Source: Mycolicibacterium goodii
Lineage (GTDB): Bacteria; Actinomycetota; Actinomycetes; Mycobacteriales; Mycobacteriaceae
Reading direction: 5' to 3'
DNA: 64,000 nt
NCBI RefSeq assembly: GCF_001187505.1
Contig: NZ_CP012150.1
Span: 2,046,001 to 2,110,000 of the forward strand
The notes under the pieces were generated by a model. The model was not told where the DNA came from. It ran no database searches and saw only the letters and a program-made list of their open reading frames with translations. Positions 1 through 64,000 of the stretch are shown piece by piece. The position numbers and the translations under genes are program-made. Within the stretch, counting starts at the first letter, position 1. Each line of letters starts with the position of its first letter.

Positions 1-608
1 AGAACGCGTCGCATCCAGCCGAGGTGGTTGAGGCCGACATAGTCCATCTGGATGCGGGTGTGGTCGTAACCCAGCACGCCGGCCACCCTGCGGCCCAAAC
101 CCGATGGGGTGTCACAGATTCCGAGTGCGCGGTCACCGAGTACGGTCTGCAGCGCCTCGGTGATGATGCCCGCGGGGTTGGTGAAGTTCAGGAAGTATGC
201 CTGCGGCGCCACCCGCTTGACGGTCTCGGCGATGTCGAGCATCACCGGCACGGTGCGCAGGGCATAGGCGATCCCACCCGGGCCGGTGGTCTCCTGTCCG
301 AGCACGTTGAGGTCGAGTGCGACGTGCTCGTCGCAGCACCGCTGTTCGACGCCGCCGACCCGGATCGCCGCGAAGACGAAATCCGCGCCCTCCAAGGCGG
401 GTTCGAGATCGGTGTAGGTGCGCAGAGCCGGTGTGTCCTCGAACCCGCCCGCCAACTGCTCGCAGATGGTGGTGACGGTGGCCAACCGCGACTCGTCGAC
501 GTCGTAGAGCGCCACTTCGGTCACGCGCGGGGTGCCCTGGTCGCGGATCAGCGCCTGCCAGACATAGGGGGTGCGGAATCCACCACCACCGAGAATGGCG
601 AGTTTCAT
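1..608 (-). CDS. GH4-family 6-phospho-glycosidase, N-terminal part (runs off window)
   Basis: This is the first 202 codons of a glycoside hydrolase family 4 enzyme; the C-terminus lies outside the window. GH4 enzymes hydrolyse (often 6-phosphorylated) glycosides by an NAD+ and Mn2+ dependent redox-elimination mechanism in the cytoplasm. Visible signatures are the dinucleotide-binding start ILGGGGFRTPY (residues 5-15), NFTNPAG (141-147), and the expected metal ligands Cys165 in GICDTP and His195 in GLNHLGW. The pattern is closer to 6-phospho-beta-glucosidases than to alpha-galactosidases. Its ATG overlaps the stop of the upstream DeoR gene (ATGA), so the two are probably co-translated. The exact substrate is inferred only from family and neighbours. 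Confidence 0.88.
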   Translation of the reverse strand, partial: MKLAILGGGGFRTPYVWQALIRDQGTPRVTEVALYDVDESRLATVTTICEQLAGGFEDTPALRTYTDLEPALEGADFVFAAIRVGGVEQRCCDEHVALDLNVLGQETTGPGGIAYALRTVPVMLDIAETVKRVAPQAYFLNFTNPAGIITEALQTVLGDRALGICDTPSGLGRRVAGVLGYDHTRIQMDYVGLNHLGWMRRV

Positions 609-1381
609 GCGACTATGACCTTCCTGCCTGCCTCACGGCGCTTGGCGATTTCGTCCTCCGGGGTGCCGGAGGTGGTGATGAGCACGTCGACGTCGTCGAG
701 GGTGCACAAGCGCAACGCGCCCGAGCCGGGGAACTTGACCTCGCTGGCCAACAGCACAATTCGCTGCGACGCGGCGATCAGTGCCTGCTTGATGGGCGCT
801 TCGACGGCCATGTTGTCCACCACGCGGCCCCCGCGAACCCCCGTGCAGCTCAGGAACATCAGATCGGCGCTTAGCTGGCCGATGAGCTGTTCGGTGAGCG
901 GCCCGACCAGCGACTGCTGGTTGCGCCGCAGCACCCCGCCCAGCAGCACCACCTCGACGGTGTCGTCGTCGCGGACCTCGTCGAGCACCGCCAGATTCGA
1001 CGTGATGACCGTGACCGGCCTGCCGCGCAGCTCACGCGCGACCAGCGGGGTGGTCGACCCGATGTCGAGGACGATGACATCACCGTCGGTGACCAGTCGG
1101 GCGGCCTCCGCGGCGATGCGCTTCCGCAGCGCGAAGTCGGGACGGCTCTCGAAGGTGAACGGATCTTCCATGACGCCGGAGTCGGTGATGTTGGCGCGGC
1201 TGCCCGAGGTGAGCATCGCGCCGCCGTACAGCCGCTTCAGACGGCCGGATTCGGCGAGGATGTCGAGGTCGCGACGGATCGTCGACTCGCTGACGCCCAG
1301 CGCCTCGGCGAGCTGGACCACCGACTGCCCGCCGTCGGCGAGCGCGGCGAGTATCCGTTCGTGACGCTCGGCGAGGAACAT
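605..1381 (-). CDS. DeoR-family transcriptional repressor
   Basis: A 258-residue DeoR/GlpR-type regulator. The N-terminal winged helix carries MFLAERHERILAAL followed by the recognition segment VSESTIRRDLDIL; the C-terminal half is the DeoRC sugar-phosphate sensor domain with the conserved DIGSTT motif and a phosphate-loop-like segment. I chose the ATG at 1381 because family members start with (M)L-ERHERI; an in-frame extension to 1513 has no family similarity. No clear Shine-Dalgarno precedes this ATG, so the message may be leaderless. The gene is divergent from the PfkB/ABC operon and overlaps the GH4 gene, so it probably represses both directions until a sugar phosphate accumulates. Confidence 0.9.
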   Translation of the reverse strand: MFLAERHERILAALADGGQSVVQLAEALGVSESTIRRDLDILAESGRLKRLYGGAMLTSGSRANITDSGVMEDPFTFESRPDFALRKRIAAEAARLVTDGDVIVLDIGSTTPLVARELRGRPVTVITSNLAVLDEVRDDDTVEVVLLGGVLRRNQQSLVGPLTEQLIGQLSADLMFLSCTGVRGGRVVDNMAVEAPIKQALIAASQRIVLLASEVKFPGSGALRLCTLDDVDVLITTSGTPEDEIAKRREAGRKVIVA

Positions 1382-1398
1382 GGGGAGGATCTTACGCA

Positions 1399-1428
1399 GA
1401 ATCTGACAGAGTTTGAGCGAGTCTGAGC
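1399..1428. promoter_or_regulatory. Three 10-bp direct repeats upstream of deoR-type gene, candidate operator
   Basis: Three adjacent 10-bp units, GAATCTGACA, GAGTTTGAGC and GAGTCTGAGC, follow one another without gaps in the 174-bp divergent region (1382-1555). One-turn spacing places the units on the same face of the helix, as in several DeoR-family operators. They begin 18 bp upstream of the repressor start. The direct repeat is seen; the binding role is inferred. Confidence 0.5.
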
Positions 1429-1555
1429 ATTTATGGCAGAAGTTTCTCGAAATTACTCCCGGGAGACCGCATTGAAACGTTATCGTCATCCGATACACGC
1501 ACGCTGAACGCAAAAGAACGTCAAACTACGTCAAAGATGTGGAGGGGGCCGCCGC

Positions 1556-2542
1556 GTGGCCGAGCGCGAAATCGACGTCCTGGTCGCAGGGCGGGTCTAC
1601 AGCGACCTGGTGTTCACGGGAGTGAACGCCCCTGCCCCCGGCGAGGAGGTCTACGCCGACGGGTTCGCGATCTCGCCCGGCGGTGCGGCCAACCGCGCCG
1701 TCGCGGCGGCGCGACTCGGCGCGCACACCGCGTTGGTCACCGAACTCGGCGACGACCCGATCGGCTGCATCGTCGCGCGCAGCCTCCAGCGCGAGCCCAA
1801 CCTCGACCTGCGGTTCGCCGTCCAGCACCCGGGTTACCAGATCCCCATCTCGGTCGCCATCACCGACGGCCACGACCGGTCATTCGTCACCTACGAACAC
1901 TCCGGGCACCTGCCGTCCTGGCCCGAGGACACACCGGTGCGGGTGGCGCACGTCGGCCTCGGCCGCGGCCCGGTCCCCGCCGAAGCGGCGCACCTGCGCG
2001 CGCAGGGCACCGTGCTCATCGGCGGTGTGGGCTGGGACCCGTCGGGACAGTGGTCAGATGAACTTCTCGACCACCTCGCGGGTGTCGACGTCCTCATCGT
2101 CAACGAGATCGAGGCGCTCCTGTACACCCGCGCCCGGACCGTCGAGGACGCGTTGGACGTCCTCGCCGACGTCGTCGAGACGGCGGTCATCACACTCGGC
2201 CCGGACGGCGCGATCGCCGCGCAGGGCGGGACGCGCCTGCGGGTGCCCGCGATCGCGGTCGACGCGGTCGATCCCACGGGCGCGGGTGACGCGTTCACCG
2301 CGGCGTTCATGGTCGCCACCGCCTGGGAGTGGGAGCTCGCCGACCGCCTGCACCTGGCCAGTGCCTGCGCGACCTGCTCGGTGCGCGGCGCCGGGGGAGC
2401 GCGCAGCGCGCCGCACCCGGGCGACATCGCCGACCTGCTCGCCGACTGCTGTGCCGATCCGGACTGGACACCGGTCCGCGAATGGGCCGAACGACACCGC
2501 CAATCATCTGTCCCCGCAACCCCAGGAGCCCTGACGTCATGA
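1556..2542 (+). CDS. PfkB-family carbohydrate kinase
   Basis: A 328-residue ribokinase/PfkB-fold sugar kinase acting in the cytoplasm. The N-terminal substrate-binding PGGAANRA motif is at residues 41-48, NEIEALLY at 183-190, and the C-terminal signature DPTGAGDAF at 239-247 includes the catalytic base Asp245. The GTG start at 1556 follows a purine-rich GGAGGGGG. It is the first gene of the plus-strand ABC operon and its stop overlaps the lipoprotein start (ATGA). Given the tagatose-bisphosphate aldolase nearby, a tagatose-6-phosphate or fructose-6-phosphate kinase role is attractive, but a ribokinase-like role on the imported free sugar cannot be excluded. Confidence 0.85.
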   Translation: MAEREIDVLVAGRVYSDLVFTGVNAPAPGEEVYADGFAISPGGAANRAVAAARLGAHTALVTELGDDPIGCIVARSLQREPNLDLRFAVQHPGYQIPISVAITDGHDRSFVTYEHSGHLPSWPEDTPVRVAHVGLGRGPVPAEAAHLRAQGTVLIGGVGWDPSGQWSDELLDHLAGVDVLIVNEIEALLYTRARTVEDALDVLADVVETAVITLGPDGAIAAQGGTRLRVPAIAVDAVDPTGAGDAFTAAFMVATAWEWELADRLHLASACATCSVRGAGGARSAPHPGDIADLLADCCADPDWTPVREWAERHRQSSVPATPGALTS

Positions 2543-3915
2543 CCAGAACGCGCCTGTTCCGATTCGGTTCCGCCGTCGTATCCACCCTCGCGGTGGCGAC
2601 CCTGGCGCTGTCCGCCTGTGCGCCGGGGCCATCCGGTGATTCGGGGTCGGGTTCGGCGCCCACCCCCACGGGTGAGGTCTCCAAGGATGTCGCGGCGGCC
2701 GGTCCGGTGACGCTGACCGTGTGGGATCAGAACACCGACGGCGGTATCGCCGAGGCGCAGGAGAAGCTGAACGACCAGTTCCACCAGATGTACCCGAACG
2801 TCACCATCAAACGGACCGTCGAGTCGTTCAGCGACCTGAAAACGACGCTGCGCCTTGCCTTGTCGAGCAACACCCCGCCCGATGTGGTGCAGGCCAACCA
2901 GGGCTACCCCGACATGGGCGCGTTCGTCGCCGCGGGCATGCTGCGCCCGATGAGCGATTACGCCGAGCTGTACGGGTGGAACACCTATTACCCGGAGGCC
3001 CTGCTCAAGCAGAACAGCTTCAGCAGTGACGGCAAGACCTGGCAGGGCGACACGCTGTACGGGGTGTCGCAGACCGGTGAGGTGGTCGGTGTCTTCTACA
3101 ACCGCGAGTTGCTCTCCTCGCTGGGACTGGAAGCGCCGAAGACCCTGAACGACCTGAACACCGCGATGGAGGCCGCGAAGGCCAAGGGCATCCTGCCGAT
3201 GGCGTTCGGCAACCTCGACAAGAGCCCCGGCATCCACCTCTACGGCGTCGTGCAGGCCGCGTTGGCGGGCGCGCCCGCGGTCATCGACCTGGTGAGCGGC
3301 AAGGGCGGCGCGTGGACCGACGAGCCGTCGCTCAAAGCCGCACAGCAGATCGCCGACTGGTCGACGAAGGGGTACCTCACCCCGGGGGCCAACGGAGTCT
3401 CGCGTGATGACGCCATCGCCGAATTCGGCCGGGGCAAGGCGCTGTTCACCATCACGGGGACCTGGATGCAGCAACCCCTGCAGGATGCCCTCGGCGACAA
3501 GGTCGGCTTCACCACGCTGACCTCCGAGCAGGGCAAGCCCGCCACCACCGGCGGCCAGGGGCTGGCATGGGCGATCACGTCGAAGTCGGCGCACCCGGAC
3601 GTCGCGGCCGCCTACATCGATTTCATCACCAACGCCAAGGCCGCACAGCTGCTGCTGGACACCGGCAACCTGCCGACGGTGTTGCCGTCGGGATACCAGC
3701 CGAAGGCAGGCACGGTCGCCGCCGACATCGCGACGCAGTACCGCGACGTGCAGGAGGCCAACGGTGAGGTGCCCTACCTCGACTACGCCACGCCCACGTT
3801 CTACGACACCATCACCGCCGGGATGCAGGAACTCGTCGGCGGACAGTCCACCCCACAGCAATTCGTCGACACACTGCAGAAGGACTACGCCGACTTCCTG
3901 GCGAGCCAGAAGTGA
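2539..3915 (+). CDS. Sugar ABC transporter substrate-binding lipoprotein (family 1)
   Basis: A 458-residue extracellular solute-binding protein of the maltose/sn-glycerol-3-phosphate (CUT1) class. A signal peptide (positively charged start, hydrophobic core) ends in the lipobox LSAC with the lipidated Cys27, followed by a Ser/Gly-rich linker. The mature part has the typical family-1 opening VTLTVWDQNTDGG and the recurring YGVSQTGEVVGVFYNREL segment. The ATG at 2539 overlaps the kinase stop; its own stop overlaps the first permease start. It should capture a sugar outside the membrane and deliver it to the permeases at 3912-5695. Confidence 0.92.
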   Translation: MTRTRLFRFGSAVVSTLAVATLALSACAPGPSGDSGSGSAPTPTGEVSKDVAAAGPVTLTVWDQNTDGGIAEAQEKLNDQFHQMYPNVTIKRTVESFSDLKTTLRLALSSNTPPDVVQANQGYPDMGAFVAAGMLRPMSDYAELYGWNTYYPEALLKQNSFSSDGKTWQGDTLYGVSQTGEVVGVFYNRELLSSLGLEAPKTLNDLNTAMEAAKAKGILPMAFGNLDKSPGIHLYGVVQAALAGAPAVIDLVSGKGGAWTDEPSLKAAQQIADWSTKGYLTPGANGVSRDDAIAEFGRGKALFTITGTWMQQPLQDALGDKVGFTTLTSEQGKPATTGGQGLAWAITSKSAHPDVAAAYIDFITNAKAAQLLLDTGNLPTVLPSGYQPKAGTVAADIATQYRDVQEANGEVPYLDYATPTFYDTITAGMQELVGGQSTPQQFVDTLQKDYADFLASQK

Positions 3916-4874
3916 CCGTGACGCTGCGCCGGTCGAACGCACCCGCGTCCCCGCCAGGTGACACCACCGAGGCGGGGCGGCGGGACGCACAGCCCAAGCG
4001 ACGCCGACCGCGCCGGTCGCTGAAGCCCTACCTGTATGTGGCGCCGGCCTTCGTGGTGTTCGCGGTGTTCCTCGGGGCGCCGGTGTTGCAGACGGTGCAG
4101 TACTCCTTCTACAACTGGGACGGCCTGGGCGTGGCGACCGTCGCGGGGGTGAAGAACTATCTCGCCGTGTTCGGCGACGAGCGGTTGCGGGACTCGTTCA
4201 TCCACGCCGGCGTGCTGATGGTGTTCTACGCCGCCGCACCGGTTTTCATCGGGCTGGTGCTCAGCGCCCTGATCTCGCGGGCGCACGCGCTGCGGTCGAT
4301 GTCGTTCTTCCGCACGGTGCTGTTCCTGCCGCAGGTGATCGCCACCGTCGTCATCGCGACCATCTGGATCTCCATCTACTCGCGCGACGGCCTGTTCAAC
4401 CAGACGCTGCGCCTGATCGGTCTGGACTCGATGACGCGAGTGTGGCTGGGGGACCACACCTTCGCGTTGGTCGCCATCGGCCTGATCGGGACGTGGCTGA
4501 ACATCGGTCTGTGCCTGGTGCTGTTCCTGTCGGGCATCGGCAACATCCCGCCCGAACTGTTCGAGGCCGCCCGCCTGGACGGTGCCGGGCGGGTCCGCGA
4601 GTTCGTCGCGATCACGCTGCCGTCGCTGCGCGGGCAGATCGCCGTGGCGCTCACCCTCACCGTCGTATCCGCGCTGAAGACCTTCGATCTGGTGTTCATC
4701 ACCACCCGAGGCGGTCCCGGCAACGCGACGTCGGTGCCCGCGTTCGAGGCCTACAACCGCGCGTTCAACACCGGGCAGGTCGGACTGGCGTCGGCCATCG
4801 CCGTGGTGTTGACCATCGTCATCGTGGTGCTGACGGTTCTGATCAGCCGTATCGCTCCCCGGGAGGCCGAGTGA
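3912..4874 (+). CDS. Sugar ABC transporter permease (MalF/UgpA type)
   Basis: A 320-residue inner-membrane permease with six predicted membrane helices after a basic cytoplasmic N-terminus (residues 1-38, rich in Arg/Lys). The cytoplasmic EAA loop, EAARLDGAGRVREF, begins at residue 218 and is the docking site for the ATPase. The GTG start at 3912 overlaps the lipoprotein stop (GTGA). It pairs with the MalG-type permease directly downstream to form the translocation pore of a CUT1 importer. Confidence 0.93.
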   Translation: MTVTLRRSNAPASPPGDTTEAGRRDAQPKRRRPRRSLKPYLYVAPAFVVFAVFLGAPVLQTVQYSFYNWDGLGVATVAGVKNYLAVFGDERLRDSFIHAGVLMVFYAAAPVFIGLVLSALISRAHALRSMSFFRTVLFLPQVIATVVIATIWISIYSRDGLFNQTLRLIGLDSMTRVWLGDHTFALVAIGLIGTWLNIGLCLVLFLSGIGNIPPELFEAARLDGAGRVREFVAITLPSLRGQIAVALTLTVVSALKTFDLVFITTRGGPGNATSVPAFEAYNRAFNTGQVGLASAIAVVLTIVIVVLTVLISRIAPREAE

Positions 4875-5695
4875 AGCTCACCCGCACCGAACGGATCGTC
4901 AATCAGGTGATCCTCGCGTTCTTCGCGGCGTTCGCGGTGATTCCCCTTGTGGGCGTGCTGTTCTCCTCGGTCACCCCGGCCAGTGAGAACCACGGTGGCT
5001 TCGCGGTGCCCGACCGTGTCGACCTCGGCAACTACGGTGCGGCCTGGACCCGCGGGAACTTCAGCAGCTACCTGTTGTCCAGTGTGATCGTCACCGTCGC
5101 CGTGGTGATTCTCAGCGTCGTGCTCGCCACCTTCGCCGGATACGCGTTCGCCCGGATGAAGTTCTTCGGATCCTCGGTGCTGTTCTATCTGCTGCTGCTT
5201 GGCCTGACCCTGCCGGCCGAGGCGTTCATCATCCCGCTGTACTTCAACCTGCGCACGGTGGGCCTCACCGACACCTACTGGGCACTGATCCTGCCGCAGA
5301 CCGCGCAATCGCTGGCGTTCGCGGTGTTCTGGATGCGCAACCAGTTCCGTGGCTTCCCCGGCGAGATCATCGAGGCCGCGCGCCTCGACGGGGCCAGCGA
5401 CATGCGGGCGCTGTGGCGGATCGTCGTGCCCACCAGCCTGGCGCCCATGATGACGATGGCCGTGATCATCACGATGTGGACGTGGAACGAGTTCCTGCTG
5501 CCGCTGGTGATGGTGGTGTCCGACAACAAGCGGACCGCTCCGCTGGGGCTGGCGTTCTTCCAGGGCCAGCATCTCACCGACTACTCGTTGCTGGCCGCGG
5601 CCGGGGTCATGGTGGCACTGCCCATCGCGGTGCTGTTCTTCGCGCTGCAGAAGCGCTTCATCAACGGCATGGTCGGCGGCATCTCGGTGCGCTGA
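4871..5695 (+). CDS. Sugar ABC transporter permease (MalG/UgpE type)
   Basis: A 274-residue six-helix permease. The EAA loop EAARLDGASDMRAL starts at residue 168, with the usual distance to the C-terminus. The GTG start overlaps the preceding permease stop (GTGA), so translation is coupled. The partner ATPase follows after 26 bp. Length and helix pattern match the MalG half of a CUT1 system. Confidence 0.93.
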   Translation: MKLTRTERIVNQVILAFFAAFAVIPLVGVLFSSVTPASENHGGFAVPDRVDLGNYGAAWTRGNFSSYLLSSVIVTVAVVILSVVLATFAGYAFARMKFFGSSVLFYLLLLGLTLPAEAFIIPLYFNLRTVGLTDTYWALILPQTAQSLAFAVFWMRNQFRGFPGEIIEAARLDGASDMRALWRIVVPTSLAPMMTMAVIITMWTWNEFLLPLVMVVSDNKRTAPLGLAFFQGQHLTDYSLLAAAGVMVALPIAVLFFALQKRFINGMVGGISVR

Positions 5696-5721
5696 CCCCT
5701 TCACCCACAGGAGCAAAACCC

Positions 5722-6792
<1,071 letters not shown>

Positions 6793-6808
6793 TGCGCGCG
6801 TAGCGGGC

Positions 6809-7594
6809 TCAGCCGTCGCCCACCTCGATGACGTGCACCTGGACCCCGGCCGCGGTGATCCGGTCGAGTTCGGCGCGGTCCGCGGTCGAATCGGTCACCA
6901 GATGGTCGATCTGATTGGGCGGCACCATCTTCGCCAGTGTCACCTTGCCGATCTTGGAACCGTCGACGGCCACCACCACGCGCTGGGCATTGGAGGCCAT
7001 GGCGATCGCGGTGCGGGCCTCACCCTCGTCGAACGTCGTCGCCCCGATGTCGGCCGACATCCCGTCGGCCCCGAGGACCGCGGTGCCGACGGTGATCACC
7101 TGGAACGCATGCTCGGACATCGGGCCAACCGCCTCAAGGGATTTCGAGCGGACCACACCGCCGGTCATGATCACCTTCATGTGCGCGTCGACGGCGCAGT
7201 CGGCGGCGATGGTCAGCGAGTTCGTGACGATCGTGATCTGTGGCCGACCGCGCAGGGCCCGCGCCACCTCACCGGTCGTGATACCGCCGGTGAGGGCGAC
7301 GGCCTGCTGACCCGGGGGTACCAGCGCGGCCGCGTGCCGGGCGATGCGGCGTTTGATCGCCACCATCCGGTGGTCCCGCAGACGCACCGGGATCTCGCTG
7401 TCGCTCGGATCGACCGCTCGCGCGCCGCCGTGCGTGCGCACCAGCAGGCCCTGCTCCTCGAGCTCACTGAGATCGCGGCGAAGCGTCGCCGCCGAGATCC
7501 GCAACTCCGCACACAGCACCTGCGAGCTCACCTCACCGCGTTCGCGGAGCAGGGAGAGCACCTCCCGCATGCGGTCGGTGCGTTTGATCGACAT
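6809..7594 (-). CDS. DeoR-family transcriptional repressor
   Basis: A 261-residue second DeoR/GlpR-type regulator. The helix-turn-helix includes ISAATLRRDLSELEEQGLL near the N-terminus; the sensor domain has LTGGITTGEVARAL in place of the usual G-S-T motif. I chose the ATG at 7594 because GAGGAG (7604-7609) sits nine bases upstream; an in-frame ATG at 7633 lacks such a site. It is divergent from the aldolase/AgaS operon starting at 7742, which it most likely controls in response to a phosphorylated sugar. It differs clearly from the DeoR protein at 605-1381, so the two operon halves may respond to different effectors. Confidence 0.9.
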   Translation of the reverse strand: MSIKRTDRMREVLSLLRERGEVSSQVLCAELRISAATLRRDLSELEEQGLLVRTHGGARAVDPSDSEIPVRLRDHRMVAIKRRIARHAAALVPPGQQAVALTGGITTGEVARALRGRPQITIVTNSLTIAADCAVDAHMKVIMTGGVVRSKSLEAVGPMSEHAFQVITVGTAVLGADGMSADIGATTFDEGEARTAIAMASNAQRVVVAVDGSKIGKVTLAKMVPPNQIDHLVTDSTADRAELDRITAAGVQVHVIEVGDG

Positions 7595-7741
7595 CTCTGA
7601 CAACTCCTCGGTGTTCTTTGCGCCTCCGATCAAACAATCATTTTTACTGATCGCTTCATGGATTTGTATTGCGCGCTTTGAGCGAGCTTCTCATGATCTA
7701 CCCATGTTGTTCACCATCTGGTCCAAACGCCGGGTCGCGAC
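7595..7741. promoter_or_regulatory. Divergent promoter region between DeoR gene and aldolase operon
   Basis: This 147-bp gap is unusually AT-rich for the window around 7625-7680. It contains a GATCA...TGATC pair of half-sites (GATC at 7628 and 7651) enclosing AACAATCATTTTTAC, a plausible operator. No exact -10/-35 pair could be assigned with confidence. Confidence 0.4.
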
Positions 7742-8635
7742 GTGGCACTGATCGCGACGGCCGACCTCCTGGCGTCGGCGGCCGCGGAAAACGTTGCGGT
7801 GCTTGCCTTCAACGTCATCACCCTGGAGCACGCCGAAGGCATCGTCGAAGGTGCCGAACGCGGCGGTGTGGGTGTGGCGCTGCAGATCAGCGAGAACACC
7901 GTCAACTTCCACGGCGGGCAACTCGCGCCACTGGTGTCGGCCTGCGCGCACATCGCCCACGCGAGCCCGGTACCGGTCGCCATCCACCTCGACCACTTCC
8001 AGGACCCGGCGCTGCTCGAGGCCGCGGTCAGCGTGGCGGCGCCGCTGGGCGCCACCTCGGTCATGGTCGACGCGGCACACCTGCCCTACCGCGACAACGT
8101 CGACCGGACCAGGTCGTTCACCGAGACCGCGCACCGGGCCGGGCTGTGGGTGGAAGCCGAACTCGGCGAGATCGGCGGCAAAGACGGCATGATCAGCGCG
8201 CACGCCGCAGGCGCGCGGACCAACCCGCAAGAAGCGGCCGCGTTCGTCGAGCAGACCGGCGTCGACGGTCTCGCGGTGGCGGTGGGAAGTGCGCACGCGA
8301 TGACCACCCGGGATGCCGTCCTCGACCTGGATCTGATCCGCGAACTCGCCGGCACCGTCTCCGTTCCCCTTGTCCTGCACGGAAGTTCCGGTGTGGACGA
8401 CGATCAGCTCAGGGCCGCGGTCCGTGCAGGCATCCGCAAGATCAACGTCGGAACCGCGCTGAACATCGCCTACACCGGTGCCGTGCGCGACGCGCTGGCA
8501 GCCGACCCGTCCACAACCGACCCCCGCAAACATCTGACGGCCGGGCGGCGTGCGATCGCCGACGCCGTGACCGATCTGTGTTCCGTGGCCGCGACACCTC
8601 CGCGGGTGCTCGCCGCCGGAAAGAGTGAGAAGTGA
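7742..8635 (+). CDS. kbaY: Class II ketose-bisphosphate aldolase (tagatose-bisphosphate type)
   Basis: A 297-residue zinc-dependent aldolase of the FbaA/KbaY/GatY family, cleaving tagatose- or fructose-1,6-bisphosphate to dihydroxyacetone phosphate and glyceraldehyde-3-phosphate. The metal-site motif AIHLDHFQD places His82, Asp84 and His85 as expected; EAELGEIGGKDG and later VGSAHA and LHGSSG supply further metal and phosphate contacts. The GTG start at 7742 is kept because the next methionine is inside the barrel. The directly coupled KbaZ-like gene downstream favours tagatose-1,6-bisphosphate over fructose-1,6-bisphosphate; that is inference from context. Confidence 0.88.
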   Translation: MALIATADLLASAAAENVAVLAFNVITLEHAEGIVEGAERGGVGVALQISENTVNFHGGQLAPLVSACAHIAHASPVPVAIHLDHFQDPALLEAAVSVAAPLGATSVMVDAAHLPYRDNVDRTRSFTETAHRAGLWVEAELGEIGGKDGMISAHAAGARTNPQEAAAFVEQTGVDGLAVAVGSAHAMTTRDAVLDLDLIRELAGTVSVPLVLHGSSGVDDDQLRAAVRAGIRKINVGTALNIAYTGAVRDALAADPSTTDPRKHLTAGRRAIADAVTDLCSVAATPPRVLAAGKSEK

Positions 8636-9957
8636 TGACCGCGCACTGGATCCGCGAAACGATCGCCCGGCACAAGGCCGGGCACCCGGTCGGCATGTAC
8701 TCGGTGTGCTCGGCACACCCGACCGTGGTGGCCGCGGCCATCACGCAGGCCGGCGCGGACGGCAGCTTCGTGCTCATCGAGGCGACGTCCAACCAGGTCG
8801 ACCAGTTCGGTGGCTACACCGGCATGCGTCCCGCCGACTTCCGCGACCTGGTGCACGGCATCGCCGACGAGCAGGGATTCGACCGCGGCCGGATGGTCCT
8901 CGGCGGTGACCATCTGGGCCCCAACCGCTGGCAGGACCAACCCGCCGAGGCCGCGATGGCCAACGCCGACACGCTCATCGCGGCCTACGTCGAAGCCGGA
9001 TACCGCAAGATCCACCTCGACTGCAGCATGTCCTGCGCCGACGACCCGACCGTCCTGTCCGACGAGGTCGTGGCAGGCCGCTCGGCGCGACTGCTGCAGG
9101 TGGCCGAGCAGACCGCGAACCGCCTGGGAATGGAGGCTCCGGTCTACGTCATCGGCACCGAGGTGCCGGTCCCCGGCGGCGCGCACGAGACGCTGACCCG
9201 GCTGACACCCACACCGGCCGAGCACGCACGCCGGACCATCGAGGCGCACCGGGCCGCCTTCGCGGCCGCGGGCCTGCAGTGCGTCTGGCCGCGGATCGTC
9301 GCGCTGGTGGTGCAGCCGGGGGTCGAGTTCGACCACCTCAACGTCATCGACTACGAACGCACCGCGACCGCCGAACTGCGGCGCGTCCTCGACGCCGAAG
9401 ACAACCTGGTCTTCGAGGCGCATTCGACGGATTACCAGAAACCGGACCAACTGCGCGAACTGGTGGAGGACCATTGGGCCATCCTCAAAGTCGGTCCGGG
9501 TCTCACCTTCGCGATGCGCGAGGCGCTGTTCGCGCTCAGCCACATCGAGGCCGAACTCGTCGACCCGGCGTCGCGCGCGAACCTCATCGACGTCGTCGAA
9601 CGCCGCATGCTGGCCGAACCCCGGTACTGGAAGAACTACTACGAGGGCGACCCGGTGACGCAGCGCACCGCCCGCCGGTACAGCTACAGCGACCGTTTGC
9701 GCTACTACTGGGCCGACGCCGAGGTCGACGCCGCCCGGCGCACACTGCTGGCCAACCTCGACCGCACCGGCATCCCCGCACCGCTGATCAGCGCGTTCCT
9801 GCCCGCACAGTATGAGCGGATCCGCGCGGGTGACCTCGCCGCCGACCCGCTCTGCCTGGTTCTCGACCGAATACGCGACGCACTGCGGCCCTACGCCGCA
9901 GCGTGCCGCACCACCGACCACCGCCTTGCCGCCCTGACCACTGGAGTTACCCGATGA
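8635..9957 (+). CDS. kbaZ: D-tagatose-bisphosphate aldolase, non-catalytic subunit (KbaZ/GatZ)
   Basis: A 440-residue protein of the GatZ/KbaZ family, a TIM-barrel partner required for full activity and stability of the class II tagatose-bisphosphate aldolase. Characteristic segments are VGMYSVCSAHPTVVAAA near the N-terminus, VLGGDHLGPNRW and KIHLDCSMSC. The ATG at 8635 overlaps the aldolase stop (TGATG); a GTG three bases upstream is an equally possible start. Adjacent aldolase and AgaS genes form the classical aga/kba arrangement. Confidence 0.9.
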   Translation: MTAHWIRETIARHKAGHPVGMYSVCSAHPTVVAAAITQAGADGSFVLIEATSNQVDQFGGYTGMRPADFRDLVHGIADEQGFDRGRMVLGGDHLGPNRWQDQPAEAAMANADTLIAAYVEAGYRKIHLDCSMSCADDPTVLSDEVVAGRSARLLQVAEQTANRLGMEAPVYVIGTEVPVPGGAHETLTRLTPTPAEHARRTIEAHRAAFAAAGLQCVWPRIVALVVQPGVEFDHLNVIDYERTATAELRRVLDAEDNLVFEAHSTDYQKPDQLRELVEDHWAILKVGPGLTFAMREALFALSHIEAELVDPASRANLIDVVERRMLAEPRYWKNYYEGDPVTQRTARRYSYSDRLRYYWADAEVDAARRTLLANLDRTGIPAPLISAFLPAQYERIRAGDLAADPLCLVLDRIRDALRPYAAACRTTDHRLAALTTGVTR

Positions 9958-11096
9958 CCAGCCCCAAGCCGCACCACGTGGACATTCCCGCTCAATCTGC
10001 CGGTGGTGCAACGATTCTCGAGATCGGGCAGCAGTCCGACGTGTGGCGTGAGATCGCCGCACGCGCGCACGCCGACACCGTTGCCTTCCTCCGCCCGATC
10101 CTCGAACGCCCCGATCTGCGTGTCATCCTCACCGGCGCGGGCAGCTCGGCATTCATCGGTGAGATCGTGGCGGCACCGCTGCGTCGCAACCTGAAACGCC
10201 GCGTCGAGGCCATCGCGACCACCGACATCGTCGCCGCCCCGCTGGATCACCTCGAGCCGGATACGCCGACCCTGCTGGTCTCGTTCGGCCGCTCCGGCAA
10301 CAGCCCGGAAAGTGTGGCGACCACACAACTCGCCGACGAACTGCTCACCGACGTCTGGCATCTGATCCTCACCTGCGACCCGGAGGGAACCCTGGCACGC
10401 ACCCATGCGGCGCGGGCCGACTCGCAGGTGGTGTACATGCCCGCGCGCACCAACGACTCGGGCTTTGCGATGACGTCGAGCCTGACGTCGATGTTGTTGA
10501 CCTGCCTGCTGCTGCTCGGCGGGGCCGGTCCGGACAATGTGGCGGCCCTGGCCGCCGCGGCCGAACACGTCGCCGGTCTGCAACCCGACATCCGCGACCT
10601 GGCACGCGCCAAGAAGCAGCGCTTCGTCTACCTGGGCAGTGGGCCGCTGACCGGGCTCGCCAGGGAATCGGCGCTCAAGATGCTCGAGCTCACCGCGGGT
10701 GAGGTCGTCACCTACTTCGACTCACCGCTGGGCTTCCGGCACGGCCCCAAATCGGTGCTCGACTCCGACACCCTGGCCATCGTGTACGTCTCCACCGATC
10801 CCTACACGCGCCGGTACGACCTCGACATCATCGCCGAGCTACGCGAGCAGTTGGGGCAGGACGCCGTGAAAGTCATCGGCGCGGAAGCGATCCCGGACGA
10901 TCTCGGCCCGGCACTGGTGCTGCCGGGGCTCAGCGGCCTCGATGACGCACAGGTGGCGCTGCCGTACCTGGTGTTCGCGCAGTACCTCGCGCTGTTCTCG
11001 TCACTGGAGTACGGCAATACACCGGACAACCCGTTCCCGTCCGGGGAAGTGAGCCGCGTCGTCAAAGGCGTCACGATCCATCCGATGGAACGGTGA
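9954..11096 (+). CDS. agaS: AgaS-type SIS-domain sugar isomerase/deaminase
   Basis: A 380-residue protein with two SIS (sugar isomerase) domains. The first contains LTGAGSSAF (about 59-67) and SFGRSGNSPES (about 108-118), the phosphosugar-binding Ser-rich loops; the second contains YLGSGPLTGLARESALKMLELTAGE. AgaS proteins act on galactosamine-6-phosphate (deaminase/isomerase to tagatose-6-phosphate). The ATG overlaps the KbaZ stop. Its position with KbaY/KbaZ is the main reason to propose amino-sugar (galactosamine) breakdown; no N-acetylgalactosamine-6-phosphate deacetylase is seen in the window, so the acetylated sugar may be handled elsewhere. Confidence 0.87.
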   Translation: MTSPKPHHVDIPAQSAGGATILEIGQQSDVWREIAARAHADTVAFLRPILERPDLRVILTGAGSSAFIGEIVAAPLRRNLKRRVEAIATTDIVAAPLDHLEPDTPTLLVSFGRSGNSPESVATTQLADELLTDVWHLILTCDPEGTLARTHAARADSQVVYMPARTNDSGFAMTSSLTSMLLTCLLLLGGAGPDNVAALAAAAEHVAGLQPDIRDLARAKKQRFVYLGSGPLTGLARESALKMLELTAGEVVTYFDSPLGFRHGPKSVLDSDTLAIVYVSTDPYTRRYDLDIIAELREQLGQDAVKVIGAEAIPDDLGPALVLPGLSGLDDAQVALPYLVFAQYLALFSSLEYGNTPDNPFPSGEVSRVVKGVTIHPMER

Positions 11097-12073
11097 TCGA
11101 CATGACCTGCTACCTCGGGGTTGACGGCGGTGGATCGAAAACCGCCTTCGCCCTCATCGACGACCGGGGACATGTCCTGGCCCGCGCCACAGCGCCGACG
11201 TCCTACTACTTCAACGACGGCTTCGACGTCGTCGAGCGCGTTCTGGCACAGGGTGTTTCCGAGGTCTGCGCCCAGGCGGGCTGTACCGCCGCCGACATCG
11301 ACGCCGCATTCTTCGGCATTCCCGGTTACGGCGAGGCCAGCGCCGACATCGCGCGCCTGGACGCGGTGCCGGCCCGGGTGCTCGGACACGACCGCTACCG
11401 CTGCGACAACGACATGGTGTGCGGCTGGGCCGGATCCCTGGCCTGCGCGGACGGTATCAACGTCATCAGCGGAACCGGCTCCATGACCTATGGCGAACGC
11501 CAAGGCGTCGGCCACCGGGTCGGCGGCTGGGGTGAACTGTTCGGCGACGAAGGATCGGCGTACTGGGTTGCCACACAAGGGCTCAACGCGTTCACCCGGA
11601 TGAGCGACGGCAGGCTCCCCCGCGGTGCCCTGCATGTGTTGCTCAGCGAGCGCCTGGAACTGGTGAGCGACCTCGACGTCGTCAGCCTCATCATCGAGAA
11701 ATGGTCGGGCAACCGCAGTAAGATCGCGGCACTGGCGACCACGGTGTGCGACGCCGCGCGCGACGGGGACGCCACCGCGAAGAAGATCCTCTCCGCCGCG
11801 GTCGACGAACTCGTCGGGCTGGTCGACACCACCGCCAGACTGATCGGTTTCACCGAACATGAAACCGTACCGGTGTCGTACTCCGGTGGCATGTTCTCCG
11901 GGGCGGAATTCCTGCAGATGTTCGCCACGGCGCTGCAAGCGCGCCCCACCAAGTACGACCTGAAACGTCCCCTTCTCGATCCCGCTCTCGGTGCCGCCCT
12001 CTACGCGGCAAAACACATCGGCCGTCCGCTGAACCCCGATGCGCTGCACCAACTCGCCTCTTCCACCCATTGA
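11093..12073 (+). CDS. BadF/BadG-type ATPase, N-acetylglucosamine kinase-like sugar kinase
   Basis: A 326-residue member of the ASKHA superfamily (BadF/BadG/BcrA/BcrD, Pfam family also containing NAGK). The phosphate-1 loop YLGVDGGGSKTAFAL is at residues 7-21 and the phosphate-2 segment ISGTGSM near residue 125. In a sugar operon this type phosphorylates N-acetylhexosamines or hexosamines after ABC import, supplying the 6-phosphate that AgaS needs in the absence of a PTS. The GTG at 11093 overlaps the AgaS stop (GTGA); a Met four codons in is the alternative start. Confidence 0.8.
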   Translation: MIDMTCYLGVDGGGSKTAFALIDDRGHVLARATAPTSYYFNDGFDVVERVLAQGVSEVCAQAGCTAADIDAAFFGIPGYGEASADIARLDAVPARVLGHDRYRCDNDMVCGWAGSLACADGINVISGTGSMTYGERQGVGHRVGGWGELFGDEGSAYWVATQGLNAFTRMSDGRLPRGALHVLLSERLELVSDLDVVSLIIEKWSGNRSKIAALATTVCDAARDGDATAKKILSAAVDELVGLVDTTARLIGFTEHETVPVSYSGGMFSGAEFLQMFATALQARPTKYDLKRPLLDPALGAALYAAKHIGRPLNPDALHQLASSTH

Positions 12074-12109
12074 CATCCATCGCCTGATTTCGACCGAATC
12101 GAGCCCACC

Positions 12110-13081
12110 ATGACCATGCCACAGTCGGATTCACCGAAAGTCTCCGCCCGCCACCCGCGCAGCTGGATCTTCTACGCGACCCTCCTGGTCATCTTCTGGG
12201 GCGTCTGGGGCGCGTTCTCGGCCCTGCCCGCCACCTGGTACGGCTACCCCGACGAGATGATCTACTGCATCTGGGCGCTGACCATGATCATCCCCGCGGT
12301 GTTCGCGCTGCGCGGTGAGCGATTCGACCGCCGCCCGAAGGCCGCCATCTACGGTGTGCTCATCGGGCTCACCGGTGCGGGCGGTCAGCTGCTGTTGTTC
12401 CAGGCGCTCACCATGGGCCCGGCATACCTGATCTTCCCGATCGTCTCGATCTCACCGGCGATCACGGTGCTGATGGCGATGGTGCTGCTGCGTGAGCGCA
12501 TCAGCGGGTTGGCCAGCCTCGGCCTGATCGCCGCCCTCGCCGCGATCGTGCTGTTCAGCATCACCGGCGGCGATTCGGACGGCTCGTCGGGACCCTGGCT
12601 GCCGCTTGCGGTGCTGATCTGCGTCGCCTGGGGTGTGCAGGCCTACTTCATGCGCAAGACCGCAACCATCGGGGTCAACGAGGCCACCACCTTCGGCTGG
12701 ATGGCCATCACCGCCATCGCACTCATTCCCGTCGCGGTGATCTCGATGGGCGGCATCCCCACCGGATTCCCCTGGCAGGCACCGGTTCTGACGGCGGGAA
12801 CGCAGGTACTCAACGCGGTCGGCGCGTTGTTCCTGGTGATGGCACTCAGCCGCGGCAAGGCCACCATCGTGGCGCCCACCACCAACGCCCTGGCGCCAGC
12901 CCTGACCATCGTGGTGTCCCTCATCGCCTACCAGACGCTGCCCACTCCGTACGGTGCGGTCGGTATCGTGCTGGCGCTGCTCGGCTCCACACTGATGGTC
13001 TACAGCGACGAAAAGCGCGGTGAGGCACCAACCGCCGCGCTCGCCAACCCCGACACAACGACACAGAGGAGCCGCGCATGA
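12110..13081 (+). CDS. DMT-superfamily (EamA-like) membrane transporter
   Basis: A 323-residue protein with about ten hydrophobic segments organised as an internal duplication typical of the drug/metabolite transporter superfamily. The first helix begins SWIFYATLLVIFWGVWGAF, and the EamA-type segment ending LLRERISGL closes the first half. It is embedded in the sugar operon, starting 36 bp after the kinase and overlapping the next GH4 gene by four bases. It may export or import a sugar or a by-product; the substrate cannot be assigned. Confidence 0.8.
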   Translation: MTMPQSDSPKVSARHPRSWIFYATLLVIFWGVWGAFSALPATWYGYPDEMIYCIWALTMIIPAVFALRGERFDRRPKAAIYGVLIGLTGAGGQLLLFQALTMGPAYLIFPIVSISPAITVLMAMVLLRERISGLASLGLIAALAAIVLFSITGGDSDGSSGPWLPLAVLICVAWGVQAYFMRKTATIGVNEATTFGWMAITAIALIPVAVISMGGIPTGFPWQAPVLTAGTQVLNAVGALFLVMALSRGKATIVAPTTNALAPALTIVVSLIAYQTLPTPYGAVGIVLALLGSTLMVYSDEKRGEAPTAALANPDTTTQRSRA

Positions 13082-14382
13082 AACCCACCGTTGCGATCAT
13101 CGGCGCGGGCAGCGTCGAGTTCACCCGCGAACTGCTCGGTGACATCCTGTCGTTCCCCGAGCTCGCCTCGACGCGGATCATGTTGCACGACATCAACACC
13201 GAGCGCCTCGAAACCGCGGAGGCCATCGCACGGGCGACCGCCCGCGCGGCGGATGCCGACCCGGAGATCGCCGCCACCACCGAACGCCGCCGCGCGCTCG
13301 ACGGCGCCGACTACGTGATCAACGTCATCCAGGTCGGCATGCACGAGGCCACCGTGCGGGACTTCGAGATCCCGGCCCGCTACGGGCTGAACCAGACCAT
13401 CGGCGACACCATCGGTATCGGTGGGATCTTCCGCGGCCTGCGGACATTCCCGGTGCTCGCCGGCATCGCCAGGGACATGGCACAGATGTGCCCGGACGCC
13501 TGGCTGCTGAACTACACCAACCCGATGGCCATGAACGTCACGTTCCTGCACCACATCGCACCACGGCTCAAGGTGCTCGGCCTGTGCCACTCGGTGTACT
13601 GGACCATGGTCGGCCTGTGCGAACTGATCGACGTTCCCTACGAGGAGGTTTCGTACTGGTCGGCCGGCGTCAACCACCAGGCCTGGGTGCTGCGCTGGGA
13701 ACGCAACGGCCAGAACCTCTATCCGCAGCTCGACCGGCGGATCGCCGCCGACCCGGAGCTGCAGCGTCGCGTCCGGGTCGACATGTACCGGCGCCTGAGC
13801 TACTACCCAACGGAGACCAGCGAACATTCCAGCGAGTACGTGCCGTGGTACGTACACCACCCGCGCGAAATCGACCGGCTGCGCATCAACATCGGCGAAT
13901 ACGTGTCGATCAGCGAGGCCAACCTCGTCGAGTACGCCAAGGTGCGGGCCGAACTGGCCGGCGCCGATTCACTGCCCATCGACACCGGATCGACCGAATA
14001 CGCCCCCCAGGTGATCCACTCACTGGAAACCGGTACCACGAGGGTCATCTCGGCCAATGTCGTCAACCAGGGCCTCATCACGAACCTGCCCGACGGCGTG
14101 GCCGTCGAGGTTCCCACGACACTGGACGCCCTCGGCGCGCACCCCATGCGGGTCGGAGACCTGCCGCCGCAGTGCGCCGCACTCAACCGCAACTTCCTCG
14201 GCCCCGTCGACCTGACGGTGCGCGCCGCGGTCGACGGCGATCCGCGGCTGGTTCGTGCCGCGGCCATGGTCGACCCCAACACCGCGGCCACCCTCACCGT
14301 CGATGAGATCTGGCAGCTGTGCGACGAACTGACCGCTGCGCACGGGGACCTGCTGCCCGAACCGCTGCGGACAGCCCTGTGA
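13078..14382 (+). CDS. GH4-family alpha-galactosidase/6-phospho-glycosidase (MelA-like)
   Basis: A complete 434-residue GH4 enzyme using NAD+ and Mn2+. Residues 5-15 (VAIIGAGSVEF) form the dinucleotide-binding start; NYTNPM lies at 145-150; metal ligands are Cys170 in LGLCHSV and His200 in GVNHQAW. This signature set (CHSV, NHQAW) fits MelA-like alpha-galactosidases/alpha-galacturonidases better than phospho-beta-glucosidases. It overlaps the DMT transporter stop and precedes a second ABC importer by 42 bp, suggesting that the importer brings in an alpha-galactoside or related disaccharide. Activity on phosphorylated versus free substrate is not decided by sequence. Confidence 0.9.
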   Translation: MKPTVAIIGAGSVEFTRELLGDILSFPELASTRIMLHDINTERLETAEAIARATARAADADPEIAATTERRRALDGADYVINVIQVGMHEATVRDFEIPARYGLNQTIGDTIGIGGIFRGLRTFPVLAGIARDMAQMCPDAWLLNYTNPMAMNVTFLHHIAPRLKVLGLCHSVYWTMVGLCELIDVPYEEVSYWSAGVNHQAWVLRWERNGQNLYPQLDRRIAADPELQRRVRVDMYRRLSYYPTETSEHSSEYVPWYVHHPREIDRLRINIGEYVSISEANLVEYAKVRAELAGADSLPIDTGSTEYAPQVIHSLETGTTRVISANVVNQGLITNLPDGVAVEVPTTLDALGAHPMRVGDLPPQCAALNRNFLGPVDLTVRAAVDGDPRLVRAAAMVDPNTAATLTVDEIWQLCDELTAAHGDLLPEPLRTAL

Positions 14383-14424
14383 GAACCGACCGATCATGAA
14401 CCCATCCGAACAAGGAGTCCTACC

Positions 14425-15705
14425 GTGATACGACGCTGGATGTGCCTGGCCGTGGTCACCGCTCTCGCCTGTCTGCTCACCGCATGCGGCGGCGGTGGCT
14501 CGTCATCGTCGGGTCCGATCGAGATCGCCGTGTGGCACGGCTACCAGGACACCGAAGGCGAGGCCTTCAAAGGGCTGATCGCCCAGTACAACAAGGAACA
14601 CCCCGACGTCCACGTCACCGATCTGTACTCCAGCAACGACCTGGTGCTGCAGAAGGTGCTGACGGCCGTGCGGGGCGGCAGCGCCCCGGATGTCGCCTAC
14701 ATGTTCGGTTCGTGGTCGCCGAACATCGCGAAGATCCCTCAGGTGGTGGACATGTCCGACGTGGTGTCCCAGTCGGATTGGAACTGGGACGACTTCTACC
14801 CGGCCGAGCGGGAGGCCGCGACCGTCGGCGACAAGATCGTCGGCATCCCGGCACTGGTCGACAACCTCGCCATCGTCTACAACAAGAAGCTGTTCGCCGA
14901 CGCCGGTGTCGCGCCGCCGAACGCGAACTGGACCTGGGACGACTTCCGCACGGCCGCAGCGAAACTCACCGATTCCGCGAAGGGTCAGTACGGTTGGCTG
15001 ATCCCCGCCGACGGCAGTGAGGACACCGTCTGGCACTACATCCCGATGCTGTGGGAGGCCGGCGGCGACATCCTGACGCCGGACAACGAGCGGGCCGCCT
15101 TCAACTCCGAAGCCGGTGTCACCTCGCTCACGATGCTGCAGGACATGGCCGTCACCGACAAGTCGCTGTACCTGGACACCACCAACGAGAACGGGCCGAA
15201 GCTGATGAACAGCGGCAAGGTCGGCATGCTCATCACCGGCCCGTGGGACCTGAGCCAGTTGTCGGACATCGACTACGGCGTGCAGGTGATGCCCACCTTC
15301 GCGGGATCGAGCGGTGCGCACCAGACCATCTCGGGCCCGGACAACTGGGTGGTGTTCAACAACGGCGACAAGCGCAAGCAGGCGTCGATCGACTTCGTCA
15401 AGTGGTTGACCGCACCCGAGCAGGTCAAGGCCTTCTCGCTGCAGACCGGCGACCTGCCCACCCGGCACTCGGTCGGCGACGACCAGGCGTTCCGCGATCA
15501 ACTCGACCAGAAACTGCCCGGCAGCGCGGTGTTCGTGGAGAACCTGAACAACGCGAAGAAGGCGCGCCCGGCGGTCGAACAGTACCCGGCGATCTCGGAG
15601 GCGTTGGGTCAGGCGATCGTGGCCGTCATGCTCGGCAAGGAACAGCCCGCGGCCGCGCTGAATTCGGCTGCCGAGGCCACCGACTCGGCGTTGGCCGGGA
15701 AATAG
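14425..15705 (+). CDS. Sugar ABC transporter substrate-binding lipoprotein (second system)
   Basis: A 426-residue family-1 solute-binding protein. The signal peptide ends in LTAC with lipidated Cys21, followed by a Gly/Ser linker; the mature protein opens with IEIAVWHGYQDTEG, the typical CUT1 binding-protein start. The GTG start at 14425 is supported by AAGGAG at 14411-14416. It feeds the permeases at 15721-17555. Sequence similarity to the 2539-3915 lipoprotein is only family-level, so the two importers are probably not a recent duplication. Confidence 0.92.
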   Translation: MIRRWMCLAVVTALACLLTACGGGGSSSSGPIEIAVWHGYQDTEGEAFKGLIAQYNKEHPDVHVTDLYSSNDLVLQKVLTAVRGGSAPDVAYMFGSWSPNIAKIPQVVDMSDVVSQSDWNWDDFYPAEREAATVGDKIVGIPALVDNLAIVYNKKLFADAGVAPPNANWTWDDFRTAAAKLTDSAKGQYGWLIPADGSEDTVWHYIPMLWEAGGDILTPDNERAAFNSEAGVTSLTMLQDMAVTDKSLYLDTTNENGPKLMNSGKVGMLITGPWDLSQLSDIDYGVQVMPTFAGSSGAHQTISGPDNWVVFNNGDKRKQASIDFVKWLTAPEQVKAFSLQTGDLPTRHSVGDDQAFRDQLDQKLPGSAVFVENLNNAKKARPAVEQYPAISEALGQAIVAVMLGKEQPAAALNSAAEATDSALAGK

Positions 15706-15720
15706 GCCGGCGGGGCCGAT

Positions 15721-16632
15721 ATGACCGAACACGTCGCCACTCGACACTCCTGGCGTGACCGCCTCGGTCACTCCGAACACGCGGCGGGCTGGACGTTGGT
15801 GAGCCCGGCAGTTGCGCTGATCGGCGTGTTCGGTCTGCTGCCGGTGCTCATGTCGCTGACGCTGTCGTTTCAGCACTCCGATCTGCTGACACCGGAAACC
15901 CCGTGGGTGGGACTGGAGAACTACCGCAAGCTGGCCGACGATCCGGTGTTCGTCGACGCGATCAAGCACACCATCATCTACACCGCGCTCTTCGTCCCGG
16001 GGACGATGATCGTCGGGTTGCTGGTGGCGGCGGCGCTGAACCGCTCGGTGCGGTTCATCTCGGTGTACCGGACCGCGGCGTACATCACGATGGCGGTGTC
16101 GACGATCTCGCAGGGCATCATCTTCCTGTGGCTGACCGACCGTGACTACGGTCTGGTCAATGCGGCCCTCAACGCCGTCGGCGTGTCGTCACAGCCGTTC
16201 CTGGCATCGCCGTCACAGGCGCTGTATGTGATCGTCGCGATGACGATCTGGGGATGGACCGGATTCTCGGTGATCGTGTATCTGGCTGCGCTGCAGGGTG
16301 TTCCCGCCGAGTTGCACGAGGCCGCGGCGATCGACGGCGCCTCCGCGTTCACCCGGTTCCGCACCATCACGGTGCCGCTGCTCGGGCCGGCGAACATCTT
16401 CCTCGTGGTCTGGCTGACCATCAACGCGCTGCAGTTGTTCGACGAGGTCTACGCCACCACGCGCGGTGGGCCGCTGCGTGCCACCACCGTCATCGTGTAC
16501 TACCTGTGGGACCGCGCCTTCGTGCAGTTCGACGCCGGGTACGCCGCGGCGATGGCCTACGTGCTGTTCGTCGTCATCCTGGTGATCACCGCTGTCCAGT
16601 TCCGTCTCGCACGGAGGTACGTGCACACATGA
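15721..16632 (+). CDS. Sugar ABC transporter permease (MalF type, second system)
   Basis: A 303-residue six-helix permease. The EAA loop EAAAIDGASAFTRF begins at residue 200. It starts 15 bp after the lipoprotein gene; its stop overlaps the next permease start (ATGA). The Shine-Dalgarno is weak, so it may rely on coupling from the lipoprotein message. Confidence 0.93.
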   Translation: MTEHVATRHSWRDRLGHSEHAAGWTLVSPAVALIGVFGLLPVLMSLTLSFQHSDLLTPETPWVGLENYRKLADDPVFVDAIKHTIIYTALFVPGTMIVGLLVAAALNRSVRFISVYRTAAYITMAVSTISQGIIFLWLTDRDYGLVNAALNAVGVSSQPFLASPSQALYVIVAMTIWGWTGFSVIVYLAALQGVPAELHEAAAIDGASAFTRFRTITVPLLGPANIFLVVWLTINALQLFDEVYATTRGGPLRATTVIVYYLWDRAFVQFDAGYAAAMAYVLFVVILVITAVQFRLARRYVHT

Positions 16633-17555
16633 CGACGACACCACACATCGCCGCGCCGGTGGCCGAAGCGGCCGCACCCGTGAGCGACCGCGGGTCGGCG
16701 CCGACGCCCCGCAAAGGTCTGCGATTGCCGTTCAGCCCTTGGCATCTGGTGCTCATCCCGGTCACGTTCCTGCTCATCCTGCCGCTGCTGTGGATGCTGG
16801 TGACGTCGTTGCAGACCGAAGGCGAGGCCAACCGCTTCCCGCCGGTGCTGCTGCCGGAGAGCCCCCGGTTCGAGAACTACTCCGAGGCCTGGGCCACCGC
16901 GCCCTTCGGGCACTTCTTCCTCAACAGCTTCGCGGTGACCGGTGTGGTGTTGGTGAGCAATCTCGTCGTCTGCAGCCTCGCCGGCTACGCGTTCGCCCGT
17001 ATCCGGTTCCTCGGCCGGGGAGCGCTTTTCGTGACGCTGATGGCCACGCTGATGGTGCCGTTCCAGGTGACCATGATCCCGGTGTTCCTGATCGTCAAAT
17101 GGTTCGGCGACAACGTGTGGGAGGGCCTGGGCATCGACCACATCGGCGCGCTGATGCTGCCGAACCTGGCGACCGCGTTCGGCATCTTCTTCCTGCGGCA
17201 GTTCTTCCTGACCGTGCCGGTAGAACTCGAAGACGCCGCACGGGTGGACGGAACGTCGCGGTTGGGCGTGTTGTTCAAGATCATCCTGCCGCTGTCGCTG
17301 CCGGCTTTGTCGACATTGGCCGCGCTGACCGTGCTGACGTCGTGGAACGATTTCCTGTGGCCGCTGATCGTGATCACCTCGCAGGACCAGATGACAGTTC
17401 CGTTGGGCCTCAGCTATTTCCAGGGCGCACACCGGGTCAAATGGCCGCTGCTGATGGCGGCCAACGTGATGAGTTTGTTGCCGATGCTGCTGGTGTTCAT
17501 CGGGGCGCAGCGGTATTTCGTGCAGTCCGTGGCCAGCACCGGCCTCAAGGGCTGA
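16629..17555 (+). CDS. Sugar ABC transporter permease (MalG type, second system)
   Basis: A 308-residue six-helix permease with an extended Ala/Pro-rich cytoplasmic N-terminus (residues 1-35). The EAA-like loop EDAARVDGTSRLGV begins at residue 201. The ATG at 16629 overlaps the preceding stop. Together with the MalF-type neighbour it forms the pore of the second importer. Confidence 0.93.
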   Translation: MTTTPHIAAPVAEAAAPVSDRGSAPTPRKGLRLPFSPWHLVLIPVTFLLILPLLWMLVTSLQTEGEANRFPPVLLPESPRFENYSEAWATAPFGHFFLNSFAVTGVVLVSNLVVCSLAGYAFARIRFLGRGALFVTLMATLMVPFQVTMIPVFLIVKWFGDNVWEGLGIDHIGALMLPNLATAFGIFFLRQFFLTVPVELEDAARVDGTSRLGVLFKIILPLSLPALSTLAALTVLTSWNDFLWPLIVITSQDQMTVPLGLSYFQGAHRVKWPLLMAANVMSLLPMLLVFIGAQRYFVQSVASTGLKG

Positions 17556-17592
17556 AGGATGACCCCGTGCGAACGACAAGAGGAGTGAAGCG

Positions 17593-18714
17593 TTGGCGGA
17601 GGTAGAGTTTCGCGATGTCACGCGCCGGTACCCGGGTGGGGTGCACGCGCTCAAAGGCCTCAACCTCACGGTGGCCGACGGTGAGTTCCTGATCCTGGTG
17701 GGGCCGTCGGGTTGCGGGAAGAGCACCGCGCTGCGGATGCTGGCGGGCCTGGACAAACCGACGTCGGGTGAGATCCGGATCGGCGGCAGCGTCGTCAACG
17801 ATCTGTCACCCGGGCAGCGTGACATCGCGATGGTGTTCCAGAACTACGCGCTGTATCCGCACATGTCGGTGTACCGCAACCTGGCCTACGGGCTGCGGCA
17901 GCGGCGGACGCCGCGGGCCGAGATCGACCGCCGTGTGCGCGAAACCGCCGAACTGCTACAGATCACCGACTTTCTCGATCGCAAACCGGGCCAGCTCTCC
18001 GGCGGGCAACGCCAGCGCGTCGCCATGGGGCGTGCGCTGGTGCGCGAGCCGCAGGTGTTCCTGCTCGACGAACCGCTGTCGAACCTGGACGCCAAACTGC
18101 GCAACCAGGTGCGCGGCGATCTCAAGCGGTTGCACCGGGCGGTTCCGGTGACGTCCATCTATGTCACCCACGATCAGGTGGAAGCGATGACCCTGGGGGA
18201 CCGGTTGTGCGTGATGTCCGAGGGTGAGGTGCAGCAGACCGGCACCACCGATGACATCTACAACCGGCCCGCCAACACGTTCGTCGCGGCGTTCATGGGT
18301 AGTCCGCCGATGAACCTGATGCCGGGCGTCGTGCGGTCCGGCGTTCTGCACATCGGTGGTGAGCCGGTCACGCCGGTGTCGTGTCCGGAGGGCCCGGTGA
18401 CCGTCGGTGCCCGTCCCGAGCACATGCAACTGAGCCCGGCCCGGGTCGAGGGCGCTGGGGGACTGGTGCCCGCGCGTGTCGATTTCGTGGAACCGCTCGG
18501 TAGCCACAGCCTGGTGACGGCTCTCATCGACAATGCCGCCAATGGTGCTTCCGTGGAGACGCGGGTCATCGTGCAGGCGCCCGCGGATACGGACCTGCCG
18601 TCCGGCGCGATCATCGGCCTGACGCTGCCGCCGCAGCGAACCTATTTCTTCGACGCCGAGACGGGAGAAGCGTTGGCGGTCAGCGGTCTGGGACGGGAGC
18701 GCATATCGCTGTGA
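17593..18714 (+). CDS. Sugar ABC transporter ATP-binding protein (second system)
   Basis: A 373-residue ABC ATPase: Walker A GPSGCGKST at residues 37-45, signature LSGGQ at 135-139, Walker B ending LDEP, switch histidine in VTHDQVEAM, and a C-terminal OB-fold domain with VGARPEHM. The likely start is TTG at 17593, eight bases after AGGAG (17581-17585); no ATG or GTG is better placed. It ends the operon, followed by a strong inverted repeat at 18737. Confidence 0.92.
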   Translation: MAEVEFRDVTRRYPGGVHALKGLNLTVADGEFLILVGPSGCGKSTALRMLAGLDKPTSGEIRIGGSVVNDLSPGQRDIAMVFQNYALYPHMSVYRNLAYGLRQRRTPRAEIDRRVRETAELLQITDFLDRKPGQLSGGQRQRVAMGRALVREPQVFLLDEPLSNLDAKLRNQVRGDLKRLHRAVPVTSIYVTHDQVEAMTLGDRLCVMSEGEVQQTGTTDDIYNRPANTFVAAFMGSPPMNLMPGVVRSGVLHIGGEPVTPVSCPEGPVTVGARPEHMQLSPARVEGAGGLVPARVDFVEPLGSHSLVTALIDNAANGASVETRVIVQAPADTDLPSGAIIGLTLPPQRTYFFDAETGEALAVSGLGRERISL

Positions 18715-18736
18715 TCGCCTGACCAATTGAGGAACG

Positions 18737-18798
18737 CGCCGTGCGTAACGCCACGGCGGAGAAACGCGCCCGGGGCCGCCACTGCGTTACGCACGGCG
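18737..18798 (+). terminator. 15-bp perfect inverted repeat after ABC operon, candidate terminator
   Basis: CGCCGTGCGTAACGC at 18737-18751 is exactly complementary to 18784-18798, with an inner GGCGG/CCGCC stem (18755-18759 with 18776-18780). The hairpin starts 22 bp after the ATPase stop. There is no T-run, which is common for mycobacterial intrinsic terminators, so termination is inferred; a protein-binding or transcript-stabilising role is possible. Confidence 0.55.
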
Positions 18799-18867
18799 TC
18801 GAAACCCATGGTTGATTTCCGGACTCCGCCCGGTGTAGGCAGGCAGTAAGGCCGAGATCGGAGTGAC

Positions 18868-18978
18868 ATGGATCCGAATCCTGACTATGACGCCAGCGAC
18901 GAAATCGAGTATTTCTTCAATTGGCTGCCCTGGGCGCTGCGGGGTGTTTATCCGCCGCCCGCATATCCACCGGTATAG
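18868..18978 (+). CDS. Possible small acidic protein (36 aa) upstream of porin
   Basis: An ATG at 18868, preceded by GGAG (18860-18863), opens 36 codons ending at TAG 18976-18978. The peptide starts MDPNPDYDASDEIEYFF, has an aromatic middle (NWLPWALRG) and a Pro/Tyr-rich tail. It is strongly acidic at the N-terminus, has no signal peptide and no recognised family. The site and unusual composition favour a real gene, but the length leaves chance possible. It lies between the operon-end hairpin and the porin promoter region. Confidence 0.4.
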   Translation: MDPNPDYDASDEIEYFFNWLPWALRGVYPPPAYPPV

Positions 18979-19141
18979 GTGTCATTCGGCGGTCTAACTG
19001 CCCGGGTCCGCATGCAAAATTAAGAGCAATATGAGATCCCACTAATCGCTCTCCCATCAGGCACCACAAAGGTCACACTGACATCACGAAAATGTTCGGT
19101 GGACCGCGGGGGGCCTACCGGCGAGAGACCGGAGGGACAAC
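18979..19141 (+). promoter_or_regulatory. Porin upstream region and ribosome-binding site
   Basis: The 163 bp before the porin include a more AT-rich stretch (about 19013-19035, AAAATTAAGAGCAATATGAG) that could hold the promoter, and a good Shine-Dalgarno GGAGGG at 19131-19136, five bases before the ATG. No exact -10/-35 pair is assigned. The rest of the 427-bp span after the ABC operon is the hairpin and the 36-codon ORF. Confidence 0.4.
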
Positions 19142-19789
19142 ATGACGGCATTCAAGCGGGTGCTGATCGCGATGATTTCCGCGTTGCTCGCAGCCACGAC
19201 GGGGTTGTTCGTGAGCGCGGGCACTTCCCACGCGGGTCTGGACAACGAGCTGAGCCTCGTCGACGGCCAGGACAGAACCCTGACGATCCAACAGTGGGAC
19301 ACCTTCCTCAACGGTGTGTTCCCGCTGGACCGCAACCGGTTGACCCGTGAGTGGTTCCACTCCGGCCGGGCCAAGTACATCGTGGCAGGCCCGGGTGCCG
19401 ACGAGTTCGAGGGCACCCTGGAGCTGGGTTACCAGATCGGCTTCCCCTGGTCGCTGGGTGTGGGCATCAACTTCAGCTACACCACCCCGAACATCCTGAT
19501 CGACGACGGCAACATCACCCAGCCGCCGTTCGGCCTCGAGTCGGTCATCACCCCGAACCTGTTCCCCGGCGTGTCGATCTCGGCCGACCTGGGCAACGGT
19601 CCGGGTATCCAGGAGGTCGCGACGTTCTCGGTGGATGTGTCGGGTCCGGCCGGTGGTGTGGCGGTGTCCAACGCGCACGGCACCGTGACCGGTGCGGCCG
19701 GCGGTGTGCTGCTGCGTCCGTTCGCCCGGCTGATCGCCTCGACCGGTGACTCGGTCACCACCTACGGCGAGCCCTGGAACATGAACTGA
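19142..19789 (+). CDS. mspB: MspA-family outer-membrane porin (MspB-like)
   Basis: A 215-residue mycobacterial porin: a 31-residue signal peptide ending SHA, then a 184-residue mature chain starting GLDNELSLVDG. It forms octameric water-filled channels in the mycolic-acid outer membrane for small hydrophilic solutes, including sugars. Using mature numbering, the constriction has Asp90 and Asp91 but Asn93, where MspA has Asp93. Pro138 and Ala139 match my recollection of MspB/MspC rather than MspA (Ala138, Glu139). Gln96 and Glu102 also differ from MspA. The location beside sugar transport genes matches mspB of M. smegmatis as recalled; the paralogue assignment is less certain than the family. 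Confidence 0.95.
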   Translation: MTAFKRVLIAMISALLAATTGLFVSAGTSHAGLDNELSLVDGQDRTLTIQQWDTFLNGVFPLDRNRLTREWFHSGRAKYIVAGPGADEFEGTLELGYQIGFPWSLGVGINFSYTTPNILIDDGNITQPPFGLESVITPNLFPGVSISADLGNGPGIQEVATFSVDVSGPAGGVAVSNAHGTVTGAAGGVLLRPFARLIASTGDSVTTYGEPWNMN

Positions 19790-19824
19790 GCACACGAACT
19801 GAAGTCACGAACCACACCACGGGA

Positions 19825-22800
19825 TCAATAGCGCTGCGGTGCAACGGAGTTGATCGCGTCCCGGAGGAAATCGGCAGGAACTTCCGGCCATTCTGCAGAC
19901 CAGCGGTCCGCCTCCTGGTCGGCGCGTAGCTCCACGAGCGTGGCGACCACCTGCGGTCCGCCGTCGACCAGGTAGCGCAGCATCCGCAACTGCGCGCACT
20001 GCGCCGCCACCGACGCCACCATGGCCTTGGCCTCGGCCGTGCGGCCGTCGGCGGCCAGGCAGGCCCCCAGCAGCCGCCGGGCCCGCAGCAGCGCCTGCGG
20101 CCGGTTGAGCGCCGAGAGCCGGTCCACCCATTCGCGGGCCCAGCGGCACGCGAGATCCCGTTCGGCGGGATCATCCTGCGCCATGAGCCGCCGGATCGCC
20201 GATGCCTCCTCGAACTGCAGCGCGATCGCGTCCATGGCGTCGACGGGTTCGCGTCGCGCGTCGTAGGACACCACCGGCATGGGCCCGAACTCCGGGTGGG
20301 GCGGAAGGCCCAGCCGGATCCGTTCGTGCTCGGCGAGTGCGCGCAGGCGGTTCAGCGACAGGCTGTGCGCGACGCGGGTGGCCTCGTCGAGCCGCTGGGC
20401 GGCGCCGAGGCGATCACCTTGTAGGGCCTTGATCCGGGCACTGATCACATATCTGGCGATCTTGAAGTCGACGGAGCCGCCTTCCGGGCCGAGCTTGTAT
20501 CCCTCGTCGAGCAGGCGTTCGGCCTCGGCGAGATCGCCCTTCTCGTAGATGATCTCACCGAGGAGTGAACTGGCCAGGCGCCCCGCGTACGAGTGGATGC
20601 CGCCGGATCTCTTCGCGATCCGCAGCGCCCGCCGCAGGGTCGCCTCGGCCACCGAGTTGTTGAGCATGAGGTGGTGCGCGATGCCGGTGAAACACAGGCC
20701 GTTGACGATGCTGAACGCGTCGCCGCTGCGTTCGTAGTACGGCGCCGCCCACGTCTGGATCCGTTCGACCTCGTCGAGGTCGAACCGGTACGCCGCCGCG
20801 AAGGTCGCCACGGACGCCGCGGTCGCGACCGAGAACGGGGGCATGCGGTCGCGCCGCCGCAGGCACGCGGCGATGTGTTCGTCGATGCCACTCAACCGGT
20901 CCGCCCGCAGATTCGCGACGGCGCGCACCACGTCGGCTTCGGCGCGGATATCGGCGATCTCGTCGTCGGACAGTCCGGCGCCGGTCACCGTGTCCTCGAC
21001 GCGCGACAGCGCTTCGGCCGCGGCCGACACCCGGTGCAGCACGATGTTGGCCCAGGCCAGCGCGAGCTGCAGGCGTGGATTGGACCGCACCTTGTCCTGC
21101 GGCAGTTTGGCGGTGAGCCCGATCAGCGTGGCCATCTGCCCGGCCGCGACGAGGTACACACCGTCGTTCTCGACGAGCCGCACGGCTTGGTCTTCGTCGC
21201 CGGCCGCGAGCGCATGGTCGACGGCCTCGCGCACCAGGTGCTGCTCGGCGTACCACCGGCACGCGCGTCGGTGCAGATCGCGGACCCGCTCCCGCCTCAG
21301 CCGGTGGAGCAGGAAATCCCGGAACAACTGGTGGTAGCGGAACCACTGGTCGTCGATGCGGCGCAGGAAAAGGTCACGCTCCTCGATCTTTTCGAGGATC
21401 GTCTGACCGTCGGGCACGTCGGTCAGCGCCGATGCCAGTCCGCCGCAGATGCGTTCGGGCACCGAGGTGGCGAGCAGGAAATCGAGCGTCGACGGTTCCA
21501 GGGTCTCGACCACGTTCTCGGCCAGGAACTCGCTGATGACGTGGTGGCGGCCGGTCATCGTCTCGATGAGCTGCAACGGATCGTCACCGCCGCGCAGCGT
21601 GATCGACGCCAGTTGCAGCGCGGCCACCCAACCGTCGGTCTTTGCCGTGAGCTCCTCGACGTCGGCCTGGTCGAGGTCCAGCCCGGCGAGGTCCACCAGG
21701 AAACGCTCCGACTCGGTGACATCGAAACGCAGTGCGGTGGCATCGATCTCGACGATCTCGTCCTGCACCCGCATCCGGCTCATCGGCAGCCCGCTCTGCG
21801 TGCGGCTGGTGATCACCACCGTGAGCCCCGAGGCGATGTTGTCGAGAAGGTAACGCATCGCGCCGATGGTCGCGGGGTCGGTGACCCGATGCCAGTCGTC
21901 GATCACCAGCGTCATCCGCCGCCCGCTGGAATGGATGTCGTTGATCAGCGAGGTCAGGACGTAACGTTCCGCGTCGTCGCCGTGTTCCTCGAGGACGTCA
22001 CCCAGGTCGGAGGCCAGCGCGGGGATCACCGAGCGGATCGCCTCGATCAGATGGGACAGGAACCACACCACATTGTTGTCGTCGTGGTCGACGGTCAGCC
22101 AGGCGACCGCGACGCCGTCGGCGGCCAACTGTTTGGCCCACTGCACGGCCAGGGTGCTCTTGCCGAATCCCGTCGGCCCGTGGATCACGGTGAGCTTCTT
22201 GTCCCGTTGCGCCCGCAGCACGTTGATCAGCCGGGCACGTTCGACCAGCGGTTTCGACGACGACGGCAGTTGGAAGCGCGTGGCAGGCGCGGGCGGGGTC
22301 AGCGTGCGCACCGGATACCCGCTCGACGGAGTGAGGGAGGCGCTCGGCGCCGGCCTGGCCGCCGGGGGCGAGATCGGAATGGGCATGTCGTCGACCGGTA
22401 ATCCGTGCCGGCGCTGCAGCTCCCGCAGTTGTTCGCCGAGGGCCTGTGCGCTCTCCGGCCGGTCCGAGACCGTGCGCGACATGGCCTGTTCGATCACGGC
22501 GCTCAAGTCGCCGGGAAGGTCCGCGTCCCGCAGGTTGGGGACGGGATGTTTGGTGATGCGCAGGAACTGCGCCACCATCTGCTCGCCCTTGCCGCGCTCG
22601 AACACCGCATGTCCGGTGCTCGCCGTGAACACCGTCGAGGCCAGGCTGTACACATCGGAAGCGACGGTGGGTGATTCGCCGAGCAGCACCTCCGGCGCGG
22701 TGTAGGCGGGCGAGCCCATGATGGCGCCCTCGGCCGTCTCGAAACCACCGGCGATCCGCGCGATCCCGAAATCGGTGAGCTGCGGTTCACCGTATTCGGT

Positions 22801-23271
22801 CAGTAGGATGTTGGCCGGTTTGACGTCGCGGTGCAGGGTGTCGCGACGGTGCGCCGTCTCCAGCGCGCCTGCCACCTTCACCCCGATGCGCAGCGCCCCG
22901 CGCCACCCGATCGGTCCGGCCGCCTGGATCTTCGCGCTCAGCGAGCCGTGCGGGTGATACTGCATCACGATGTACGGTCGGCCGCTCGCGATCGTGCCGA
23001 CCTGAAAGATGTTGACGATGTTCGGATGTCCGGACAGCTTGCCCATCGCGACCTGTTCGCGCATGAACCGTTCGAGGTTGTCGGGTTCGAGGTCGGTGGT
23101 CAGTACCTTGACCGCGACAGTGCGGTCGAGCGCACGCTGGACGCAGCGGTACACCACCCCGAAGCCGCCGCGCCCGATTTCGTCGGGGTCCTCGAAACCG
23201 GCCGCCACGAGTTCCGCCGGGATTCCGGCGGGCAGGTCCCGCTGCGTGGGCAACGGGTCGTTGCGGACCAT
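19825..23271 (-). CDS. pknK: PknK-like Ser/Thr protein kinase with AAA/LuxR-type regulatory region
   Basis: A 1148-residue cytoplasmic kinase. The Hanks kinase domain spans about residues 27-285: glycine loop GRGGFGVVY (33-41), ATP-anchoring Lys55, catalytic HRDVKPAN with Asp149, DFG at 167-169 and activation loop GSPAYTAPE. After a Pro/Ser linker (about 296-340) an STAND/MalT-like ATPase begins with Walker A GPTGFGKST (365-373) and is followed by a long helical TPR-like region. There is no C-terminal LuxR helix-turn-helix. Domain order and length match M. tuberculosis PknK, which regulates transcription and growth adaptation. It is convergent with the porin gene (35-bp gap). Confidence 0.9.
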   Translation of the reverse strand: MVRNDPLPTQRDLPAGIPAELVAAGFEDPDEIGRGGFGVVYRCVQRALDRTVAVKVLTTDLEPDNLERFMREQVAMGKLSGHPNIVNIFQVGTIASGRPYIVMQYHPHGSLSAKIQAAGPIGWRGALRIGVKVAGALETAHRRDTLHRDVKPANILLTEYGEPQLTDFGIARIAGGFETAEGAIMGSPAYTAPEVLLGESPTVASDVYSLASTVFTASTGHAVFERGKGEQMVAQFLRITKHPVPNLRDADLPGDLSAVIEQAMSRTVSDRPESAQALGEQLRELQRRHGLPVDDMPIPISPPAARPAPSASLTPSSGYPVRTLTPPAPATRFQLPSSSKPLVERARLINVLRAQRDKKLTVIHGPTGFGKSTLAVQWAKQLAADGVAVAWLTVDHDDNNVVWFLSHLIEAIRSVIPALASDLGDVLEEHGDDAERYVLTSLINDIHSSGRRMTLVIDDWHRVTDPATIGAMRYLLDNIASGLTVVITSRTQSGLPMSRMRVQDEIVEIDATALRFDVTESERFLVDLAGLDLDQADVEELTAKTDGWVAALQLASITLRGGDDPLQLIETMTGRHHVISEFLAENVVETLEPSTLDFLLATSVPERICGGLASALTDVPDGQTILEKIEERDLFLRRIDDQWFRYHQLFRDFLLHRLRRERVRDLHRRACRWYAEQHLVREAVDHALAAGDEDQAVRLVENDGVYLVAAGQMATLIGLTAKLPQDKVRSNPRLQLALAWANIVLHRVSAAAEALSRVEDTVTGAGLSDDEIADIRAEADVVRAVANLRADRLSGIDEHIAACLRRRDRMPPFSVATAASVATFAAAYRFDLDEVERIQTWAAPYYERSGDAFSIVNGLCFTGIAHHLMLNNSVAEATLRRALRIAKRSGGIHSYAGRLASSLLGEIIYEKGDLAEAERLLDEGYKLGPEGGSVDFKIARYVISARIKALQGDRLGAAQRLDEATRVAHSLSLNRLRALAEHERIRLGLPPHPEFGPMPVVSYDARREPVDAMDAIALQFEEASAIRRLMAQDDPAERDLACRWAREWVDRLSALNRPQALLRARRLLGACLAADGRTAEAKAMVASVAAQCAQLRMLRYLVDGGPQVVATLVELRADQEADRWSAEWPEVPADFLRDAINSVAPQRY

Positions 23272-23394
23272 CGTTCGCCTCGAAACTGTGCTGGCACCAT
23301 GGCAGCAGGTCGGCCACCGACCCGAGCATAACGCCGCCGTTGCCGACGGGAAGGGTTCTCGGGCCGGTCCGATCAGGTCGGTATCAGGCCGGTA

Positions 23395-24096
23395 TCAGGC
23401 CGTCATCAGATAATCGGCACGTCCCACGTAGACGATGCCCGACGGCTTCGCCGCCGTCGCCGCGTGCACGACCGCCGAGGCGAACTCGGCTTCGGGCTCG
23501 TGGCGCTGCCATAGGTCGGCGATCGCCACCTCGTCGATCATCCGGCCCGACACCACGGTGAAATGCACGCCGTGGCGGTCGAATTCGTGGCGCATGGCGT
23601 ACAGTGCGGTCTCGCCGGCGCGCTTGCTCGCCGCGATCGGGCCGTACCCCTTGGGCACCGCCTTGTGCGGGAAGAAGTGGGCCTGATGGCTCGTGACGAA
23701 CACGATGTGGCCACCGGCGGGCATGAACGGCAGGGCCAGCCGGGCCAGGCGGCGCTGCGCGTCGCGGTTCAGACGCATGGCATGCCTCGGGTCCAGACCC
23801 ATCCGGGCACCGCCGAGCGCGGTGAGGACCAGGGCGTCGATCCGGCCGAACCGGCGGCCGATGTCGTCGATCATCGCGATGGTCGACGCCTCGTCGGTGA
23901 TGTCGGCGCGGATCGTCGACGCTTGGCCGCCCGCGGCGCGGATGGTGTCGGCGATGCCTTCGGCGCGCTCGGCGTTCGCGCGGTAGTTGACGACGACATG
24001 GGTACCGGAGGCAGCGAGCTGTTGTGCGACTTCGGCGCCGATGCCCCGCGAGGCTCCGGTTATCAGGGCGACCCGCGCGGTGGTGTCCTGCTGCAT
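23395..24096 (-). CDS. SDR-family oxidoreductase with altered active site
   Basis: A 233-residue short-chain dehydrogenase/reductase fold. The cofactor loop TGASRGIG is at residues 13-20, with an Arg-containing segment YRANAERAE suggesting NADP(H). The active-site region reads PIAASKRAGE: the Lys is present, but Ile stands where the catalytic Tyr of YxxxK normally is. It lies upstream-to-downstream of nothing obvious on its strand except pknK, and is divergent from the LuxR gene at 24344. Enzymatic function is therefore uncertain. Confidence 0.8.
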   Translation of the reverse strand: MQQDTTARVALITGASRGIGAEVAQQLAASGTHVVVNYRANAERAEGIADTIRAAGGQASTIRADITDEASTIAMIDDIGRRFGRIDALVLTALGGARMGLDPRHAMRLNRDAQRRLARLALPFMPAGGHIVFVTSHQAHFFPHKAVPKGYGPIAASKRAGETALYAMRHEFDRHGVHFTVVSGRMIDEVAIADLWQRHEPEAEFASAVVHAATAAKPSGIVYVGRADYLMTA

Positions 24097-24343
24097 ATCG
24101 GGTTCCTTCCGTCACTGCCGATGCGGTCCGCGATCATGACCGCCATGAACGTCAACCGTACGCCTCGTATAAGAAAAATAAGAGTAACTTAAGGTCACGA
24201 TAAGGCAAAGGAAGGCGCTCGACCAGAGCTTTTCGCGTCGAAACGGTATGGATGGTCGAGCGGCGCGGCGGTGACCGGTGATCCGACCGACCGCTGTGCA
24301 GGGCTCTGGGACGAATCAGGGCTCGGCGGTATAGCGTCGTTTC
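24097..24343. promoter_or_regulatory. Divergent promoter region, SDR and LuxR genes
   Basis: This 247-bp gap has an AT-rich core at about 24166-24208 containing repeated TAAG elements (ATAAGAAAAATAAGAG and TAACTTAAGG). The local composition is the most promoter-like part; no specific operator is identified. Confidence 0.35.
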
Positions 24344-27100
24344 GTGCTGGCCGGCGATGCCACCGAAAGCGGTGGCGCGATCGAGTTGATCGGACGTCGC
24401 GAGGAACTCGCGATGCTGGACAGATTGGTCGTCGCGCTGGCCGCGGGTGAGAGCCGTGCGCTGGTGGTCCGCGGGGAAGCGGGCGTGGGCAAGACCGCGC
24501 TGCTCGACCATCTGGCGACGTCGGCGGCGGCGTGCCGTGTTGTCCGTACCTCGGGAGTCCAGGCCGAGATGGAGCTCGCCTTCGCGGGCCTGCACCAGTT
24601 GTGCCTTCCGCTGATGGAACACTTGGAGCGGCTGCCCGACCCCCAACGGGAGGCGCTGAGTACCGCGCTGGGGATGACGACCGGACCCGCGCCGGACCGC
24701 TTCCTCGCCGGCCTCGCCGTGCTCAATCTCTTGTCGTATGCCGCTGAGGAACGACCGCTGTTGTGTCTGGTGGATGACGAGCAGTGGCTGGACCGAGCAT
24801 CCGCTCAGGTGCTGGCGTTTGTTGCGCGGCGACTGGTGGCCGAGTCGGTGGGGCTGGTGTTCGCCGCGCGTGTCCCCACTGATGCGCTGGCCGGTTTGCC
24901 CGCGCTCGTGGTCAACGGTCTGCGCGGTACTGATGCGCGCGTGCTGTTGGAGTCGGCGTTGGTGGGACCGATCGATCCACGCATTCGAGATCAGATCATC
25001 GCTGAGACCGGCGGCAACCCGCTGGCCCTGTTGGAGCTGCCCAGGGGACTGTCGGCCGAGCAGTTGGCGGGCGGTTTCGGACTGCCTGAGGCGGTGCGGT
25101 TGTCCGGCGATGTCGAGGCGGCGTTCCGCGCGAGGATCGACACGCTGCCCGCGGAGTCGGCGCGGTTGTTGCTGGTGGCGGCCGCTGATCCGACCGGTGA
25201 TGTGGCGTTGATGTGGCGCGCGGCGGGGTTACTCGGCCTCGACGTCGAGGCCGCGGCGCCGGTGGTTGATGCCGAACTGGCGTCGTTCACCAGCCGGGTG
25301 CGCTTCCGGCATCCTTTGGTGCGCTCGGCGGCCTACCGCTCGGCGGTGCCCGCGGACCGCCGGGACGTGCATCGCGCGCTCGCCGCCGCCACCGATGACG
25401 GGACCGACCCGGACCGGCGGGCCTGGCATCGCGCGCTTGCCGCGGTGGGGCCTGATGAGAACGTTGCCGCCGATCTGGAGCGGTCCGCGGCGCGGGCCCA
25501 GGCCCGTGGCGGTGTCGGTGCCGCGGCGGCCTTCCTGGAACGCGCGGCCATGTTGTCGGCGGACCCGTCGCAGCGGGCCGAACGCGCCCTGGCCGCGGCG
25601 TCGGCGAAGATCCAGGCCGGTGCTTTCGATGCCGCATCCGATTTGCTCGCGCTGGCCGAAAGTGGCTCGCTCAGCGAAGTGCAGAAGGCCCGGACAGAGC
25701 TGATTCGCGGTCGAATCGCCTTCGTGACGAATCGAGGTAGTGAAGCTCCGCCACTGCTGTTGGCGGCGGCCGACAAGCTCATGGACGTTGATGTGCCACT
25801 GGCCCGTAAGACCTATCTGGAGGCGATGACCGCGGCGATGTTCGTGGGGCGGTTGGCCGTCGGCGCCGGTGTTGTCGAGATCGCCCGGACCTTACAGGCC
25901 GATCCGCGTCCGCAGGCGGGTGACAGCCCAGCAGATCTGCTGCTGGATTGGCTGGTTGTCCAGTTCAGCCTTGGCTACGTCGCGGGGGTTCCGTGGTTAC
26001 GTCGCGCGTTGGCTGCCTTCAGCGCTGACACGTCCACCGACAAGCACCGCCGGTGGATTTTCCTCGCCGGGACGGCGGCCCACTTCGGTTGGGATGACGC
26101 CAGGTTGGACATGTTGACGGCCCACCACGTCGATGAGGCTCGCGCGGCAGGCGCGCTCAGCGACGTCCCGCTGGCTCTGAGTGCCCGGGCCATTGCGCTG
26201 GTCTTCTTCGGCGATCTGGAAGGCGCAGCGTCGGTAGTCGACGAGTTGCAGGCCGCGATGGAAGCCACCGGAAGCCGTCTTGCTCCGTACGCCGAGTTGG
26301 GTGTTGCCGCGCTGCGCGGCCAGCGGGACCGGGCTTCAGCCCTGATCGAGTCCACGGTGGCGGAGGTGACCGCACGCGGAGAGGGGAACGGACTGACTGT
26401 GGCGCGGTGGGCGGAGGCAGTGCTCCACAACGGCCACGGCGACTATCACAAAGCTCTGGTCGCAGCCCAGCAGGCGGCACACTTCCCTCCGGAGTTGGGA
26501 GCGTCGAACTGGTCGCTACCAGAACTCATCGAGGCGGCGGCCCGCACCGGTGCGGTAGGGGTCGCCGAGAATGCCATGAGCCGCCTCGAACAGATGGCAG
26601 CGGCAAGCGCAACGCCGTGGGCGTTGGGGTTGGCCGCGCGGTCGCGGGCGCTGATCAGCGATGGTGACGCGGCCGAAAACAGCTATCGCGAGGCGATCGA
26701 CCGATTGACCGGTACCCGAGTACGCGCCGAACTGGCCCGCGCACACCTGGTGTACGGGGAGTGGCTACGCCGCGAACGCCGCCGCAGCGAGGCGCGTGCG
26801 CAGCTACGCACGGCGCACACCATGTTCGTTGAGATGGGGATGGCTGCCTTCGCCGAACGCGCGCGGCGAGAACTCAACGCGGTCGGCGATACACCGCACA
26901 AGATCGATTCGGTCGTCGACAGCCAGCAACTCACCGCGCAGGAGGCGCAGGTTGCGCGGATGGCCAGGGATGGGCTGTCCAATGCCGAGATCGGCGCACG
27001 GCTGTTCATCAGTGCCCGCACCGTGCAGTACCACCTCAGCAAGGTGTTCACGAAGTTGGGGATCACGTCGCGCGCGCACCTCGACCGCGTGCTGCCCTAA
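24344..27100 (+). CDS. Large LuxR-family ATP-binding regulator (LAL)
   Basis: A 918-residue regulator. An N-terminal AAA/STAND ATPase opens with LIGRREELAMLDRL and has Walker A GEAGVGKT at residues 44-51 and a Walker B-like VDDEQW near residue 143. The centre is a long helical, TPR-like sensor region. The C-terminal 60 residues are a LuxR/FixJ helix-turn-helix: LTAQEAQVARMARDGLSN, then AEIGARLFISARTVQYHLSK and VFTKLGI. The GTG at 24344 is the first start upstream of the conserved LIGR block. The target genes are unknown; the oxidoreductases immediately downstream are candidates. Confidence 0.9.
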   Translation: MLAGDATESGGAIELIGRREELAMLDRLVVALAAGESRALVVRGEAGVGKTALLDHLATSAAACRVVRTSGVQAEMELAFAGLHQLCLPLMEHLERLPDPQREALSTALGMTTGPAPDRFLAGLAVLNLLSYAAEERPLLCLVDDEQWLDRASAQVLAFVARRLVAESVGLVFAARVPTDALAGLPALVVNGLRGTDARVLLESALVGPIDPRIRDQIIAETGGNPLALLELPRGLSAEQLAGGFGLPEAVRLSGDVEAAFRARIDTLPAESARLLLVAAADPTGDVALMWRAAGLLGLDVEAAAPVVDAELASFTSRVRFRHPLVRSAAYRSAVPADRRDVHRALAAATDDGTDPDRRAWHRALAAVGPDENVAADLERSAARAQARGGVGAAAAFLERAAMLSADPSQRAERALAAASAKIQAGAFDAASDLLALAESGSLSEVQKARTELIRGRIAFVTNRGSEAPPLLLAAADKLMDVDVPLARKTYLEAMTAAMFVGRLAVGAGVVEIARTLQADPRPQAGDSPADLLLDWLVVQFSLGYVAGVPWLRRALAAFSADTSTDKHRRWIFLAGTAAHFGWDDARLDMLTAHHVDEARAAGALSDVPLALSARAIALVFFGDLEGAASVVDELQAAMEATGSRLAPYAELGVAALRGQRDRASALIESTVAEVTARGEGNGLTVARWAEAVLHNGHGDYHKALVAAQQAAHFPPELGASNWSLPELIEAAARTGAVGVAENAMSRLEQMAAASATPWALGLAARSRALISDGDAAENSYREAIDRLTGTRVRAELARAHLVYGEWLRRERRRSEARAQLRTAHTMFVEMGMAAFAERARRELNAVGDTPHKIDSVVDSQQLTAQEAQVARMARDGLSNAEIGARLFISARTVQYHLSKVFTKLGITSRAHLDRVLP

Positions 27101-27220
27101 TCGGTCACGCACCCATCCAGACGACGACTGGCGTCTCACACTGTCGGGTGGCGGATACGCCTGCGGCCCCGCCGGCGGGATGCTCACTGCGAGCACAAAC
27201 GAATCCCGAGAGGCGTCACC

Positions 27221-27268
27221 ATGACCCACCTGTTCTGCTTCTGCGAGCCCAACGAGCTGGGACAGTGA
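27221..27268 (+). CDS. Possible 15-aa leader ORF translationally coupled to oxidoreductase
   Basis: ATG at 27221, preceded by GAGAGG (27208-27213), opens MTHLFCFCEPNELGQ and stops at TGA 27266-27268. That stop overlaps the GTG start of the next gene at 27265 (GTGA), the same coupling seen in real operons here. Two cysteine codons separated by one Phe recall cysteine-containing mycobacterial leader ORFs, though only two Cys are present. Chance occurrence is possible. Confidence 0.35.
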   Translation: MTHLFCFCEPNELGQ

Positions 27269-28248
27269 CCGCGCCGATGATGAAGGCCGTCGGGGTCACC
27301 CGCTACGGAGGCCCCGAAGTGCTGGAGCTCATCGAGGTGCCTCGGCCGTCCACCGGCCCTGACCAGATCCGAATCCGGGTCCACGCGGCGACCGTGAATC
27401 CGGGCGACTTCGTCTTGCGTAACGGCGATCTGGACGAGGTGCTTGAAGCCGGTCCGCTGACTCCTCCGTACATCCCCGGCATGGAGGCGGCCGGGGTGGT
27501 CGACGAGATCGGGGCGCAGGCCACCACCGACCTGCTGGTGGGGGATCGGGTCATGGCCATCGTGATGCCCATCGACGCCACAGGCGGCGCGTACGCCGAG
27601 TATCTGGTCCTCGACCCCGATCAGGTGACACGCATGCCTGCCGGGGCCACCTTCGCCGAGGCCGCCACGCTGCCCATGAGCGGACTCACCGCTCGACGAG
27701 CACTCGACTTGCTGGCCCTCGATCCGGGCGCGTCGGTCGCAGTGACAGGTGCGGCCGGCGCTGTGGGCGGCTATGTCGTCCAGTTGGCAAAGGCCGACGG
27801 GCTCTGCGTGATCGCCGACGCCGCGGCCGCCGACGAAACACTGGTCGCAAGTCTCGGCGCCGACCAGATCGTCGCGCGCGGTCCCGGAGTGGGGGCACGG
27901 ATTCGCCAATGGTGGCCCGACGGGGTGGATGCCGCTGTCGACACCGTATCCCGAGGGGAGGAGATCGCGAACGCGGTTCGCGACGGAGGGAAGGTCGCTG
28001 TGGTGCCCGTTCCCCACAACGGGGTTCTCGTCCCCATCGACCTGGGACGTGGCATCACCGTGCCGCAGGTATGGGTACCCGAATACACCCACGCCCACGA
28101 CAAACTGGAGGCGTTGCGGGTGCTTGCCGACAAACGGCAACTGAGTCTGCGGGTCGCGCGAACCTATCCCGCCGCCGAAGCAGCTCAGGCGCACCGCGCC
28201 CTGGCAGCCGGTGGCGTCCGCGGGCGCCTCGTCCTCGTCTTCGACTGA
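27265..28248 (+). CDS. NADP-dependent quinone oxidoreductase-like protein (MDR family)
   Basis: A protein of about 327 residues in the zinc-free medium-chain reductase family (QOR type). The N-terminal GroES-like fold has TRYGGPEVLELIEVPRP and HAATVNPGDFVLRNGD; the cofactor domain has AVTGAAGAVGGYVVQLAKA. No zinc-binding cysteine cluster is visible. It probably reduces quinones or conjugated carbonyls with NADPH. Starts at GTG 27265 (coupled to the short ORF) or ATG 27277 are both possible; the reading frame upstream to 27148 has no family similarity. It follows the LuxR gene and precedes a Ddn-like gene. Confidence 0.88.
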   Translation: MTAPMMKAVGVTRYGGPEVLELIEVPRPSTGPDQIRIRVHAATVNPGDFVLRNGDLDEVLEAGPLTPPYIPGMEAAGVVDEIGAQATTDLLVGDRVMAIVMPIDATGGAYAEYLVLDPDQVTRMPAGATFAEAATLPMSGLTARRALDLLALDPGASVAVTGAAGAVGGYVVQLAKADGLCVIADAAAADETLVASLGADQIVARGPGVGARIRQWWPDGVDAAVDTVSRGEEIANAVRDGGKVAVVPVPHNGVLVPIDLGRGITVPQVWVPEYTHAHDKLEALRVLADKRQLSLRVARTYPAAEAAQAHRALAAGGVRGRLVLVFD

Positions 28249-28380
28249 ACGGAATCGTCCTCGGGGTCCCACCGGAAGTGGCCGAGAGAGCTTCCGCCGC
28301 AGAGGTTCCGGCGGACCGCCAGCCTGGTCAACCTTCTGACAGTCAAACCAATGACCGTCCACAACCCGTCAAGGAGAGAG

Positions 28381-28818
28381 ATGCCCGATCCGGTCGAGTT
28401 CGACTTCGTCACGATGAACCGCGAAGTCATCGAGGAGTTCCGCGCGAACAAAGGAAAGGTCGGAGGCGTCTTTGCAGATCAGCCCCTACTGATCTTGCAT
28501 CATGTCGGCGCGAAGACCGGCATCAAGCGTCTCTCACCGCTGGCAACGCTGGTGGAGGACGGACGAATCTTCATCTTCGCCAGCAAGGGCGGCTCCGACA
28601 CGCACCCGGACTGGTACCGCAACCTTCTGGCGGACCCGCGGGTCACTGTCGAACTCGGCACGGAAACGTTTCCCGCGACCGCCACCGTGGTGACCGGAGC
28701 GAAACGAGATGAGGTGTATGCCAAACAGAGCGCTCTGCATCCGCAGTTCGCGGACTATCAACGCAACGCAAAACGCCTCATCCCCGTGGTGGAGCTGATT
28801 CCCGACCGTCGGAACTGA
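28381..28818 (+). CDS. Deazaflavin-dependent nitroreductase-family protein (Ddn-like)
   Basis: A 145-residue split beta-barrel protein of the nitroreductase/deazaflavin (F420H2-dependent) family found across mycobacteria. Typical segments are LILHHVGAKTGIKRLSPL, the DGRIFIFASKGG strand, and HPDWYRNLLADPRVTVELG. Members reduce quinones or other acceptors with coenzyme F420 at the membrane. The ATG at 28381 directly follows AAGGAGAGAG. It ends 40 bp from the convergent IclR gene. The substrate is unknown. Confidence 0.88.
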   Translation: MPDPVEFDFVTMNREVIEEFRANKGKVGGVFADQPLLILHHVGAKTGIKRLSPLATLVEDGRIFIFASKGGSDTHPDWYRNLLADPRVTVELGTETFPATATVVTGAKRDEVYAKQSALHPQFADYQRNAKRLIPVVELIPDRRN

Positions 28819-28858
28819 GCCGATGTCGCGTGGTCAATCGGCCTCACGGGTCGCACCT

Positions 28859-29677
28859 CTACTCGAAGTCTCGACCAGAAGGCCTGGCAGCAGTGCCGAA
28901 CAGCCGGACTTGGACGTCGATCGCGAGGTCCCTCATCTTGGCACCGAATTCGGCAAGTCTTTCATCGGTGAGGTCGGTTGCCGCGGCCAACGAACCGATC
29001 ACGAACTGAACTCGCCCGCTGGGGTCGAACACCGGGGAAACCACCGAATTGGTGCTGCTGTAGAACTCACGACTGGATTCCGACCATCCACACTGTCGAA
29101 CCCGTTGGAGCTCGCTTTCCCAGCTCCTCCGATCACCGATGGACCGCTCTGTATAGGCTGGAAGCTCCAGCGAATCCAGAACGGCATGCAGTTCGTCGGG
29201 ATCCATGAACGCCATGAAGCTCTTGCCGAGTGCGGCAGCGGTGGGAGGAAACCGCTGCCCAACTTCCAGCGTCATCTTGATCTCTTTGGTGCTCTCCACT
29301 TTGTCTACAACCAGCACTGTTTGGTCAGGCAGCCACCGCGCGACGAACGCGGTGAACTGAGTCTCGCGTACCCATTGGCGCAGGGCCGGTCGAACCGCTG
29401 CAATGATCGTGTCGGTTGACAGGCTTCTGGCCGCCATCGTGGCGATCACCGGTCCGATCGAGTACTCACGAGTCTCGGCGTCATAATCCAGGTAGCCGCC
29501 GTAGAGCAGGGTCTTGAGCACCTCGTGGCATGTGCTCGGATTGAGGCCGAGGGCGGTGGCGACGTGATTTCCGCGTACGTGTCCCTCCGAGGAGATGTGG
29601 CCGAGCACCCTCATCGCGGTGAGTACTGACGGCACCAGCCGACGCGTCGGCTTTCGCAGTACCGAATCATCCGCCAC
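28859..29677 (-). CDS. IclR-family transcriptional regulator
   Basis: A 272-residue IclR-type regulator. The N-terminal winged helix includes VLTAMRVLGHISSEGHVRG and NPSTCHEVLKTLLYGGYL; the C-terminal effector domain includes VVDKVESTKEIKMTLEVGQR and ALGKSFMAFM, as expected for small-molecule (often aromatic or carboxylate) sensing. The GTG start at 29677 follows a TATAGT hexamer (29686-29691 on the minus strand) by eight bases, suggesting a leaderless transcript. A TTCG-N6-CGAA palindrome lies inside its first codons, suggesting autoregulation. Confidence 0.92.
   Translation of the reverse strand: MADDSVLRKPTRRLVPSVLTAMRVLGHISSEGHVRGNHVATALGLNPSTCHEVLKTLLYGGYLDYDAETREYSIGPVIATMAARSLSTDTIIAAVRPALRQWVRETQFTAFVARWLPDQTVLVVDKVESTKEIKMTLEVGQRFPPTAAALGKSFMAFMDPDELHAVLDSLELPAYTERSIGDRRSWESELQRVRQCGWSESSREFYSSTNSVVSPVFDPSGRVQFVIGSLAAATDLTDERLAEFGAKMRDLAIDVQVRLFGTAARPSGRDFE
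29652..29667. promoter_or_regulatory. TTCG-N6-CGAA palindrome at start of IclR gene
   Basis: TTTCGCAGTACCGAAT on the plus strand (ATTCGGTACTGCGAAA on the other). It covers codons 4-9 of the IclR gene and matches the palindromes at 32449, 32666, 34385, 34562, 57761 and 57894. A repressor here would sit just downstream of the presumed leaderless start. Confidence 0.5.
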
Positions 29678-30148
29678 GAGTGGATACTATAGGTTTGCAG
29701 GCTGTCGGATTCACGGGCCGTCCGATCTGCCGGGAAGGCTCTTGGGGTTGTCGAGTTGGGGGTGCTCATGGCGGCCAGCGCGGCCAGCGGCACGATCAGC
29801 GTCCCGGACTGTACGTCACCGAGATCCGGGCGCAGCCGAAGTCGGCGTGCTCTCGCTGGGGCGCCGGCTGACCATGTCGGTGTCGTTCACCGCCGGACAG
29901 CGTCCCGTGTGGCGGTCACGATAGGGTGCCGATCGATCGCGAAGGCGTGAACGCAGATCACCCCTCGGGTCGGGCATCATCGCCGGTTGAATCCGGGCTG
30001 CGGCAGTTCATGGACAGCGCGGCGGCTAATAGGCTCAACGGGCGACCTCGCGCCCGGACGCGATCCCCGGGGTTGACGACTTGTGATCCGCGCGAGTCGG
30101 TTTCGACCATGCGGGTATGCAAGCCCCCGCATCGACACATACGTGGAG
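29678..30148. other. 471-bp region without a supported gene
   Basis: Apart from the IclR promoter at its left edge, I see no gene here. Short open frames on both strands lack ribosome-binding sites and family features, and none continues a neighbour. It may contain remnants of a decayed gene, but nothing could be matched. Confidence 0.4.
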
Positions 30149-30544
30149 TCATGCATCGGGGGTGCCGGCCTGGGCGGCGGCTTCATCGGCGGCCGTCTTG
30201 GCTTCGCGCCCTTGCGGGCTCAACAGCGAGGCACCCGGCGTGGTGGTCGTCGCGTACCCGCCGTTGCAGTTGAGGTGGAACAAGACGGTGTCCTGCACGT
30301 GTGCCGTTCCGTGTAGGAAGGGCGCCTTCTGCGAGCTGGTGACGATGCAGTCGGGCTGGGCGAGAATGCTTCCGATCCGGGTCGCGACAATCACGGTTTG
30401 TCTCGCGTTGCTCGCCACGCTGGATGCATCGGTGTACGTTTTGCCGGCGTAGTCATCGGCGGCGGCGATCCCGTTGGAAAAAAACGTCATCGACCCTGCT
30501 GCCGTACAGACAGCAGCCACGCCAATAGACTTGAGTTGACTCAT
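30149..30544 (-). CDS. Small exported protein of unknown function (131 aa)
   Basis: A 131-residue protein with a signal peptide (MSQLKSIGVAAVCTAAGSM, hydrophobic core, cleavage near IAAADD). The mature part, starting DDYAGKTYTDASSVASN, is small, has a pair of cysteines (PDCIV and LNCNGG) that could form a disulfide, and ends Ala/Glu-rich. This arrangement is common among uncharacterised mycobacterial secreted proteins. The ATG at 30544 has GGAGG eleven bases upstream; in-frame starts further upstream would spoil the signal peptide. It is the last of three small exported genes on this strand. Confidence 0.7.
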   Translation of the reverse strand: MSQLKSIGVAAVCTAAGSMTFFSNGIAAADDYAGKTYTDASSVASNARQTVIVATRIGSILAQPDCIVTSSQKAPFLHGTAHVQDTVLFHLNCNGGYATTTTPGASLLSPQGREAKTAADEAAAQAGTPDA

Positions 30545-30627
30545 GCTTCGTGCATCCTCCATTTGTGGCTGAAGTGTCATCGCCGCGACGGGGCGGACCG
30601 CTACCGGCGCAGCGCAACGTACGGTGG

Positions 30628-30894
30628 CTACCCCCATGGGCAGCCGTCGGCCCATGCATGCGGAGAGTTGTTGTTGCAGAAGGTGGCCTTATGCGTCGGC
30701 GCGACCGACGGCGCCATCGGTGGCGCCGTCACCGTAAGGGTGGTGCCCGCCTGGAAATGAGCTGGATTCGTGTCGACCGCACCAGGCTGGTCATTCACGA
30801 TGAGCGCGCCCATCGCGATGAGCGCGCCGGCGCCCAAGGCTGCTGCAAGCACCCTTGCGTTATGGCAAAGACGCTGGCTTGTTGAGCTTTTCAT
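30628..30894 (-). CDS. Small exported protein, paralogue of neighbour (88 aa)
   Basis: An 88-residue protein with a signal or anchor helix (NARVLAAALGAGALIAMGAL) followed by a short Thr/Pro-rich mature chain and a C-terminus with two cysteines (TFCNNNSPHAWADGCPWG). AAGGAA eight bases before the ATG at 30894 supports the start. It aligns along most of its length with the protein encoded at 30984-31247 (GAG...MGA, AGTTLTVT versus ADTVVTLI, Cys near the end). Function is unknown; export and a possible disulfide are the only visible properties. Confidence 0.65.
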   Translation of the reverse strand: MKSSTSQRLCHNARVLAAALGAGALIAMGALIVNDQPGAVDTNPAHFQAGTTLTVTAPPMAPSVAPTHKATFCNNNSPHAWADGCPWG

Positions 30895-30983
30895 GCGATT
30901 GTTCCTTTCATCGAGAAATGGAGGACCACCTGCCCGAGGCGATCCAATTGGCATACCTCGCGCTGTCCGCCGACCACGCGCGC

Positions 30984-31247
30984 CTAACAGTTTCCGTGCA
31001 ACTGCATATGCGATGTGGCCCAGTTGCACGCGTCGATGATGTACTGCGGTGTCGACGAGAGTTGCGTTCGTGTCGCCGGAATCAGCGTGACAACAGTGTC
31101 TGCCTTCCAGTCCCCGGAGACGCTGCCGGCCGCAGTGGTCGGGCCGGCGAGCGTGACCGCTCCCATCGTGACGACGACACCGGCGCCGGTGATCGCCGAA
31201 ATCAATTTGAGTCGCTTACGACCGCCGGGGAAAGTCTTTGGCCTCAT
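30984..31247 (-). CDS. Small exported protein, paralogue of neighbour (87 aa)
   Basis: An 87-residue protein with an N-terminal basic stretch and hydrophobic helix (LKLISAITGAGVVVTMGAV), then a short mature chain with two cysteines near the C-terminus (DACNWATSHMQLHGNC). The ATG at 31247 is preceded by AGAGGAA; an ATG five codons upstream has no such site. It is a tandem paralogue of 30628-30894. The spacing (89 bp) and same direction suggest one transcript with the next two genes. No known family was recognised. Confidence 0.65.
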   Translation of the reverse strand: MRPKTFPGGRKRLKLISAITGAGVVVTMGAVTLAGPTTAAGSVSGDWKADTVVTLIPATRTQLSSTPQYIIDACNWATSHMQLHGNC

Positions 31248-31588
31248 CGGATTCCTCTGCATTGAAGTCGCGGGGAACGTTGCCGATCTGCGTCCACCCG
31301 TTTGCGGAAATGGTCCACATCACAATGCAATAGGACTATGAGGTACGTCACTGGTTGTCCGACTATGTCGGACATACCGGGGCTTTGCCGGATGGCCGGC
31401 GGTTCGGATCGCTGACCGGAAGTGTCATGGGTCGATCCATCAGTTGCGCTGAACGACATTTGCCAGCACCGGGTTTCGGAGTGAATGACCTCAGAATGCT
31501 CGGCGCGGGTGATGAAGTGGACCGACGTGGCGCGTCGTCCTACGACGGCGTCACTCGAGGTGCAGAAGCTGCTCTGCTGCCGGCGAAT
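31248..31588. other. 341-bp intergenic region with palindromic operator candidate
   Basis: The gap between an IclR gene and the small exported genes (both minus strand) contains a 19-bp palindrome at 31356-31374 and the likely promoter of the exported genes. No gene is seen; open frames here lack start sites and similarity. Confidence 0.45.
31356..31374. promoter_or_regulatory. Perfect 8+3+8 palindrome, candidate operator
   Basis: TGTCCGACTATGTCGGACA: arms TGTCCGAC and GTCGGACA are exactly complementary around a TAT centre. It lies 109 bp upstream of the start of the small exported gene at 31247, in promoter distance. The short central gap favours a protein-binding site over a terminator. 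Confidence 0.5.
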
Positions 31589-32356
31589 TCAGGTGGCGCA
31601 GTACGGCGGCTGCCGCTTCGGTGAGGCATCGTGCTGCAGCAGAGTGCGCGCCGTTCGCTGGGCGATCCGCACGTACTCATCTTGTCGCGCACGCATTGTC
31701 GTCGATGGCGTGCAGATTGACAGCGCGGCGATCATGCGTCGTTCGCATTCGTAGAGGCCCACGGCGATGCACGAATGCCCGATGACCGCTTCACCGTGCT
31801 CTATGGCGAAGCCGCGCTGGTGCACGTTGCTGAGCTGTGTCCGAAACCCATCGGCGTCGCCGACCGTGTTGGCCGTCAGAGCTGGTAGACCGTACCGGTC
31901 GATGCGTTCCTGTACCTTCGCCCAGGACAATTGAGCCATCAGAAGTTTCCCCAGCGCCGACGCGTGGCCTGAGAGGTGGGTGCCCTCCGTCAGCACCGGT
32001 GGAGTCCTCGAGGCTGATCCGCTGGCGATGCACACGACGCCCTGGCCGTCCCATGCACCGATGGTCACCGTGGCACTCAAATGCTTGGCGAGCCCGGTGA
32101 CCGTGTGGTGGGTGTGAGCGTTGAAACATGACGAGCTCATCAGTCGACGACTGATCGCCAACAGCCTCCAGCCCAGGCGATAACGATCACCGGAAGTCTG
32201 CTGAAGCAAACCGATCTCGGCGAGACTTGTCAGAATGTCGAATGTCGTCGACTTGGGCAGGCCGAGCGCCGCCGCGACCGCGGTGACTCCCCACTCCGGG
32301 GCCTCCGCGGTGAAGAGGTTGAGCACTCTGCCGGTGCGATCGATCGTGTTCAGCAA
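31589..32356 (-). CDS. IclR-family transcriptional regulator
   Basis: A 255-residue IclR-type regulator. The winged helix includes VTAVAAALGLPKSTTFDILTSL; the effector domain has VVCIASGSASRTPPVL, GHASALGKLLMAQL and a late IAVGLYECERRMIAALSI. It probably starts at TTG 32356, since a stop lies three codons upstream and the following residues (IDRTGRVLNLF) match the family N-terminus. Palindromes of the ATTCG-N6-CGAAT type at 32449 and 32666 sit upstream. Either this protein or the IclR protein at 28859 is the likely reader of these sites. Confidence 0.88.
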   Translation of the reverse strand: MLNTIDRTGRVLNLFTAEAPEWGVTAVAAALGLPKSTTFDILTSLAEIGLLQQTSGDRYRLGWRLLAISRRLMSSSCFNAHTHHTVTGLAKHLSATVTIGAWDGQGVVCIASGSASRTPPVLTEGTHLSGHASALGKLLMAQLSWAKVQERIDRYGLPALTANTVGDADGFRTQLSNVHQRGFAIEHGEAVIGHSCIAVGLYECERRMIAALSICTPSTTMRARQDEYVRIAQRTARTLLQHDASPKRQPPYCAT

Positions 32357-32448
32357 TGCCGTTCACCCAGTACTGGGCCAGCGATGCCGGGCGCGGTTGC
32401 GTGTCGGGTCGGAGGTGGGGGCATCGCTGCTCCTTTCGTCGGCTAGAA

Positions 32449-32464
32449 ATTCGATATGCCGAAT
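32449..32464. promoter_or_regulatory. ATTCG-N6-CGAAT palindrome upstream of IclR gene
   Basis: ATTCGATATGCCGAAT, with perfect five-base arms, lies 93 bp upstream of the IclR start at 32356. It matches the other palindromes of this set in arms, spacing and AT-rich centre. An IclR-family operator is inferred. Confidence 0.55.
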
Positions 32465-32665
32465 ACTGAGTTATATGCTACGCACCATAGCATCGGATGT
32501 GTCGTTTGTCGCCTGCCGACGGCGCTCATGAGGATACCTGCAGCGCAGCGCATGTATCGTGAGAATTGCTGCAATGCAATGCTTTACGAACTGATACAGC
32601 CTGATGCTCGGTTCTGCATCGACTCGATCCGCTGTTCTGCGCGTCGTTCCGTCGCGGGTCCAGTA

Positions 32666-32681
32666 ATTCGGAATATCGAAT
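32666..32681. promoter_or_regulatory. ATTCG-N6-CGAAT palindrome
   Basis: ATTCGGAATATCGAAT, perfect five-base arms, and nearly the reverse complement of the site at 32449 (ATTCGATATTCCGAAT versus ATTCGATATGCCGAAT). It is about 310 bp upstream of the IclR start, so it may be an auxiliary site. Confidence 0.55.
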
Positions 32682-32743
32682 GCGATCGACTGGGAGTCGA
32701 TTCGGCGAGCATGAGCGGCTGGACGGATCGAAAATCTGTCGGC

Positions 32744-32787
32744 CTTTCCACGGGTCAACCCGTGTGAAGGGGTTGACCCGTGGAAAG
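32744..32787 (-). terminator. 18-bp perfect hairpin downstream of LLM gene
   Basis: CTTTCCACGGGTCAACCC (32744-32761) pairs exactly with 32770-32787 around an eight-base loop. It begins 85 bp after the stop of the minus-strand luciferase-like gene, and on that strand is followed by GGCCGACAGATTTT, a short T-run. It is a strong intrinsic terminator candidate. Confidence 0.7.
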
Positions 32788-32871
32788 CGGATGCCGCGGT
32801 GGGTGTGGTCCACATCGAGCGGCCGACGTCCGCGTCGAGCGCGAACACGGTGACGCTCAGAATCTCGTCGG

Positions 32872-34080
32872 CTAGGACGAGTGGGAGGACGAGTGGGAGT
32901 ACTTGTTGGTGGCCTCGTCGATTGCAGCGGCCATCTCACCCAAGTGCAACGCCCGATTGCTGTGCGCCCAGGCGAGGCTGGATTCGCGGTTGGCATTCGC
33001 ACGCTTGAAATGGGGCATCACATACTCGGCGAAGAGCTCGAGGCTCCGTTTCGTGGCATCCCACGGCGCGCAGTCCGCAATGCTGTACAAGAACGTGCCG
33101 AATCCACCGCTCTTGTCGACGAGCTCCTCGATCCGATGAATGGCGTCCTGCGGCGTCCCGGCAATGATCTTGCCCCAACTGGGCAGTCCGTTGGTGGTCC
33201 ATTCCTCGATGGCGGAGTGCGGGGTCGAGCGCCACGGCAGCTCGGTATCGCTGAAAGTCTCAAGGAATCGGGTGGTACGCAGCACACCGAACTCGAGATC
33301 CTCACGTGCTCGGCTTGTCGAGGTCGACAGATGTATCTGATTGACGACACGCCAACTCTCGCGCTCGGCGACGTGACCATGATCCGCGGCGACCTTCTCG
33401 TGCGTGGCCCAAGCCGCGGCCAGACCGTTGGCTGCGCGCTGATCGCCGGCGGCGAGAGAAAGAACTCCGAGCCCGTGCCTGCCCGCGAGGGTGACGCCCG
33501 TGGGCGAGAACACCGAACCGACCGCGACCGGGATACCGTTGGGATTGAAGGGCCGGAGCTGACTTTGGGCTTCGCGCAGATCAAACCAGTCGGTCTTGAG
33601 TGTGACCGTCTCGCCGCGCAGCAGAGGTACCAGCGCCTCGATCGCCTCGGCCATCATGTCGCGCTGTTTACGCGGCTCGATTCCCATCATGAACGCATCG
33701 GAGGGCAACTGGCCGGGCCCAATGCCCATCATGACGCGGCCCTGTGTCATGTGGTCGAGTTGGAGTATGCGGTTGGCCAAGATCAGCGGGTTGTGGTAGC
33801 AGACAGAGCTCACTCCGGTGCCGAGCCGAATCCGCTTCGTACGTTCTCCTGCTGCGGCAATCATCACCTCGGGCGACATGATGAGTTCGACGCCCGTGGA
33901 GTGGTGCTCACCGAACCACACCTCGTCGAATCCAAGCTCATCGAGCAGTTCGGCGAGTTCCAGATCGCGGCGCAGCTGAAGCGTCGGGTTCCCCTCCAAC
34001 GGATGAAAAGGAGCGATAAAGGCGCCGAACCGGATCGGTGCGCTGGGGGCCTCGTGAAAAGAGTTGTTCCGGGATGACAT
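32872..34080 (-). CDS. LLM-class flavin-dependent monooxygenase (luciferase-like)
   Basis: A 402-residue bacterial-luciferase-family oxidoreductase (TIM barrel). Signature segments are FGAFIAPFHPLEGNPTLQLRRD, FDEVWFGEHHSTG, RIRLGTGVSSVCYHNP, and MTQGRVMMGIGPGQLPSD. Such enzymes use reduced FMN (from a separate reductase) or F420 with oxygen, for example in Baeyer-Villiger type ketone oxygenation. The ATG at 34080 follows AGGAGAG; an in-frame extension upstream is not family-like. The C-terminus ends in a Ser/His repeat (SHSSSHSS). A flavin reductase gene starts 710 bp away on the other strand, making a two-component monooxygenase likely; the substrate is inferred only from context. Confidence 0.9.
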   Translation of the reverse strand: MSSRNNSFHEAPSAPIRFGAFIAPFHPLEGNPTLQLRRDLELAELLDELGFDEVWFGEHHSTGVELIMSPEVMIAAAGERTKRIRLGTGVSSVCYHNPLILANRILQLDHMTQGRVMMGIGPGQLPSDAFMMGIEPRKQRDMMAEAIEALVPLLRGETVTLKTDWFDLREAQSQLRPFNPNGIPVAVGSVFSPTGVTLAGRHGLGVLSLAAGDQRAANGLAAAWATHEKVAADHGHVAERESWRVVNQIHLSTSTSRAREDLEFGVLRTTRFLETFSDTELPWRSTPHSAIEEWTTNGLPSWGKIIAGTPQDAIHRIEELVDKSGGFGTFLYSIADCAPWDATKRSLELFAEYVMPHFKRANANRESSLAWAHSNRALHLGEMAAAIDEATNKYSHSSSHSS

Positions 34081-34384
34081 CGCTCTCCTAATTATCTCGT
34101 TCGTGTGTGAGGTGCGGGGTGGGTGAGGGCCGCGCGGAAATCGAAGGTCCCACCTCGGTCTTGAGGGCCTGCGACCACGACACGCGTCATGACCAACAGG
34201 TCCCTGGATCACGTCCGGCGCTCATGTGCCGAGACGCTCCGGCGTCAGCGGGTCCGTGCCGCAGTGATGCGGGTTGTGTCGAGAAGGGCACATCTGTACC
34301 GGCCCTACCGCGCGGGCCTACTCGACGTCGACATCGGAGGTCGCCGATGTCCGCGTTGAGGATGCCTTCACCGCGACTCCCATC

Positions 34385-34400
34385 ATTCGGTACACCGAAA
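34385..34400. promoter_or_regulatory. TTCG-N6-CGAA palindrome, LLM/flavin reductase region
   Basis: ATTCGGTACACCGAAA has one mismatch in the outer arm base. It is almost identical to the complementary strand of the site at 29652 (ATTCGGTACTGCGAAA). It lies 305 bp upstream of the LLM start and 391 bp upstream of the flavin reductase. Confidence 0.5.
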
Positions 34401-34561
34401 ACTTGCACTGCCGGATGGAGTGTAACAACCATGGGTGATCGATGTCACTGTGCGACGGCATATGAGATGCAAACTTCAAATATCCAGCTCGATCCCTTCT
34501 TATCCGGCATCTCGTTGGCTATCGTGAAGCCAAGCCGACCGCGGCCCCCTCGCTCCACAAA

Positions 34562-34577
34562 ATTCGATATACCGAAG
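34562..34577. promoter_or_regulatory. TTCG-N6-CGAA palindrome upstream of flavin reductase
   Basis: ATTCGATATACCGAAG, one outer mismatch, shares ATTCGATAT with the site at 32449. It lies 214 bp upstream of the flavin reductase start. Confidence 0.5.
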
Positions 34578-34790
34578 CAGCGTGAAAATGCTCGCTCATC
34601 TGCCGGTCTGCGCCGACGCGTTCCCGCCGAGGTGTCGATCGGCGGCGGGCGGCAGTGCAGCCGCCTGGCGTGAACGCTCGTCTCGGCCCCGTGGGAACGA
34701 GTTCCGGGAAGGGGAAGGGCGCGTACGAAGCTTCGGATGTCGAGCAGCATCTGTCGCACTGTCCCAACGACCCGAAAGAGGATCAAACAA

Positions 34791-35297
34791 ATGGCCCCTA
34801 CGCTCGAACCAGCCTTCTTCCGTGAGGTTTTGGGACAGTATCCCACCGGGGTTGTGGTCGTGACGGCCATGTCGCCCTCGGGGGAGCCGCTCGGAATGAC
34901 GGTCGGCACATTCACGTCCGTATCGTTGGATCCGCCCCTCGTCGCGTTCATGCCGAGCAAGAGCTCGAGTTCCTGGCGTGCGCTACAGGAATCAGGGAAG
35001 CGCTACTGCATCAACGTCCTGAGCGCGGACCAACAACGGATCGGCCGTGACATCGCGGTCCGCAAGTCCGACAAGTTCACCGGCATCGAGTGGAGGCCTT
35101 CCCGTCATGGCAATCCGCTGATCGTGGGCGCGGTCGCTCACATCGACTGTGATGCCGAGACTGTCCACGACGCAGGGGACCATTACATAGTCATCGCGCG
35201 AGTCAGCGACCTCGACATCCACAACACCGAGTACCCGCTGGTGTTCTTCCGCGGAGGCTACGGGTCCTTCACTCCGCAACCCGCTGCCGGTTCATGA
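34791..35297 (+). CDS. Flavin reductase (HpaC/DIM6-NTAB type)
   Basis: A 168-residue FMN-binding split-barrel protein that reduces free flavin with NAD(P)H and hands it to a partner monooxygenase. Family features are FREVLGQYPTGVVVVTAMSP, the flavin-contact segment GMTVGTFTSVSLDPPLVAFMPSK (split for length), SGKRYCINVLSADQ, and the histidine-containing VHDAGDHYIVIARV. The ATG at 34791 has AGAGGA upstream with eight-base spacing. The luciferase-like proteins at 32872 and 62186 are the obvious oxygenase partners. Confidence 0.92.
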   Translation: MAPTLEPAFFREVLGQYPTGVVVVTAMSPSGEPLGMTVGTFTSVSLDPPLVAFMPSKSSSSWRALQESGKRYCINVLSADQQRIGRDIAVRKSDKFTGIEWRPSRHGNPLIVGAVAHIDCDAETVHDAGDHYIVIARVSDLDIHNTEYPLVFFRGGYGSFTPQPAAGS

Positions 35298-35645
35298 TCC
35301 CCGGCTACGAGCCATCATGAATTCTGCTGTCGGGCATCAAAAGTGAACAACGATGACGCCAGGCGGCCGAACGCGTGGTGCGGCTCGTGGGGAATGCCCC
35401 GCCGGAGTATTGCGTAATAATCATCACTACTTTTAGTATGTTTTATGTCACACGGCCACGCCGGCCCGCAAGAGCGGCGTGACACTCAACTGATGTCGGG
35501 CGCGAGACCCTGAGGGTCTGTCCTTTCCATCCATGCCGCTCGCGAGAGCCTTTGAGCAGGACGGTCATCGCGGGTTCGATTCAGCGTCAGTACGGGCACA
35601 ACGGGTGACCCGCGTCAGCATCATCAACAAGACAAGGAGTTCGAT
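35298..35645 (+). promoter_or_regulatory. 348-bp intergenic region before mycofactocin-type SDR
   Basis: Contains an AT-rich patch at 35414-35450 (GTAATAATCATCACTAC followed by a T-rich run), the best promoter candidate, and a weak CACGCCG/CGGCGTG hairpin (35457-35463 with 35475-35481). A Shine-Dalgarno AAGGAG is at 35634-35639 for the next gene. The AATCAT core loosely recalls the GntR-type boxes at 39096 and 45251. Confidence 0.35.
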
Positions 35646-36500
35646 ATGGGACGTTTTGACGGTCAGGTCGCGGTGATCACCGGGGCAGCTCGAGGACAAG
35701 GTCGCTCGCACGCAGTGACCCTCGCAGAGCAGGGCGCCGACATCGTCGCCATCGACATAGCACAATCAATCCCCTCGGTACCGTATGCGCTGGCAACGCC
35801 GGCCGACCTGAAGGAAACCGCGCGCCTCGTCGAGTCTCTGGGGCGACGAGTTCTGGCGTTCGAGGCCGACGTGAGGGACCAGGACGCGCTCGACCATGCG
35901 ATCAGCTCTTCGATCGCGGCATTCGGCAAGATCGACAAGCTGGTCGTCAACCATGGAATCGGCGCGTTCAAGAACTTCTGGGAGATCACCGACGAGGAGT
36001 GGACAGACATGCTCGATGTGCTGCTCACCGGCACATGGCGTGTCACGAAAGCCGTAGCGCCCCACATGATCGAGCGGGAGGCGGGGTCCATCGTGATGAT
36101 CGGCTCGGTGAATGCCGTCGAGCCCGGTGTCGAGTACTCCCACTACAACTCGGCGAAGGCCGGCGTTGTCGCGTTCTCGAAGAATGTCGCGCTCGAACTG
36201 GGACGCTACGGGATCAACTGCAACTGCGTGCTTCCCGGGGCGATCGACACGGACATGGTCAACTGGCCGGGCTTCTACGAACACGCGATGGGGCCCGGCA
36301 AAGGGCGTGAAGAGCTGGAGTTCTCGATGGCGAACTGGACTGCGCTGAAGGGACGCGGTTTCATTCAGCCCAAAGCGGTCAGCGACACGGTTGCGTTCCT
36401 GCTGTCCGACGAAGCGAAAGACATTACCGGTGTGGTCATTCCGGTTGATGCGGGCCACCTCAATCTTCCCGGTTACAACGGCGACCCGGTGCGGTCCTGA
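35646..36500 (+). CDS. Mycofactocin-coupled SDR (carveol dehydrogenase-like)
   Basis: A 284-residue SDR of the subfamily that depends on the redox cofactor mycofactocin and keeps NAD(H) bound. The hallmark ITGAARGQGRSHAVTLAEQG with ADIVAIDI and ATPADLKETARLVESLGRR is directly visible. The catalytic YxxxK is intact (HYNSAKAG). Members include carveol dehydrogenase of Rhodococcus and oxidise secondary alcohols, often terpenoid. AAGGAG precedes the ATG. Its location after a flavin reductase and near an LLM oxygenase suggests alcohol-to-ketone oxidation before flavin-dependent oxygenation; the actual alcohol is unknown. Confidence 0.92.
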   Translation: MGRFDGQVAVITGAARGQGRSHAVTLAEQGADIVAIDIAQSIPSVPYALATPADLKETARLVESLGRRVLAFEADVRDQDALDHAISSSIAAFGKIDKLVVNHGIGAFKNFWEITDEEWTDMLDVLLTGTWRVTKAVAPHMIEREAGSIVMIGSVNAVEPGVEYSHYNSAKAGVVAFSKNVALELGRYGINCNCVLPGAIDTDMVNWPGFYEHAMGPGKGREELEFSMANWTALKGRGFIQPKAVSDTVAFLLSDEAKDITGVVIPVDAGHLNLPGYNGDPVRS

Positions 36501-36550
36501 ATCCAGTCCAATCGTCTCCCACTGGGCATTTCACATCGAGGAGTAGAACA

Positions 36551-37111
36551 ATGAGAAAAGTAGACGAAGCGCAGCTTCGTGAGTTGGTGGATCGGCAAGA
36601 GATTCGTGATGCGCTACAGCGCTACAGTCGGGGCCTCGATCGAGGTGACCGCGAGCTGGCGTTGTCTGCCTACCACCCAGACGCGATCGACGACCACGGC
36701 CCGGTGGTCCTGCCGGCCGGTGAGTTCGTTGACTGGGCGCTGGCCATGCACGCCGAACAGCATGTGTTCCACACCCATCAGCTCACCAACACGGTGTTCG
36801 ACATCCAGGGCGACGTCGCCCACGTCGAGACGTACTACATCGCCTTCTGTGAGACCCGCGTCAAACCGAATATGGTGGCCACCGGTCGCTATGTCGATCG
36901 GTTCGAACGCCGCGACGGCAGATGGGCGATCGCAGCAAGAATCTCCATCACCGAATCCATTCTCAAGGCAGATGATTTCGAATTCCCGCCGGGATTTGCC
37001 GAGTCCGCCCGCAGCAGTGGCCCCGCCGAGCGAAGCAAACAGGACGTGTCCTATCAACGTCCGCTCACCGTGCGGCGGCAGACCAAGGGACAAGACACCC
37101 CGATGTCCTGA
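36551..37111 (+). CDS. NTF2-like/SnoaL-fold protein
   Basis: A 186-residue protein of the SnoaL-like nuclear-transport-factor-2 fold. The opening ELVDRQEIRDALQRYSRGLDRGD and the later SAYHPDAIDDHG are typical of this family, which includes hydratases, isomerases and epoxide hydrolases as well as non-catalytic proteins. About 45 extra residues after the fold are polar and probably unstructured. GAGGAG (36538-36543) supports the ATG. It follows the SDR by 50 bp and is probably co-transcribed. Confidence 0.82.
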   Translation: MRKVDEAQLRELVDRQEIRDALQRYSRGLDRGDRELALSAYHPDAIDDHGPVVLPAGEFVDWALAMHAEQHVFHTHQLTNTVFDIQGDVAHVETYYIAFCETRVKPNMVATGRYVDRFERRDGRWAIAARISITESILKADDFEFPPGFAESARSSGPAERSKQDVSYQRPLTVRRQTKGQDTPMS

Positions 37112-37136
37112 CCCGGTCTCCACGTGGATCCGCCCC

Positions 37137-37169
37137 GTCCGCCGCAACGGCCTCTGCGTTGCGGCGGAC
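37137..37169. terminator. 13-bp hairpin between convergent genes
   Basis: GTCCGCCGCAACG (37137-37149) pairs exactly with 37157-37169 around a seven-base loop GCCTCTG. It sits in the 73-bp gap between the SnoaL-like gene and the convergent MHS transporter gene, the expected position of a bidirectional terminator. Confidence 0.7.
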
Positions 37170-37184
37170 GATGGCTTTCCGGGT

Positions 37185-38486
37185 CTACCGTGCGCGGACG
37201 CGGACTTCCGGCTCCACGAAGTCGTCATGACGTAGCATCAGCAAGCCGATGATGGACATTGCGCCCATGACGAGAAAGTAATACATCGGAGCCGAAGCGC
37301 TGCCGCTGCGTTCGATGAGCCAAGCCGCAACCATCGGCGCTGTTCCGCCGAAGATCGCAACGGGCAAGTTGTATCCGATCGCGATGGTTGTCGATCTGCG
37401 TCGCGCTGGGACGAGGTCCGTGACCAGAGCGAAGGTGGACGACGTGTAAAGGCCGAACGTGACCGCCAGCGCCAAAAGTGGGACGATCAGTTGTCCCGGT
37501 GTCGATCTGGGAGCGACCGCGAAGAACCAGAGCATCGAGACGATGGACAAAAGGCCGACGATCAACAGAAATCGCCGGCGGTCATGGTTGTCGGTGTACC
37601 GTCCGCCAAGTGGCATCGCGATTCCCGCCACCACAGCCGCCGCGCTCACGAGGGCGAACCGGGATTCGGCACCGAAGCCCAGGTACTGGGTGAAATATGT
37701 CGAGGTGAAGGTCAGCACCAGGTAGAAGTACGAGTTCATCAAGGTGACGATCAGGAACACGAGCACCACAGGTCGTCGATCCGATATCACCTCCCGAAGC
37801 GGTGACGCCGCTATGTCGCCGGCACGTTGCAGTGCCGCGAACTCGGGCGTCTCTTCGACTCTGCTCCGGATGATCAGCGCAATGATCCCCAGCGGGCCGC
37901 CGAGCAGGAAGGGCAGTCGCCACCCCCAGTCGCTCATGGCCTCGGAACCGATGGCGACGGCGAGCCCGTTCGCACAGAGACTGCCCAACAGGAGCCCCAC
38001 CACCGATCCCATGACGACGAGGCTTGTTCCCCAACCGCGCCGGCCGGGGCCGGCGTACTCAGCCATGAAACTCGTTGCCGTACCCATCTCACCACCGGCC
38101 GAGAGTCCCTGGAGGCATCGGCACAGGACGAGTAATGCCGGCGCGGCAATCCCCGCCGTCTGGTAGGTCGGCAACAGCCCGACGACGAAGGTCGACCCCG
38201 ACATGAGACCGATGATGAGTACCAGGACGACCTTGCGCCCTGCGCGGTCGGCCAGCGGACCGAAAATCAGCCCGCCGAGGGGGCGCACAAGAAACGACAG
38301 AGCGAATACTGCAAGGCTTTTCAGCAGATCCGTCGAACCGCTGTCCGAGGTGAAGAAGGTACTCCCGATGTAAACCGCGAGGAATCCGTATACGCCGTAG
38401 TCGTACCACTCGATGGCGTGCCCGGCGAGCGCGCCCGCAAATGCTGTTCGTCGGGTGCCGGGTGTCTCGCGCTCGCTGGTGTCCAC
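37185..38486 (-). CDS. MFS transporter, metabolite:H+ symporter (MHS) family
   Basis: A 433-residue protein with twelve predicted membrane helices. MHS-family features are GHAIEWYDYGVYGFLAVYIG in the first helix, PLGGLIFGPLADRAGRKVVL in the 2-3 loop and CRCLQGLSAGGEMGTATSF. Relatives (ShiA, KgtP, ProP, PcaK-like) import carboxylates and other organic acids by proton symport. The GTG start at 38486 has GGGAGG seven bases upstream. It lies downstream of the MaoC gene on the same strand and could bring in the cluster's acidic substrate. Confidence 0.9.
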   Translation of the reverse strand: MDTSERETPGTRRTAFAGALAGHAIEWYDYGVYGFLAVYIGSTFFTSDSGSTDLLKSLAVFALSFLVRPLGGLIFGPLADRAGRKVVLVLIIGLMSGSTFVVGLLPTYQTAGIAAPALLVLCRCLQGLSAGGEMGTATSFMAEYAGPGRRGWGTSLVVMGSVVGLLLGSLCANGLAVAIGSEAMSDWGWRLPFLLGGPLGIIALIIRSRVEETPEFAALQRAGDIAASPLREVISDRRPVVLVFLIVTLMNSYFYLVLTFTSTYFTQYLGFGAESRFALVSAAAVVAGIAMPLGGRYTDNHDRRRFLLIVGLLSIVSMLWFFAVAPRSTPGQLIVPLLALAVTFGLYTSSTFALVTDLVPARRRSTTIAIGYNLPVAIFGGTAPMVAAWLIERSGSASAPMYYFLVMGAMSIIGLLMLRHDDFVEPEVRVRAR

Positions 38487-38567
38487 GCCATACCTCCCAT
38501 TCAGTAAATTATAATGATTAGCATCAACGTAACCGGGCGGTGTGGGGATGACAAGACAGCCGGGGCT

Positions 38568-39086
38568 TCACTGTCGGCGGTCGGCTATCGGTTCTTTGGG
38601 CTCGGGGAAGGGAAAGCGTGCGCCGGCGGATCGCTTGTGCACCAGCACGGTTCGATCGAACGTCACGCAGATGTCGCCGTGCTGGTTCAGTCCACGGGTG
38701 AAGACCGAGATGATTCCGGCTTCTGGTCTGCTCTTCGACTCTCGTTTTGCGGTCACAAGGCTTTCCGCGTAGAGCGTGTCCCCGACGAACAACGGATGAG
38801 GCAGTGCGATGTTCGTCCAGCCGAGGTTGGCCACAGCGTGTTGTGACACATCCGAGACGCTGATTCCGAGCACCATGGCCACCGATAGGCCCGAATTCAC
38901 CAGCTGTCGACCGAATTCCGTGTGCGCGGCGTAGTCGTCGTTGAAGTGGAGCTGGTGGGTGTTCATCGTCAGCAGGGTGAACCAGGCGTTGTCGGACGGC
39001 GTGATGGAACGTCCCAATGGGTGGCGGTAGTGATCGCCGACGGTGAAGTCCTCGAAGTAGCGGCCCAGGCGGTTCGACGATTGCAT
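38568..39086 (-). CDS. MaoC-family (hot-dog) dehydratase
   Basis: A 172-residue single hot-dog domain protein of the MaoC/mesaconyl-CoA hydratase type: GRYFEDFTVGDHYRHPLGRS at the N-terminus, then TMNTHQLHFNDDYAAHTEFGR containing the His-bearing active-site helix, and NPxxHxD-like spacing altered to NTHQLHFND. It probably hydrates an enoyl-CoA. The ATG at 39086 has GAGGAG five bases upstream, which decides against the in-frame ATG at 39098. It is divergent from the SDR at 39145, with a GntR-type box between them. Confidence 0.85.
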   Translation of the reverse strand: MQSSNRLGRYFEDFTVGDHYRHPLGRSITPSDNAWFTLLTMNTHQLHFNDDYAAHTEFGRQLVNSGLSVAMVLGISVSDVSQHAVANLGWTNIALPHPLFVGDTLYAESLVTAKRESKSRPEAGIISVFTRGLNQHGDICVTFDRTVLVHKRSAGARFPFPEPKEPIADRRQ

Positions 39087-39095
39087 GCTTCTCCT

Positions 39096-39115
39096 CATAA
39101 TGATAGTAAGGATTG
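39096..39115. promoter_or_regulatory. GntR-type box between MaoC and SDR genes
   Basis: TCATAATGATAGTAAGGATT matches the reverse strand of the box at 45251-45270 (TCATAATGATCATAAGGATA) at 17 of 20 positions. It sits in the 58-bp gap between divergent starts and overlaps the region where the MaoC promoter must be. Confidence 0.55.
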
Positions 39116-39144
39116 GTATCAAACACTCTACATGGAGGTCGCCG

Positions 39145-39888
39145 ATGGCTCGCATCGCTGGTCTGCTCGATGGCATCAACGCGGTTGTGACAGGAGGGGC
39201 TAGTGGGATCGGCGCGGCGATCGTGCGTCAGATGACGCTGGCCGGTGCCACGGTGGCCGTATGGGATGTCCTTGCGCCGCAGGGCGGAATTTTCGACGAC
39301 CTGGAAGCGAAAGTGCATTTCGTCGAGTGCAATGTGGCAGATTTCGAGAGTGTGGAACGAGCCTTGACGACGACAGAAGCGCTCATCGGAAACGTTGACT
39401 CCCTTGTCAACAACGCCGGGGTGACCCGCGACCACCTGGTCAAGGACTTGACGTTGGATGAGTGGGACACGGTCCTCGATGTGAACCTCAAAGGCGCGTT
39501 CCTCACGACCAAGGCCGTCACACCCGGGATGGTGGCGCGTCAGTCGGGAACCATCGTCAACATCTCTTCCCTCGGCGGTAAGGTCGGCACGATCGGTCAG
39601 GCGAACTACTGTGCCTCGAAGGCGGGCCTCGTGGGTCTGACGAAGTCCACGGCCAAGGAGTTCGCCCGTTACACGATCCGGATCAACGCCATTCAGCCCG
39701 GGCTCATCGACACTCCCATGACTCAGGCTTTACGCCCGGACATCTACGCCAAGAAGCTCGCGGAAGTGCCGCTGAAGCGGGCGGGCACGCCCGACGAAAT
39801 CGGGATGGGTTGCGTGTTCCTGGCGAGTGAAATGAGTAGTTACATAACCGGAATCGTCATCGAGATCGGTGGCGGCCGCAATATATGA
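39145..39888 (+). CDS. SDR-family 3-hydroxyacyl-CoA/ACP dehydrogenase (FabG-like)
   Basis: A 247-residue classical SDR: cofactor loop TGGASGIG at 16-23, NNAGV motif, active-site serine in NISSLGG and intact YxxxK (NYCASKAGLVGLTKS). FabG-like ending ITGIVIEIGGGRNI. It likely oxidises a 3-hydroxyacyl-CoA intermediate or reduces a ketone. GGAGG at 39134-39138 supports the ATG at 39145. It begins the plus-strand operon that runs to 43631. Confidence 0.9.
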   Translation: MARIAGLLDGINAVVTGGASGIGAAIVRQMTLAGATVAVWDVLAPQGGIFDDLEAKVHFVECNVADFESVERALTTTEALIGNVDSLVNNAGVTRDHLVKDLTLDEWDTVLDVNLKGAFLTTKAVTPGMVARQSGTIVNISSLGGKVGTIGQANYCASKAGLVGLTKSTAKEFARYTIRINAIQPGLIDTPMTQALRPDIYAKKLAEVPLKRAGTPDEIGMGCVFLASEMSSYITGIVIEIGGGRNI

Positions 39889-39908
39889 CCCGACAGGAAG
39901 AGACAACT

Positions 39909-40736
39909 GTGGCGCAAACACCGGCACTGACCATCAGTGAGCCAGACCAGGACGGCATCCTCCTGGTCACCATCAGCCGCCCGGACAAACTCAACGCCCT
40001 ACGTGAGGTCGACCACGATCGCCTGGCCACGATCTGGTCGGAATTCGACGACCGGGACGACGTTCGCGTCATCGTGGTGACCGGTGAAGGCAGTGCGTTC
40101 AGTGCCGGCGGTGACCTGGCATTCGTCCAGGGACTCACCACCGATGACCGCACCCGAGCGAATGCGTGGTGGGCAGCTCGCGGAATCGTCCGCGGGCTCC
40201 TTGACTGCCGCAAACCCGTTGTGTCCGCACTCGAGGGTGTAGCTGTCGGTGCAGGCAATGCTGTTGCGTTGATGGCAGACATATGTGTCGCCGCTGAAGA
40301 CGCGAAGATCATCGATGGGCACCTGGCGTTCGGTGCGTCGCCTGGTGACCACGCGGCGTTCCTCTGGCCGTTGGCGATGGGCATCCAGCGAGCGCGGGGC
40401 AAGTTGCTCCTGGGAGAGGCATTGACCGGGGCCGAGGCAGCTGAACTCGGGTTGGTCTACGAGGCTGTTCCCGGAGGAAAAACCTTGGACCGGGCCATGG
40501 AACTGGCGGCGAAAATCGCCCGCTTCGACCCGTTCGCGGTCCAGGCAACCAAGGTGTCGGTCAATGGGATCCTGCGCCAGCACTGGCAGACGTTCGAAGC
40601 AAGCCTGGCGCTCGAATTCATGTGCTTCGTCAATGAATCCACCCGTGCCGCTCTTGCCGCGGCTGCTCCTGCGCGCCCGAGCGCGGGTGACCCGAAGCTG
40701 CCGAAGAACGGGAACCGTGGGCATGAGCAGTTCTGA
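39909..40736 (+). CDS. Enoyl-CoA hydratase/isomerase family protein
   Basis: A 275-residue crotonase-fold protein: SRPDKLNAL, oxyanion-hole segments GSAFSAGGDLAF and GVAVGAGNAVALMADICVAA. In canonical hydratases two glutamates lie near the second segment; here the position after it reads DAKIIDGHLAFGASPGDHAA, typical of a subgroup with other crotonase activities, so hydratase versus isomerase or hydrolase is open. The GTG at 39909 follows AGGAAGAG at good spacing; an ATG at 39885 overlapping the SDR stop is the alternative. Confidence 0.85.
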   Translation: MAQTPALTISEPDQDGILLVTISRPDKLNALREVDHDRLATIWSEFDDRDDVRVIVVTGEGSAFSAGGDLAFVQGLTTDDRTRANAWWAARGIVRGLLDCRKPVVSALEGVAVGAGNAVALMADICVAAEDAKIIDGHLAFGASPGDHAAFLWPLAMGIQRARGKLLLGEALTGAEAAELGLVYEAVPGGKTLDRAMELAAKIARFDPFAVQATKVSVNGILRQHWQTFEASLALEFMCFVNESTRAALAAAAPARPSAGDPKLPKNGNRGHEQF

Positions 40737-41076
40737 AGTGCTTCGTGAGCAGATCACCGCGCTCGCGGGCGCGGCCAACACGCGTCGCGTTGCCGGTTGG
40801 ACCGGCGCGGTCGCCATCGTCGTCGGCGAGCACCATTGGGTCACGTGCGTGGTCGGACCCTCGGCCGTTGAGTTGTCGGACCGATCCATCACCGCACCGA
40901 CCACCCTGCGTGCCTCGTCCTTTGCTGCCCTCCATCGGTGGCTGATCGACGGTGTGGACTACACCCACCTGGTCGCATCGGGTGAATTCACCGTACTGGG
41001 CGTCTATTTCGATGTGCTCCTGCTATCGAAGGTTCTTGGTCTTCGGCCCGACAGAAAGGCAAGCGTGAGTCGATGA
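40723..41076 (+). CDS. Small protein, possibly SCP2-like (117 aa)
   Basis: A 117-residue protein overlapping the enoyl-CoA hydratase by 14 bases and the thiolase-like gene by four. The pattern of a hydrophobic strand (AVAIVVGEHHWVTCVVG), a Ser/Ala-rich central stretch, then VASGEFTVLGVYFDVLLLSKVLGLRP loosely resembles the end of sterol-carrier-protein-2 domains, where a similar segment closes a lipid-binding pocket. No catalytic motif is visible. The assignment is tentative; tight coupling argues for a role beside the thiolase-like aldolase. Confidence 0.55.
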   Translation: MSSSEVLREQITALAGAANTRRVAGWTGAVAIVVGEHHWVTCVVGPSAVELSDRSITAPTTLRASSFAALHRWLIDGVDYTHLVASGEFTVLGVYFDVLLLSKVLGLRPDRKASVSR

Positions 41077-42254
41077 GGAACGTCTATATCGCCGGCGCGG
41101 GCCGCCTGCCTTTCAAGAGCAAGTACCCGCTGAACTATCAGGAGCTTGCGCTGGAGGCGGCGAAGCTGGCCTTGGGAGACGCGCAGGCCGCAAAAGCCGA
41201 CGTCGACTCTGTCGTGTACTCGATCTACAACGACCTGCTGCTGAGGCAAGGCACTCCCGATGTGATGCTCCACGAGTACCTCGGCTTCAGCGGAAAGCCC
41301 GCGCAACGCGTGACACAGGGTGCAGCCACGGGGGGTTACGCCTTCAAAGCCGCGTACGCGGACATCGCGTCCGGGTTGTCCGATGTGTGCCTGCTGATCG
41401 CGGTTCAGAAGGCACTCGACGTCACCGAGCAGACCGCGGGTCAGCGGGGGGACGCGGCCCTGACCGCGGAGAACTGGACCCTTGATGCGACGTGGGACAT
41501 GCCGTTCGCGCAGCAGCCGTGGGCGCTGATCCTCAACCGCTACATCGCCAGGTATGGCGAACCCACACCGGACGACCTGGCCGCGATCGCGGTGAAGAAC
41601 CGCGGTAATGCGGTGCTCAACGAATTCGCGCAACTGCGCACCCCGGTGACACTCGATGAGGTGCTCAACGCGCGACTGGTCGGTGCGCCGACGACGATGT
41701 ACGAGTCGTGCCTGTACAGCGAGACTGCGGCTGCGGTTCTGTTGATCTCGGACAAGGCGCGGGCCTCGTTGCCGCGTCGGCTCCGAGTGGCGGGAGTCGG
41801 AACGTGCCACGCCGACGGCGTCGCGTGGACCAAGGACAGCTCGGATCCGGGGATCCCGTCTGTTGGTGGCTCGGTCTCCCGCGCGTACGCCATGGCCGGG
41901 ATCACGGACCCGACGACGCAGGTCGATCTGTTCGAGGTCCACGATCTCACGACGGGCGTCGAACTGATCACCTACGAGGAACTCGGTCTGGCGCCGCGTG
42001 GGGCCGCGACGAAACTACTGCGTAGCGGGCAGACGCAACGCGATGGTGCCACCCCGGTCAACGTGTCGGGCGGTCGGATCGCGGCAGGCCACATCGCCGG
42101 CGCATCGGCGGTGTTCAGCATCTCCGAGGTGACGGATCAGCTCCTCGGTAGGGCAGGTGCCCATCAGATTTCGACACCCAAGGGCGTCGGAGTCGTGTCG
42201 TCGACAGGCGGCGCCGGCCTGAGCCTGGGCGCGGCGGCGGTCCTGACCCGATGA
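41073..42254 (+). CDS. Thiolase-like protein of the Ltp2/SCP2-thiolase type, no catalytic Cys
   Basis: A 393-residue thiolase-fold protein (opening VYIAGAGRLPF). The region where thiolases carry the nucleophilic cysteine reads RVTQGAATGGYAFKAAY, with no Cys. C-terminal segments VNVSGGRIAAGHIAGASAVF keep the thiolase loop histidine. This matches Ltp2-type retro-aldolases, which pair with a DUF35 protein to shorten steroid side chains. A DUF35 gene follows 43 bp downstream. The ATG overlaps the previous stop. Cleavage of a beta-hydroxyacyl-CoA by retro-aldol reaction is therefore more likely than thiolysis. Confidence 0.85.
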   Translation: MRNVYIAGAGRLPFKSKYPLNYQELALEAAKLALGDAQAAKADVDSVVYSIYNDLLLRQGTPDVMLHEYLGFSGKPAQRVTQGAATGGYAFKAAYADIASGLSDVCLLIAVQKALDVTEQTAGQRGDAALTAENWTLDATWDMPFAQQPWALILNRYIARYGEPTPDDLAAIAVKNRGNAVLNEFAQLRTPVTLDEVLNARLVGAPTTMYESCLYSETAAAVLLISDKARASLPRRLRVAGVGTCHADGVAWTKDSSDPGIPSVGGSVSRAYAMAGITDPTTQVDLFEVHDLTTGVELITYEELGLAPRGAATKLLRSGQTQRDGATPVNVSGGRIAAGHIAGASAVFSISEVTDQLLGRAGAHQISTPKGVGVVSSTGGAGLSLGAAAVLTR

Positions 42255-42297
42255 ACACCATCCCGCCATCAGCCGACAGCACAGCGGAAGGTATGCG

Positions 42298-42792
42298 ATG
42301 ACAACGCCATCGGGTGGTCGGTCCCCATTCGAGATCGATGACGAACTGAGAGTTCTGTACAAGTACGGGTACGGCGGCATCACGCCGTTCTTCGCCGGAC
42401 TCGCCGAGGGAGCCGAGGGTTATCAGACGAGTGTCTGTGACTCTTGCGAACTCGCCTATTGCCCACCGCGGATTCACTGTCAGGAGTGCTGGGGCACCAC
42501 GAAATGGGTCGCACATTCGGGCGAGGGCGTCATCGAGTCCCTGGTGTGGGCCTACTGGATCCCCATCGACTCGCCCGCACGGGCGTTCACCGACCTGCCG
42601 TACGCCTATGCGGCGATTCGGCTCGACGGCTGCCGCAACTTGCTCCGCACCAGGGTGAGCGGCCTTCCCCAAGGAATGCCGCTGCCGGACGCAACGGGGG
42701 TGCGAGGCCGTCTTCGAACCATCGACAATCCCACGGGTCGGTTGGGGGACTTGTACTTCGAGGTCGACCCGTCCCGGTTGGGCGGCCAATGA
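42298..42792 (+). CDS. DUF35 zinc-ribbon/OB-fold acyl-CoA-binding protein
   Basis: A 164-residue protein with a rubredoxin-like zinc ribbon (Cys47, Cys50, Cys61, Cys64) followed by an OB-fold. DUF35 proteins pair with thiolase-like aldolases or are fused to MaoC-like halves (ChsH2). About 35 residues precede the ribbon. GGAAGG supports the ATG at 42298. It lies between a thiolase-like aldolase and two hot-dog genes, so it could serve the hydratase and aldolase at once, channelling the CoA intermediate. Confidence 0.88.
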   Translation: MTTPSGGRSPFEIDDELRVLYKYGYGGITPFFAGLAEGAEGYQTSVCDSCELAYCPPRIHCQECWGTTKWVAHSGEGVIESLVWAYWIPIDSPARAFTDLPYAYAAIRLDGCRNLLRTRVSGLPQGMPLPDATGVRGRLRTIDNPTGRLGDLYFEVDPSRLGGQ

Positions 42793-43229
42793 CGACCTCG
42801 ACAGGCGAGTTTCATCTCGAGGCCGGACAGATCGCGGCGATGGAGCGCAGTTTCGGGGGAGAAGCGTTCTACCGTGACGGTGCTGTCGCTCCGCTGACCT
42901 TCTCGCAGGCCAGCGCTCACGAGGATCCGCAGTCGCCACTCCGGCCCCACCCGGGCCGGCCGTGGGGCGCGGCCGCTGTCTCCGGCGATAGTGGCGAGGG
43001 ATGGCTACACGCCGAGCAGCACTTCGAATACCGCAGCCATCCAACCGCGGGTGAATGCCTGCGTTGGAGAAGACGGCCCGGCGACAGCTGGACCAAGAAC
43101 GGGTCGACCGGCGCGCTGCATTTTCGGGAAGAGATCACCGAGTTCGTCGATCGGGCGGACCAGGTCGTCATCACCTCACGAATCGTGCGTGTACGACAAG
43201 TGCCGTCGGTGAACAGAAACGGAAGCTGA
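42789..43229 (+). CDS. MaoC-like N-terminal hot-dog protein (ChsH2-like half)
   Basis: A 146-residue hot-dog domain of the MaoC N-terminal type (FAS1_DH-like): MERSFGGEAFYRDG, TFSQASAHED, HAEQHFEYRSHPTAGECLRW. The catalytic D-x4-H motif of R-hydratases is absent, as in the non-catalytic subunit of ChsH1-ChsH2 hydratases. The ATG overlaps the DUF35 stop. It probably pairs with the catalytic MaoC protein encoded three bases downstream. Confidence 0.78.
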   Translation: MTTSTGEFHLEAGQIAAMERSFGGEAFYRDGAVAPLTFSQASAHEDPQSPLRPHPGRPWGAAAVSGDSGEGWLHAEQHFEYRSHPTAGECLRWRRRPGDSWTKNGSTGALHFREEITEFVDRADQVVITSRIVRVRQVPSVNRNGS

Positions 43230-43232
43230 CCG

Positions 43233-43631
43233 ATGCTCACGAACTCCCTCACCCCCGGTCGCCGCGTTGCCGTCCAGGTCGTCGAGGCGCTGACCCGCAC
43301 GCAGATCGTGCAGTACGCCGGTGCCTCAGGGGATTTCAACCCGATTCACACAGACGAGGTGTTCGCCACCGAGATTGCCGGACTGCCGTCGGTGATGGCA
43401 CACGGGATGCTGACCATGGGCTTGGTCGCCCGCGCGCTGACCCAGGTTGTCTCACAAGAGCACATCAGTGCCTTTGGCGGTCGTTTCAAGTCTTCGGTGT
43501 GGCCCGGGGACACGATCACTGTGGGATTGACGCTCAGTACTGTCGACATCGGGACGGTGGACATCGTTGCCACCAACCAGTCAGGAACCGAACTGTTCAC
43601 CGGGTATGCCCGAGTCATGCTGCCGGCATGA
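43233..43631 (+). CDS. MaoC-family enoyl-CoA hydratase, catalytic subunit (ChsH1-like)
   Basis: A 132-residue single hot-dog protein with the complete R-hydratase motif YAGASGDFNPIHTD; Asp34 and His39 are the expected catalytic pair, followed by MAHGMLTMGL. It starts three bases after the preceding hot-dog gene. By analogy with ChsH1-ChsH2 the pair would form a heteromeric hydratase for a bulky enoyl-CoA, handing its product to the Ltp2-like protein. Confidence 0.88.
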   Translation: MLTNSLTPGRRVAVQVVEALTRTQIVQYAGASGDFNPIHTDEVFATEIAGLPSVMAHGMLTMGLVARALTQVVSQEHISAFGGRFKSSVWPGDTITVGLTLSTVDIGTVDIVATNQSGTELFTGYARVMLPA

Positions 43632-43655
43632 CGCAGCCGAGCGGACACGCGCCTA

Positions 43656-43674
43656 ATCCTTATGATCATAGCTA
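43656..43674. promoter_or_regulatory. GntR-type box upstream of GntR gene
   Basis: TAATCCTTATGATCATAGC contains the palindrome TATGATCATA and, on the other strand, ATGATCATAAGGATTA, which matches the boxes at 39096 and 45251. It lies about 120 bp before the GntR start, consistent with autoregulation. Confidence 0.55.
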
Positions 43675-43794
43675 TAGAAGGTGATATCGTGGACGGACGC
43701 GCTGCGCTGTCTGGCCAAGCTGGGCCACTGCGCCGGCGATACCGCCGCGCTCTTGTCGCCAGGCTGCGCGGCGATCCTAGCAAGGGGTGAATTG

Positions 43795-44544
43795 GTGACG
43801 GCTGAGGCGCAGAACAACACACGGGTTCCGAAAGCGTCGGACGTGCTTGCGAACCTCTTGAAGGTACGGATCCTCGGTGAGGGACTGGCGCCTGGCGATC
43901 GACTTCCGCCCGAAGCGGACCTCATCGAGCAATATGGGTTCAGCCGGGGCACTGTTCGGGAATCGCTGCGCATGCTGGAGACGGACGGGATAGTCGCGGT
44001 GCGGCGCGGTCCGCGTGGCGGCATCGAGGTGACGCGACCCGATGTCTCCCGCGTGACGCGCTTGTTGGCAGTGCTGCTGGCATTCGATGGAACGCCGGTA
44101 TCCGACCTCGTCGAATTTCGGCTCGTCATCGAGCCGGGTGCCGCGGCGATGGCGGCCCGCCAGGCGACAGCCGAACAGCGCGACGCGCTGGTGGCCATGA
44201 CCATGGAGGAGCGCGGTGACGTCCCACATTCGGTGGACTTCCATCGCCTCTTGGGTGTCGCCACCAACAACTACTTCACGAGCACGGTTCTGACCACCAT
44301 GAATCAGGTCTTGGAATGGCAGACCAACTCCACCGAGCTCTCAGGGCATCAACGGACTGGGACTTCGGCGGCCCACCGGTCCATCGCCGCAGCGGTCAAG
44401 CGCGGGGACGAGGCCAAGGCATCGCGGATCATGCGTGCACACATCCTCGAGTTCAAGGAAGTTCTGGCTGCGCAAGGCCGCCTGGACCAGCCGGTTGTGC
44501 CCAGGCCCTCTGCAGGTTCTTCACCGCGCGCCGTCCTCTACTGA
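43795..44544 (+). CDS. GntR-family regulator, FadR/FCD subfamily
   Basis: A 249-residue regulator. The winged helix-turn-helix spans about residues 10-75 with LAPGDRLPPEADLIEQYGFSRGTVRESLRMLE split across it; the C-terminal FCD all-helical effector domain has LVEFRLVIEPGAAAMAA and HRSIAAAVKRGDEAKA with metal-binding-type histidines. I chose GTG 43795 because AAGGGG lies upstream at proper distance and the segment from 43681 is not family-like. It is the likely reader of the ATGATCATAAGGAT boxes near the operons at 39 and 45 kb. Confidence 0.88.
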   Translation: MTAEAQNNTRVPKASDVLANLLKVRILGEGLAPGDRLPPEADLIEQYGFSRGTVRESLRMLETDGIVAVRRGPRGGIEVTRPDVSRVTRLLAVLLAFDGTPVSDLVEFRLVIEPGAAAMAARQATAEQRDALVAMTMEERGDVPHSVDFHRLLGVATNNYFTSTVLTTMNQVLEWQTNSTELSGHQRTGTSAAHRSIAAAVKRGDEAKASRIMRAHILEFKEVLAAQGRLDQPVVPRPSAGSSPRAVLY

Positions 44545-44644
44545 CCCCTGTGCGCGTTTGCCGCACGCCGCAACACTTTCTGTACGTTCGCACATCCAAC
44601 CGCTGGCCGACACAGGGCAGCCGGCCTCGCCAAAGGAGCGCATC

Positions 44645-44965
44645 ATGGCCGACGGTCTCTTCCTCGCCTTCACTCATCCCAGCAGTCCCGATCTTGAGGG
44701 CGAGATGAACCGGTGGTACACCGAATGCCACCTTCCTGAGATTCTCCGGTTGGACGGGGTCACAAGTGCCAGCCGATTCCGCTCTCTCGACCTGGACCCG
44801 GACTTTCGATACCTGGCCGCGTACTCGCTCCGCGGCGACGACCTGCATGAAATCGTTTGCCGCATCTTCGCTGACGGGCCGAACCGCACGCCGACGGAAG
44901 CGACCCGACGCCGCCCGCCGACGGCGTTCAAACTGTACGAGTTCCTGGAAACTCAGCGCGGGTGA
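44645..44965 (+). CDS. Small dimeric alpha/beta-barrel (EthD-like) protein
   Basis: A 106-residue protein with ferredoxin-like alpha/beta-barrel features: FLAFTHPSSPDLEGEMNRWYTECHLPEIL and a conserved late strand FKLYEFLE. The EMNRWYTECHLPEIL segment is typical of EthD/DUF4286-type small proteins, some of which are isomerases, lyases or accessory factors for degradation pathways. AAAGGAG supports the ATG at 44645. It follows the GntR gene by 100 bp and may share its transcript. Specific activity is not predictable. Confidence 0.7.
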   Translation: MADGLFLAFTHPSSPDLEGEMNRWYTECHLPEILRLDGVTSASRFRSLDLDPDFRYLAAYSLRGDDLHEIVCRIFADGPNRTPTEATRRRPPTAFKLYEFLETQRG

Positions 44966-45266
44966 CGCCTGCTGCCCCTGCAGTATTCGCACACGCGTGA
45001 CCGACCATGAGGCCCTCCCGGGTCCCCCGTCCACGCATCAGCGTTCATCGGCCGGTGTGCCACCGCGATGACCACTGTGCGTGATGTCGCCGCTTGACAT
45101 CACGCCCCCGTGGAGCCGCGGAATGCCCTGATCCGCATCATCATTGGCGTTTCGCCTTCACCCCTGTGGGCCTCGGCCATCGCTCTGACCGATATTCCGC
45201 TGAAGTCGCGCCCTGCTGCGGCAGAGGGTAGACATTTTGCAGTTTCGCACTATCCTTATGATCATT
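44966..45266 (+). promoter_or_regulatory. 301-bp intergenic region before acyl-CoA dehydrogenase operon
   Basis: Contains a 10-bp hairpin (45079-45105), then the promoter of the large catabolic operon with a GntR-type box at 45251-45270 that also includes a TATGAT hexamer (45257-45262). No gene is seen. Confidence 0.5.
45079..45105 (+). terminator. 10-bp hairpin, candidate terminator
   Basis: GCGTGATGTC (45079-45088) pairs perfectly with GACATCACGC (45096-45105) around a seven-base loop. It is 114 bp after the EthD-like gene and separates it from the next operon. A protein-binding role is also possible because the arms form a clean palindrome. Confidence 0.5.
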
Positions 45267-45270
45267 ATGA
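45251..45270. promoter_or_regulatory. GntR-type box at the start of the catabolic operon
   Basis: TATCCTTATGATCATTATGA contains the ATGATCAT palindrome and overlaps the chosen ATG at 45267 and a TATGAT promoter-like hexamer. A bound repressor would block transcription start directly. It matches the boxes at 39096 (other strand) and 43656. Confidence 0.55.
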
Positions 45271-46454
45271 GACTAGCCAAGAGTCCGGTCCCGACGGGCA
45301 CGGTCGTCGATGACCACCAGTTCAGGATGGCGGTGCGGTCCTGGATCGGGGAGAACCTGCCAGAAGCCTGGCGCCACAGCTCGTTTGGGCCCAGCGATGA
45401 AGCACATGTACAGCGACGAACCCACTTCGGCCGGTTGCTCGGCGAGGCCGGATGGTTGTCGATCTGCTGGGCACGCTCGGTCGGCGGCGGCGAGATGGAC
45501 GCCTCTCGTCGGATCATCCTGTTGGAAGAGCTCGTCGCGGCCGGGGCGCCGGAACCCATGAATGCCAACGTGCTCGGCATCTTTGCCCCCACCTTGATCA
45601 AGTTCGGCACGCTCGATCAGTGTCAACGATTCCTTCCGGGCATGGTCAACCACGAATCCATCTGGTGTCAGGGGTTTTCCGAGCCGGGCGCAGGTTCGGA
45701 CCTGGCCGGGATCACCACCAGGGCAACGGTGGCCGGTGACGAACTTGTCGTCACGGGACAGAAGGTGTGGACCTCGTATGCGCACCTGGCCGAGTACTGC
45801 TACGCGCTGGTCCGCACATCATCAGAGAGCAGACGGCATTCCGGTCTCACGCTGGTCATCGTTCCGATGGGTCAGGATGGCGTTCAGGTTCGGCCGCTGC
45901 GGAACATGGTGGGCACAGAAGAGTTCTGCGAGGTCTTCTTCGAAGATGTTCGAGTGCCTGTCGCCAATGTGGTGGGCACTCTGGGTGACGGATGGCGGCT
46001 GGCGATGTACGCACTGGCGCAGGAGCGTTCGGTCGGACTCGCTCAGCGTTCACTGAAGCTGGCCGCGGAGTTTCGCCGGGTTGCGGCGATGGCGGCGCAT
46101 GGGCGGACCGACGGCAACCCCCGCGTGAGCGATGCGCTGTTCTCGCAGGGTGTGGTGGACGCCTATGTGCGGTCGAAGGTTGTGACCGCCACGGTGCGAA
46201 GAGCAATCGAGCTGGATGCCGCGGGCGCAGACATCGGTGTGTTGTCCTCGATTGCCAAAGTGTTCTGGAGCGAAAGTCACCAGTCACAGATGGATCTGGC
46301 CGCAGAACTGCTCGGGCCGAAGTTCGTCACGGGCGACGACACCGGCGCGGACTGGTACCGGGCAGCGATGTTCACGCGCGCCGAAACAATCTACGGCGGC
46401 ACCTCACAGATCCAGCGCAACGTGATCGCTCGCTCGTTGGGACTACCGAAATGA
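45267..46454 (+). CDS. Acyl-CoA dehydrogenase (steroid-type pair, subunit 1)
   Basis: A 395-residue ACAD-fold flavoprotein oxidising an acyl-CoA to the 2,3-enoyl-CoA. Visible are WCQGFSEPGAGSDLAGITT and VTGQKVWTSYAH (FAD/substrate region) and the C-terminal ETIYGGTSQIQRNVIARSLGLP. The IYGGTSQIQ ending without the short-chain-type Glu is common in mycobacterial steroid and cyclic-acid ACADs, which act as alpha2beta2 heterotetramers with an adjacent paralogue, exactly as here (46451). The ATG at 45267 was chosen over upstream ATG/TTG codons that lie in the promoter box. It opens an operon of ten coupled genes. Confidence 0.88.
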   Translation: MRLAKSPVPTGTVVDDHQFRMAVRSWIGENLPEAWRHSSFGPSDEAHVQRRTHFGRLLGEAGWLSICWARSVGGGEMDASRRIILLEELVAAGAPEPMNANVLGIFAPTLIKFGTLDQCQRFLPGMVNHESIWCQGFSEPGAGSDLAGITTRATVAGDELVVTGQKVWTSYAHLAEYCYALVRTSSESRRHSGLTLVIVPMGQDGVQVRPLRNMVGTEEFCEVFFEDVRVPVANVVGTLGDGWRLAMYALAQERSVGLAQRSLKLAAEFRRVAAMAAHGRTDGNPRVSDALFSQGVVDAYVRSKVVTATVRRAIELDAAGADIGVLSSIAKVFWSESHQSQMDLAAELLGPKFVTGDDTGADWYRAAMFTRAETIYGGTSQIQRNVIARSLGLPK

Positions 46455-47590
46455 GGCCGAATACCATGCGTGATGACGCCTTTGCCTCTGCTCTGGTCGA
46501 GGGGATTGCCGGACTGCTGCGCAAGCACACGTCCGAGCCTGGACAAAGCCCAGATGTTTCCGCCCTGATCAAGGAGGCCGCCGCAGGTGGCTGGCTCGAC
46601 ATCATGGAGGCCGGGCTCTCCGCCTCAGCTGAGGTGAGCCTCGAAAACGCACTGCTCGTCAGCGAGACGCTCGGACGACACCTCGCGCCGTTCCCCCTCG
46701 TGGTTGCAGGCGGGTTGATCAAGCCCATCTTGACCGGCGTGGAGCCGGGACGATTCAGCGCTCGCATCGAGTCATGGCTGGAGGAAGGGGCCGTGGTGGC
46801 CGTGCCAAGGCCTGAACTGCTTGTCGACGAGAACGATCCGCGTCAGGGGTGTTTCGTGCTCAGCGGTGATGTCCGAGTCGAGGATGTAGGCGGAACGCCG
46901 CGTCTCTTCGGCGCGGCCGACCGGCTGACCGGAGGTGAGGCTCAGGCGGTTCTGGTCTCGGTGGGCAAGTCCTTGGCGGCAGTGCCGACCGATGTGCGCG
47001 GGGTGACTCTTACATCGATACCCACAGTGATTCCCGGGTTCGACGCAGGCCGAGTCCACTTCGATGGTGTCGCTTTGGACGAGATCTACGTTGCCGACGC
47101 GAATATCGATGAGGCGGTACACAATGCATCGATGACATGGAGCCTGGCTCTGGACGCTTATGCGGTGGGTGCATGTCGAGAGATGGTGGCGACGGCCGTC
47201 CCGTTTCTTCTGGCCAGGGAACAGTTCGGTAGGCCGATCGGGTCATTCCAAGCCGTCCAGCATCTTGCGGCCGATATGCTGATCGCCGCCGAAACCAGTT
47301 ACAGTTGCCTGCTGGCGGCCGCTCGATCTGTTGCCGATTCCTCGAGCGCCGCACTGCCGACCGTCGTGGCATCGCGTCTGCATTGCAGTGCCGCAGCCAT
47401 CTCGGCGTGCCAGACCGCAATCCAGCTGCACGGTGGCATCGGCTTCACCTGGGAAATGGGTCTGCATTTCTGGTATCGCGCGGCACAGTTCGCACAGAAT
47501 TACCTGACGGATATACCCGAGCTCCGAGAGTTCTTGGCCCGTTGTCTGGGGGACTCGAGTGTCGAGGCGGGAAAGGTGGCAGGCATATGA
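46451..47590 (+). CDS. Acyl-CoA dehydrogenase-like protein (pair, subunit 2)
   Basis: A 379-residue ACAD-fold protein that lacks several catalytic ACAD motifs in its N-terminal half but keeps the C-terminal helical domain: LAREQFGRPIGSFQAVQHLAADM and AIQLHGGIGFTWEMGLHFWYRAAQF. This asymmetry is typical of the second subunit of heterotetrameric steroid-type ACADs (FadE26/27, FadE28/29 pattern). The ATG overlaps the first subunit's stop (ATGA). An internal ATG five codons later is an alternative start. Confidence 0.86.
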   Translation: MRPNTMRDDAFASALVEGIAGLLRKHTSEPGQSPDVSALIKEAAAGGWLDIMEAGLSASAEVSLENALLVSETLGRHLAPFPLVVAGGLIKPILTGVEPGRFSARIESWLEEGAVVAVPRPELLVDENDPRQGCFVLSGDVRVEDVGGTPRLFGAADRLTGGEAQAVLVSVGKSLAAVPTDVRGVTLTSIPTVIPGFDAGRVHFDGVALDEIYVADANIDEAVHNASMTWSLALDAYAVGACREMVATAVPFLLAREQFGRPIGSFQAVQHLAADMLIAAETSYSCLLAAARSVADSSSAALPTVVASRLHCSAAAISACQTAIQLHGGIGFTWEMGLHFWYRAAQFAQNYLTDIPELREFLARCLGDSSVEAGKVAGI

Positions 47591-49194
47591 CGCAATCACG
47601 AACCTTGGGGGCGCTCGTCAGCGAGCGGGCCCGTACCCATCGAAACTCGGTGTTTGTCACGGTCGAGAACAGGTCTGTCACCTATCACGAGTTCGATGCA
47701 CTCGTCACACGTGCCGCGCGGGGGCTCCTGTCGATGGGTGTCTCATACGGGGATCGGGTCTGTCTGGCGCTGCCCAACAGCCTCGAGTTCCTCGCGGCGA
47801 GCTTCGGACTCATGCGGATCGGTGCCATTCAAGTGCCGCTGAACCTGGAATTCCGAAGCGCGCAAGTCGCTTACGTTCTCACCGATGCCGACGCCACAGC
47901 TCTGATCTGCACGCCGAACTTCGTCGCGGAGCATCGTGACACCCTCGCGCAGGCGCGCCTCGATACCATCCTTCTGACGAGTGACGACCCGGCCCGGGAC
48001 GCGGATCTGAAAACCCGTTCATGGAGTGATGTTCTCGCCGCCGGCGACCGCGGCGGCGAGTCATTCCCCGAGGTCTCTCCTGCCGACCCGTTGGCCATCA
48101 TGTACACCTCGGGCACCACGGGTGACCCCAAAGGGGTACAACTCTGCCACGAGCACGAACTGACGATTGCCGAGAACATCGCCGCAAGCGTTGCCCTGTC
48201 GGACGCCGACTGCTTCTACAACTTCTATCCCCTGCACCACAACACCGGCCTCGGCATCATCACCTGTGCGGTCCTGGTCGCCGGAGCCCGGATGCTGCTC
48301 ATCGAGCGGTTCTCCCAGAGCCGGTTCTGGCCGGACGTGGTGCAGCACGGCTGCACGGCCTTCTACGGCATGGGACCGATTCTTGAGATTCTCGACAAAG
48401 ACCAATCCGCCGATGTGAATTCGGCAGGGCACAAGCTTCGAGTGTGTTTCGGCATCGCAATCAGTGATGATCAGGCGGAAAGATTCAGGAAGCGCTTCGG
48501 CATCGACTTCGTCAGCGGCTACGGCTCGACGGAGGTGAACATGGTGGCGATCGCTCCGATGCTCCGTGGTCACCCCGGCGCCGCAGGAAAAGTCCTCGAC
48601 GACTTCGAAGTGGCGATAGTCGACGGCGACGACCACCAACTCCCGCTCGGACAGGTAGGGGAGATCGTCGTCCGTCCCAGGCGGCCCTACATCACATCGC
48701 TCGGATACTTCCGAAAGCCGGCGGAGACTGCGGCGGCGTGGCGGAACCTGTGGGCGCACACCGGCGACGCCGGCCGACTCGACGCCGATGGCTACCTGTA
48801 TTTCGTCGACCGGATCAAAGACGTCATCCGACATCGCGGAAACAACATTTCCTCCTTGGAGGTTGAGACACCGATCCTGGCGCTGAGCGAAGTTGCCGAG
48901 GTCGCGGTCATCCCGGTGCCGTCGGAGCTCGGGGAGTTCGACCAGGACATCTGCGCGGTGATCGTTCCGCGCGCGGATGCGAGGCTCACAGCCGCGGACG
49001 TCATCGCATGGTGCGACAAGGTTCTCCCACGCTATGCCGTGCCGCGGTACATCGAGTTCGTTGCCGAGCTACCGAAGACTGCGACGGGGAAGGTCCGCAA
49101 GAACGTCCTGCGCCACGCGCCAGCTTCTGCGGCGCGCTGGGACCGCGAAAAGCACGTCGCCCGCGTCAACAGGGCAACCGGAAAGGCTGGATGA
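47587..49194 (+). CDS. Acyl-CoA ligase (AMP-forming, FadD/CaiC-like)
   Basis: A 535-residue ANL-superfamily enzyme forming an acyl-adenylate and then an acyl-CoA. The P-loop IMYTSGTTGDPKGVQL is canonical; the adenine motif is GYGSTEVN; the hinge aspartate lies in HTGDAGRLDADGYLYFVDRIKDVIRHRG (two blocks), and the C-terminal catalytic Lys is in PKTATGKVRKN. The ATG overlaps the preceding stop. In this operon it should activate a carboxylate side chain produced by ring opening or imported directly. Confidence 0.9.
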   Translation: MTQSRTLGALVSERARTHRNSVFVTVENRSVTYHEFDALVTRAARGLLSMGVSYGDRVCLALPNSLEFLAASFGLMRIGAIQVPLNLEFRSAQVAYVLTDADATALICTPNFVAEHRDTLAQARLDTILLTSDDPARDADLKTRSWSDVLAAGDRGGESFPEVSPADPLAIMYTSGTTGDPKGVQLCHEHELTIAENIAASVALSDADCFYNFYPLHHNTGLGIITCAVLVAGARMLLIERFSQSRFWPDVVQHGCTAFYGMGPILEILDKDQSADVNSAGHKLRVCFGIAISDDQAERFRKRFGIDFVSGYGSTEVNMVAIAPMLRGHPGAAGKVLDDFEVAIVDGDDHQLPLGQVGEIVVRPRRPYITSLGYFRKPAETAAAWRNLWAHTGDAGRLDADGYLYFVDRIKDVIRHRGNNISSLEVETPILALSEVAEVAVIPVPSELGEFDQDICAVIVPRADARLTAADVIAWCDKVLPRYAVPRYIEFVAELPKTATGKVRKNVLRHAPASAARWDREKHVARVNRATGKAG

Positions 49195-49964
49195 AACAAA
49201 TGGAACAGTTCGACGGGACAACCACTCTCGTACTGGGTGCCTCGGGTGGAGTCGGCCACGCAGCGGCCGAGATGCTCCTCGATCGTGGGGCACGGGTGGG
49301 ATTGCACTACCGCCGCAACGCAGAGCCGGTCCAGCAGCTCGTGGACAAATACGGTGCCGACCGCGCGCTGGCGGTGCGGGCCGATCTGACCGATGGCGAC
49401 TCGGTCCGGGCTGCGGTGGCAGATGTGGTGGCGACATTCGGTTCGCTCGAAACATGTCTCAACACCATCGGCACGGCGCTTCGCATGAAGCCCTTTCTGG
49501 AGATTTCGGAGCAGGCAATCGATGAGACCATCGACGTCGAACTCCGAAGCATCATCACCGTCGCGCAAGCCGTTCTCCCGCACCTGATCGCCAGCGGCCG
49601 TGGGCGTCTCGTGTTCGTCGGGTCGGATTCGGGGAAGGTGGGCACATCCGGCGAGGTCATCTCGGCCGCCTGCCGTGGTGGGATCATCGCACTGGCGAAG
49701 TCGCTGGCGCGGGAGTATGCACGGGCCAACGTCCTGGTCAACGTCATCTGCCCCGGGCCGACCGATACCGGGCTGTGGGACGACCTGGTGAACAACGACG
49801 AATTCGGTGCCAAGATCGGCAATGCAATGATCAAGGCGATCCCGCTGCGGCGTCTCGGTACCGCGCACGAGGTCGCGGCGGCAGCAGTGTTCCTGCTTTC
49901 GCAGCAGGCGTCGTTCATCACGGGTCAGGCGATCAGCGTCAGCGGCGGATTGACGATGTCATGA
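49191..49964 (+). CDS. SDR-fold protein without catalytic Tyr/Lys
   Basis: A 257-residue SDR with the cofactor loop LGASGGVG near residue 15 and an NTIGTA segment in place of NNAG. At the catalytic position the sequence is EVISAACRGGIIALAKSLA, where canonical enzymes have YxASKAGxxxLxKSLA: Tyr is replaced by Ile and Lys by Cys. The C-terminus (FITGQAISVSGGLTMS) is normal. The ATG overlaps the ligase stop. It may have lost redox activity and act as a subunit, hydratase-like or isomerase-like protein, or use another base. Confidence 0.82.
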   Translation: MKQMEQFDGTTTLVLGASGGVGHAAAEMLLDRGARVGLHYRRNAEPVQQLVDKYGADRALAVRADLTDGDSVRAAVADVVATFGSLETCLNTIGTALRMKPFLEISEQAIDETIDVELRSIITVAQAVLPHLIASGRGRLVFVGSDSGKVGTSGEVISAACRGGIIALAKSLAREYARANVLVNVICPGPTDTGLWDDLVNNDEFGAKIGNAMIKAIPLRRLGTAHEVAAAAVFLLSQQASFITGQAISVSGGLTMS

Positions 49965-51178
49965 GTCGGCCGCTGGAAGACGTTCGCATCCTTGCCGTCG
50001 AGCAGTACGGTGCCGGTCCCTGGGGGACGGTGCATCTGGCCGATCTCGGCGCGGATGTGATCAAGATCGAAGACCCGAGGACGAACGGAGACGTGGGACG
50101 TTACGTCCCGCCATTCGCCGAAGGCGAAGACAGCTTGTTCTTCGAGGCGTTGAACCGCAACAAGCGCAGTGTGAGCCTGGACCTCACCAACGATGGTGGG
50201 CGCGAGGTGTTCCACCGGCTCGTGGCCGAGTCCGATGCGGTCTATTCCAACCTGCGTGGGGACGTGCCCGCCCGACTCGGCCTGACCTACGACCAGCTGA
50301 AGAACGTCAATCCTGCGATCGTCTGCTGCTCGCTGTCCGCGTTCGGGATGACGGGTCCCCGCGCTGCCGAGCCGGGATACGACTATGTGATGCAGGGACT
50401 GACCGGCTGGATGTCGCTGACCGGTGAGCCAGGGGGGCCTCCGCAGAAGACCGGGCTGTCTCTGGTCGATTTCGCCGGAGGCTACGTCGCCGGGTACGCA
50501 CTTCTGGCCGGGTTACACGCCGCGCGACGAGACGGCGTAGGGATGGACTGCGACGTCTCGCTGTACGAAACGGCGTTGAGCATGCTCAACTATCAGGCAA
50601 CGTGGCACCTCACCTCGGGACTGGTCCCGGAACGCACACGACATTCGGCCCATCCATCTCTGGTGCCGTTTCAGAACTTTCAGACCTCGGACGGCTGGAT
50701 CGTGATCGCCTGCCCCAAGGACAAGTTCTTCGTCCGACTGCTCGACGTCCTCGGTCTGGACAGTGTGCGCCGCGATGCACGGTTCGCAGACTTCGCTGCC
50801 CGCCTGCGGAACAAGGAAGCATTGCTTGCGATACTCGAACCGGCGATCAGAGCCTGGCGCACGGACGAGATGCTGGTGAAGTTGACTGACTCCGGAGTCC
50901 CCTGCGCACCGGTCAACGACGTCGAAAGTGCGCTGCGGGACGGTCATCTGGTGGCCAGGGGCGGTATCACCGAGACGACGCATCCCCGGTTCGGCACGGT
51001 CAAGGCTGTGGCGACGCCAGTTCGCGTCGGAACCCCGCCCACGGAGCACAAACGGGCCCCTCGCCGGAACGAACACGCCGTGGATGTTCTCACCGGCATC
51101 CTCGGGCTGGATGAGGACGCGATCGATGCGCTGCGCGCCGCCGGCGCATTCGGGCAGGCCCCTTGGGAGGAGAGATGA
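49961..51178 (+). CDS. CaiB/BaiF family (class III) CoA-transferase
   Basis: A 405-residue family III CoA-transferase that moves CoA between carboxylic acids through an aspartyl-CoA intermediate. Features are LEDVRILAVEQYGAGPWGTVHLADLGADVIKIE (split), the NRNKRSVSLDL segment and GLSLVDFAGGYVAGYALLAGL, where Asp is expected as nucleophile. The ATG overlaps the SDR stop. It would recycle CoA onto a pathway acid, complementing the AMP-dependent ligase. Confidence 0.9.
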   Translation: MSRPLEDVRILAVEQYGAGPWGTVHLADLGADVIKIEDPRTNGDVGRYVPPFAEGEDSLFFEALNRNKRSVSLDLTNDGGREVFHRLVAESDAVYSNLRGDVPARLGLTYDQLKNVNPAIVCCSLSAFGMTGPRAAEPGYDYVMQGLTGWMSLTGEPGGPPQKTGLSLVDFAGGYVAGYALLAGLHAARRDGVGMDCDVSLYETALSMLNYQATWHLTSGLVPERTRHSAHPSLVPFQNFQTSDGWIVIACPKDKFFVRLLDVLGLDSVRRDARFADFAARLRNKEALLAILEPAIRAWRTDEMLVKLTDSGVPCAPVNDVESALRDGHLVARGGITETTHPRFGTVKAVATPVRVGTPPTEHKRAPRRNEHAVDVLTGILGLDEDAIDALRAAGAFGQAPWEER

Positions 51179-52578
51179 CGCTCGCACGCGGCTTTGCCGA
51201 GTGGGCCGCCGAGGTGTCGGTCGGTGACATTCCGGTTGAGGTTCGCCGAAATGCTCTGCTGTGCGTACTGGATGGCCTTGGTACCGCCCTCGCGGCGGCC
51301 AGGATGAATCAGGTGCCCTTCGCGGTGGAAGTGGCTCGCTCTCTGGGCTCAGGTGAAGAAGCGACCGTCATCGGGTCCGCACTGCCGGCCTCCGCGGCCG
51401 GCGCCGCATTCGCCAACGGAGTGCTGATGCACAGCCTCGATTTCGATGACACCCACACCGCAGGCCTGGTCCACGCCACTGCGATGACCCTGCCCGCCAC
51501 CCTGGCGGTCGCTCAGCGTCAGGGTAGCTCCGGTCCGGAATTCCTGCGGGCGCTGGTACTTGGTTATGAACTCGCAGGAAGGCTGAGTTCCGCTGTACCG
51601 CATGGCTTCCATGCCAGGGGATTTCACGCCACTTCGGTGTGCGGCACCTTCACCGCAGCACTCACCGCATCGATACTGTCCGGGTTGTCGGTCGAGCAGA
51701 CGGTCAACGCGCTGGGTATCGCGGGCAGCCAATCGTCGGGGAGCATGGAGTTCCTGGCCACGGGCGCATCGACCAAGCAGATCCACCCCGGCTGGTCATC
51801 GATGGCCGGCGTGCTGGCGGCGGCGATGGCGTCCGGTGGCGCGACCGGTCCGGACACCGTTTTCGAAGGAAACCACGGGCTGTTTGCCCTGTTCGCCACC
51901 GGTGAGGCAGACCTGCGCTCCGTACTGGCCGATTTGGGCGCATCCTGGCAGGTCGATGGCGTCGAGCCCAAGCCGTACCCGGCCTGCCATCTGGTACATC
52001 GAAGCCTGGACGCGGCGAGGCGACTGCGGTCGATGATCGATGTCACGCGGATCCAGGAAATAGTGGTGAGGATACCCGCAGCAAGCGTGCCCATCGTGTG
52101 CAGCCCCGCAGAGGTCAAGCAGCGACCTCGTTCACCCTACGAAGCCAAGTTCAGCCTCCAGTGGAGCGTTGCCGCAATGCTTCTCGATGGTGAAGTCAGT
52201 GTCGACACGTATCGAGCGGATCGCATCGACCGGCCCGATGCCGGTCGGCTGAGCCAGCGGGTACGTTTCGAACCGGTCGACGATCCGAGGCCCGCCGCGC
52301 AACAGCCGGGGAATCTCACCGTGAGGCTCGACGGCGGCAACGTCATTCGAGTTTCCACCGACGACCCCTCGTTCGGCGACCAGCCGACTGATGTCGGTGC
52401 CCTGGTGCTCCCGAAGTTCAAGCTCAACGTCGGCGCCGGACGAGCCGCGATCCTGCTCATCGATGCGGTACTGGGTCTCGACGACGCGCCGCATCTGACC
52501 GAGCTCTCGACGGCACTGCATGCGGTTGTCCAGGAATGGGCCGACGATCGTTGCCAAACGAGCGGGTCGGTCTCGTGA
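51175..52578 (+). CDS. MmgE/PrpD family protein
   Basis: A 467-residue protein of the MmgE/PrpD family, which includes 2-methylcitrate dehydratase, cis-aconitate decarboxylase and other lyases/isomerases of branched acids. Typical are LDGLGTALAAAR, HSLDFDDTHTAGLVHATAMTLP with the active-site Asp/His cluster, and STKQIHPGWSSMAG. GGAGGAG precedes the ATG at 51175, which overlaps the CoA-transferase stop. The substrate is probably a hydroxylated or unsaturated acid of the pathway rather than methylcitrate, because no prpC/prpB genes are nearby. Confidence 0.88.
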   Translation: MTLARGFAEWAAEVSVGDIPVEVRRNALLCVLDGLGTALAAARMNQVPFAVEVARSLGSGEEATVIGSALPASAAGAAFANGVLMHSLDFDDTHTAGLVHATAMTLPATLAVAQRQGSSGPEFLRALVLGYELAGRLSSAVPHGFHARGFHATSVCGTFTAALTASILSGLSVEQTVNALGIAGSQSSGSMEFLATGASTKQIHPGWSSMAGVLAAAMASGGATGPDTVFEGNHGLFALFATGEADLRSVLADLGASWQVDGVEPKPYPACHLVHRSLDAARRLRSMIDVTRIQEIVVRIPAASVPIVCSPAEVKQRPRSPYEAKFSLQWSVAAMLLDGEVSVDTYRADRIDRPDAGRLSQRVRFEPVDDPRPAAQQPGNLTVRLDGGNVIRVSTDDPSFGDQPTDVGALVLPKFKLNVGAGRAAILLIDAVLGLDDAPHLTELSTALHAVVQEWADDRCQTSGSVS

Positions 52579-53732
52579 CCCGCGCCTACGCCGGTGCCGC
52601 CATCGTCGGTGTGGCCGAGTCCGACCTCGGCGTGACCGGGCGCTCCGCCTTGGAACTCCAAGCACAAGCGGTGCATCGAGCGCTCGCCGACGCCGGGTTG
52701 AGGCTGAGTGATGTCGACGGTATCGCCTCGGTCGGGGTACCACGATTTCCGGCGATCCAGGCGGCAGAGTATCTCGGCATCCGACCAACCTGGAGCGAGA
52801 GCACTTTCACCGGCGGATCGTCGTTCGAGCTACTGACGGCTCGGGCCGCTGCGGCGATCACCGCCAAACATGCCGAGACCGTGGTGGTGGTGTACGGCTC
52901 CAACCAACGGTCGGCGCGGTCGCGATCCCTCGGTGGAGTGCTCGATCCGTTGCAGCCGGAGTCCCAGTTCGACGCACCGTACGGGGCGCTCAATCCGGTG
53001 TCGTTCTACGCCTTGGCGGCGACGCGACACATGCATGAGTTCGGAACCAAACCCGAGCAACTCGCCGAGATCGCCGTCGCGGCGCGAGAGTGGGCCAAAT
53101 TGAACCCCAGGGCATTCCGTTACGGCAGCGACTCGCTCACAACCGACGACGTGCTCTCATCACCGATGATCTCCACGCCGCTGCACCAGTTGGACTGCTG
53201 TCTGGTCACCGACGGCGGAGGAGCGATCGTGCTCACCTCTGTCGAACGAGCCGTGGACCTGAAACGCGCCCCGGTTCGAATCCTCGGACACGGAGAGTGC
53301 TCGACCCACCATGGGTTTTCTCAGATGCCCGACCTCACCAGCACCGGCGCGGTGCAGTCCGGACGGGCGGCCTTCCGCGAAAGCGGTCTGACGCCGTCAC
53401 AGATCGACGTCGTTGAAGTGTACGACTCGTTCACGATCACAGCCCTCCTGTCCCTGGAGGCACTCGGCTTCTGTGATCGCGGCGAGGGCGGTTCCTTCGT
53501 CGAGCAGGGAAGGCTAAGGCCCGGTGGAGGATTCGCCTTCAACACCACCGGCGGCGGTCTGTCGTACACGCACCCCGGCATGTTCGGGATCTTCCTCATC
53601 ATCGAAGCTGTCCGGCAACTGCGCGGGGAGTGCGGACCACGACAGATTCCCGCCGCGGAGACGGCGTTGTGCCACGGCACTGGTGGGATCCTGTCCCACA
53701 ACTCGACCTTGATTTTGGGAGCTCACCGATGA
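52575..53732 (+). CDS. Thiolase-like protein (second Ltp2-type, no catalytic Cys)
   Basis: A 385-residue thiolase-fold protein of the lipid-transfer/SCP2-thiolase type. The canonical Cys loop reads STFTGGSSFELLTARAAAAI, lacking cysteine, while the C-terminal GGFAFNTTGGGLSYTHPGMFG keeps a histidine and HGTGGILSHNSTLIL replaces the CGGGG loop. GTG 52575 overlaps the PrpD stop (GTGA). It is immediately followed by its DUF35 partner. As for the pair at 41-43 kb, a retro-aldolase role is more likely than thiolysis. Confidence 0.85.
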   Translation: MTRAYAGAAIVGVAESDLGVTGRSALELQAQAVHRALADAGLRLSDVDGIASVGVPRFPAIQAAEYLGIRPTWSESTFTGGSSFELLTARAAAAITAKHAETVVVVYGSNQRSARSRSLGGVLDPLQPESQFDAPYGALNPVSFYALAATRHMHEFGTKPEQLAEIAVAAREWAKLNPRAFRYGSDSLTTDDVLSSPMISTPLHQLDCCLVTDGGGAIVLTSVERAVDLKRAPVRILGHGECSTHHGFSQMPDLTSTGAVQSGRAAFRESGLTPSQIDVVEVYDSFTITALLSLEALGFCDRGEGGSFVEQGRLRPGGGFAFNTTGGGLSYTHPGMFGIFLIIEAVRQLRGECGPRQIPAAETALCHGTGGILSHNSTLILGAHR

Positions 53733-54160
53733 CCCGATCGTATGCGGAGTTCCCGTCGCGCCCCGTTCCGCCGGTCACCTCGGAGACCCGCGAGTGGTGG
53801 GAGCACACCCGCGACCGCACCTTGACCGTGCAGCAATGCAAACGGTGTGATCATGCCCAGTTCTATCCGCGGGCCCTGTGCGTCTCATGCGGCTCAAACG
53901 ATCTGGACCTGGTGAAGGTTCGGGGCACCGGGAGTGTCTACTCCTTCACCACTGTGTTCAGGTCACCGGCCCAGGATCATTTCGTGCCGCCGTATGTGGT
54001 GGCGTTGGTTCGGCTGACAGAAGGTCCGGTCCTGCTGACCAACATCGTGACGGCCGAGCCGGAGGACGTCTCCTGCGACCTGCCGGTGACGTTGGTCTGG
54101 GATCAACTGCCCGATGGTAGGCACCTTCCCCTCTTCACGCCGGACAGCACTGCCGGCTAG
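53729..54160 (+). CDS. DUF35 zinc-ribbon/OB-fold protein (second)
   Basis: A 143-residue protein with zinc-ribbon cysteines 37, 40, 51 and 54 (QQCKRCDHAQFYPRALCVSCG) followed by the OB-fold (GTGSVYSFTTVFRSP). The ATG overlaps the thiolase-like stop, a one-to-one pairing seen in Ltp2-DUF35 aldolases. It is shorter at the N-terminus than the other DUF35 protein at 42298. Confidence 0.9.
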   Translation: MTRSYAEFPSRPVPPVTSETREWWEHTRDRTLTVQQCKRCDHAQFYPRALCVSCGSNDLDLVKVRGTGSVYSFTTVFRSPAQDHFVPPYVVALVRLTEGPVLLTNIVTAEPEDVSCDLPVTLVWDQLPDGRHLPLFTPDSTAG

Positions 54161-54176
54161 ACAGATAGGACATTCC

Positions 54177-55337
54177 ATGGATTTCGCTTTGAGTGCAGAA
54201 CAGAACGCTTACCGGAAAATGCTCCGTGACTTCGTGCAGCGCGAGATCGCTCCGGTAGCGCGGGACTGGGAGCACGCGGGCCGCTACCCCACGGAGATCG
54301 TTGACCAGATGAAGGCGATGGGCCTCTTCGGTCTTCTGGTTCCCGAAGAATACGGCGGGGCCGACGCGGACTTTGTCTCCTTCGCCCTCACCTTCGAGGA
54401 GATCGCGAGAGGGTGGATGGGTGTGGCCGGCACACTCGGCAGCCATTCGATTGCGTGTTGGCTGATCGCCCGTTACGGCACGGAGGAGCAGAAGCAGACT
54501 TTTCTGCCGGAGCTGGCCACCGGCCAACGGCGCAGCGGAATTGCATTGACAGAACCCCAGGCGGGCAGCGACTTACAAGGGATCAGGGCCACGGCCCGGC
54601 GTGAGGGCGACCATTATGTCGTCAATGGTGCCAAGACGTGGATCACCAACGCGCGCTATGCCAATCCACTGCCAACGCTGGTGAAGACGGACCCCACGAC
54701 CACCCCGGCACACAAGGGGATGAGTGTCCTGCTCATCGACGCAGATCTTCCCGGGTTCACCGTCTCACGAGACATACCCAAAGTGGGCTACAAGGGTACC
54801 GAATCCTGCGAAGTGATCCTCGACAATGTGAAGGTACCTGTCAGTTGCCTACTCGGCGGGACCGAAGGGCGAGGTTTGCAGCAGGTCCTCTCAGCGCTGG
54901 AGACGGGCCGCATCAATGTCGCGGCCCGCGCACTCGGCGTGGCCCAGGCGTCCTACGACAAGGCGATCGCGTACAGCAAGGAGCGGGAAGCATTCGGCAG
55001 GCCCATCTCGGATTTCCAGGCCATCCAGTTGAAGCTGGCCGACATGGCCACAGCGGTGCAGGCGGCGCGGTTGCTCACCTACTGGGCTGCAAGCAAACTC
55101 GACCGAGGTGAGCGCGCCGATCTGGAATCCAGCATGGCGAAGCTCTTCGCGTCGGAGGTCGCGTTGAAAGCAAGTTTGGAGTCGATGCGCGTGCATGGGG
55201 GGTACGGATACTCCAGTGAGTTCGAAGTGGAGCGCTACTACCGCGATGCACCGTTGATGGCCATCGGTGAGGGAACCAGCGACATCCTTCGCACGGTGAT
55301 CGCGAAGAGCCTGCTGTCCGGCGCGGAGGTGAACTAG
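54177..55337 (+). CDS. Acyl-CoA dehydrogenase (homomeric type)
   Basis: A 386-residue complete acyl-CoA dehydrogenase. FAD and substrate motifs are GIALTEPQAGSDLQGI and VNGAKTWITNARYANP; the C-terminal RVHGGYGYSSEFEVERYYRDA is followed by IGEGTSDILR, where the catalytic Glu of short/medium-chain ACADs is present. All features needed for a homotetramer are there, unlike the split pair at 45267/46451. ATAGGA supports the ATG at 54177. It likely dehydrogenates a smaller, downstream acyl-CoA. Confidence 0.9.
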   Translation: MDFALSAEQNAYRKMLRDFVQREIAPVARDWEHAGRYPTEIVDQMKAMGLFGLLVPEEYGGADADFVSFALTFEEIARGWMGVAGTLGSHSIACWLIARYGTEEQKQTFLPELATGQRRSGIALTEPQAGSDLQGIRATARREGDHYVVNGAKTWITNARYANPLPTLVKTDPTTTPAHKGMSVLLIDADLPGFTVSRDIPKVGYKGTESCEVILDNVKVPVSCLLGGTEGRGLQQVLSALETGRINVAARALGVAQASYDKAIAYSKEREAFGRPISDFQAIQLKLADMATAVQAARLLTYWAASKLDRGERADLESSMAKLFASEVALKASLESMRVHGGYGYSSEFEVERYYRDAPLMAIGEGTSDILRTVIAKSLLSGAEVN

Positions 55338-55339
55338 CC

Positions 55340-56089
55340 ATGGGTGACCTGCTCGACGCTCGGCGCATCGGTGTGGTTGTGCCGAGCGTGAATACAGTGA
55401 TCGAAGGCTGGTATCCCTATGTCGTTCCAGCCGGGGTTCGTGTCCACGTCAATCGCATGCTCATCGGCCAGACGGTCACGGCGGCGTCTCTGGAGGAGAT
55501 GGACAGCCATGGGATGGAGGCGGCAGCGGCCCTTGCCACCTGTCGCCCCGAGGTTGTCGTGTACGGCTGCACGGCGTCGAGTCTTGTCGGGGGGCGGGAA
55601 TACGACCTGCACCTGTTGGACGCGCTACGCCAAGCCACCGGAGTCACCTCACTCACCACGACGGAAAGCGTGCTACGGGCACTCGATCACCTAGGCGTGA
55701 CGACTCTGGCCGTCGCGTCGCCTTACACAGACGAACTCGGTCGCAAGGAGGTTGAGTTCTTCTGCGCCACAGGTCATCCGGTTCTTGGCGATGCGCATCT
55801 TGGGATCTCGGGTGGGTTCGAACTCGCGTCTCCGTCGGACGCGGACATCCTGGCAGTCGCCCGGCGGGCGTGGCGTAACGCCGGTGGCGGCGCCGATGCG
55901 CTCTTCATCGGCTGCATGAATCTCAATTCGCACCGGGTCCTCGACGCCTTGGAGGCGGAGCTGGGTGTTCCGGTCGTGAGCGCCACGCAGGCCAGCCTGT
56001 GGGCCGCGTTGCGGGCCATCGATGTACCGGACGTGCTCAAGGGTTATGGCACCCTTCTGGCCGACAGTCGTCGTGTGCGGGGAAGCTGA
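55340..56089 (+). CDS. Asp/Glu racemase superfamily protein (maleate isomerase/arylmalonate decarboxylase type)
   Basis: A 249-residue protein with two cysteine motifs, VVVYGCTASS and LFIGCMNLNS, the paired active-site cysteines of maleate cis-trans isomerase and related Asp/Glu/hydantoin racemases; the opening RIGVVVPSVNTVIEGWYP is typical of maleate isomerases. It starts two bases after the ACAD stop. In a degradation operon it may isomerise or decarboxylate a dicarboxylic intermediate. It is the last gene of the 45-56 kb operon and is convergent with the RibB-like fusion gene. Confidence 0.85.
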   Translation: MGDLLDARRIGVVVPSVNTVIEGWYPYVVPAGVRVHVNRMLIGQTVTAASLEEMDSHGMEAAAALATCRPEVVVYGCTASSLVGGREYDLHLLDALRQATGVTSLTTTESVLRALDHLGVTTLAVASPYTDELGRKEVEFFCATGHPVLGDAHLGISGGFELASPSDADILAVARRAWRNAGGGADALFIGCMNLNSHRVLDALEAELGVPVVSATQASLWAALRAIDVPDVLKGYGTLLADSRRVRGS

Positions 56090-56125
56090 TCGGGCCGATC
56101 TCTGCATTGTCTGTGCGGAACCCAC

Positions 56126-57643
56126 TCACCGCGATGACTCGGTGGAGTGCGAACCGCCGGTGGTGAGCAGGCGTGTACGACGCACATCGTCTTGGAGTGC
56201 AGCGATCAGATCTTCCTTCGAGGCGAAGGTTTCCTGACCCCTGATCCAGTGGTCGAGGTGCACGGTGATCTCGGCTTCGTAGAGATTCTCGTTGAAGTCG
56301 AGAAGATGTGCCTCAAGGAGCCGGGGCCCGATGTGACCGTAGAAGGTCGATCGACGTCCGATCGACACAGCGGCGGGAATTGTTCTCCCATCGGGCAATA
56401 TGCACCGGCCTGCCCATACTCCGTCGGCCAGAGCAGAGATCCGGCTGCCGTTGTCGAGTTCGAGATTGGCCGTGGCGAAGCCCAGTTCCCGACCGCGCTG
56501 ATCGCCATGAGCCACGATGCCGCGGAAGTATCTGTCCGGAGTCACCGTCTCATGTGCCAGGCCAAAGGACGAAGCCTCGCCGGACATCACAGTGGTGTGC
56601 ACACCGTGGCGCTTCAGATCGGCGTGGAGGCGGCTCGGAACATCGAGTAGCCGCGGGGTGGTGACGCCGAGCACCCGAATGATCTGGGCGAGATCGGATA
56701 CCCGGTTCAAGGCAGCATGACGTCGCTCGGCGCGTGGTCTGGTGAGTTCGTCGATGTCATTCGTGCGCCGCTCGACGATCACGACTCCGTCGCCGTATTC
56801 GGCGATACGACTGAACTGTTTGGGCAGGACCGCATCGGCGGTGCTGGGGTGGGGGGCGAAATCGTACTCCTGGTGGACATACAGGAGTGGCTTGTCCGCG
56901 GTGTCCGGGCTGCCGATGCAATAGGCGATGTAATCCAGGCCCGACACCTTGCTGCGGAAGCCCGAGGCGCGGACATCTCCGAACCGCCCGCATCGGGTGT
57001 CCACGAAGGTGGTCCGCAGATGCAGTTCGTTCATCCGCCGATACAGTGCGACATCGTCGGCGGAGACCCAGTTCAACTGGTGCTCGGCCGCAAAGGCCAC
57101 ACATTCAGTCGCATTACATATCCGGGTCGGGTCATCGGGAGAGACCAGTGCGGCGAAGGCACCGACATGGTGCAGGCCGGCGGCCCGGGTGAGGTCGCTG
57201 ATCACCTCGGCGGGGCCCTGGTGTGCCAGCACCCCGAAGTCATGTGCACGGCGTGGCACGACGTGACCCGGGCGGGTGAGCTGCATCGCGGTGGTCGAGG
57301 GCGTCGCCAACTGCTGGAGGGTGCGGGCCCGGTCGGACGCGGAGATGCCGGTGCCTATGCCATCCGATGCGTCCACAGCGACTGTGTAGTAGCCGCCTGC
57401 GGGGCTGGCGATGGTGCCGCCCATCGGCGAAAGGTCAAGTCGTTCACATTCTTTGCGTGTCACTGCCGCGCAGACGAAGCCGGAGCTGTGGCGGATGAGA
57501 AACGCCATGTTGGCGGGGGAGGCCTTCTCTGCGGCAAGGAGCAGGTATCCATCGGGGTCCCCCACTGCGCTGCCGATGAGGACGATGGGCCGTCCGGCGG
57601 CGAGATCTGACAGGGCCTGCTCTACGCGGGTCGGGCTTTCCAT
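56126..57643 (-). CDS. Fusion: degenerate RibB-like + RibA-like domains + riboflavin kinase
   Basis: A 505-residue protein with three flavin-biosynthesis folds in order. Residues 1-205 resemble DHBP synthase (RibB): RHSSGFVCAAVT (51-62), DGIGTGISASDRARTL (94-109) and RPGHVVPRRA (124-133), but the acidic metal loop (DDEDRENEGD in E. coli) is replaced by SAVGDPDGY and the GGHTEA histidine by QGPAEV. Residues 210-360 resemble GTP cyclohydrolase II (RibA) but lack all three zinc cysteines and the RGHEGRGIG loop. Residues 370-495 match riboflavin kinase: GRELGFATANL (384-394, T and N kept) and LLEAHLLDF with the catalytic Glu444. No FAD-synthetase domain is present. It probably makes FMN, or senses flavin; the first two domains look catalytically dead for their classical reactions. 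Confidence 0.82.
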   Translation of the reverse strand: MESPTRVEQALSDLAAGRPIVLIGSAVGDPDGYLLLAAEKASPANMAFLIRHSSGFVCAAVTRKECERLDLSPMGGTIASPAGGYYTVAVDASDGIGTGISASDRARTLQQLATPSTTAMQLTRPGHVVPRRAHDFGVLAHQGPAEVISDLTRAAGLHHVGAFAALVSPDDPTRICNATECVAFAAEHQLNWVSADDVALYRRMNELHLRTTFVDTRCGRFGDVRASGFRSKVSGLDYIAYCIGSPDTADKPLLYVHQEYDFAPHPSTADAVLPKQFSRIAEYGDGVVIVERRTNDIDELTRPRAERRHAALNRVSDLAQIIRVLGVTTPRLLDVPSRLHADLKRHGVHTTVMSGEASSFGLAHETVTPDRYFRGIVAHGDQRGRELGFATANLELDNGSRISALADGVWAGRCILPDGRTIPAAVSIGRRSTFYGHIGPRLLEAHLLDFNENLYEAEITVHLDHWIRGQETFASKEDLIAALQDDVRRTRLLTTGGSHSTESSR

Positions 57644-57760
57644 GGTGAAGTGTCCTTCTGCAGCAGTTCGTGCTCGGGGCCTGCGTATCTACCGGGTCCG
57701 GTGACGGTGCGGCTGGGCGGACGGGCTGGCGAGCTCGGCACGTTTCTGACATTAAGGCTT

Positions 57761-57776
57761 ATTCGGCACAGCGAAT
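57761..57776. promoter_or_regulatory. ATTCG-N6-CGAAT palindrome (extended arms)
   Basis: ATTCGGCACAGCGAAT, with arms extending to seven bases (TTATTCG and CGAATAA, 57759-57778). It abuts a minus-strand TTGACA element, so a bound regulator could block transcription of the fusion gene. Confidence 0.6.
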
Positions 57777-57893
57777 AATGTCAATAGGCTTTCTTAGCGG
57801 GATCAAGCTGGCGTTACCCGCACTTGAGCGCCAATTACTGGCTGACTATGGACTCATCCAGCGCGGTCTGGTTATAGTGAGTCCGGGAAAGCT

Positions 57894-57909
57894 TTTCGCT
57901 ATACCGAAC
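57894..57909. promoter_or_regulatory. TTCG-N6-CGAA palindrome
   Basis: TTTCGCTATACCGAAC, core TTCG/CGAA perfect with outer mismatches. It lies 217 bp before the hydratase start at 58126. Confidence 0.45.
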
Positions 57910-58125
57910 AACGTGTTCGACCTCGAGTCACAGCGTTCACTGATGCCGGGTTGGCGCACAGAGCAGCCCGCCGCAACAGCCGGACGACGCGCGGTACGCG
58001 GGCGGTGACGACTGTGCATGACCACCGGGACAGCGGCGCCAGGCCGCGGTCCAGTGCACCACCACCAATGCACCACTTGTGGATGGCAATCCGCGGGAGT
58101 GGCTGCCTATAGAGAGGAGACCTGG

Positions 58126-59256
58126 ATGGCCGGGGACAAACAATTCAGCGTGTTGAGTGACGAGGCGCTCGATGAACTTCGAGGGTTCATCGGCAAGGAG
58201 GTGCGGCGAGGCCGCCCATATGTCGAGCTGTTGTCGTCGGACGCCATCCGCCATTTTGCCTACGGCATCGGTGACCGAAATCCGCTGTGGAACGATCCCG
58301 AATACGCCGCGGGGACTGCGCACGGCATGCAGCTGGCTCCGCCGACGGCGCTCTATGCGACCGATCGCATTCTTTCGGGGTATGTCACCGGTCTTTCCGG
58401 TGTGCACGCGATGTTCGCCGGCACCGAGTTCAAGTACGAGCGGCCGATCAGGGTCAACGACCGCATCCGGGCCGTGGCCAAACTCAAGGATCTGATCGAG
58501 CGACCCAGCAAGTTCGCCGGAAGGTCTGTGCAGCAGATCTATGCGGTCGAACTCTTCGATCAGGAAGACAAGCTCGTCGCCACGGCGGAATCATATTGTT
58601 TCCGCACGGAGCGGGACGCCGCCCGCGAGTTGTCCAAGTACGAGGCACCGGCGCCGGTCACCTGGACTCCCGAGCAGATCGCCGACATCGCACAGCAGTA
58701 CAAGGATCAGGATGCACGTCGCCGGGGTGCTCTTCCTCGTTACATCGAAGATGTCCACGAGGGTGATGTGCTGCCGCAGTTGATCAAAGGCCCGTACACC
58801 GCCACCACGGCGATCGCCTTCCTGCTCGGATGGGGCGGCCTCTATGTCCGAGCGCACGGCGACGCCTTCGACCTCTACGAGCGCCACCCGGGCCTCGGGA
58901 TCCTCAACGATTGGGGCGTCCCCGAGCCACCCGAACGCGTGCACTGGGATCCTGTTCTCGCGGCGAATGTCGGCGTGCCAGGCGCATACGACTACGGCCC
59001 CGAGCGGGTGTCATGGATGGGTCACCTCGTCACGGACTGGATGGGAGACGACGGATTCCTCTCCAGATTGCGAGTTGAAGTACGACGCCACAACCTCATC
59101 GGCGAATTGGTCACGTGCAAGGGCATCGTCAAGTCCGTGGACCGCGAGCGCCGGACGGCCCACCTCGAACTGCACGCTCACAACCAAGACGGCGAGGAGT
59201 CGGCGCGCGGAGAGGCCGAGGTGGTCCTCCTGACGAAGGACGCCGTTTCCTCATGA
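58126..59256 (+). CDS. Double hot-dog MaoC-like dehydratase
   Basis: A 376-residue protein with two hot-dog domains. The N-terminal half (IRHFAYGIGDRNPLWNDPEYA) is of the MaoC N-terminal type with Trp where catalytic R-hydratases have the NPIH histidine; the second half begins near residue 205 (YIEDVHEGDVLPQLIKGP) and includes HLVTDWMGDDGFLSRLRVE. Such two-domain MaoC proteins hydrate bulky or long enoyl-CoAs. The ATG at 58126 has a strong GAGAGGAGA site. It opens the four-gene operon to 63334. Confidence 0.82.
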   Translation: MAGDKQFSVLSDEALDELRGFIGKEVRRGRPYVELLSSDAIRHFAYGIGDRNPLWNDPEYAAGTAHGMQLAPPTALYATDRILSGYVTGLSGVHAMFAGTEFKYERPIRVNDRIRAVAKLKDLIERPSKFAGRSVQQIYAVELFDQEDKLVATAESYCFRTERDAARELSKYEAPAPVTWTPEQIADIAQQYKDQDARRRGALPRYIEDVHEGDVLPQLIKGPYTATTAIAFLLGWGGLYVRAHGDAFDLYERHPGLGILNDWGVPEPPERVHWDPVLAANVGVPGAYDYGPERVSWMGHLVTDWMGDDGFLSRLRVEVRRHNLIGELVTCKGIVKSVDRERRTAHLELHAHNQDGEESARGEAEVVLLTKDAVSS

Positions 59257-60839
59257 CCGCCCTCTCATCCGAACTGACGTCGGCGCCCCCACCACCGTCC
59301 TACCGCGATGCGGTCGAACAGTTCTCCTGGGACGCGCTCTGGGACCTGTTCGAGGGAACCAGGGACAGGCTGAACATCGCCTACGAATGCCTGGACCGTC
59401 ACCGCGGGCTCGGTGCGGCAGTCCGCCTTCGGCGATCGGACGGAAACCACGAGACGCTCACCTTCGACCAACTGGCGGACCAGTCCGCCAGAGTTGCCCA
59501 TCACCTGGAGAACATCGGCGTCGAGGCGGGTGAGGCGGTCGGAATCATGATCGAGCCTTCACTCGAGTTCTACGCGGCAGTGTTCGGCGCGATGAAACGC
59601 GGTGCCGTCGCGGTGCCGCTGTACACGCTTTTCGGGCCGGAAGCGCTCAAGGCGCGAATCGATGACTGTGGTGCGAGGGTACTGCTTGTGGGATCCGAAT
59701 TCGTGGATGCCACAGGATATCTTCATGATGTCAACGTCATTGAGCTCGGCGGTGGTTGGCTTGAGACGATCGCGGACCTGGACACCGACTACGAGGTCAC
59801 GACCAAACCCCATGACCTCGCGGTGCTCCAATACACCTCAGGGACCAGTCGGCTGCTACCCGAGGCGGTTCGGCATGATCACCGTTCGATTGTCACGCTG
59901 ACACTGGCGGGACAGTACGGAGTCGGCCTGCGCCGCGGAGATCGCTTCTTCTGTCCCTCATCGCCGGCATGGGGACACGGATTGTGGCACGGAACGATCG
60001 CTCCACTGAGCCTCGGCATCAGTACCGGTGCCTACGCCGGCAGGTTCGACCCCGCGGAATTGGCGCACACTCTGGGGCACTTCGGGATCACCAACCTGGC
60101 CGCAGCCGGTACGGTGTACCGGATGCTGGCGGGCAAAGACCTGCTGAATCACCTTCCGCGACTGGAGAAAGCGTCCTACACGGGCGAGGCGTTGAGTCGG
60201 GAGACCCTCGAGTCGTTGGAGGCGCACCTGGGGACACCGGTGTGCGGCATGTACGGCACCACGGAGACGGGCGTCATCCTGGCCAACTTCCCGGGTTTCG
60301 ACGATTACGCCGTCCGACCCGGCGCACTGGGAAAGGCCGTCCCGGGGTGGGAGGTGGCCGTCATCGACGATGCGGGCAATCCCGTTGCCGATGGCGTCGT
60401 CGGAGAGATCGCGGTCCGGCGCCGGGGCGAATGGTTCCGGTCCAAGGACCTCGGGCAACGCGACGCCGACGGCTACTTCTGGTACCTCGGGCGAGCCGAT
60501 GATGTCATCATCTCGTCCGGGTGGACCATCAGCCCGCTCGAGGTGGAGAACGCGCTTTGCCTGCACCCGGACGTCATGGCCGCAGCCGTCGTCGGTGTAC
60601 CCGACAAGTTGCGCGGTCAGGCTTTGAAGGCCTTCGTGGTCAGCACGCGCAACGACGCCGACATGGTCTCCGAGCTCCAGGACATGGTCAAGACTCAACT
60701 GAGTGCCCACGAATATCCGCGGCACATCGAGTTCATCGCCGAACTGCCGACCACCGTCAACGGGAAGATCAACCGGCGCGCGCTCCGTGTCCAGCAGGAC
60801 GATTCGGCGAATAGCCCTCGGTCGTCCGAGTGGGCGTGA
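59253..60839 (+). CDS. Acyl-CoA synthetase (acetyl-CoA synthetase-like, AMP-forming)
   Basis: A 528-residue ANL-superfamily ligase with overall ACS-like layout: N-terminal FSWDALWDLFEG, adenine motif MYGTTETG, hinge LGQRDADGYFWYLGRADDVIISSG and C-terminal catalytic Lys in TTVNGKINRR. The P-loop is unusual: YTSGTSRLLPEAVRHDHRS instead of TSGTTGxPKG, lacking the conserved Gly and Lys. The ATG overlaps the MaoC stop. It activates another carboxylate of the pathway; the variant P-loop is seen in a subgroup, so activity is likely but not certain. Confidence 0.85.
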   Translation: MTALSSELTSAPPPPSYRDAVEQFSWDALWDLFEGTRDRLNIAYECLDRHRGLGAAVRLRRSDGNHETLTFDQLADQSARVAHHLENIGVEAGEAVGIMIEPSLEFYAAVFGAMKRGAVAVPLYTLFGPEALKARIDDCGARVLLVGSEFVDATGYLHDVNVIELGGGWLETIADLDTDYEVTTKPHDLAVLQYTSGTSRLLPEAVRHDHRSIVTLTLAGQYGVGLRRGDRFFCPSSPAWGHGLWHGTIAPLSLGISTGAYAGRFDPAELAHTLGHFGITNLAAAGTVYRMLAGKDLLNHLPRLEKASYTGEALSRETLESLEAHLGTPVCGMYGTTETGVILANFPGFDDYAVRPGALGKAVPGWEVAVIDDAGNPVADGVVGEIAVRRRGEWFRSKDLGQRDADGYFWYLGRADDVIISSGWTISPLEVENALCLHPDVMAAAVVGVPDKLRGQALKAFVVSTRNDADMVSELQDMVKTQLSAHEYPRHIEFIAELPTTVNGKINRRALRVQQDDSANSPRSSEWA

Positions 60840-60845
60840 TCGGCG

Positions 60846-62189
60846 ATGGTTGAACTCGGTCAGCAATCACAACCGAACCACACGGGCGCTGGGCCGTTGC
60901 GGGGGATTCGGGTTCTCGATCTGACCCATGTGCTCGCGGGCCCGCTCACCACCATGCTGCTGGGTGATCTGGGTGCCGAGGTCATCAAGGTGGAACGCCC
61001 CGGTGTCGGTGATGAGACCCGCGGTATTCCGCCCCGCCAGGCCGGCGAGAGTCACTACTATCTCAGCGTCAACCGAAACAAGAAGAGCATCGCCGTCGAC
61101 CTCAAGACCAAGAAGGGCCGGGATCTGGTCCTGCAGTTGATCGACAGTTCCGATGTGGTGGTCGAGAACTTTCGCCCAGGCGTCGCGGCCAAACTCGGCC
61201 TCGATGCCGACACGGTGAAACGACGCAACCCCGCAATCGTCTACTGCTCGATATCCGCATTCGGCCAGCGCGGGCCGTGGTCCACACGGTCCGCGTTCGA
61301 CATCGCGGTGCAGGCGATGAGTGGGGCGATGACGGTCTCGGGGGAGCCGGATTCACCCCCGGTGCGGGCGGCGATCCCGTTGGCAGATCTGGCTGCCGGT
61401 CTCTTCGCCGCGATCGGAGTCCTGGCGGCACTCGTGGAAGTCCGCAGCACGCGGGCCGGAAAGACCATCGACATCGCGATGCTCGATTCCACCGTCGGAC
61501 TGCTGGGTTATCTCGCGTCGTACTACCTCATGACGGGAGAAAGCCCCCAGCGCGTCGGCGGGGGGCATGTCAGCATCGTGCCGTACGGGGTCTACAAGGC
61601 TGCCGACGGGTACCTCGTCATCGCCACGCTGACCGAGTCCTTCTGGCCGAAGTTGTGCGGCGCCCTGGACCGGGCAGACCTGGCGGCCGATCCTGAACTC
61701 GCCACCAACGCACAACGATTGGGACGGCGCGCCGATGTCGACAGGGAGATCACCTCGACACTACGGACGCGAACGGTCGCCGAGTGGTGTCAGCGGCTGA
61801 CGGCGAACGATGTGCCGCATGCTCCTGTGCTCACGATCGCGCAGGCACTTGAGCACGAGCAAGTGGCCGACCGCGGCCTCATCCGCACCGTCGAGCATCC
61901 CGCTCTGGGATCGACACGCATCATGGGGCCGACGATCAGATTCGACGACGGTCCGCCTTTGCCGGCCGCACCGGCACCGGTCTTGGCGGCCGACACCGCA
62001 ACGGTGCTCGCCTCGGTCCTTGGATTGTCCGATCGCGAGATCACCGAACTCATCACCCAAGGCGTCATCGAAATTGCGATGCCTGCCGACGATTTCTCTC
62101 ACTCGCAGGGTGACACAGAAATCAGTGGAGATAGAGCGAACAGAAACGACAACCGTATGTCTGTGATGCAAGGGATGGAGAAAAAATGA
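60846..62189 (+). CDS. CaiB/BaiF family (class III) CoA-transferase (second)
   Basis: A 447-residue family III CoA-transferase: GIRVLDLTHVLAGPLTTMLLGDLGAEVIKVE (split), NRNKKSIAVDLKTKKGRD, PAIVYCSISAFG, and the region AAIPLADLAAGLFAAIGVL with the expected catalytic Asp. A long C-terminal tail of about 40 residues is polar. It starts six bases after the ligase stop and its stop overlaps the LLM start. Its role parallels the CoA-transferase at 49961. Confidence 0.9.
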   Translation: MVELGQQSQPNHTGAGPLRGIRVLDLTHVLAGPLTTMLLGDLGAEVIKVERPGVGDETRGIPPRQAGESHYYLSVNRNKKSIAVDLKTKKGRDLVLQLIDSSDVVVENFRPGVAAKLGLDADTVKRRNPAIVYCSISAFGQRGPWSTRSAFDIAVQAMSGAMTVSGEPDSPPVRAAIPLADLAAGLFAAIGVLAALVEVRSTRAGKTIDIAMLDSTVGLLGYLASYYLMTGESPQRVGGGHVSIVPYGVYKAADGYLVIATLTESFWPKLCGALDRADLAADPELATNAQRLGRRADVDREITSTLRTRTVAEWCQRLTANDVPHAPVLTIAQALEHEQVADRGLIRTVEHPALGSTRIMGPTIRFDDGPPLPAAPAPVLAADTATVLASVLGLSDREITELITQGVIEIAMPADDFSHSQGDTEISGDRANRNDNRMSVMQGMEKK

Positions 62190-63334
62190 AATGCAGTGTG
62201 GGGTTACATCCGACCAACTCCGACGACTGGGAGCGAGTTCTGGCCGACGATTACACCCGCCCACCGTCTCCGCCCGATCACGAGATCTGGCACCGGGCAT
62301 TGCGCATCGTCGACCTCGCTGACGAACTGGGTTTCGACAACCTCTGGACGACGGAGCATCACGTCACGCCGTACGGCATGATCCCGAATCCCCTGACATT
62401 CCTGTCCTTTGTCGCCGGGAGGACCCAGAACCTCGGTGTCGGCACTTCTGTGATGGTGCTGCCGTGGTGGCAGCAGCCTCTGCGGGCCGCTGAGGAGATC
62501 GCGATGGTCGACACCTTCCTCCGTGGTCGCGAGCTCACGATCGGGGTCGGCCGCGGAATCGCCAAGAGCGAGTACGATGCTCTCGGCGTCGACCGCTCCC
62601 AGGGACGCGAGAGGTTCCGCGAGGCACTCGACATCATCCGCCTTGCCCTTCGGGAGGAGAGCTTCTCCTACGACGGCGAGCACTATCAGGTCTCGCAGAC
62701 TTCGATGCGGCCCCGTCCGGTGCACGCGGACCGCATCATCGACAATATGGTCGGCGCGTTCACCAGCGGTGATTCTCTGCAGATGATGGCGGATGCCGGC
62801 CTGGGCATGATGTTCACGGGTGGAAAGCCGCTGGAGGCCTGCGCCGAGGACGTCGCGCTGTTCAACGCCGCGCGGCGGCAGCGAGGTCTGGAACCGACAA
62901 AACCCATCGTCGTCAACTTCACGCTGTGTACGGATTCGAAGACTAACGCCGATATCGGCCGGAAGTCGTTCTCACGGTTGTCTGCTGAGATCGGCTGGCA
63001 CTACAAGATGGGTGACGCGGCTCAGTTCGAAGGAGTCAAGGGCTACGAATCCTATCTCCAGCAGGCCAAAGAAGCTGCAGGTAAATCGATCACAGCTTTC
63101 GGGCGAGTCGATGACCTGGTGCTCGCGGGCAATCCGGACGAAATCATCGCCCGCTTGCAGCCGCTCCTGACGTCGTTGGCGGCCAAGGAGGTTCAGTTCC
63201 AGTTCCTTTTCGCCGACATCCCACTGGACCTCGCGGAGTCCAGCATCAAGCTCTTCGCCAAGGAGGTCATGCCGATGGTCAAGGAACTCGAGGTGCCCCT
63301 CAGCGAGGAGCTTTCCGGAATGTCCGTCGTCTGA
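62186..63334 (+). CDS. LLM-class flavin-dependent oxidoreductase (second)
   Basis: A 382-residue luciferase-family TIM barrel: IVDLADELGFDNLWTTEHHVTPYGM, GVGTSVMVLPWWQQPLRAAEE, and GRELTIGVGRGIAKSEYDALG. It is only distantly similar to the LLM protein at 32872 and may act on a different intermediate. The ATG overlaps the CoA-transferase stop, so it is part of the same operon; reduced flavin could come from the reductase at 34791. FMN versus F420 dependence cannot be settled from sequence. Confidence 0.9.
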   Translation: MKCSVGLHPTNSDDWERVLADDYTRPPSPPDHEIWHRALRIVDLADELGFDNLWTTEHHVTPYGMIPNPLTFLSFVAGRTQNLGVGTSVMVLPWWQQPLRAAEEIAMVDTFLRGRELTIGVGRGIAKSEYDALGVDRSQGRERFREALDIIRLALREESFSYDGEHYQVSQTSMRPRPVHADRIIDNMVGAFTSGDSLQMMADAGLGMMFTGGKPLEACAEDVALFNAARRQRGLEPTKPIVVNFTLCTDSKTNADIGRKSFSRLSAEIGWHYKMGDAAQFEGVKGYESYLQQAKEAAGKSITAFGRVDDLVLAGNPDEIIARLQPLLTSLAAKEVQFQFLFADIPLDLAESSIKLFAKEVMPMVKELEVPLSEELSGMSVV

Positions 63335-63341
63335 TCCGAGT

Positions 63342-63384
63342 CCGCTGGGTTATGGCTCGCCTATCGGCGGCCGTAACCCAGCGG
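63342..63384 (+). terminator. Hairpin after LLM gene, candidate terminator
   Basis: CCGCTGGGTTA (63342-63352) pairs with TAACCCAGCGG (63374-63384); the stem continues inward for five more pairs with one G-T wobble. It begins eight bases after the LLM stop, the position expected for an operon-end terminator. Confidence 0.65.
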
Positions 63385-63448
63385 CCAGGCCACGACTCCA
63401 GCCGCACAGCTGTTCACAGACGCGAACTCTCATCTCGGAGGTCAGCCC

Positions 63449-64000
63449 ATGCCACATCGAGTCACCGCTACCCAGCAGCAGTACACCACATTGTTGAGTC
63501 CGTTCCAGCTCGGCTCCATCGAACTCAAGAACCGAGTTGTGATGTTGCCCATGGGTGCACGCCAGAGCCGTGACGGCCTCGCGTCCGACGCCGATGTCGC
63601 GTGGCTCGAGGAAAGGGCGAGGGGTGGCGTCGGGCTGATCATCACCGGCGGCCAGTTGGCCAGCCCCACCGCCGTTGTTCCCAGCAATGCCGACGGTGCC
63701 CCCGGTAACGTGTACCGGCTCATGGAAGCCTTCCGGCCCGAGGGCGTCGACGCCGCGCGCCGACTGGTCACCGCCGTCCATTCACACGGGACGCGAATCA
63801 TCGGACAACTCGTGCACCAGGGGCGTGACAACTCCTTCCAGCCCGGGATCTCCTCTGCCGCACCGATCATGGCGCCGTCGCCGATCCGGACCCCTGGCGC
63901 CTCCGACACGCCACACGAACTCAGCTGCCACGAGATCGAGCAACTTGTCACGGACTTCGGAATCTCCGCGCGCAACCTGCAGGAGGCAGGTTACGACGGG
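63449..64000 (+). CDS. Old Yellow Enzyme family oxidoreductase, N-terminal part (runs off window)
   Basis: The first 184 codons of an NADH:flavin oxidoreductase/OYE-type TIM barrel: LLSPFQLGSIELKNRVVMLPMG, ASDADVAWLEERARGGVGLIITGG and IIGQLVHQGRDN, where the His/Gln-containing strand contacts FMN and substrate. This group includes enone reductases and 2,4-dienoyl-CoA reductase-like enzymes, often multi-domain. GGAGG (63438-63442) supports the ATG. In a terpenoid-type pathway it could reduce an unsaturated ketone. The C-terminus is outside the window. Confidence 0.9.
   Translation, partial: MPHRVTATQQQYTTLLSPFQLGSIELKNRVVMLPMGARQSRDGLASDADVAWLEERARGGVGLIITGGQLASPTAVVPSNADGAPGNVYRLMEAFRPEGVDAARRLVTAVHSHGTRIIGQLVHQGRDNSFQPGISSAAPIMAPSPIRTPGASDTPHELSCHEIEQLVTDFGISARNLQEAGYDG

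Follow-up and report, generated by a model that had tools for sequence, protein, structure and literature searches.

A riboflavin kinase fused to a disarmed RibBA-like module in Mycolicibacterium goodii, a probable accessory FMN supply for FMNH2-dependent monooxygenases

We analyzed a 64,000-nucleotide stretch of the Mycolicibacterium goodii genome (the window) and found a gene encoding a riboflavin kinase (RFK) that is fused to two RibBA-derived domains whose catalytic residues have been replaced or deleted. From sequence and gene context we consider it probable that the protein is an accessory riboflavin kinase feeding the FMNH2-dependent monooxygenases of the same island, with the RibBA-derived module kept as a likely scaffold. 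The kinase looks intact and relatives of the fusion lie inside camphor-type, FMN-consuming clusters, which suggests a local cofactor supply unit with a probably repurposed front half. The features on which the analysis rests are collected in Table 1.

Table 1. Features of the window, with positions counted from its first letter
Feature	Position	Strand	Remarks
Pseudo-RibB / pseudo-RibA (X) / riboflavin kinase fusion gene	56126..57643	-	505 aa
RibB-like domain, residues 1-205	57029..57643	-	Pfam PF00926 and alignment
Shrunken RibA-like X domain, residues 206-350	56594..57028	-	weak PF00925 and hhalign 97% probability
Variable linker, residues 351-372	56528..56593	-	no invariant columns among 6 fusions
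Riboflavin kinase (RFK) domain, residues 373-492	56168..56527	-	PF01687 and PDB RFK matches
Luciferase-like monooxygenase A	32872..34212	-	PF00296 2.4e-44; best PDB match 81 bits; same island
Flavin reductase	34737..35297	+	PF01613 5.4e-44
Luciferase-like monooxygenase B	62186..63334	+	PF00296 1.4e-51; best PDB match 109 bits; 4.5 kb from fusion
Old-yellow-enzyme / 2-enoate-reductase type gene, start	63449..64000	+	runs past window; L018:1449-3458 Oxidored_FMN 2.6e-61

The fusion gene is an uninterrupted open reading frame that starts with ATG, contains no internal stops, has AGAAGGA just upstream of the ATG and shows the codon-position GC of its neighbors (0.68/0.50/0.75). Pfam placed DHBP_synthase at residues 8-199 (3e-49), Flavokinase at 373-491 (2.3e-29) and GTP_cyclohydro2 at 220-348, the last with 17.7 bits and thus under the curated cut-off of 23.3. 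A profile of the X domain from 14 members of the family aligned to that of six canonical RibA domains with an hhalign probability of 97% (E 4.6e-11), compared to <=0.5% for four control pairings, and the first domain matched the RibB profile by both PF00926 (3e-49) and hhalign (100%). The RibB-X portion is 40% identical to the RibBA of its own genome across residues 6-260, and the top PDB match of the protein is RibBA 4i14. The reading frame, the Pfam matches and the X-RibA comparison bear out the initial annotation, which had described a RibB/RibA/riboflavin-kinase triple fusion lacking a FAD-synthetase part; Pfam found no FMN adenylyltransferase domain in the protein, and RibF NCBIfam models matched only inside residues 365-495.

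To characterize the first two domains, we aligned 15 family members, with or without RFK, to six canonical RibBA proteins. The acidic loop DDEDRENEGDL of canonical RibB reads GSAVGDPDGYL in the window protein, the metal His is replaced by Pro144 and another active-site Glu by Ala165; TGISASDR and PGHVVP are kept, and the equivalents of H153, T154 and E174 are lost. In all 15 members T154 and E174 are replaced by Ala, E40 by Asp and D42 by Tyr or His, and H153 is absent; the E38 column holds Asp in nine members and other residues in six. H136 and the T, D and R of TGISA-x-DR are retained in 15/15. Glu38, His153, Thr154 and Glu174, which we take to be the active-site residues of DHBP synthase in E. 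coli RibB numbering, are therefore not available as a set in any of them. The X domains likewise lack what GTP cyclohydrolase II requires, as none of the 14 members having an X domain carries Cys at the three zinc-aligned columns and the RGHEGRGIG loop is not kept past its first Arg. The prior description of both domains as dead-looking, with the acidic loop, metal histidine, zinc cysteines and RGHEGRGIG all gone, thus holds except for that one Arg, which still aligns to Arg, and extends to the whole family.

We estimated dN/dS by the Nei-Gojobori method and, where computable, obtained 0.10-0.29 for RibB and 0.11-0.28 for X; the RibB comparison of the window with L051 was saturated and not computable, several other synonymous distances were near saturation, and the L056/L058 numbers were small. 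The readable frame of the frameshifted L052 served in one pair. Judged by these ratios, the RibB and X domains are under purifying selection, as is to be expected of a putative retooled pseudoenzyme and not of a decaying gene. Since the residue changes are common to all 15 members, the members form one branch and dN/dS is low, the module appears to have been disarmed in its old chemistry yet maintained.

The kinase domain presents the opposite picture. The GFxTAN motif and the catalytic Glu, whose roles in riboflavin kinase we take as established, are present in 7/7 intact fusions within the conserved motifs GDQRGRxLGFxTAN and LLEAHLLDF, and the window protein has TAN at residues 391-393 and the Glu at 444, as had been noted from the sequence. 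RFK is also the best conserved part of the fusion proteins, with 66-75% identity between the window copy and the five other distinct fusions, compared to 51-68% for RibB and 30-48% for X. Solved structures matching the domain are mostly riboflavin kinases or RibF proteins, and it is 39% identical to the RibF of its own genome and 47% to that of an uncultured actinobacterium. Besides the fusion, the genome encodes a complete RibF and two RibBA proteins, one canonical and a second that looks intact; given the canonical RibBA and the complete RibF, the fusion copy is surplus to housekeeping. The second RibBA paralogue (L003, C1:3920390-3921271) has a flavin reductase 1.9 kb away and a luciferase-like gene at ~5.8 kb, as if flavin-pathway duplicates get recruited to such clusters.

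We searched 401 genomes of the same family at a cut-off of 1e-54 and recovered matches in 20. Eight of these, the window's included, hold an RFK-fused gene, which is intact in seven and present only as a frameshifted copy in G1261; G984 and G1096 have two-domain genes, and ten genomes, whose loci were not read, gave canonical-RibBA-like scores (187-196 bits). The search for the same domain order and its neighbors, proposed in the initial annotation, thus yielded seven more genomes with RFK-fused genes, and the uniqueness implied there proved wrong, the same order occurring in three other genera. By genus, g10 matched in 5/28 genomes, all five with an RFK-fused gene, g2 in 4/150 with none fused, g3 in 1/37, and g4 in 1/59 with a canonical-type score from an unread locus. 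Under strict cut-offs in overlapping samples, the window gene stood alone in its own genus (1/198), order (1/397) and phylum (1/396), and a contig search returned three loci, all relatives of the RFK part only. A tblastn search of plasmids revealed a kinase-less two-domain relative on a Rhodococcus plasmid (48%). The fusion arrangement was not found in open-licence PMC papers.

The intact fusions are those of the window, L051, L054, L055, L056, L058 (a near-copy of L056) and L060, from four genera (g1, g10, g3 and g328). The two frameshifted ones, L052 and L053:14962-16627, were excluded from the residue table and the tree; L012, whose RibB-like ORF is degenerate and has no clear start, was set aside together with L016, and L026, with a RibB part only, stayed outside the X comparison. 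A TGA flagged inside the G1255 and G1271 matches was dismissed, as each match begins at the gene's own stop codon and the ORF is uninterrupted. In the tree, all 15 members group on a single branch (99/98 support) that excludes canonical RibBA and also three further RibB(A) rows of partly degenerate sequence, which sit in two places, and the distribution of fused and non-fused states requires at least four changes. Eight kinase-less relatives were compared, and no kinase-like ORF or DNA was found in the stretches fetched around five of their loci (L008 and L023-L026). One of them, L025, is sister to the fused L060 (100/100) and has the same gene order without RFK; it ends in a stretch containing GLVQHGD, the start of the kinase, so at least that RFK loss was secondary. 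One genome holds three family copies in ~23 kb, namely L053:4725-5966 (no RFK), L053:14962-16627 (frameshifted) and L054:6180-7655 (intact). Partly degenerate RibBA-like genes near luciferase-like genes were also seen on a Mycobacterium plasmid (L009:7947-9056) and a Rhodococcus plasmid (L015:7950-9020), and both branch apart from the fusion family.

In the window, the fusion gene is a lone minus-strand gene flanked by plus-strand ones. The initial annotation had placed it in a cluster with a pair of luciferase-like monooxygenases, an OYE and a flavin reductase; all of these genes are present, but the nearest flavin reductase is 20.9 kb away (chance of one that near, 0.057). That flavin reductase shares 47-55% identity with the flavin reductases from six of the relatives' loci, one match being partial, and the two luciferase-like enzymes are 22-27% identical to the diketocamphane type. 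The genome has 71 luciferase-like genes in 7.1 Mb, and we estimate a ~9% chance of finding one within 4.5 kb; fusion-bearing genomes hold 36-83 such genes above cut-off, by per-genome counts, to which these statistics are limited. Luciferase-like genes are so common in these genomes that mere nearness does not count.

The surrounding island spans ~43-46 kb, beginning at about 24-28 kb in the window and reaching ~6.9 kb past the window's end (L018:1-8900). Third-codon GC is mostly ~0.75 within it, compared to mostly 0.84-0.93 on its left side and 0.87-0.94 on its right, with the left border unclear because genes at 24.3-28.2 kb show 0.77-0.79. It contains genes for acyl-CoA dehydrogenases, acyl-CoA ligases, family III CoA-transferases, MaoC, SnoaL, thiolase-like and SDR proteins, and we infer from this content and the lower third-codon GC that it is an acquired catabolic island. 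An arylmalonate decarboxylase / EutA-like gene (55340-56089) adjoins the fusion and has no match in the other loci compared.

The neighborhoods of the relatives are more telling. A diketocamphane-type monooxygenase 88-100% identical to the L060 enzyme lies within ~21 kb of the fusion in 6/8 genomes (G1285, G1283, G1255, G1271, G1117 and, at 21.3 kb, G1261). The enzymes of L060, L055 and L054 match 3,6-diketocamphane 1,6-monooxygenase (PDB 4uwm) with 632-649 bits, that of L060 with 632. A second diketocamphane-monooxygenase-like type occurs in G1285, G1283, G1255 and G1271 (323 bits for the L054 copy), and P450cam-like genes were found in three of the eight genomes, G1285 (488 bits to P450cam) and G1261 and G1289 (~62% to the G1285 gene). 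Neither the full 29-kb contig of G1289, the closest relative, nor the window together with the next 20 kb yielded a diketocamphane-type gene; the pairing of P450cam with diketocamphane monooxygenase that marks a camphor cluster is thus seen wholly or partly in relatives and not in the window. A flavin reductase lies <=21 kb from the RFK-fused gene in 7/8 genomes; in G1271, where the fusion gene is 4 kb from the contig end, the contig holds none. The combined p for this proximity was 6e-5 (all eight) or 3e-4 (one genome per genus), values that serve as a guide only because they assume random placement and the loci are related.

The strongest functional link is the gene order and spacing of L060, where monooxygenase, SDR, fusion and acyl-CoA ligase form a single-strand run with gaps of 6 and 21 bp and a 1-bp overlap of the last two ORFs; the ORF starts were called mechanically, and a later ATG of the fusion would make the 21-bp gap 84 bp. 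L054 has the single-strand order ferredoxin reductase, P450cam-like (488 bits), ADH, fusion and diketocamphane-monooxygenase-like (323 bits).

We propose that the fusion kinase would convert riboflavin and ATP into FMN, which would in turn feed two-component FMNH2-dependent monooxygenases, i.e. the luciferase-like enzymes and flavin reductase of the same catabolic island. The kinase would be carried by an old RibBA duplicate whose domain 1 has presumably lost DHBP-synthase chemistry and whose domain 2 has presumably lost GTP-cyclohydrolase chemistry, and the module, preserved by selection, would probably be a scaffold on which flavin or client proteins are bound and FMN handover is aided. A dedicated FMN supply was among the initial suggestions, and it gains support from the RFK motifs in 7/7 intact fusions, the strongest conservation being that of RFK, and the monooxygenase and flavin-reductase neighbors of the relatives. 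The individual steps have parallels, as diketocamphane monooxygenases are described as taking preformed FMNH2 as cosubstrate from a separate reductase (PMC8706424, in part), human RFK as able to pass FMN to an apo-client (PMC10086132, in part), and B. subtilis RibR as a monofunctional flavokinase within a sulfur-compound transcription unit (PMC7693651, in part). With RibR as precedent, it makes sense that a local flavin reductase and a local FMN-forming kinase would constitute a supply unit. The window copy would serve luciferase-like enzymes other than the diketocamphane type; the argument is weakest where it ties the fusion to the oxygenases of the window itself, for which family membership weighs more than the neighboring genes. 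Such monooxygenases can also live on housekeeping FMN.

FMN synthesis is not the whole function of the family, since the same module is found in kinase-less relatives, one of which, L025, preserves the L060 gene order. The persistence of the module without RFK, and under selection, points to a role of its own, most plausibly flavin or partner binding. More tentatively, the RibBX module may be a new flavin-handling protein, one that takes up riboflavin or FMN, tethers the kinase to FMNH2-dependent monooxygenases and also functions by itself in proteins without RFK; camphor-type and related operons would then contain an assembly line for the cofactor. We regard this as rather doubtful at present.

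Of the alternatives to an accessory FMN supply, the most serious makes the front module the family's central element, a RibB fold retooled for a new activity or ligand of its own, with RFK either gained or lost in the course of evolution. The kinase-less relatives, all eight with the same switched residues, speak for it, as do RibB dN/dS values of 0.10-0.19 in the four comparisons that include one of them, the vestigial kinase start of L025 behind the L060 gene order, and the retained H136, TGISA and D/R, which suggest a kept pocket. However, the metal and phosphate ligands are gone and RFK, in the proteins that have it, is better conserved than the rest, and we consider this explanation possible and the less likely one. 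It is doubtful to a much greater degree that the fusion makes a modified flavin, as the initial annotation had also suggested, or joins in riboflavin breakdown. A kinase, a luciferase-like enzyme and a flavin reductase also occur together in riboflavin catabolic clusters, but the RibB metal His is absent in 15/15 members and the relatives sit in camphor-type clusters. Moreover, no RibD, RibE or RibH domain was found among the island genes scanned (one SnoaL-type protein gave a sub-cut-off Lumazine_bd_2 match), and no chain named riboflavin lyase was among the PDB matches (1e-10) of the two luciferase-like enzymes. We found no support for a modified flavin and judge either role very improbable. 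The two frameshifted relatives (L052 and L053:14962-16627) could hint at a fusion or assembly artefact or a decaying pseudogene, an explanation contradicted by seven intact fusions in four genera and by dN/dS of 0.10-0.29 in RibB and X where computable, and hence hardly credible.

We also evaluated whether the fusion might act as a flavin sensor or regulator, tuning the flavin supply through binding of flavin or RNA. In favor of such a role, sensing is a common second use of catalytic folds. RibR of Bacillus subtilis offers a precedent and resembles the fusion as an extra monofunctional flavokinase in a catabolic transcription unit (PMC7693651, in part). RibR acts on FMN riboswitches, whereas none scored above threshold in the window, which gave no regulatory RNA of any kind, or in nine related loci, canonical RibBA and RibF loci included; those nine yielded a single regulatory RNA, an Actino-pnp element at the RibF locus. 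In the fusion protein, no domain for DNA or RNA binding exceeded the Pfam cut-off (CDT1_C, at 12.6 bits, fell below it), and to our knowledge RibR, unlike the fusion, has no RibBA-like part. We therefore regard a sensor as unlikely.

Among known proteins, the closest in layout is RibBX of Shewanella, Aeromonas and Bradyrhizobium, in which a RibB-type domain precedes a RibA-like domain without zinc and ring-opening residues, and in Shewanella the degenerate X domain is reported to regulate its partner domain (PMC10012899, in part). The fusion family shares the degenerate X part but not the functional RibB residues; its RibB is disarmed too, and a riboflavin kinase is attached. Canonical RibBA has the same order of domains, whereas the catalytic and metal residues of both are replaced or deleted in the fusion, and RibF (riboflavin kinase / FAD synthetase) shares the RFK domain, which in the fusion comes without a FAD-synthetase domain and is joined to the RibBX-like module. 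The camphor clusters of Pseudomonas putida are comparable to those of several relatives, which hold strong P450cam and 3,6-DKCMO matches, and differ from the window's island, which has neither P450cam nor diketocamphane monooxygenase. The FMNH2 sources of P. putida named in the relevant part of PMC8706424 are chromosomal Fred, Frp1 and Frp2 and plasmid PdR, with no RFK fusion among them.

FMNH2-dependent two-component monooxygenases need unbound reduced flavin, and the origin of the FMN is usually taken for granted. The fusion is a metabolic enzyme disarmed in two domains that selection has nonetheless preserved, a case open to experiment, and it might assist such oxygenases when they are run in engineered cells. 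If our proposal is true, cofactor supply would be packaged with the pathway in these clusters, in the form of an FMN-making enzyme joined to a conserved pseudo-RibBA.
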